Part shown: positions 1 to 22,495 of the stretch, one piece after another
How the letters are laid out: each line of letters starts with the position of its first letter
Numbering within the stretch: the first letter of the stretch is position 1
Origin: a virus
Reading direction: 5' to 3' (one strand)
IMG/VR virus record: IMGVR_UViG_3300035145_000581
Location: 1-22,495 of that record
Length of the DNA: 22,495 nucleotides
Translations under genes and position numbers: made by a program
The notes under the pieces: generated by a model
What the model was told of the DNA's origin: nothing
Database searches by the model: none
The model's input: only the letters and a program-made list of their open reading frames with translations

Positions 1-2805
1 ATTTCCATGATATATTTCTATTAATCCTGTATCGTTATTATATTGTTTGTATGTTATATTACCTGAATTATCAAAAATATTATACCCAAAAGTTGTATTA
101 TCAAAATTAATTGTTAAGTTGCTAGGCAATCTTGATATACGACCGTCGTTATTAGATAGTGTTACATTGTTTGTAGACACATTGCCGTCATCAAAATATG
201 GATTTAATGAAACGTTTGCCGCATTTACAAATCTATTTACAGCAAATATATTTGCTGGTGTATGTGTACCTGTAACTGCATCTGTTCTCATAATTCCAAA
301 TGTACTTTGCCAGGTAACATTCACATCAAACCATTTAATATCTCTTGTTCTTAATGCAATATTTGTTCTTAATCCATTAGGGTCATAAAATGCAGAATTA
401 TCTAAACTTTGCCATCTATCTCCTATAGACCCACCAGAAATACTGGAATTAGCCCACACAAAAGATTCAGTAACTCCTGGTTTATAATTCAGTGTGTTAA
501 ATGTTATGCTGTCTTTTACTGCTTGAGTGGTGCCATCAGTTACCTTAACAGATTTTACATTATAAAATTTTAAGTCGTTAGCACTTTGTACAACATAAGA
601 TAAACCTCTTATAGTTACATTATACCTATAACTAGATGTATCTATAGGAGAATATTCAAATAACATGAGCCAACTATTATCTTTACCTGACAACGTAGTA
701 TCTTTTGCATTTTCAATATCTAAATCTCCTGTTTTTAATAGGTTTGCATTTGATATCACATAAAAAGATTGATCTGTAAGATCAAAACCTATGCCAAATG
801 TGCTCTTATTAGATATTGCGGTTTGTATTTGTGTTTTTTCCGAACTTGTGAATGTTTTTCTTAAACTTGCTATAACTTCTTCTGCTCGCCAATTTGAATT
901 TACATTGTCACTTAAAGTCCATGGTCCTATGCTTGTACTTAAACCACTAGATAAGGCACCATTATTTTGAACACCTGTGACTCTAACCCATTTATAGTTT
1001 GCAATATTTGTAGTATCTACGAATTTAACAAATGTATTTTCTTGAAATACTTTAGTTGATTCTGTATTGTTTACCATTACAACAGTATCAGAACTACTAA
1101 ATGTTTCTGTCATATAACCTGTAGTGCTCTGTGTTGCAACCGGTAAAGGATTCCATCTAATATTTAAAGTATCTGTTTGGAATTTAGTTGTAATAAAGTT
1201 ACTCCATTTTTCTCTAAGAGTATCATATATTACATTATTTAATCTTTGTTCTTTTAAGTAATTTACAATGGTATTGTCAATAACTTCTGCTGGTGTATTA
1301 TTATCACTAACTATTAATTCTTTTGTTATAGGGTCATCGTCCTTGTAAAGATACCCGTCCTCTGTATAAGTTTCAACACTTTGAAATGTTCCTGTAGGAT
1401 CATTTATATCAATGTACCTGCTATGGCCTGCATGAGTTCTATTTGTTGCTTTTAGTTTTAATATATTAGATGTTTGGCTTAAAGGAAAAACATTATAGTC
1501 TTGTGCTGACACCATTCTATTTTGTGTATAAAATGTTTGTGGTGCTCTATCTTTAATAGCCTGTAAACTTTCTGCAGGTAAACTATTATTAACAGTTGAC
1601 TCAAGTCCAAATGTAATTGTTAAACGGTAATCTTCCCCTGATGAATTTACATAAGGTATAGTTACTGATAAATTTTTTGCATCATCTGGGTGTATAGAAT
1701 ATCTTTCTCCATCACTGGTTCTATGCCATACTCTAAAAATACCCGTTGGTACATTTCCGAAATTGCCGTCTGGATATTTTATTCTTATTCCGTCATTATT
1801 TAAATTTTCTATTGCATATAAATTTCTAGTATTTAATGCTTGGCTGTTATAGTTTAATGTTTGACCAATTGTATTTGGAATTTTAGTCCATTGATTTTCT
1901 ACAACACCTTGTGTATTTACTTCCTGTATAAAGACATCAGTTTCATTTATATTTTTCTTTATAATATCTTCAAATCTATTTTGTAATGGTGCCTCATAAT
2001 TAAAGTCTTCAAATTCTAAAGTACCTTGTTTGAACATGAGGAAGAAACCAGTATTATTACTAGAGAGACCTAATCCATCGTTTCTATAGAAAAGACCAAA
2101 ATCATTTGTAGGGTTTGGTTGTTTTTCATAAAAGTATTCGTTATCGTAAAAATCACCGTTTACTATTTCAAATACTCTACTAACACCATTTACATTAATA
2201 TTAAATGAATGTGCAATGGGAGATGTAATAGGCGTACTTATTGTGTATTGGTCTGTGCTAATACCAGCAATTTTACCTGATTTAACAGGTGATGAAAATC
2301 TATTTGTTGAGGACATTCCTGCATTAAGTACTGTAATGAATTGTTCATAACTGTCTGGATTGTTTGCATCGTCCCAAAAAATATTCTGATTTGCTAATTG
2401 ATTTCCTTGGCTATCTGTAAGTGGCTCATTAGTTCTCAAAGATGTAATCTTCATAAGGCCACTTGCAGGAATATTTCTTTTAGGATTATATCCTAACATT
2501 CTTGCTAATTTAAATACTGAGTCTCTTCTTTCTGCTGTTTCTAAAAAGTTTTCTCTAGTATTAACATCCATTCTAAATGCAATACTTGTACTTAAAAATG
2601 CTAACAATTCTATAATTGCAATAAATTCTGAACTTTCAATATAATCATTGAAATTTTCTGGAAAGTTTGTTCGTACATATTGAACTAAACTAGTTCTCAT
2701 AGTGTCGAAGTCGTATGCTTGAAAATCTACTTCTGAAAAGGCTTTATATGCAACTTTCCAATCTTCTGCCGCAAATAAATTATTTTGTCTATTAACTAAA
2801 GCCAT
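1..2805 (-). CDS. gp6: Baseplate wedge protein gp6, 3' end outside window
   Basis: This frame stays open from the ATG at 2805 to the window edge, giving at least 935 codons with no stop. It is a structural protein of the baseplate wedge; in T4, gp6 forms the inner ring joining the wedges. The N-terminus (MALVNRQNNLFAAEDWKVAY) and the next ~90 residues, with a helix containing FRMDVNTRENFLETAERR and then LARMLGYNPKR, are typical of marine T4-like gp6. Around residues 410-436 the family motif APQTFYTQNRMVSAQDYN is visible. T4 gp6 is 660 residues, so this copy has a C-terminal extension of at least 270 residues, rich in Asn, Thr and Ser and probably beta-structured. The start overlaps the gp25 stop as TAATG, so the two are translationally coupled. 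The family call is firm; the role of the extension is unknown. Confidence 0.9.
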   Translation of the reverse strand, partial: MALVNRQNNLFAAEDWKVAYKAFSEVDFQAYDFDTMRTSLVQYVRTNFPENFNDYIESSEFIAIIELLAFLSTSIAFRMDVNTRENFLETAERRDSVFKLARMLGYNPKRNIPASGLMKITSLRTNEPLTDSQGNQLANQNIFWDDANNPDSYEQFITVLNAGMSSTNRFSSPVKSGKIAGISTDQYTISTPITSPIAHSFNINVNGVSRVFEIVNGDFYDNEYFYEKQPNPTNDFGLFYRNDGLGLSSNNTGFFLMFKQGTLEFEDFNYEAPLQNRFEDIIKKNINETDVFIQEVNTQGVVENQWTKIPNTIGQTLNYNSQALNTRNLYAIENLNNDGIRIKYPDGNFGNVPTGIFRVWHRTSDGERYSIHPDDAKNLSVTIPYVNSSGEDYRLTITFGLESTVNNSLPAESLQAIKDRAPQTFYTQNRMVSAQDYNVFPLSQTSNILKLKATNRTHAGHSRYIDINDPTGTFQSVETYTEDGYLYKDDDPITKELIVSDNNTPAEVIDNTIVNYLKEQRLNNVIYDTLREKWSNFITTKFQTDTLNIRWNPLPVATQSTTGYMTETFSSSDTVVMVNNTESTKVFQENTFVKFVDTTNIANYKWVRVTGVQNNGALSSGLSTSIGPWTLSDNVNSNWRAEEVIASLRKTFTSSEKTQIQTAISNKSTFGIGFDLTDQSFYVISNANLLKTGDLDIENAKDTTLSGKDNSWLMLFEYSPIDTSSYRYNVTIRGLSYVVQSANDLKFYNVKSVKVTDGTTQAVKDSITFNTLNYKPGVTESFVWANSSISGGSIGDRWQSLDNSAFYDPNGLRTNIALRTRDIKWFDVNVTWQSTFGIMRTDAVTGTHTPANIFAVNRFVNAANVSLNPYFDDGNVSTNNVTLSNNDGRISRLPSNLTINFDNTTFGYNIFDNSGNITYKQYNNDTGLIEIYHGN

Positions 2806-3179
2806 TAAAAGTCCTCTGCATTTCTTCTATCAAATTCTAAGAATAATGTTTCTGCTTGGTCTAAATTGTAATACTTCACTTCGACTTCTGCTCTTATGGT
2901 CTGGTCATTTATGTATAATATTGTATTCTCTAATGTGACCCTAGGATCTAAATCCACTATTCTTTTTATATCATCTTTAATATCCTCTTGCAACGTTGGA
3001 CTATCTTGCTCCATTAACATATCCCAAATAATACTACCAAAATTAGGTCTCATTATTCGCTCACCTCTTTTAGTATAGAAATGATTTAGTAAATCTCTTT
3101 TAATAAGATTAGTATCTGTAAGGGTATAAGGTGCCCTATTTTTGTCTACTGTACTAAAACCTTTGAATAACGTTGCCAT
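2805..3179 (-). CDS. gp25: Baseplate wedge protein gp25
   Basis: A 124-residue protein of the gp25/lysozyme-like baseplate family (GPW/gp25), a small wedge component also found in contractile injection systems. The start MATLFKGFSTVDKNRAPYTL and the central stretch RGERIMRPNFGS, followed by an acidic helix and the LDPRV segment, are family hallmarks. The length fits (T4 gp25 is 132 residues). I chose the ATG at 3179. A TTG five codons upstream (3194) lies inside the late promoter octamer and cannot be transcribed from it. This is the first gene of a two-gene late operon with gp6, joined by a TAATG overlap. There is no room for a Shine-Dalgarno site between promoter and ATG, so the message is probably leaderless or nearly so. 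Confidence 0.93.
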   Translation of the reverse strand: MATLFKGFSTVDKNRAPYTLTDTNLIKRDLLNHFYTKRGERIMRPNFGSIIWDMLMEQDSPTLQEDIKDDIKRIVDLDPRVTLENTILYINDQTIRAEVEVKYYNLDQAETLFLEFDRRNAEDF

Positions 3180-3184
3180 GTAAG

Positions 3185-3192
3185 TATTTATC
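3185..3192 (-). promoter_or_regulatory. T4-type late promoter for gp25-gp6
   Basis: The minus strand reads GATAAATA, matching the NATAAATA late-promoter octamer of T4-like marine phages. Only five bases separate it from the gp25 ATG. Late transcription normally starts about 6-7 bases past the octamer, so the start site should fall on or beside the start codon. Confidence 0.75.
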
Positions 3193-3222
3193 AAAACTAT
3201 TAAATATAGTTTTAATTAATGC

Positions 3223-3250
3223 TTGACTTCTTTGTATAAGGTGTTATAAT
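3223..3250 (+). promoter_or_regulatory. Sigma70-type early promoter, extended -10
   Basis: TTGACT (3223-3228) and TATAAT (3245-3250) are separated by 16 bases. TGT directly precedes the -10, giving an extended -10 (TGn). The downstream ATG is only 7 bases past the -10, where transcription should begin. This places the hydrolase gene under host RNA polymerase rather than the late sigma factor. Confidence 0.8.
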
Positions 3251-3256
3251 AAATTT

Positions 3257-3865
3257 ATGAAAAATGTGATCTATTTACATGGAGCAAATGCAGACCCTGA
3301 TAACTTTAATTACTACACATTAAAGATGCCAGAACACCCTTTCTTTGCACCTGCATACGATATGGAACAAGATCCATATGATTTAGTAGAGCATATAAGA
3401 ATGCAAAAAGAAAGAGAATGGGGTAAACAAAAAGTAGTAATTGTAGGACATAGTTTTGGTGGTTTATTAGCAAGTTGGTATGCTAGTGTATATCCTAGAA
3501 AAGTAGATCATCTCATTACAATAGCAACTCCTTGGGAGGGCACTCCTGTAGCAAGAATACTTGCTATGGTTTTTAGAAACAGAAAGGTTTTTGAGAATAC
3601 TAAGCCAGGTGCTGATGTATTAAGACTGCTACAAGAGAAAACTTTTAATGGTAATCATACTAACATTGTATGTACTAGTGGTGCCAATCCTTTAGCAGGA
3701 TTAGGAGGTCATGCAAATGATGGTATGATATCGGTTTCTAGTCAATCCTCAACACCCCCAAAATTCAAAAACACTGAAAATATCTATATAGAGGCGGGTC
3801 ACAGTGGAGTTCTGTTAAATAATGATGTAACTAAAATATTACAAGATATAATATTTGAAAAATAA
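3257..3865 (+). CDS. Alpha/beta-hydrolase (lipase/esterase-like)
   Basis: A 202-residue serine hydrolase. The first strand ends in VIYLHGANAD, with the usual oxyanion-side HG at residues 8-9. The nucleophile elbow is GHSFGG, giving Ser66. Plausible remaining triad members are Asp155 (NDGM) and His182 (EAGHSG). After strand 6 it has TIATPWEGTP, typical of lipase and PGAP1-like members. There is no signal peptide or membrane segment, so it should act in the host cytoplasm. The substrate is unknown: a lipid, an acyl ester or a cell-wall precursor are all possible. It has its own early promoter, with the ATG at the predicted transcription start, and lies opposite to the baseplate genes on both sides. 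This looks like a moron rather than a structural gene. The fold call is secure; the biological role is not. Confidence 0.85.
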   Translation: MKNVIYLHGANADPDNFNYYTLKMPEHPFFAPAYDMEQDPYDLVEHIRMQKEREWGKQKVVIVGHSFGGLLASWYASVYPRKVDHLITIATPWEGTPVARILAMVFRNRKVFENTKPGADVLRLLQEKTFNGNHTNIVCTSGANPLAGLGGHANDGMISVSSQSSTPPKFKNTENIYIEAGHSGVLLNNDVTKILQDIIFEK

Positions 3866-3866
3866 A

Positions 3867-4064
3867 ATGCAAGATATAAAATCCTTAAACAATACACTAG
3901 AAGAAGAATTAAGAATTATGCTCGTTGAAAAGAACAACGAAAATAATGGTCTTAGAAATAAAATTGAATTACTAGAACAAGCCGTTGCAGAAGAACAAGA
4001 ACAAAAATATAGATTACTTGTTGAAAATGCAGATCTTAAAAAGGCTTTAAAAAAATATTCCTAA
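3867..4064 (+). CDS. Small coiled-coil protein
   Basis: A 65-residue protein starting at the ATG one base after the hydrolase stop; a TTG start at 3855 would add only four residues and is less likely. Almost the whole chain is a charged heptad coiled coil: residues 5-60 are rich in Glu, Lys, Leu and Asn with Leu/Ile at regular spacing (for example ELLEQAVAEEQEQKYRLL). No cysteines, membrane segment or known domain is visible. It is presumably co-transcribed with the hydrolase from the early promoter. Its last 18 bases overlap, in antisense, the end of the lysozyme-like gene on the other strand. The function is unknown; it may be an adaptor or oligomerisation partner for the hydrolase. Confidence 0.6.
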   Translation: MQDIKSLNNTLEEELRIMLVEKNNENNGLRNKIELLEQAVAEEQEQKYRLLVENADLKKALKKYS

Positions 4065-4634
4065 TTTATTATAGGCTCTCTTCTTAGCAAGTACCAATAT
4101 AGCTCTTAATTCCTGAAAATTTAAATCCCTTTGCTGAGGATATAATGTTGCTTGTACATCATCAACTTCTGCTTGCCAATTAAGATGATCGGCAGTAGAG
4201 AAAAGTTCTGCTTCATATCTTCGTCTAGCAATATAGTCTGTTCTTATTTGTGGTCTGCTGTATTGGCCTATCTTTCCTACTCTAAATCTTTGCATGTATT
4301 TAGGTACTGATTCGTATCGTCCTTGATTAAGAACTGCTAAAACTTTGCTTTTTGCAAACCTATCTACGCCTATGTGAGATACAAAACTTGCAAGAGCACC
4401 CATTTGATTATGATTTAAAGGTACTGTAACTAATTCAGATATGTCTTTAATTGCTTGTTTTAAATCTGCTTCTAAGGCTAGTCTTTCTGCATTAGGCCCA
4501 AGACCGTCTATAAACTCAACAAGTCTTGTACCTGTTTTTCTATGAATGTAAATTAAACTAGGACCGTCGATTATTAAATCTATACCTTTATCTGCTAATT
4601 GTTCAACAACTTCATCAAATATATTATCCGCCAT
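4047..4634 (-). CDS. GH24 lysozyme-fold protein, probably inactive
   Basis: A 195-residue protein. Residues ~48-145 fit the C-terminal lobe of phage T4-type lysozymes (glycoside hydrolase family 24). The sequence VPLNHNQMGALASFVSHIGV (71-90) matches the family pattern of PLnqnQ.dALvSF.fNiG. It is followed by F..S.vL..LNqGrY (residues 93-107) and closes with YIARRRYEAELF (134-145), like the usual RR..E..LF. The N-terminal part, where the catalytic Glu, Asp and Thr should lie, reads DGPSLIYIHRKTGTRLVEFI (23-42) and lacks Glu..Asp..Thr at the expected spacing. The domain may therefore bind glycan or be purely structural. In T4 this fold sits inside gp5; here it is a separate gene overlapping gp5 by 11 bases, with the GGAGG ribosome site encoded in the gp5 tail. 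It is presumably a hub or tail-tip component. Confidence 0.7.
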   Translation of the reverse strand: MADNIFDEVVEQLADKGIDLIIDGPSLIYIHRKTGTRLVEFIDGLGPNAERLALEADLKQAIKDISELVTVPLNHNQMGALASFVSHIGVDRFAKSKVLAVLNQGRYESVPKYMQRFRVGKIGQYSRPQIRTDYIARRRYEAELFSTADHLNWQAEVDDVQATLYPQQRDLNFQELRAILVLAKKRAYNKLGIFF

Positions 4635-6741
4635 TGTTATTGCCTCCTTGTCCTTGAGCGTTTTTTATAGCACCTTCTACTTTGGCTTTTGCCGCAGATT
4701 TAAATTCTTCTACTTTACCGCCTGTTACATTATTAACAACACCACTTATATCGCCCTTCATGCCTTTTACAACTGTATCCTGTAAATCTAAAGGCAAACC
4801 TAAACCATCCAAAGAAAATTGTTTTAACCTGGCTTCTAAGTCTGTTAAAATTTTACTCTGTCCTATAATCTTTTGCATAATACTATTAGTTGTAGGTATT
4901 CTAAACGGTGGTATAACAATACCTAACATTCCTGCCATTTTTGTAATACCTTCTATGCTTTTTAAATTTAAATTTTTCAAAGACATAAAGTTACTCAACA
5001 TCGCATTGTATTCTGCATAAACAGATTTGATACCTGCTGTTGCATCATCAAATTCATCTTTTAAATCACCAATTTTATCTCGTGCATCTGCAAACCCTTT
5101 ACCAATTTTTGTCCCTTCAGGTGTATCAGCATCTGCTGGAGTTGTATCTGTAGGATCTATTTGATTTTCTAGTGTTTCGCCATCTGCTGTTTCATCTTCT
5201 TCTATACTTGTTGGGTCTTCTGATATAGGATCATACGATCCATGTCCAGCATATGGTTCTGCTGTAATTAGTTTTCCAACAATAGTGCTAATAGCCGGTC
5301 CTTTTTCTGGTCTTTGTCCGCCATTTAAAATTGGATTGTCTTCGTCTCTATCGTACTCTGGCGGTGTTGATGATTGATCAGGCTGTTCCGTTCCGCCTAA
5401 TTGTGGTGCCGGTACAGCCGGTACTAGATCAGGTGTAGGTACTGTTCCAAGATTATTTAAACCTATGGTTGTTCCGAATATATTTGTAGTACCTCCTGCT
5501 GAAAGTGTTGCGGCTCCTCCCGCCAAAACATCAACTTTTCCTGAGGCCTGTACTGTGGTAAACCCTTGTGATTGTATGGCCGCACTTGTTGTACTGGTTA
5601 ATGTTAATCTTCCTGCAGAGTTGATCTGTAGATCACCTGCATTTGCTGTAATTTGAGCATTAAGAGTTGCATGTATAGAGGTGTCAGCCGCAGAATGAAA
5701 TCTTAAATTACCACCTGTTCCTAATGGTGGCACACCTAATGCTCCTAATTTACCTGATATTCCTAAATACCCGGCGACTTCTGAATTATCTCCAGTTGCC
5801 TTTATATTTACATCATTACCTGCTTCTATATTGATGTTTTTATCTGCTCTTAAGTTAAAGTCTCCTTTAGAACGAATACTCATACTACCTTCCCCAAAGA
5901 AGTTAATATTACCGTTTCTGTCTAATTCAAACCATGCTGTTCCTGTTTTGTTTATAACATATATACATCCTGTGGTATCGTCTAATAAAATCTGATTACC
6001 GCCCCCGGTTCTCACTCTTATATTAGAATTTTCCGGTGCATCGTCCATAATAAACTGATGCCCTGGTCCTATAGGTCTACCCTCATCGTCTCGAGGACCT
6101 TTAGATAAAATACCTAATACTTCACTAGGAGTTTCTCTCCTTGCACTACTTGATGTTGCTCCCCTTAATGGGTCGTTTATAAGTCCCTGTTTTGTGATGT
6201 TTTCTGCAAAATCATGAAAGATAGGTCTAAGTTTTCCGTTATTTTTAGTATCTGTGTCATATTGATTTTTTTCTACAGTAGGTGTATTAAACGGTCCACC
6301 CTGAAAACTAGGTCCTCCGGCAATTCCTGGAACCATTTGGTTGTAGGGAGTCACCATAGCATGTCCCATTATAAATGGTTTAGACAATAGTCCGTCTGCA
6401 AAACTTACTAATACAGTATTACCAACATCAGGCGGTGGTGTCCACATTCCATAAGAGGTTCTAGCATTTCTATCTTGCGTAATATCGTCTGCATTAGAAT
6501 GAACTGGATCAGATAAACCGTAAAAAGGAGACGTATACATCGCGTCAAAAAGTAATCTTTGTGTAGGGTCTCTATTAAACTCTGAAATATAAACTGATAC
6601 CTTTCCTGTACGTGATGAATCTTTATTAAATTCAACTACACCTGTATAGATACCCCAATATCGTTTTGTAGTATCTAATCTTTCCACAGGGTTATCGTAG
6701 GTAGCCCCCATAGATTTATTTACGTGGAAATGTTTAGGCAT
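4624..6741 (-). CDS. gp5: Baseplate hub/tail needle protein gp5, no lysozyme domain
   Basis: A 705-residue central spike protein. Residues ~27-130 form the OB-fold domain (RYWGIYTGVVEFN, then MWTPPPDVGNTVLVSFADG). Residues ~226-430 form a VgrG/gp5-like beta-helix with short repeats (IRVRTGGGNQILLDDTTG, ELDRNGNINFFG, NINIEAGNDVNIKATG). From ~435 to 545 there is a Pro/Asp/Glu-rich linker, and the end is a helical domain closing in a Gly/Asn tail. In T4 a lysozyme domain lies between OB fold and helix; here it is missing, and a lysozyme-fold protein is the next gene. The C-terminal linker and helical domain are extra to T4 gp5. A strong GGAGAT ribosome site precedes the ATG, and the gene starts 2 bases after the previous stop. 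Confidence 0.85.
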   Translation of the reverse strand: MPKHFHVNKSMGATYDNPVERLDTTKRYWGIYTGVVEFNKDSSRTGKVSVYISEFNRDPTQRLLFDAMYTSPFYGLSDPVHSNADDITQDRNARTSYGMWTPPPDVGNTVLVSFADGLLSKPFIMGHAMVTPYNQMVPGIAGGPSFQGGPFNTPTVEKNQYDTDTKNNGKLRPIFHDFAENITKQGLINDPLRGATSSSARRETPSEVLGILSKGPRDDEGRPIGPGHQFIMDDAPENSNIRVRTGGGNQILLDDTTGCIYVINKTGTAWFELDRNGNINFFGEGSMSIRSKGDFNLRADKNINIEAGNDVNIKATGDNSEVAGYLGISGKLGALGVPPLGTGGNLRFHSAADTSIHATLNAQITANAGDLQINSAGRLTLTSTTSAAIQSQGFTTVQASGKVDVLAGGAATLSAGGTTNIFGTTIGLNNLGTVPTPDLVPAVPAPQLGGTEQPDQSSTPPEYDRDEDNPILNGGQRPEKGPAISTIVGKLITAEPYAGHGSYDPISEDPTSIEEDETADGETLENQIDPTDTTPADADTPEGTKIGKGFADARDKIGDLKDEFDDATAGIKSVYAEYNAMLSNFMSLKNLNLKSIEGITKMAGMLGIVIPPFRIPTTNSIMQKIIGQSKILTDLEARLKQFSLDGLGLPLDLQDTVVKGMKGDISGVVNNVTGGKVEEFKSAAKAKVEGAIKNAQGQGGNNNGG

Positions 6742-6743
6742 TT

Positions 6744-9422
6744 TTAAATATCTCCTTTTTTACCTTGAGTAGGACTAGTCCTGTTTGCTTTCCATGCCTT
6801 GTATTTTTGCTCTTGTTCACTTGTTATAAGTCCCTGATCAAGTAAATCCTGTAGTGAGTTCTCCATGCCTGTACCTGATCCTATATTTAATAAATTATCT
6901 ATATATGCAGGATCATCAAAACGTTCCCCACTATAATCACTAGACGTTTGATTTCTAGCATCTTGCCAATTTTTTTCTTTAAATGTTTGCTCATATGATG
7001 CTCTAATATCATCTAGGGATAAACTATTTTTATCTTCTAATTTAGATAAATCTATTGTAGATTCTTTTGCTGTACGAACATTCACAGTATATCTTCCATT
7101 ATCGAAGTTATTTACTACTTCCAGAAGCCTATATATGCCAGTTATGAAAAAACTTTGCCCACCTACAGGATATAAACCTTCATTTAAATCTTCTTCATTT
7201 ATAAAAGGATCAAAATACATTGGTTGTCTTAACTCAAATAAGATAAAGTTATCGCCACCATAAGTATTAAGTCCGTTAGCAGAAGATTTCTCTTCTTTCA
7301 TATCAGGAATCTTATCGTAATTTATACCGCCTGTTCTATCTGGTTCTCCTAAGTACCACGGGTCGCCCCTTAGAGCCATATCTAATCTAAGCAAAATATC
7401 TGCTGTATTTTTTTGCCCGTACATATATCCAAAAAGATTTTGACCTCGTGTAGCAGGACCCCCTGAATATGATTCGTCTTGTATTTCTTTTTCCTCTACG
7501 TTAGGAGTTGCAATAATTTTTTGTGTTTCTATGGAATCTTGTATTTTGCTTTTTGCATCATTTTCTGAAAGTGCATCTAAATAAACTTCTTGGCCGCCTG
7601 TTAAATCTCCACCGTAAATATATCCACTTGGGCTTGGTTTATAATTTTCTAAACTATTATTTAAAAGATTTTGCCTATCACTTTCCGTAACTGTTCCTAA
7701 TTGTGTAGAAGTGTCTTTAGGCAAAATAGCATCTGCTACTGCTTGGCCTATTTGTCGATTAGACAAACTTTCTATTAATCCTTTAGCAGTTGCACCAACA
7801 CGATCTGCAATAACTTCTTTAATTTGATTCTCATCTAACCCAGCCGCTTTGGCAAGATCTCGAATACTGCCGTCTTTTGCCGCTTTAAATATATTTAAAA
7901 ACTTTTTAGCATTTTGAAACTTTGCGGCTAGACTAGCCAACGTTTTACCTGATAATGGGCTATCTATTTCTGCAGGATCTGGACTAAAATTTGAAATATT
8001 ATTTAAAACAGCATTACCGAATTTACCTCCTTTAGGTGGTATAAGTAAATTGATACCAAAGTCATACTTTAAATCTACATTTATTACTTGATCATTTCGT
8101 CCTGTAAATATGTATTCGTATGCCCTGCTAATTTCCATAGCATTTACACGTTTTTTAATTTCTTCTTCAGAAGGATTCAATTCTTCTGTTGTAGCAAATT
8201 GTTTTCCTGAGGGAGTTTTAAAAATACCAGGTTGAAATATAATTTCTTTAGAATATCCCTTTCTCTTTTCATCATATTTTAATTGTTTTACTAATGCATT
8301 TACTTTAAAATCGCTGATAAAGGTTTCGTCAGTAGAGACCAATTCTTCTTTTTCAACTTTACTTCGTGTTATACTGTTTGTAAAATCTAAGTTCCTAGCA
8401 AGTAACATACCAATATAAGTTTCTACAGTTGAACCTGCAGGGACTTCTATTTTAATTTTCTCTGACTCTACATTAGATACACTTTTGTCTACACCTTGTG
8501 TTGTTTCTTCTGTTTCACCTGGTGCAACACCTGCCTTATTAAGTGCTGTATTTTCTCTCGCAGTTGCATCCAATCCTTTATCTAATTTTTCATCTTTTAT
8601 TGTAGTTTGTCCTTCCCCTACTAAATTTTTTAATTGGAAGTTTACTGTGTCAACTTCATCTTTTGTAGTACCTGCGTGTTCTTTAAGATAGTGATTCCAT
8701 TGTTTAATAAATTCTTTAATATGATCAGTTATTGTTTCACCTTCAGTAATAATTTTTGTAGGTGTTTTATAATATGCATCTGAATATGCAAGATCATCTG
8801 CAATCGCAAAAGTCAGATAATAATTTGTTCCTGTACTATCTAATTCAAAAGTAGCATTTTGTAAAAATGCTTTAAATCTATAAGGACCGGCGACATCTCT
8901 AATTTGTCCTCCGTCATCTGGTTCAAAGTCTGCACCGTATGGATTGTATCCTTGAAAGTTTACTTCGAAAAAGAAAGGAGCAGTATCACCACCAACACTC
9001 ATATGAGGGATATTTAAACGTTCCCTGCCTATTACAATCATATCTAAAAAGTTTGCGGCTCCAGGTTGTCTTATATTACAGGTAATCGTTTGTGTTATTT
9101 TACCCCCTTTACCACCAGGTACATTCATAATTTCTACATTATCTATTAATACACCTGTTACACCTGTTTGTGCAAGTACAACTGTGTTTTCTGGTTTGGC
9201 TACATAAGCACCATTTAAGAAGCCACCTTTAGATGTAACTTCTCCTTGTAAATCTTCTCTTGGATCTCCCTGTGTTGAATCACTTTTACTTTCTGTAGTT
9301 TCTTCTACAGGTGGAATCATATAAAGTTTGATGTTATATGTGACATTATCGAAATTATCTAAGGGATTAGTAGGAACCCAACCTAAATAACCGTTATCTT
9401 TTTTTGCTTCGCCCTCAGCCAT
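6744..9422 (-). CDS. Large tail/baseplate structural protein, hub candidate
   Basis: An 892-residue protein lying between gp53 and gp5 in the baseplate operon. I do not recognise a T4 orthologue by sequence. Residues ~25-240 are beta-rich (VTYNIKLYMIPP, GVLIDNVEIMNVPGG, ITQTITCNIRQPG, PFFFEVNFQGYNPYGADF). A middle part (~240-650) has charged and helical segments with a strand-rich block near 440-470 (VINVDLKYDFGINLLIPP). The C-terminal part (~660-800) contains RLDMALRGDPWYLGEP and GGQSFFITGIYRLLEVVNNF. No signal peptide or membrane segment is seen. Position directly before the spike protein suggests a hub role such as that of T4 gp27, but at 892 residues it is over twice the size of gp27 (391). 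It follows gp53 by 3 bases with only a weak ribosome site, so coupled translation is likely. Confidence 0.6.
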   Translation of the reverse strand: MAEGEAKKDNGYLGWVPTNPLDNFDNVTYNIKLYMIPPVEETTESKSDSTQGDPREDLQGEVTSKGGFLNGAYVAKPENTVVLAQTGVTGVLIDNVEIMNVPGGKGGKITQTITCNIRQPGAANFLDMIVIGRERLNIPHMSVGGDTAPFFFEVNFQGYNPYGADFEPDDGGQIRDVAGPYRFKAFLQNATFELDSTGTNYYLTFAIADDLAYSDAYYKTPTKIITEGETITDHIKEFIKQWNHYLKEHAGTTKDEVDTVNFQLKNLVGEGQTTIKDEKLDKGLDATARENTALNKAGVAPGETEETTQGVDKSVSNVESEKIKIEVPAGSTVETYIGMLLARNLDFTNSITRSKVEKEELVSTDETFISDFKVNALVKQLKYDEKRKGYSKEIIFQPGIFKTPSGKQFATTEELNPSEEEIKKRVNAMEISRAYEYIFTGRNDQVINVDLKYDFGINLLIPPKGGKFGNAVLNNISNFSPDPAEIDSPLSGKTLASLAAKFQNAKKFLNIFKAAKDGSIRDLAKAAGLDENQIKEVIADRVGATAKGLIESLSNRQIGQAVADAILPKDTSTQLGTVTESDRQNLLNNSLENYKPSPSGYIYGGDLTGGQEVYLDALSENDAKSKIQDSIETQKIIATPNVEEKEIQDESYSGGPATRGQNLFGYMYGQKNTADILLRLDMALRGDPWYLGEPDRTGGINYDKIPDMKEEKSSANGLNTYGGDNFILFELRQPMYFDPFINEEDLNEGLYPVGGQSFFITGIYRLLEVVNNFDNGRYTVNVRTAKESTIDLSKLEDKNSLSLDDIRASYEQTFKEKNWQDARNQTSSDYSGERFDDPAYIDNLLNIGSGTGMENSLQDLLDQGLITSEQEQKYKAWKANRTSPTQGKKGDI

Positions 9423-9425
9423 TTT

Positions 9426-9725
9426 TTATCCAACTAAAGACTTAACTGTTTCCGGTGATGGTATTTTTATTATTACACCTGCTTTGAAATCTTCTATTGG
9501 ATCTTTAATGATATCTGGATTTTTAAGTGCAAAAACCCACCATAGTCTAGGTGTACTGTAAAGATTTGTTGCTAAAATGTCAGGTCTTTTACTTTCTGAT
9601 TCTTTTATTTTATAATCTACTTCAAAAGGATCTTCAGGTAGTTTTGGTAACGTATTTAAATCTAAAAATCCGTCAAATGTAGACGCATTTCTCAAAAAAC
9701 TATCTCTTCTGTGAAAGTCTGCCAT
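9426..9725 (-). CDS. gp53: Baseplate wedge protein gp53
   Basis: A 99-residue wedge protein. The core RPDILATNLYSTPRLWWVFA, then NPDIIKDPIEDFKAGVIIKI and a final Pro, is the gp53 signature: a Trp-Trp pair, then a LysM-like turn with Asp-Pro-Ile and Ile-Pro. T4 gp53 is 196 residues; this short form contains only the conserved core. The start codon overlaps the stop of the gp48-like gene (TAATG), and the next gene follows 3 bases after its stop, so it is translated as part of the late baseplate operon. Confidence 0.85.
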   Translation of the reverse strand: MADFHRRDSFLRNASTFDGFLDLNTLPKLPEDPFEVDYKIKESESKRPDILATNLYSTPRLWWVFALKNPDIIKDPIEDFKAGVIIKIPSPETVKSLVG

Positions 9726-10654
9726 TAGATATATCCATCCTTATATGCTTCTCCAGTTCTTAATGTGTTAAGATTGAAATTTTTACGCAATTTATGAGGA
9801 GTGTAATTTGGATCAAGGTCACATGTGACAGTTGATTCAGTAGGTACATAGGTTGTTGTAGATTCTCCTCCTATTTTAACCTCTACAGGTACATAATCTA
9901 CATCCGGTGGTAACTCCAAAGAGTACGACACAACTATTACTGGAACTTTGTTAAACCCATGATCACCTAAATATTCAAATAACATTACTGGAGGTGGTGT
10001 ACCAAATGTCCCATCAGCAACAGATTGGTCACCATAGAAGGCCTTTGTTACAACTCTAAAGAATTGCATCATTGCCAAATAATATCTTCCTTCATCTATA
10101 TTGTTTACCGTGAACGTAGACGTTAAAGTTAGTCTAGGAGGGGTTGACATTTGATATGTATTTATAGGGTAGTTCATACCTTGCATCTGCTCTTTATTGT
10201 ATTCTGCAGAACCTACTACATAAATTTGTGGAACATATTGCCAAACTAAACCACCTGATGCTTTGATAGGGGCCATTATACCGCCATCTTCTGAACCGTA
10301 GAATCTGTGAGCACCCCCAGCCTTAGGACGCAATCTTGCTCTCCAATCAAAGTTTGTAGTAAATCCTTGTCCTTCACTTGGATTAATCGCTGTTGAACTT
10401 GCGGCTTGATTACTCTGCTGACCTAATTGTTGTTTTAATTGTTGTTCACTTAATTGCCTAGCACCGAAAAGCAGGTTACTACCTGGATTCCTACTAGGTC
10501 CTGCATTACCGTCATAAAAGAAAGAATAGAAATCTGCATCAGATAAACCACCTAATAAAGCACCGGTAATAGTAGTACCTCCGCCTATTTTGCCTATTAA
10601 GTTGTTTCCGACTCCGCCTATTAATCCTTTTAAATAATCTTTTCCGCTTGGCAT
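9725..10654 (-). CDS. gp48: Tail tube initiator/cap protein, gp48-like (or gp54)
   Basis: A 309-residue protein at the head of the baseplate operon. It starts with a Gly-rich segment (residues ~9-35), then a Gln/Ser-rich linker (~66-95), then a folded C-terminal part with PRLTLTSTFTVNNIDEGRYY, MMQFFRVVTKAFYG and TFGTPPPVMLFEYLGDHGF. This resembles the tail-tube-related baseplate proteins (gp48/gp54) of marine T4-like phages, which connect the baseplate to the first tube ring. Choice between gp48 and gp54 rests on gene order and on gp48 being the one usually kept in these phages. The start is the ATG at 10654, which has AAGGAG 5 bases upstream; an in-frame ATG at 10690 lies upstream of the late promoter octamer and is rejected. 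It is followed by gp53 with a TAATG overlap. Confidence 0.7.
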   Translation of the reverse strand: MPSGKDYLKGLIGGVGNNLIGKIGGGTTITGALLGGLSDADFYSFFYDGNAGPSRNPGSNLLFGARQLSEQQLKQQLGQQSNQAASSTAINPSEGQGFTTNFDWRARLRPKAGGAHRFYGSEDGGIMAPIKASGGLVWQYVPQIYVVGSAEYNKEQMQGMNYPINTYQMSTPPRLTLTSTFTVNNIDEGRYYLAMMQFFRVVTKAFYGDQSVADGTFGTPPPVMLFEYLGDHGFNKVPVIVVSYSLELPPDVDYVPVEVKIGGESTTTYVPTESTVTCDLDPNYTPHKLRKNFNLNTLRTGEAYKDGYI

Positions 10655-10674
10655 AAAATCTCCTTGTATGCAAC

Positions 10675-10682
10675 TATTTATC
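10675..10682 (-). promoter_or_regulatory. T4-type late promoter for the gp48-gp53-gp5 operon
   Basis: The minus strand reads GATAAATA, followed about 20 bases later by the ATG with an AAGGAG ribosome site. The expected leader is only ~13 bases. This is the only late promoter between the divergent gp55 operon and the first baseplate gene. Confidence 0.8.
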
Positions 10683-10717
10683 GTATTCATTAAAACTAGT
10701 TTTAAATTGCCAGTTTT

Positions 10718-10725
10718 TATAAATA
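10718..10725 (+). promoter_or_regulatory. Late promoter octamer upstream of gp55
   Basis: A perfect TATAAATA, the T4 late consensus, lies on the plus strand 74 bases before the gp55 ATG. Transcription would start near 10732, at the -35 of the early promoter just downstream. This suggests that gp55, once made, promotes its own gene. Confidence 0.7.
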
Positions 10726-10729
10726 CTTA

Positions 10730-10757
10730 TTGACAATGCACAAGAACTGTGTATAAT
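10730..10757 (+). promoter_or_regulatory. Sigma70-type early promoter for gp55-gp47-gp46
   Basis: A consensus TTGACA (10730-10735) and consensus TATAAT (10752-10757) are separated by 16 bases, the same spacing as in the hydrolase promoter at 3223-3250. The start site should be near 10764, leaving a ~35-base leader with GAGGAG at 10785-10790. Confidence 0.85.
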
Positions 10758-10798
10758 AACACAATATAAATGAACGATAATTTTGAGGAGAGTTATGT

Positions 10799-11653
10799 AT
10801 GGCACAGCCTAAAAAGGTAAATTACCTTAACAACAAAGACATTCTAAAAGAAATACATAAGAGTAAGATGACTTATTGTTATGTAGCAGACGAAAAATAT
10901 GCAGATTTTGATGTAATTTTAGAAGATGTCAAAAAAATCAATAGAAACAGTATAAAGGTTGCAAGAGAAAATAGAGCATCTCAAATACAATCTGAAGGAT
11001 ATCAGGCCGCAATGGCATTACATGATCCTAAGGATTATAAAAACAAGCCTAAGCAAAAAGAATTTGCAATAGACCCTAAAAGTATAGACCAAGAAGACTT
11101 AGTTTTTAGAGTTATGGACATGGAACATATTCCATTAGAGCCAGGTAGAAAAAAGAATCCTAGAAACGAAGCAGAAACAAGAGCAAAAGTAAATTTTCCT
11201 CCTTTTAAACACTATGCTTTTGTAGGTGGAGAAATAAAAGAAGTTGCAAGAAGTCATTGGCAGGGCAGTTTAAGTAACGGAGAGTTTTCTGTAGATCATG
11301 GTAGAATAACAAATAAACTAGGAACAATGTTTTTAAAACTAGTTGAAAGATATTCGCATAGAGCAAACTGGCGTGGCTACACTTACGTAGACGAAATGCG
11401 TGGACAAGCATTGGTACAGTTGTCACAAATTGGATTACAATTTAATGAAGCAAAATCAGATAATCCATTTGCTTATTATACTGCCGCAGTTAATAATAGT
11501 TTTACTAGAATCTTAAATTTAGAAAAACGTAATCAAATGATTAGAGACGACATTCTAATAGATAGTGGTCATTTGCCAAGTTATGGTAGGCAGATACAAC
11601 ATGAAGAAGAAATGCGTCTACTAAGAGAAGAAGCACAAAATACTGAAGACTGA
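10799..11653 (+). CDS. gp55: Late transcription sigma factor gp55
   Basis: A 284-residue protein whose C-terminal part (~150-260) is the gp55 late sigma factor: HGRITNKLGTMFLKLVERYS, NWRGYTYVDEMRGQALVQLS, DNPFAYYTAAVNNSFTRILN. The WRGYxYxDEMxxxAL segment resembles sigma region 2, which binds core polymerase and the melted late promoter. T4 gp55 is 185 residues; here there is an N-terminal extension of ~150 residues starting NYLNNKDILKEIHKSK, with two charged segments and no domain I can name. The ATG at 10799 has GAGGAG 8 bases upstream; an overlapping ATG at 10795 is out of frame. The gene is driven by tandem late and early promoters and is followed 3 bases later by gp47. It would redirect host polymerase to the NATAAATA promoters in this window. 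Confidence 0.88.
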   Translation: MAQPKKVNYLNNKDILKEIHKSKMTYCYVADEKYADFDVILEDVKKINRNSIKVARENRASQIQSEGYQAAMALHDPKDYKNKPKQKEFAIDPKSIDQEDLVFRVMDMEHIPLEPGRKKNPRNEAETRAKVNFPPFKHYAFVGGEIKEVARSHWQGSLSNGEFSVDHGRITNKLGTMFLKLVERYSHRANWRGYTYVDEMRGQALVQLSQIGLQFNEAKSDNPFAYYTAAVNNSFTRILNLEKRNQMIRDDILIDSGHLPSYGRQIQHEEEMRLLREEAQNTED

Positions 11654-11656
11654 TAT

Positions 11657-12673
11657 ATGGCTCAACTGTTTAAGACAGCGGCCTGTTTTACGGATATACA
11701 TTACGGATTAAAACAGAACAGCCGTTTACATTTAGAAGATTGTCACAGATATGTAGACTGGTTTATTGCAGAAGCAAAAGCCAGAAATGCAGAGACCTGT
11801 ATATTCCTCGGCGATTGGAACCATCATAGAGCAAGTATTAGTGTTGCTACAATGAATGCATCTATTAAGGACTTTAAAAAATTAAATGATGCCTTTGAAA
11901 AAGTATATTTTATTACAGGTAATCACGATTTATATTACAAAGATAAAAGAGAGTTAAACAGCATTGAGTATGCTAGAGATTTATCTAATTTTGTAATGGT
12001 AGATGAGCATTTCCTACAGGATGATGTTGCAATTATACCTTGGCTTGTTGGTGATGAATTCAAACAAGTACAAAAAATGAAATGCAAATATATGTTTGGC
12101 CATTTTGAACTTCCATACTTTAAAATGAATGCAATGGTAGAGATGCCAGATCATGGAGGCATTAATGATAAAATGTTAAGTGGGCCAGATTATGTGTTTA
12201 GTGGACATTTCCATAAAAGACAGTTTAAAAATAATATACATTATATAGGCAATGCTTTCCCACACAATTACGCAGACGTAGATGACAACGAGAGAGGCGC
12301 CATGTTCCTTACATGGGGAGAAGAGCCACTGTATGTTAATTGGGCAGAATGTCCTAAGTATAAAGTGTTTACACTAAAACAATTATTAGATGATCATGCA
12401 AACTTATTAGACCAATACACTTATGCAAGGGTCAAACTAGATATCAGTATTTCTTATGAAGAAGCAAACTTCATAAGAGAGAAAATGGCTGAGCAGTATA
12501 AAGTCAGAGAGTTACAACTTATCCCTATAAAAGAGGAAGAAGAGTATGAAGGTGGCGATATAAGTTTTGAAAGTGTTGATCAAATTGTTATACAGCAATT
12601 AGAAACAATAGAAAGTAATACAGTAGATAAAGATGTTTTGATAGACATCTATAACAGCATAGAAACGCAATAA
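11657..12673 (+). CDS. gp47: Recombination endonuclease subunit gp47 (Mre11/SbcD family)
   Basis: A 338-residue metallophosphoesterase, the nuclease subunit of the gp46/gp47 complex, which resects DNA ends for recombination-dependent replication. The metal-binding motifs are all present: TDIH (Asp13, His15), GDWNHH (Asp53), GNHD (Asn89, His90), GHFELP (His149) and GHFH (His184, His186). The length matches T4 gp47 (339). The last base of its TAA stop is the first base of the gp46 ATG, so the partners are translationally coupled, as expected for subunits of one complex. Confidence 0.95.
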   Translation: MAQLFKTAACFTDIHYGLKQNSRLHLEDCHRYVDWFIAEAKARNAETCIFLGDWNHHRASISVATMNASIKDFKKLNDAFEKVYFITGNHDLYYKDKRELNSIEYARDLSNFVMVDEHFLQDDVAIIPWLVGDEFKQVQKMKCKYMFGHFELPYFKMNAMVEMPDHGGINDKMLSGPDYVFSGHFHKRQFKNNIHYIGNAFPHNYADVDDNERGAMFLTWGEEPLYVNWAECPKYKVFTLKQLLDDHANLLDQYTYARVKLDISISYEEANFIREKMAEQYKVRELQLIPIKEEEEYEGGDISFESVDQIVIQQLETIESNTVDKDVLIDIYNSIETQ

Positions 12674-14439
12674 TGTTAAAGATAAAAAACGTATCAGCAA
12701 AAAACTTTATGAGTGTTGGCAACAACACACAGGCAGTTAATTTTGATAACTGTCAACTCACTCTTGTGCTAGGACACAATTTAGACATGGGAGGAGATGG
12801 TAGCAGAAACGGTACAGGTAAAACTACGATAATAAATGCTCTCAGTTATGCTCTTTATGGAGATGCCTTAACAAACATTCGTAAAGATAACCTTATAAAC
12901 AAAACAAACGGTAAAGGTATGATTGTTACTGTGGAGTTTGAGATAGAAGGCAAGTCTTATCGTATAGAAAGAGGCAGACGTCCTAATGTACTAAAATTAT
13001 ATATAGATGGCGAAGACGCAATTAATGAAGAGCAACAAGGCGACAGTAGAGAAACACAAAAAGAAATAGAAAAGATTATTGGTTTTCCACACAATATGTT
13101 TAAGCATTTGATTGCACTAAACACATACACAGAACCTTTCCTTGCAATGAAGAACAATGATCAACGTGATATGATTGAACAGTTGTTGGGTATTACAGAA
13201 TTATCTGAAAAGGCAGAAGTATTGAAAGAAAGACAAAGACATACAAGAGAAAATATCAGAGAAGAAGAAATCCGTATAAATGCTGTAGAAGAAAGTAACA
13301 AACGTATAGAAAAGAATATCAAAGAGATAGAAAGTCGCAGTAGAGCATGGGAAAAGAATAAGGAAGATAAACTTATAGAATTAGGTGAGAAAATAATTCG
13401 TATGGAAAGAATAGACATCGATACAGAATTAGCAAACCATAAGTTATTAACAACTATCAAAGATCAAGTTGCACAAAAGAATACTTTAGAAGCAGATCAG
13501 AAAAGATTAACTAATAGTGCAGATCGCAGTAAGGCTAAACTGGAAGAACTTAAAAGTAATTTACTAAGTGCTAAAGAAGGTGTATGCCCTGCATGTGGAC
13601 AGGATACAGCACATTTAGAAACACATGAGGAATACACAGAAGAACTGCAAGAAAAGATTACGGCAGAAAAAGAATACTATGATGATTTAGAACTACAACT
13701 ATTAAAAACCTGTGGAGCAATTGATGAATTAGGTGATATTCCTGAAGTTCCAGAAGTATATTATAGTACATTGGAAGAAGCATTAGAACATAAACATAAT
13801 GTGGATTCAATGCAAACAAATTTAGAAACAATGGCATTGGATGTAAATCCTTACATAGAACAAATAGAAGGATTGCAAACTACAGGCATACAGGAAATTA
13901 GTTTTGAGTTAATGAATGAACTTACACATTTACAAGAGCATCAGGACTTCTTATATAAACTGCTTACAAGTAAAGACAGTTTTATCCGTAAAAGGATTAT
14001 AGATCAAAATATAGCATACTTAAATCACAGATTAGCACACTATTTGGATAAACTAGGACTCCCACATGATGTTAAATTTGCCAGTGACTTAGGCGTAGAA
14101 ATTACAGAATATGGCAGAGACTTAGACTTTGATAATTTAAGTAGAGGTGAACGTAACAGACTAATACTTGGATTAAGTTGGAGTTTCAGAGACATATACG
14201 AGAGTCTAAATAGACCCATGAACTTGATGTGTATAGACGAACTAATAGACAGTGGTATGGACAGTATGGGTGTAGAAAACGCCTTGGGTATTTTAAAGAA
14301 AATGCATAGGGAATCCAGTAAAAATATTATGTTAATATCGCATAAAGAAGAACTAGTTGGCCGTGTAAATAATGTATTAACTGTAGTAAAAGAAGGCGGT
14401 TTTACAAGTTATAACACGGACACTGAATATGTTAATTAA
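12673..14439 (+). CDS. gp46: Recombination endonuclease subunit gp46 (Rad50/SbcC family)
   Basis: A 588-residue SMC-like ATPase partner of gp47. The Walker A region, GGDGSRNGTGKTT (residues 40-52, Lys50), is preceded by the extended loop common in marine T4-like phages. Two coiled-coil arms (~180-300 and ~320-430) flank a zinc hook, CPAC (305-308). The ABC signature LSRGERNRL begins at 489, Walker B LMCIDE is at 518-523, and the switch His is in ISHKEE (His557). All parts needed for activity are present, and the length is close to T4 gp46 (560). It overlaps the next gene by 11 bases. Confidence 0.95.
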   Translation: MLKIKNVSAKNFMSVGNNTQAVNFDNCQLTLVLGHNLDMGGDGSRNGTGKTTIINALSYALYGDALTNIRKDNLINKTNGKGMIVTVEFEIEGKSYRIERGRRPNVLKLYIDGEDAINEEQQGDSRETQKEIEKIIGFPHNMFKHLIALNTYTEPFLAMKNNDQRDMIEQLLGITELSEKAEVLKERQRHTRENIREEEIRINAVEESNKRIEKNIKEIESRSRAWEKNKEDKLIELGEKIIRMERIDIDTELANHKLLTTIKDQVAQKNTLEADQKRLTNSADRSKAKLEELKSNLLSAKEGVCPACGQDTAHLETHEEYTEELQEKITAEKEYYDDLELQLLKTCGAIDELGDIPEVPEVYYSTLEEALEHKHNVDSMQTNLETMALDVNPYIEQIEGLQTTGIQEISFELMNELTHLQEHQDFLYKLLTSKDSFIRKRIIDQNIAYLNHRLAHYLDKLGLPHDVKFASDLGVEITEYGRDLDFDNLSRGERNRLILGLSWSFRDIYESLNRPMNLMCIDELIDSGMDSMGVENALGILKKMHRESSKNIMLISHKEELVGRVNNVLTVVKEGGFTSYNTDTEYVN

Positions 14440-15217
14440 TGTTAATCTCGGAAAAGACAAAATAAATTATACACTTGTATATGAATTATTTGATAACAGA
14501 GTTGCCAAAAGAATTTGGCAAAGGTTCAAAGAAAACGAATATAAACTTTTAAGTCACGATAGATTTTATGGATTCGGAGAGACTAAAGAAGAAGTAGAAA
14601 TACTTTTACAAGAGGATATAGAAAACCTACAAAGACTTAAACCTGATCTGTACTTACCCGAAGACGATTTAAATTACTTGCATGAAAATTTTGTAGAAGT
14701 ACACCGTAGTTTATCCCCCGAAGAAGATGAAGCAAGATATTGGTTAAGTAAATTTAATTACGACATACACCATTTAGAGACCTTTGATATAGGTTTGCCT
14801 ACTCGTTTTATTACTACCACTGAAGATGACGGCGAGCCCTTAATAGATAGCGATTACGATTTATTTGATAAAAATATTTTGAAAAATCATTTATATATGA
14901 ACTACCCTCATGTAGGAAAAGAGATTATGGGAATGTATCAAAATAATGACGTTGATATTCCTCCTGAACAAATTATGCCTACAAGTGTTCTTAAAAATGA
15001 TTTATTTGGCTGGTTTAATCCTGATAGAATTTGGACTGAACGTTTAGATATTATGCAGAAAAGATTCCTAGCAAAAATACATAACAAACTTCCTTATCCT
15101 TTGGAAGACAAAAGACTGGCAATAGGTAAATTACCATTGGGTAAACTAGCACACGAGCCAAACATACAGTCTATTAAAGAGAATAGATATATTCATTCTA
15201 TAATTGCAACACAGTAA
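14429..15217 (+). CDS. Unknown protein, last gene of the gp55-gp47-gp46 operon
   Basis: A 262-residue protein I do not recognise. It is soluble-looking, rich in Asp, Glu, Leu, Asn and Tyr, with no signal peptide, membrane segment or cysteine cluster. Visible features are an N-terminal strand pair (MLINVNLGKDKINYTLVYEL), an acidic middle with NYDIHHLETFDIGLPTRF, and a C-terminal basic stretch around FLAKIHNKLPYPLEDKRLAI. The start ATG at 14429 lies inside the gp46 end, overlapping by 11 bases, so it is probably translated by the same ribosomes. The context suggests a role linked to DNA processing or late transcription, but nothing in the sequence proves this. A short hairpin plus T-run follows directly after its stop. 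Confidence 0.75.
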   Translation: MLINVNLGKDKINYTLVYELFDNRVAKRIWQRFKENEYKLLSHDRFYGFGETKEEVEILLQEDIENLQRLKPDLYLPEDDLNYLHENFVEVHRSLSPEEDEARYWLSKFNYDIHHLETFDIGLPTRFITTTEDDGEPLIDSDYDLFDKNILKNHLYMNYPHVGKEIMGMYQNNDVDIPPEQIMPTSVLKNDLFGWFNPDRIWTERLDIMQKRFLAKIHNKLPYPLEDKRLAIGKLPLGKLAHEPNIQSIKENRYIHSIIATQ

Positions 15218-15219
15218 TT

Positions 15220-15237
15220 AGGTCCTACGGACCTTTT
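15220..15237 (+). terminator. Possible rho-independent terminator of the gp46 operon
   Basis: AGGTCC and GGACCT form a perfect 6-bp stem with a TAC loop, followed by four T residues, starting 3 bases past the last stop of the operon. The T-run is short, so read-through into the region beyond is likely. A second, longer hairpin (TTTCAAAC 15235-15242 with GTTTGAAA 15279-15286, then CCTTTTT) follows and could be a backup. Confidence 0.5.
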
Positions 15238-15455
15238 CAAACTACATTCTTCGTTTCGTTTCACTACACTCATCATTTGTTTGAAACCTTTTTAAAGTAG
15301 ACCGTTATCATGTATGTTGGAGCCATAACTCACCTATACAGGTGAGTAAAGTGTCATCATGTGATGTCATCGCCTTCTTAACTTCGGGTGCTATTAGGAA
15401 CCGGTGAGCCTTCTGTCCCCATACACTACCGTCACGAATCTCACGGAAGCCACAT

Positions 15456-15490
15456 AACCTAAGTAAGTTCAGTTATATAACTTGTAGGTT
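15456..15490 (+). other. RNA hairpin with asymmetric internal loop
   Basis: AACCTA (15456-15461) pairs with TAGGTT (15485-15490). Inside it AAGTT (15465-15469) pairs with AACTT (15479-15483), with AGT opposite a single G between the two helices and a 9-base loop. The right arm also overlaps TGTAGG (15483-15488), which can pair instead with CCTACA (15506-15511). Confidence 0.5.
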
Positions 15491-15550
15491 GCTTTTTGCT
15501 CAGAGCCTACATCCTTTTAATACTGTTTAACGTGTGTTTGTATCTTTGCC

Positions 15551-15637
15551 GTCATACATCTCCAGAGTCCCGCACCAGGTTTACTGGATTGTCAAGGAGC
15601 CCGATTTTATTTGCCTCGGTTAGGGCTGGTGTATGAT
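15551..15637 (+). other. Predicted RNA three-way junction
   Basis: The closing helix pairs GTCATACATC (15551-15560) with GGTGTATGAT (15628-15637), 10 bp including two G-U. Directly adjoining it is TCCAG (15561-15565) with CTGGA (15584-15588). After a 9-base linker comes AGCCC (15598-15602) with GGGCT (15623-15627), which abuts the closing helix. Two of the three junction strands have no unpaired bases, an arrangement that allows coaxial stacking and is unlikely by chance. Confidence 0.5.
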
Positions 15638-15700
15638 CCTATGTGTGCCTATGTTTGTGCCTTGTGTGCCGTAATAAGAGTTATTATCAGCAAATAGTTA

Positions 15701-16123
15701 TCAAGTCCTTAAGGCTTCCTTTAGGATTTCTGAGCCGCCTACTCTAACGTTGATAATACCGTTATAATATTCGTCTGTAAGTAGGACTTTTCTTTCGAAT
15801 TGTTCTTGTGCTTCTAAGTAACTAGCAACACCTCTACTAGGGCAGTAGTACAGTATTTCTCTACGAAAATTCTCTTCTCCTAGTTCTTCTACATCTGCTT
15901 TTAAATGATCGTTACTACCCCAATATGTACGCCAGTCGCTTTCTTTATAACCACGACGTTTGTTCTTTTTGCCTTTTAGTGGAGGCTTTGTTGTTTTAAA
16001 TTTGGCAAGTTTTTTACCAACATATTTTCTGTCATTGGTTTTATTTGTAATAAGATATACAAATGCTTCGCAGTCCTCTGGAAGTTCAGTAACTTTTTTT
16101 CTGTTATAAATCCAATCGCTCAT
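15701..16123 (-). CDS. GIY-YIG-like endonuclease-family protein
   Basis: A 140-residue protein with a GIY-YIG-type nuclease core. FVYLITNKTNDRKYVGKK (21-38) gives VYL...YVG in place of GIY...YIG. YWGSNDHLKADV (67-78) and an acidic helix with YLEAQEQFE (Glu104 as the likely metal ligand) follow, and YYNGIINV (119-126) supplies the late Asn. A basic insert (KTTKPPLKGKKNKRRGYK, ~44-60) could bind DNA. Proteins of this type are common in marine T4-like phages and are usually called putative endonucleases; biochemical function is unproven. Its ATG overlaps the stop of the gp51-like frame as TAATG, placing it third in the gp26 operon, which argues for a stable phage role rather than a recent homing insertion. 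The structured RNA gap lies just beyond its stop. Confidence 0.75.
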   Translation of the reverse strand: MSDWIYNRKKVTELPEDCEAFVYLITNKTNDRKYVGKKLAKFKTTKPPLKGKKNKRRGYKESDWRTYWGSNDHLKADVEELGEENFRREILYYCPSRGVASYLEAQEQFERKVLLTDEYYNGIINVRVGGSEILKEALRT

Positions 16124-16377
16124 TATAAGTATTCGTTTGATTCTGAGTCATCACCATTTTTTGCTTTACTGTAAGCAGTTAAAACCTCTACGAATAATCT
16201 TCTTTCATCCATAGATAAGTTCCACGCCTCAGTATAGGACATTCGGCCTTCACTATAAACAACTATTTCCATAATATTTTTATAAAGTGCCGATCTCTGT
16301 TCTTTTAACTTCTCTAGATACTGAATTATTTCATCAGGTTCGGCGTTTGCTAGGAAGCCGTGAAAAAATTTACAGGA
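16123..16377 (-). CDS. gp51: gp51-like hub assembly protein, -1 frame extension of gp26
   Basis: An 84-codon open frame that overlaps the end of gp26 in the -1 frame. The encoded stretch HGFLANAEPDEIIQYLEKLK, then a helix with KNIMEIVVYSEG, then YTEAWNLSMDERRLFVEVL, looks like a real, helical, conserved-type protein and resembles the small gp51 baseplate-hub assembly factors found next to gp26. It has no ATG, GTG or TTG before an internal ATG about 42 codons in, which would remove half of it. The most economical explanation is -1 ribosomal frameshifting at the slippery run 16362-16371, adding 79 residues after gp26 Phe280 to give a fusion of ~359 residues. Its stop overlaps the ATG of the next gene (TAATG), so ribosomes must reach its end in this frame. 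The main alternative is a missing T in the six-T run, which would make gp26 and gp51 one continuous gene. Confidence 0.65.
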   Translation of the reverse strand, partial: SCKFFHGFLANAEPDEIIQYLEKLKEQRSALYKNIMEIVVYSEGRMSYTEAWNLSMDERRLFVEVLTAYSKAKNGDDSESNEYL

Positions 16378-17201
16378 TCAAGTATTATTGTTGATTCTGT
16401 TATATTACCACATTCTTCACATTCAAATTTAACATCTTTGGCAACACCTTTTGTGGAAATTTTACTACTTTCCTCTTCAATTTTAGCACCAATACTTGCT
16501 TCACAGTTATTTAAAAATTCTAAAATTTGCTCTCTATCGGTAACCTCTATGACTTCGTCTTCGTCTTTTACAATTATTTTTTCTATACTTTCAACAATAA
16601 GACTAAAATTTAATTGTGCCATTCTATTAAAATTTTCATTAAAGATTTTTAGTTTGTCAAGATCATCTGGTAAGTCTGATATTCCCTGTAAACTTCTAGT
16701 TGTTTGAAAATTAATTAATCCTGCTTCTATAGTAGATCTGTATTTAACAGGACGTAATAAAACTTTAAGACCTTCATACTCTATTTCGTTAATTTCGCTT
16801 AATGGGTCTATTCCGTCTAAGGATTCTGAAATACTTGTTACACCTGTTAATTCTTTATCTTCACAGGTTTCACATTTAGTAGTTACTTCCATTTCATCGC
16901 CATATGTAGCAGATTGTATTCCCATAAGAATTGCGTCTACGTCTATATTTGTTAATTCCATTGGTTCTAATACACTAGGTACACAACTTTTAATAATTTG
17001 TAGTACTGCTTCACCATTAAGTAAAGCATCTGGATTTTTCATTAATATTTCGTCTTTTGCTGTCATAGGAAAAATCGCAACTTCCTGGCTTTCTGGAAAG
17101 TCTAATTCATCGCTTTTATTGAATAATCCTCCACTAGGTAATTTCATATACAATTTAGGTTGCCTAAAATGTGCGGCTAATGGATTTTGTTTATTCGTCA
17201 T
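16350..17201 (-). CDS. gp26: Baseplate hub assembly protein gp26
   Basis: A 283-residue protein of the T4 gp26 baseplate family (PF12322-like). Diagnostic segments are YMKLPSGGLF (18-27), FPMTAKDEILMKNPDALLNG (44-63), VLQIIKSCVPSV and ILMGIQSATYGDEMEV (91-106). Two CxxC pairs, Cys110/Cys113 and Cys261/Cys264, probably form one zinc ribbon bringing the two ends together. T4 gp26 is 208 residues. The ATG is preceded by AGGAG and lies ~56 bases below a late promoter. The last codons, GTA AAT TTT TTC, carry slippery heptamers feeding the -1 frame gp51-like extension, so both a short (gp26) and a long (gp26-51) form are expected. Its divergent neighbour is the probable tape measure, which fits a role as a tail-assembly chaperone pair. 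Confidence 0.85.
   Translation of the reverse strand: MTNKQNPLAAHFRQPKLYMKLPSGGLFNKSDELDFPESQEVAIFPMTAKDEILMKNPDALLNGEAVLQIIKSCVPSVLEPMELTNIDVDAILMGIQSATYGDEMEVTTKCETCEDKELTGVTSISESLDGIDPLSEINEIEYEGLKVLLRPVKYRSTIEAGLINFQTTRSLQGISDLPDDLDKLKIFNENFNRMAQLNFSLIVESIEKIIVKDEDEVIEVTDREQILEFLNNCEASIGAKIEEESSKISTKGVAKDVKFECEECGNITESTIILDPVNFFTAS
16362..16371 (-). promoter_or_regulatory. Candidate -1 programmed frameshift site
   Basis: In the gp26 frame the minus strand reads GTA AAT TTT TTC ACG. This holds two overlapping X XXY YYZ heptamers, A AAT TTT (16365-16371) and T TTT TTC (16362-16368). Slipping back one base leads straight into the open -1 frame; the gp26 stop follows four codons later. A weak 4-bp stem, CGGC-N12-GCCG, lies one base downstream, closer than usual for a stimulator. 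Confidence 0.6.
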
Positions 17202-17226
17202 AATTAAAACTCCTGTTAATTCTTTT

Positions 17227-17234
17227 GATAAATA
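17227..17234 (+). promoter_or_regulatory. Late promoter for the probable tape measure
   Basis: GATAAATA on the plus strand, 64 bases before the ATG at 17299. Expected start is near 17241. It faces the late promoter of gp26 (17257-17264) so that each transcript runs through the other promoter. Confidence 0.7.
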
Positions 17235-17256
17235 CTGTATGAGTTTATCTACGATA

Positions 17257-17264
17257 TATTTATC
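17257..17264 (-). promoter_or_regulatory. Late promoter for gp26-gp51-GIY-YIG
   Basis: GATAAATA on the minus strand, with expected start near 17250 and a ~49-base leader that contains AGGAG before the gp26 ATG. With the plus-strand octamer 22 bases away it forms a perfect 8-bp inverted repeat. Confidence 0.7.
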
Positions 17265-17298
17265 ATAGTTAAAACAGCATATAATGGATTTTTAGTAA

Positions 17299-19566
17299 AT
17301 GGATGCAATAACTTTAGAAAACGGACAAACAGTTTTACCTGATTGGGCTAAAGAAGTCACTCTTAAAAAAATGGCGTCTGACATGTCCAAATTGTCAGGC
17401 ACAATTAAGTCTGAAAACGAAAAGTTAATTAGAGCAATCACAGGAGGCAAGGGTAGCAATAAAGATGCCAATGATGCCTCAAAGGCCACCAAAGAAAATA
17501 CAAAAGAAAAGAAAAAAGAAACAGAAGAAATTAAAAAGACTACCAAAGAATATAGTAATATGAGAGGTATGTCTGTTAGTATGGGTGCGGCCGTTGGTGG
17601 CGTAATTGGCGGATTAGTAAAAGGCGTTGGTGCCCTAACTGGTGCAATAGCAGGTCTAACCGTAGGAACTTTATTTAAATATACTGCATCTCTGAATAGG
17701 CTTACAGACGTAGGTCTAAACCAAGCAGACGAATTTATGGATAACGATGCCAAATTAAGGATATTTGGAATGTCTCTTGGACAAGCAACAGATTTTACTT
17801 TAGAAACCGCACAGGCTATGCAGGTATTAGGCATGGATACTGTGGCTCAGTTGTTAGGAACTTTTGATAGACTTACTGGCTCTGGAGCCGATTTAGGATT
17901 AACACTTGAAGACAATATAGATATATTTAGAAGAGAACTAGTATTTGCTACAAGATTAGGTAATATAGGAAGATTAGATGCCGCTCAAAGAGAAAATTTA
18001 GTTAAACGTACTAGGGATCTACTGGAAACGCAAATACAATATGCTGGTGTCTTAGGTACAAGTGTAGAAGTTATCAGAGACTTTACATTAAGTATGCTGG
18101 ATAGCTCAACAGACTTCCAGGCACGTTTATTATTATTAAACGAAGATTCCAGGCAAGAACTTATTAAGGGTACACAAGAGTTTGTAAGTGTTTTAAGAGC
18201 AACAGGTGGTTCACTGGGAGGTGAATTATCAGCGGCGGCTTTAGAAGCGGCATCGTTTGGTGCAATTGGATTCAGTGAATCTGCAAAAAGATTTGTTACT
18301 GTATTGCCTACTCTAGCAGGAAGTTTCAATAACTTTATTAGAGATTTTAATACAGGTGTTGTTGACGGTGAAGAAGCCGCTATGATGTTTACACAAACAT
18401 TAGGTACTCTTAACGAAGCAGAAAAACAAAGAATATTTGCAATAGCCAGAACAGGTGACGCACAGGCTCTTACTATGGCTAAGGGTATCATGGAATTCGA
18501 AAAATCTGTGGATAAATTGAGAAAAGATGGTCTTGACAAAATTTCTCCTGTTGATTTTCAAAGGACATTTAACCTTATGCAATCAGCAGGTACACAAATT
18601 GTTTCTACGTTTTCGGCAGTAAAGGATAAATTTATTGTAAACATGGTTGAAAATATTAATTTTGATGACTTTAATAATTCTTTTGTAGCATTAAAAAATG
18701 CAGTTACCGAAATGGCCGAGATATTTTTTGGAATTGGTGGTGATGCAGAGAAGGTTTCTGAGCAACTGGGTAAAACACTACCAACGTATATTGATTTTGT
18801 AACTGTAAAAATAGGTAAATTTAATGACAGACTTCAGCAATTTTTAAATGAAAACAAAGATGCAGGATTCACAAAAACATTTGAAAAAATAGTAACTCCA
18901 GCAATTCAATCTTTAATGGAAATATTCGGCAGAGAATGGAAAGTTCTAATGACAGGTTTTACCTTGAGATTAAGAAATGCTATGCCTTTTACAAAAAAAA
19001 TGAGCGATGAAGATATTGATCGAGCCAAGGATGCTGTCAGACAAAAATTAATACGAGAATCAGAAGAACGTAAAGTACTGGATTCAGCAAATAAGTCATA
19101 CCAAGGCAGTAGTTTACAAGATACAGTAAGCTCAAATCTAGCCGGAGGAAATTTTAACTACGATACAGATTATCCAGGCTTAATACGAGGTTCTTTTGCG
19201 GGAGACACCGGCGGTTATAGATTCTATACAGACTCAGGTTATCATGGAAATCCCAATAGTGTTCAGACAAGAACTTTGGGTAGTGCAGAATTAGATAAAA
19301 TAGAACAAGCCATGCTGGATAAATATTTAAGCCTTTCTTCTAGTTCCCCAGGAGAGGCGGCAGGATATTTAAAAGAATTACAAAGGACGGCTAATAAGAG
19401 ATCTCTCGAAACAGGAGTTGGAACCACTCATAGTAACGAATTTATGAACTCCTTTGATACTGATGGCACTACAGGTTTATCAGCAGAAGAGTTTAGAACT
19501 TATTTGGAGACTCTTATCATGCTTACAAGAAGACAGACTAAAACCATTGAAGAAGGCAACATGTAG
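17299..19566 (+). CDS. Probable tail tape measure protein (gp29 analogue)
   Basis: A 755-residue protein with tape-measure features. It has a charged N-terminal coiled coil (~30-90, Lys/Glu-rich), a Gly/Val/Ala-rich hydrophobic segment (residues ~92-126, including GAAVGGVIGGLVKGVGALTG), and then long helical stretches with little Cys or Pro to about residue 560. The C-terminal ~190 residues are Gly/Ser/Asp-rich and end with an EF-hand-like loop (DTDGTTGLSAEEF, from residue 720) and a final helix. T4 gp29 is 590 residues; I see no direct sequence match, so the call rests on composition and on its place beside the gp26/gp51 assembly genes. It starts from its own late promoter; the ribosome site before the ATG is weak. 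The portal gene follows after 67 bases. An alternative is another internal tail or head structural protein. Confidence 0.65.
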   Translation: MDAITLENGQTVLPDWAKEVTLKKMASDMSKLSGTIKSENEKLIRAITGGKGSNKDANDASKATKENTKEKKKETEEIKKTTKEYSNMRGMSVSMGAAVGGVIGGLVKGVGALTGAIAGLTVGTLFKYTASLNRLTDVGLNQADEFMDNDAKLRIFGMSLGQATDFTLETAQAMQVLGMDTVAQLLGTFDRLTGSGADLGLTLEDNIDIFRRELVFATRLGNIGRLDAAQRENLVKRTRDLLETQIQYAGVLGTSVEVIRDFTLSMLDSSTDFQARLLLLNEDSRQELIKGTQEFVSVLRATGGSLGGELSAAALEAASFGAIGFSESAKRFVTVLPTLAGSFNNFIRDFNTGVVDGEEAAMMFTQTLGTLNEAEKQRIFAIARTGDAQALTMAKGIMEFEKSVDKLRKDGLDKISPVDFQRTFNLMQSAGTQIVSTFSAVKDKFIVNMVENINFDDFNNSFVALKNAVTEMAEIFFGIGGDAEKVSEQLGKTLPTYIDFVTVKIGKFNDRLQQFLNENKDAGFTKTFEKIVTPAIQSLMEIFGREWKVLMTGFTLRLRNAMPFTKKMSDEDIDRAKDAVRQKLIRESEERKVLDSANKSYQGSSLQDTVSSNLAGGNFNYDTDYPGLIRGSFAGDTGGYRFYTDSGYHGNPNSVQTRTLGSAELDKIEQAMLDKYLSLSSSSPGEAAGYLKELQRTANKRSLETGVGTTHSNEFMNSFDTDGTTGLSAEEFRTYLETLIMLTRRQTKTIEEGNM

Positions 19567-19598
19567 CCAAGATCTTCAAATCCAACTTGACAACTTCA

Positions 19599-19606
19599 GA
19601 TAAATA
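19599..19606 (+). promoter_or_regulatory. Late promoter for portal gp20
   Basis: GATAAATA, 27 bases before the gp20 ATG, giving a ~20-base leader with AAGGA. It sits inside a possible sigma70-type promoter: TTGACA at 19587-19592 and TAATAT at 19610-19615, 17 bases apart. Confidence 0.75.
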
Positions 19607-19633
19607 GTGTAATATAACTAAAAGGATTCTTAT

Positions 19634-21370
19634 ATGAGTTGGAAAAAGTATTTTACATCAGTCGACAATAGTGGATTACCGCTAAATGTTACTGGCGATC
19701 AGGCCTCTACAGGCCCTGGTGCGGCTTCCAGCAGATATGCAAGTTGGTTACCTGAAGTTTATGCAGGTTCTCCAAATAGGCTAATGAGATACATGCAATA
19801 TGACCAAATGGATAACGATTTGGAAATAAATGCGGCATTAGATACAGTTGCAGAATTTGGGACACAAGAGGATGAATATTCAGGATTACCCTTTGAAGTC
19901 AAGTTCCATACAGATCCTACAGATACAGAAAACTCCATTATAAACAAAACCATAAAACAATGGAGTAAACTTAACGATTTGCATAAAAGAGTATTTGGTA
20001 TATTCAGAAGCACTATAAAATACGGTGATCAATTCTTTATCAGAGACCCAGAAACATTCAAATTATATTGGGTTGATCCTGCAAACATAGAAAAAGTTAT
20101 TGTAAACGAAAGTGAAGGTAAGAAGATTGAAACTTACTTTATTAAAAATTTAGAACCCCTATTTGAAGAATTAACAGCAACAAGTGTAGCAGGATTACAT
20201 GCAAGACCATACGGAAGTGGACAAGGTCTTACTGGTGTAATGGCAGGCGTAAACAGTACAGCAAATGCTTATGGTACTGGAGCAATAGATGGTGCAGACC
20301 AAGGAACACCTGTTGATGCTAAACATATTGTTCATGTAAGTTTAACACAAGGTATGGACCATGCATGGCCATTTGGTGTTAGTATATTAGAACCCATATT
20401 TAAGGTTTTCAAGCAAAAGGAATTGCTTGAAGACTCTATAATTATATACAGGGTACACAGAGCACCTGAAAGACGTGTGTTTATGATTGATGTTGGTAAT
20501 ATGCCACCTCACAAAGCAAGACAGTATTTAGAACAAGTAAAATATGAAGTACAACAAAAACGTGTACCTAATAAGAAAGCAGACGGCAGTGGTGTTGTAG
20601 ATGCCGCATATAATCCAATGAGTATGTTAGAAGACTACTTCTTTGCACAAACGGCAGATGGTAGAGGTTCAAAAGTTGACACACTACCAGGCGGAGAGAA
20701 TTTAGGACAAATAGATGACTTAAGATACTTTAATAATAAACTATTAAGAGGACTTAGAATACCAAGTTCTTACTTACCTACAGGGCCTGATGACGGGTCA
20801 GCAGTATACAATGACGGTAAAGTAGGTGTTGCTTATATACAGGAATATAGGTTTGCAAAGTATGTAGAAAGGCTTCAAAGACAGATACAAGAAGACCTAG
20901 ATAGAGAATTTAAGATGTTTTTAAAGCATCGTGGTATTGATATAGATAGTGCATTATTCAATATAGAATTCAATAAACCACTTAATTTTAGCACATATAA
21001 AGACTTACAATTGGATACAGAACGTGCTCAGTTATATAATACAGTAGCGGCAGTCCCTCACTTATCCAATCAATTTAAACTTAAAAAATACTTGGGTCTA
21101 ACAGAGCAAGAGATAAAAGAAAACGAAGAGCTCTGGAGATCTGAAAACGGATATGACAAATATGAAACACAGGATGGTAAATCTGCAGAATTAAGAAACT
21201 TAGGTATTAGGCCTAATGATCCAATGGCAGTAGATCCTAATTTTGAAATACCAGCAGGAGATATTCCATTGGAAGATCCAACGGCCGGTGAAGAAGGCAT
21301 AAATACTGATGATGCAGGTGGAGGAGAACCAACCCCACCTATAACACCAGGAGGACCGGGTAGTTTATAA
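19634..21370 (+). CDS. gp20: Portal vertex protein gp20
   Basis: A 578-residue portal protein, the 12-subunit ring through which DNA enters the head and to which the neck attaches. Recognisable segments include ASWLPEVYAGSPNR near the N-terminus, a clip and stem region with QGMDHAWPFGVSILEPIFKV, then RVHRAPERRVFMIDVGNMPP, AYNPMSMLEDYFFAQTADGR, LPGGENLGQIDDLRYF and RGLRIPSSYLPTGPDDGS. These are the conserved blocks used to type marine T4-like phages by g20. The size is close to T4 gp20 (524). The C-terminus ends in a Pro/Gly-rich acidic tail. The stop overlaps the next ATG (TAATG). It is transcribed from its own late promoter. Confidence 0.95.
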   Translation: MSWKKYFTSVDNSGLPLNVTGDQASTGPGAASSRYASWLPEVYAGSPNRLMRYMQYDQMDNDLEINAALDTVAEFGTQEDEYSGLPFEVKFHTDPTDTENSIINKTIKQWSKLNDLHKRVFGIFRSTIKYGDQFFIRDPETFKLYWVDPANIEKVIVNESEGKKIETYFIKNLEPLFEELTATSVAGLHARPYGSGQGLTGVMAGVNSTANAYGTGAIDGADQGTPVDAKHIVHVSLTQGMDHAWPFGVSILEPIFKVFKQKELLEDSIIIYRVHRAPERRVFMIDVGNMPPHKARQYLEQVKYEVQQKRVPNKKADGSGVVDAAYNPMSMLEDYFFAQTADGRGSKVDTLPGGENLGQIDDLRYFNNKLLRGLRIPSSYLPTGPDDGSAVYNDGKVGVAYIQEYRFAKYVERLQRQIQEDLDREFKMFLKHRGIDIDSALFNIEFNKPLNFSTYKDLQLDTERAQLYNTVAAVPHLSNQFKLKKYLGLTEQEIKENEELWRSENGYDKYETQDGKSAELRNLGIRPNDPMAVDPNFEIPAGDIPLEDPTAGEEGINTDDAGGGEPTPPITPGGPGSL

Positions 21371-21579
21371 TGAGATTAATAGAATTTTACAATCCAGAAC
21401 TTGACGAATTTGTTAAACGTAGTAAAGAGGATACTAGAAAATCCAAACTTACTTTAGAAGAATTAGGCAAATTAAGAAAGGTCAGAGATCTTAAAACTAA
21501 AGAGAAAGCAGAACATGACAAATTTGTTAAGGTTATGTATGCTAATCAGTCTCAAGACGCCGGTGGAGGACTAGTTTAA
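21370..21579 (+). CDS. Small head-region protein between gp20 and the prohead core gene
   Basis: A 69-residue basic, helical protein (MRLIEFYNPELDEFVKRSKE; then LTLEELGKLRKVRDLKTKEK and HDKFVKVMYAN). Small proteins with an LIEFY start and a TL..L..LRK.R.LK pattern sit directly after gp20 in marine T4-like phages; by position it could be compared with T4 gp67, but I see no clear sequence relation. Its ATG shares a base with the gp20 stop (TAATG), so it is coupled to portal translation. Its stop codon lies inside a palindrome that may act as a terminator. The function is unknown. Confidence 0.7.
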   Translation: MRLIEFYNPELDEFVKRSKEDTRKSKLTLEELGKLRKVRDLKTKEKAEHDKFVKVMYANQSQDAGGGLV

Positions 21580-21589
21580 ACTAGTTTTT
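21570..21589 (+). terminator. Weak terminator-like palindrome
   Basis: ACTAGTTTAAACTAGT is a perfect palindrome that can form a 6-bp stem with a TTAA loop, followed by TTTT. It includes the stop codon of the preceding gene. The stem is A/T-rich, so termination is uncertain. Confidence 0.35.
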
Positions 21590-21772
21590 AAGTTTTATAG
21601 TCAAAACATTAAATATAAAGACATAAACAAGCGATTTGACACTTTTCGCTCCAAAAACATCATTTTTACACCGTTTTACATCAAATAAACATACATCTAA
21701 TAAGTACTTAACAGGGTAGTTTGGACACTTACGTCTGAGCCACCAGAAGAAAATTTAATCGGAGAGACCACA

Positions 21773-22495
21773 ATGTCAGAATCAAGAACACAATTAGAAA
21801 ACATTCTTGAACTACTACTAGCCGAAGAAAACGAAAAAGCGGAAGAACTTCTTCATGAGTATGTTGTTGCTAAAGCAAGAGCAGAATATGAAAAAGTTTT
21901 AGACGAAGACGTTTCCGAAGAAGAAGCAGTTGAAGAATCTGAAGAATCAGAAGAAGAAGCAGTAGAAGAATCAGAAGAATCTGAGGAAGAGGCTGTTGAA
22001 GAAGCAGAGGAATCAGAAGAAGAAGCAGTCGAAGAAGAAATTGAAGTTGATGAAGTAATTGATCAATCAAATGACTTTGCAGATGATATTTCAGCAGACG
22101 AAGAAGGTGCATTTGAAGACGAAGCAGAAGACGAATTAGACGTTGATGCAGAAGACGAAGGTGAAGATAAAGACCTAGAAGATAAAGTTGATGATATCGA
22201 AGACGAGCTAGAAGACCTCAAAGCAGAATTTGAAAAATTATTAGCAGACGACGAAGAAGGCGACATGGAAGACGGTGAAGAAGCAGAATTAGATGCTGAA
22301 ATGCCAGATGAAATGGACCTAGAATCAGTCGAATATGACTTAGACGAAGAAGTTGCAGAAGAGTCAGACGAAGTTGTTGAAGAAGCAACTAAACTTTCTG
22401 ACAATGTAGCGGCACCAAGTGGCGGACAAGCAGATAACGAACATGGTATGAAAATGCCTGCTCCATCTAAAATCGCAGACGGTAAAACTAAAGCA
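21773..22495 (+). CDS. Acidic prohead core/scaffold protein, 3' end outside window
   Basis: The frame opens at the ATG at 21773, 8 bases after GGAG, and stays open for 241 codons to the window edge. Residues 1-45 form a helix (QLENILELLLAEENEKAEEL) like the start of small T4-like prohead core proteins. Most of the remainder is extremely acidic: residues 48-91 are four copies of an 11-residue Glu-rich repeat, then an Asp/Glu region with a short coiled coil (DKVDDIEDELEDLKAEFEKL, ~150-169). From about residue 215 the chain becomes less charged (NVAAPSGGQADNEHGMKMPA). Its place after gp20, where T4 has genes 67, 68, 21 and 22, suggests a scaffolding core protein removed by the head protease. Exact orthology to gp67, gp68 or gp22 cannot be settled here. 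The 193-base gap before it shows no clear promoter. Confidence 0.65.
   Translation, partial: MSESRTQLENILELLLAEENEKAEELLHEYVVAKARAEYEKVLDEDVSEEEAVEESEESEEEAVEESEESEEEAVEEAEESEEEAVEEEIEVDEVIDQSNDFADDISADEEGAFEDEAEDELDVDAEDEGEDKDLEDKVDDIEDELEDLKAEFEKLLADDEEGDMEDGEEAELDAEMPDEMDLESVEYDLDEEVAEESDEVVEEATKLSDNVAAPSGGQADNEHGMKMPAPSKIADGKTKA
21914..22045 (+). repeat. Four tandem 33-bp coding repeats
   Basis: Residues 48-91 of the acidic core protein consist of four in-frame 11-residue units, consensus SEEEAVEESEE. Codons differ between units at synonymous positions (Ser as TCC, TCA, TCT, TCA; Val as GTT, GTA, GTT, GTC), so the repeat is old and kept at protein level. Confidence 0.8.

What the first reader, a model, noticed from the sequence alone, without database searches (positions are those of the whole stretch)
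15288..15690. Structured RNA candidate of about 400 nt in a gene-free gap
A compact phage genome rarely leaves 480 bases empty. This gap has higher G+C than its flanks and several strong complementary arms, including a three-way junction whose helices abut without spacers. G-U pairs indicate the plus strand. It lies between convergent operons, next to a GIY-YIG gene. Large ornate RNAs such as GOLLD and ROOL occur in phages, but I cannot match this one to either.
Basis: partly seen in the sequence, partly recalled or inferred. Interest (0 to 1): 0.8.

Follow-up and report, generated by a model that had tools for sequence, protein, structure and literature searches.

The report
New phage RNA with twin motif
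The gene-free gap is a real, undescribed RNA gene shared by many marine and jumbo phages; it folds into a conserved knotted shape and carries one fast-changing short sequence twice, always as matching copies, which suggests it recognises a partner that has not been found.

Summary
171 close homologues and about 45 distant ones occur in viral contigs. On 50 close homologues, 39 base pairs including two pseudoknots are formed in 98.2% of cells; 27 pairs show changes on both sides (0 of 500 shuffles; slid controls 33-45%). Nothing in Rfam 15 matches. It is single-copy and in most contigs lies 3' of recombination genes gp47-gp46 and usually of a SegE-type GIY-YIG gene on the same strand; in the window the GIY-YIG+RNA cassette is inverted relative to them. 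The isolated Agrobacterium phage Atu_ph07 also carries it. The unexpected part: a hypervariable 7-12 nt element occurs twice, once near the RNA's 3' end and once in a hairpin loop. The copies are identical within each RNA (60/60 at six positions, about 33 paired substitutions) although they differ widely between phages. No complementary partner was found inside the RNA, within 1.5 kb, or in 31-126 kb of phage sequence. Best guess: a bivalent base-pairing RNA whose partner (host RNA, or its own gene) is unknown. Existence and strand are well supported; function is inferred.

The parts
15303..15640 (-). structured RNA, conserved extent (5' end near 15640, possibly up to ~15690; 3' end at or beyond 15303)
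   Evidence: Homologues at 70-98% identity in 171 loci; covariation; strand from A.C versus G.T counts, alifold and sense orientation with upstream genes in other phages.
15552..15636 (-). three-way junction: closing helix 15552-58/15630-36, hairpins 15571-78/15584-91 and 15601-04/15616-19
   Evidence: Compensatory changes, e.g. 15601/15619 C-G, T-A, A-T, G-C; 15571/15591 C-G, G-C.
15483..15511 (-). hairpin with the most conserved loop (GAGAAAAAGCAAC in most homologues; GAGCAAAAAGCAAC in the window)
   Evidence: 97.6% of cells paired, 4 of 6 pairs with double changes; loop nearly invariant from close to distant members.
15448..15482 (-). long hairpin 15448-58/15472-82, the strand-diagnostic helix
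   Evidence: 98.8% of cells paired when read on minus, 10 of 10 pairs with double changes; about 90 A.C versus 7 G.T in plus letters over its pairs.
15377..15467 (-). pseudoknot 1: 15377-83 pairs with 15462-67 inside the loop of the long hairpin
   Evidence: 6 of 6 pairs with double changes, 99.0% paired; also CTTGTTA/TAACAAG, CTTAACTA/TAGTTAAG etc. in distant members.
15405..15443 (-). pseudoknot 2: 15405-08 with 15440-43 (GUGAG/CUCAC type)
   Evidence: 100% paired, 3 of 4 pairs with double changes; covaries in distant members (GTTGA/TCAAC, GTCGT/ACGAC, GCGTA/TACGC).
15388..15426 (-). helices 15388-94/15421-26 and 15397-401/15415-19
   Evidence: 95.9-100% paired, with double changes.
15353..15366 (-). 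twin element, copy B (plus: GTCATCATGTGATG), placed in a hairpin loop in distant members
   Evidence: Identical to copy A at all scored variable positions in 148 of 171 close loci; 15304=15353, 15305=15354, 15310=15359, 15311=15360, 15312=15361, 15313=15362 in 60 of 60.
15304..15316 (-). twin element, copy A (plus: GTTATCATGTATG), near the RNA 3' end
   Evidence: As copy B; fixed T/C difference at 15306/15355 in 60 of 60.
15329..15346 (-). hairpin separating the two copies of the element
   Evidence: 404 of 420 cells Watson-Crick, with compensatory changes.
15220..15295 (+). two terminator-like hairpins (GGTCCTACGGACC-TTTT; CAAAC...GTTTG-T run) facing the opposing transcript, on the RNA's 3' side
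   Evidence: Covarying stems 15223-24/15230-31 and 15236-42/15279-85; present on the same side in distant members.
15695..15702 (-). possible late promoter (GATAACTA; this phage's late motif looks like GATAAATA)
   Evidence: Motif scan; ATAA(C/G)TA recurs here in many homologues. Weak, not tested by experiment.
15701..16123 (-). SegE-type GIY-YIG gene directly 5' of the RNA on the same strand
   Evidence: PF19835, E 9e-33; adjacent and 5' on the RNA strand in 147 close and 38 distant members.
11657..15217 (+). gp47 (SbcD-like), gp46 (SbcC-like) and a 262-aa protein; in most other contigs these lie 5' of the RNA on its own strand
   Evidence: PHROG 100 and 77; synteny table.

Best explanation
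SHOWN: an undescribed class of phage non-coding RNA, about 340-400 nt, encoded on the minus strand here, with a three-way junction, a hairpin with a near-invariant A-rich loop, and two pseudoknots. SHOWN: it carries a hypervariable 7-12 nt element twice, copy B ahead of copy A on the RNA, and the copies stay identical to each other while differing between phages. INFERRED: the rigid fold presents the two copies so that the RNA base-pairs bivalently with one and the same partner nucleic acid; each change of the partner selects a matching change in both copies. In distant members the two copies differ only by transitions at their edges (RNA sense: R-UCU-[element]-A versus R-CUC-[element]-G), which a single RNA partner could tolerate through G.U wobbles. 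INFERRED: expression with the gp47/gp46 recombination genes and the opposing terminators on its 3' side suggest it is made during recombination-dependent replication and shielded from antisense transcription. The partner is most likely a host or distant phage transcript not covered here.
For: Covariation including pseudoknots: 98.2% of cells paired, 27 of 39 pairs with double changes, 0/500 shuffles, slid controls 33.4-44.7%; 90.1% over 53 close+distant members. Model R1 built only from close members finds distant members (E down to 5e-18), and each of 13 long records incl. the window has one strong hit. Twin identity: the top two scores of the whole covariation scan are identity, not complementarity, between 15311/15360 and 15315/15365; 148 of 171 loci perfect; 17 variants: 7.82 of 8 matches within an RNA versus 4.79 across, 0 of 272 cross pairs exact; about 34 parsimony changes in A mirrored in B, also between RNAs 99.6% identical over the core. 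Atu_ph07 has all features, element AUGAAU twice as GACUC-AUGAAU-G and GAUCU-AUGAAU-A. Synteny and strand.
Against: No partner was found: no covarying complement inside the RNA, none within 1.5 kb, no enrichment in the loci or in 12 contigs of 31-126 kb; those tests have little power for a 7-nt site, and host transcripts were not tested. The wobble argument fits distant members better than close ones, where copy B has one extra base. No transcript has been seen. Two alphaproteobacterial members (Alsobacter soli, a MAG) keep the core but not an obvious twin element, so the element is not needed for whatever the core does.
Confidence: 0.42

Rival explanations
1. Self-targeting in cis: copy B, in a loop of the nascent RNA, hybridises with the template DNA strand of copy A in its own gene, giving a persistent RNA-DNA hybrid that primes replication or stops transcription. 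Plasmid ColE1 RNA II does something similar with its G-rich loop and downstream C-rich template (from own knowledge).
For: Explains why no other partner is found and why the sequence drifts freely with A=B as the only rule. Copy B precedes copy A in the RNA, as needed. The RNA sits next to gp46/47, recombination-replication genes.
Against: No consistent replication-strand break at the RNA in 8 of 9 long contigs (only one contig breaks within about 1 kb); the cumulative GC-skew minimum lies 4.5-7 kb away in most and follows gene orientation. The edges of the copies differ in ways that mismatch an RNA-DNA hybrid.
Confidence: 0.22
2. The twin element is a pair of binding sites for a fast-evolving RNA-binding or RNA-cutting protein, for example the adjacent SegE-type GIY-YIG protein acting with the RNA as a ribonucleoprotein.
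For: GIY-YIG lies directly 5' on the same strand in 185 members and moves with the RNA when the cassette is inverted.
Against: Seven distant members with room for it have no adjacent GIY-YIG yet keep RNA and twin element; Melnitz has the gene without a convincing RNA match. Almost arbitrary sequences are easier to reconcile with base pairing than with protein recognition.
Confidence: 0.2
3. The two copies are DNA repeats kept alike by recombination or conversion, without meaning at the RNA level.
For: Both copies change together even between near-identical RNAs.
Against: A fixed T/C difference at 15306/15355 (60 of 60) lies between co-changing positions on either side, and a fixed one-base length difference is kept, which conversion tracts would erase.
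Confidence: 0.06
4. Template for a reverse transcriptase that jumps between identical short repeats, as in telomerase or DRT-type defence RNAs.
For: Identical short repeats flanking a segment are what template jumping needs.
Against: No RVT_1 gene in 14 long contigs, while the control genomes rang.
Confidence: 0.02
5. A decayed gene or chance hairpins.
For: Single-sequence folding is no better than shuffles.
Against: Compensatory changes; lengths modulo 3 even and no kept frame.
Confidence: 0.01

Closest known systems
GOLLD and ROOL RNAs
   Same: Large, pseudoknotted, single-copy non-coding RNAs of phages and prophages with unknown function.
   Different: No Rfam match at E up to 10; smaller; carries the twin hypervariable element, which I know from neither.
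ColE1 RNA II replication primer
   Same: A sequence in an upstream RNA loop is repeated at a downstream site of the same transcript (from own knowledge).
   Different: No sequence relation; plasmid, not phage; here the repeat is hypervariable and flanked by different fixed bases.
OMEGA / HEARO and RAGATH-18 reRNA (guide RNAs of IscB and TnpB), IS110 bridge RNA
   Same: Structured RNA beside a nuclease or recombinase gene, with a variable recognition stretch.
   Different: The adjacent gene is a SegE-type GIY-YIG protein, not RuvC or DEDD; no Rfam match; the locus is not mobile in position; the recognition stretch is present twice in the RNA itself.
Type III toxin-antitoxin RNA (ToxI)
   Same: RNA with repeated short elements next to a nuclease gene.
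   Different: ToxI is a tandem array of whole folded repeats; here two short copies lie in different structural places of one large fold.

Membership tests
GOLLD / ROOL (Rfam) | Match to the family covariance model | tested here: not met
   cmscan of the window at gathering and of the gap at E up to 10; 16 further loci at gathering: no match.
HEARO / OMEGA guide RNA | Match to the family model | tested here: not met
   No Rfam match.
HEARO / OMEGA guide RNA | RuvC-type nuclease gene beside the RNA | tested here: not met
   Neighbours are SegE GIY-YIG, gp46, gp47, baseplate hub.
Self-splicing group I intron | Match to the group I model | tested here: not met
   No Rfam match.
Self-splicing group I intron | Lies inside a gene or exon pair | tested here: not met
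   Lies between complete convergent genes.
ColE1 RNA II-type primer | Upstream loop sequence identical to a downstream stretch of the transcript | tested here: met
   Twin element in 148 of 171 loci; order B then A on the minus strand.
ColE1 RNA II-type primer | Replication starts at the locus | tested here: inconclusive
   Skew analysis shows no consistent break; an experiment is needed.
RT template RNA (telomerase, DRT) | Reverse transcriptase gene in the genome | tested here: not met
   PF00078 absent from 14 long contigs, which are incomplete.
Type III antitoxin RNA | Tandem array of folded repeats with a ToxN-like gene | tested here: not met
   Two short separate copies only; the adjacent gene is PF19835 SegE_GIY-YIG.

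The most novel reading that the evidence does not exclude
A new class of programmable phage RNA: a rigid pseudoknotted scaffold that displays one hypervariable recognition sequence at two places, evolving under an identity rule, so that the RNA is retargeted by paired mutations. It would act together with recombination genes gp46/47 and often a GIY-YIG nuclease.
Probability: 0.3. Interest if true: 0.95.

Novelty: categorically new. Interest (0 to 1): 0.82.

Why it matters
It adds a widespread RNA gene to a well-studied phage group and places it at a core recombination locus. Two RNA segments that covary as identical rather than complementary bases is a pattern I do not know from other RNA families, and it makes a sharp prediction: an unknown partner that reads both copies. 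Because a full-featured member occurs in an isolate with a cultured laboratory host (Atu_ph07 on Agrobacterium tumefaciens C58), this can be tested. The novelty rating rests on Rfam 15 and an open-access paper library only.

Tried and rejected
Rfam at gathering and relaxed thresholds: nothing. blastn of five family members against 50,697 phage records: no relevant match (also core alone). Single-sequence folding: not significant. Internal third strand pairing with both copies: none. Covarying target within 1.5 kb: none (an earlier version timed out). Enrichment of the element in loci or in 12 contigs: none. RT template idea: no RT. Replication origin by skew: not supported except in one contig. 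Box C/D (RUGAUGA) reading of the close-family element: dropped because distant members do not keep it. PA5oct match (20.4 bits, in a 911-bp gene-free gap): left as doubtful; no twin element and no clear pseudoknot. TM6 and Micrarchaeota pattern hits: rejected, long helix not formed. Searches of 385 Alphaproteobacteria and 397 genomes of the order of Alsobacter found no further members. Literature searches found no description.

Full report
What was claimed. The gap is real: no ORF of 50 aa or more between 15218 and 15700, G+C about 0.44 against 0.28-0.36 around it, no Rfam match, no tRNA. By itself the sequence folds no better than shuffles on either strand, so the case had to be made by comparison.

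Homologues. Using the flanking genes as bait in IMG/VR, blastn found the gap in some 50 other loci at 69-98% identity. Lengths modulo 3 are evenly spread and no frame is kept open, so it is not a decayed or hidden gene.

Structure and strand. A tree-based covariation test on 61 non-redundant homologues gave strong complementary pairs in at least seven helices. Counting letters at those pairs showed the strand: the helix 15448-58/15472-82 has three columns in which G-C or C-G, A.C or C.A, and A-T or T-A alternate and G.T never occurs, so the wobble intermediates are G.U on the minus strand. Minus folds better in close and distant sets. On the minus-strand alignment A1 a hand-written structure of 39 pairs, including two pseudoknots, is formed in 98.2% of cells; 27 pairs have double changes; no shuffle reaches this; slid versions fall to 33-45%. 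The structure was derived partly from these sequences, so the slid control flatters it, but distant members, not used to derive it, show the same pseudoknots with other sequences, and a model built from close members finds them at E down to 5e-18. On the joint alignment, fitted to the model, 90.1% of cells pair.

Setting. In the 12 long contigs and the window, the model finds one strong copy each, besides one weak stray match. In nine of those 12 contigs the order on one strand is gp47, gp46 (SbcD- and SbcC-like), sometimes a 262-aa gene, usually a SegE-type GIY-YIG gene, then the RNA; in all 12 a baseplate gene converges from the other side (PHROG and Pfam). Of the other three, one has GIY-YIG on the opposite strand, one has gp46/47 a few kb up, and in one gp46/47 were not found in the fetched part. 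In the window and near relatives GIY-YIG and RNA are inverted together with respect to gp47-gp46. GIY-YIG is adjacent and 5' in 147 close and 38 distant members but missing beside some distant ones. Terminator-like hairpins for the opposing transcript lie on the RNA's 3' side in the members read.

The twin element. The two best scores of the whole covariation scan were not complementary pairs but identical ones: 15311=15360 (T, C or A) and 15315=15365 (A, T or G). Reading the sequences shows a short element present twice, in close members as (G/C)T-T-ATCANGN... and (G/C)T-C-ATCANGN..., the copies 46-72 nt apart, with a hairpin between them. In 148 of 171 loci all eight variable positions agree. 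Among 17 distinct variants, copies within an RNA match at 7.82 of 8 positions, copies from different RNAs at 4.79, and none of 272 cross pairs is exact. On the tree about 34 changes in copy A are mirrored in copy B, even between RNAs 99.6% identical over the core. Distant members have quite different elements (AGAUGAU, AGAUAAA, AAAUGAA, GAAUAAU, ACCGAA, ACUACAA, AGCACAU and others in RNA sense), again twice. There the copies differ at their edges only by transitions: R-UCU-[element]-A for copy A, R-CUC-[element]-G for copy B. Fixed differences inside the close-family repeat speak against mere DNA homogenisation.

Partner. I looked for what both copies might pair with: inside the RNA, in 1.5 kb on either side, in the loci, and in 31-126 kb of 12 phages. 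Nothing stood out. These tests cannot see a single 7-nt site and did not include host transcripts. No reverse transcriptase is present in 14 contigs, and skew gives no general sign of a replication origin.

Beyond marine contigs. The broader model R2 gave a weak hit in the jumbo phage Atu_ph07 (17 bits). Reading it, the long helix TATAGCGT/ACGCTATA, pseudoknot 1 GTAGTAAA/TTTACTAC, pseudoknot 2 GTTGT/ACAAC and the twin element GACUC-AUGAAU-G / GAUCU-AUGAAU-A are all present in a gene-free stretch. This is independent support for both the fold and the twin rule. Core-only relatives without a clear twin occur in an alphaproteobacterial MAG contig (59 bits) and in Alsobacter soli, there directly 3' of a large serine recombinase gene. 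T4, S-PM2, HTVC008M, phiM12, S-SRM01 and Melnitz have no convincing match.

Judgement. Shown: existence, fold, strand, breadth, synteny, twin identity. Inferred: that the twin element pairs with a common partner, and that the RNA acts in the setting of gp46/47. The self-DNA model and a protein-reading model remain open. Novelty was checked against Rfam 15 and open-access papers only.

Noticed in passing
L369 2561-4730 (Alsobacter soli SH9): A core relative of the RNA lies just 3' of a large serine recombinase gene, near an apparently interrupted comM-like gene, suggesting a mobile element that carries the RNA core.
   Followed up: partly
window 14429-16123: Compared with G001-G005, G007 and G013, the GIY-YIG gene and RNA are inverted together between gp46/47 and the baseplate gene, as if they were one cassette.
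   Followed up: partly
window 3191, 10681, 17263 (minus); 17228, 19600 (plus): GATAAATA motifs before structural genes look like the late promoters of this phage; gene 10799-11653 is a late sigma factor (PHROG 12791).
   Followed up: no
L377 810-1721 (phage PA5oct 12810-13720): A 911-bp gene-free gap with a weak model match (20.4 bits) but no twin element; may hold a more distant RNA of this kind.
   Followed up: partly
window 15640-15675: Loose tandem repeats of TGTGCC (GGCACA on the RNA strand) at the presumed 5' end of the RNA, variable in number between homologues.
   Followed up: no
window 14429-15217: 262-aa protein with no Pfam or PHROG match and no relative in named phages, found in close relatives and in G013.
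   Followed up: no
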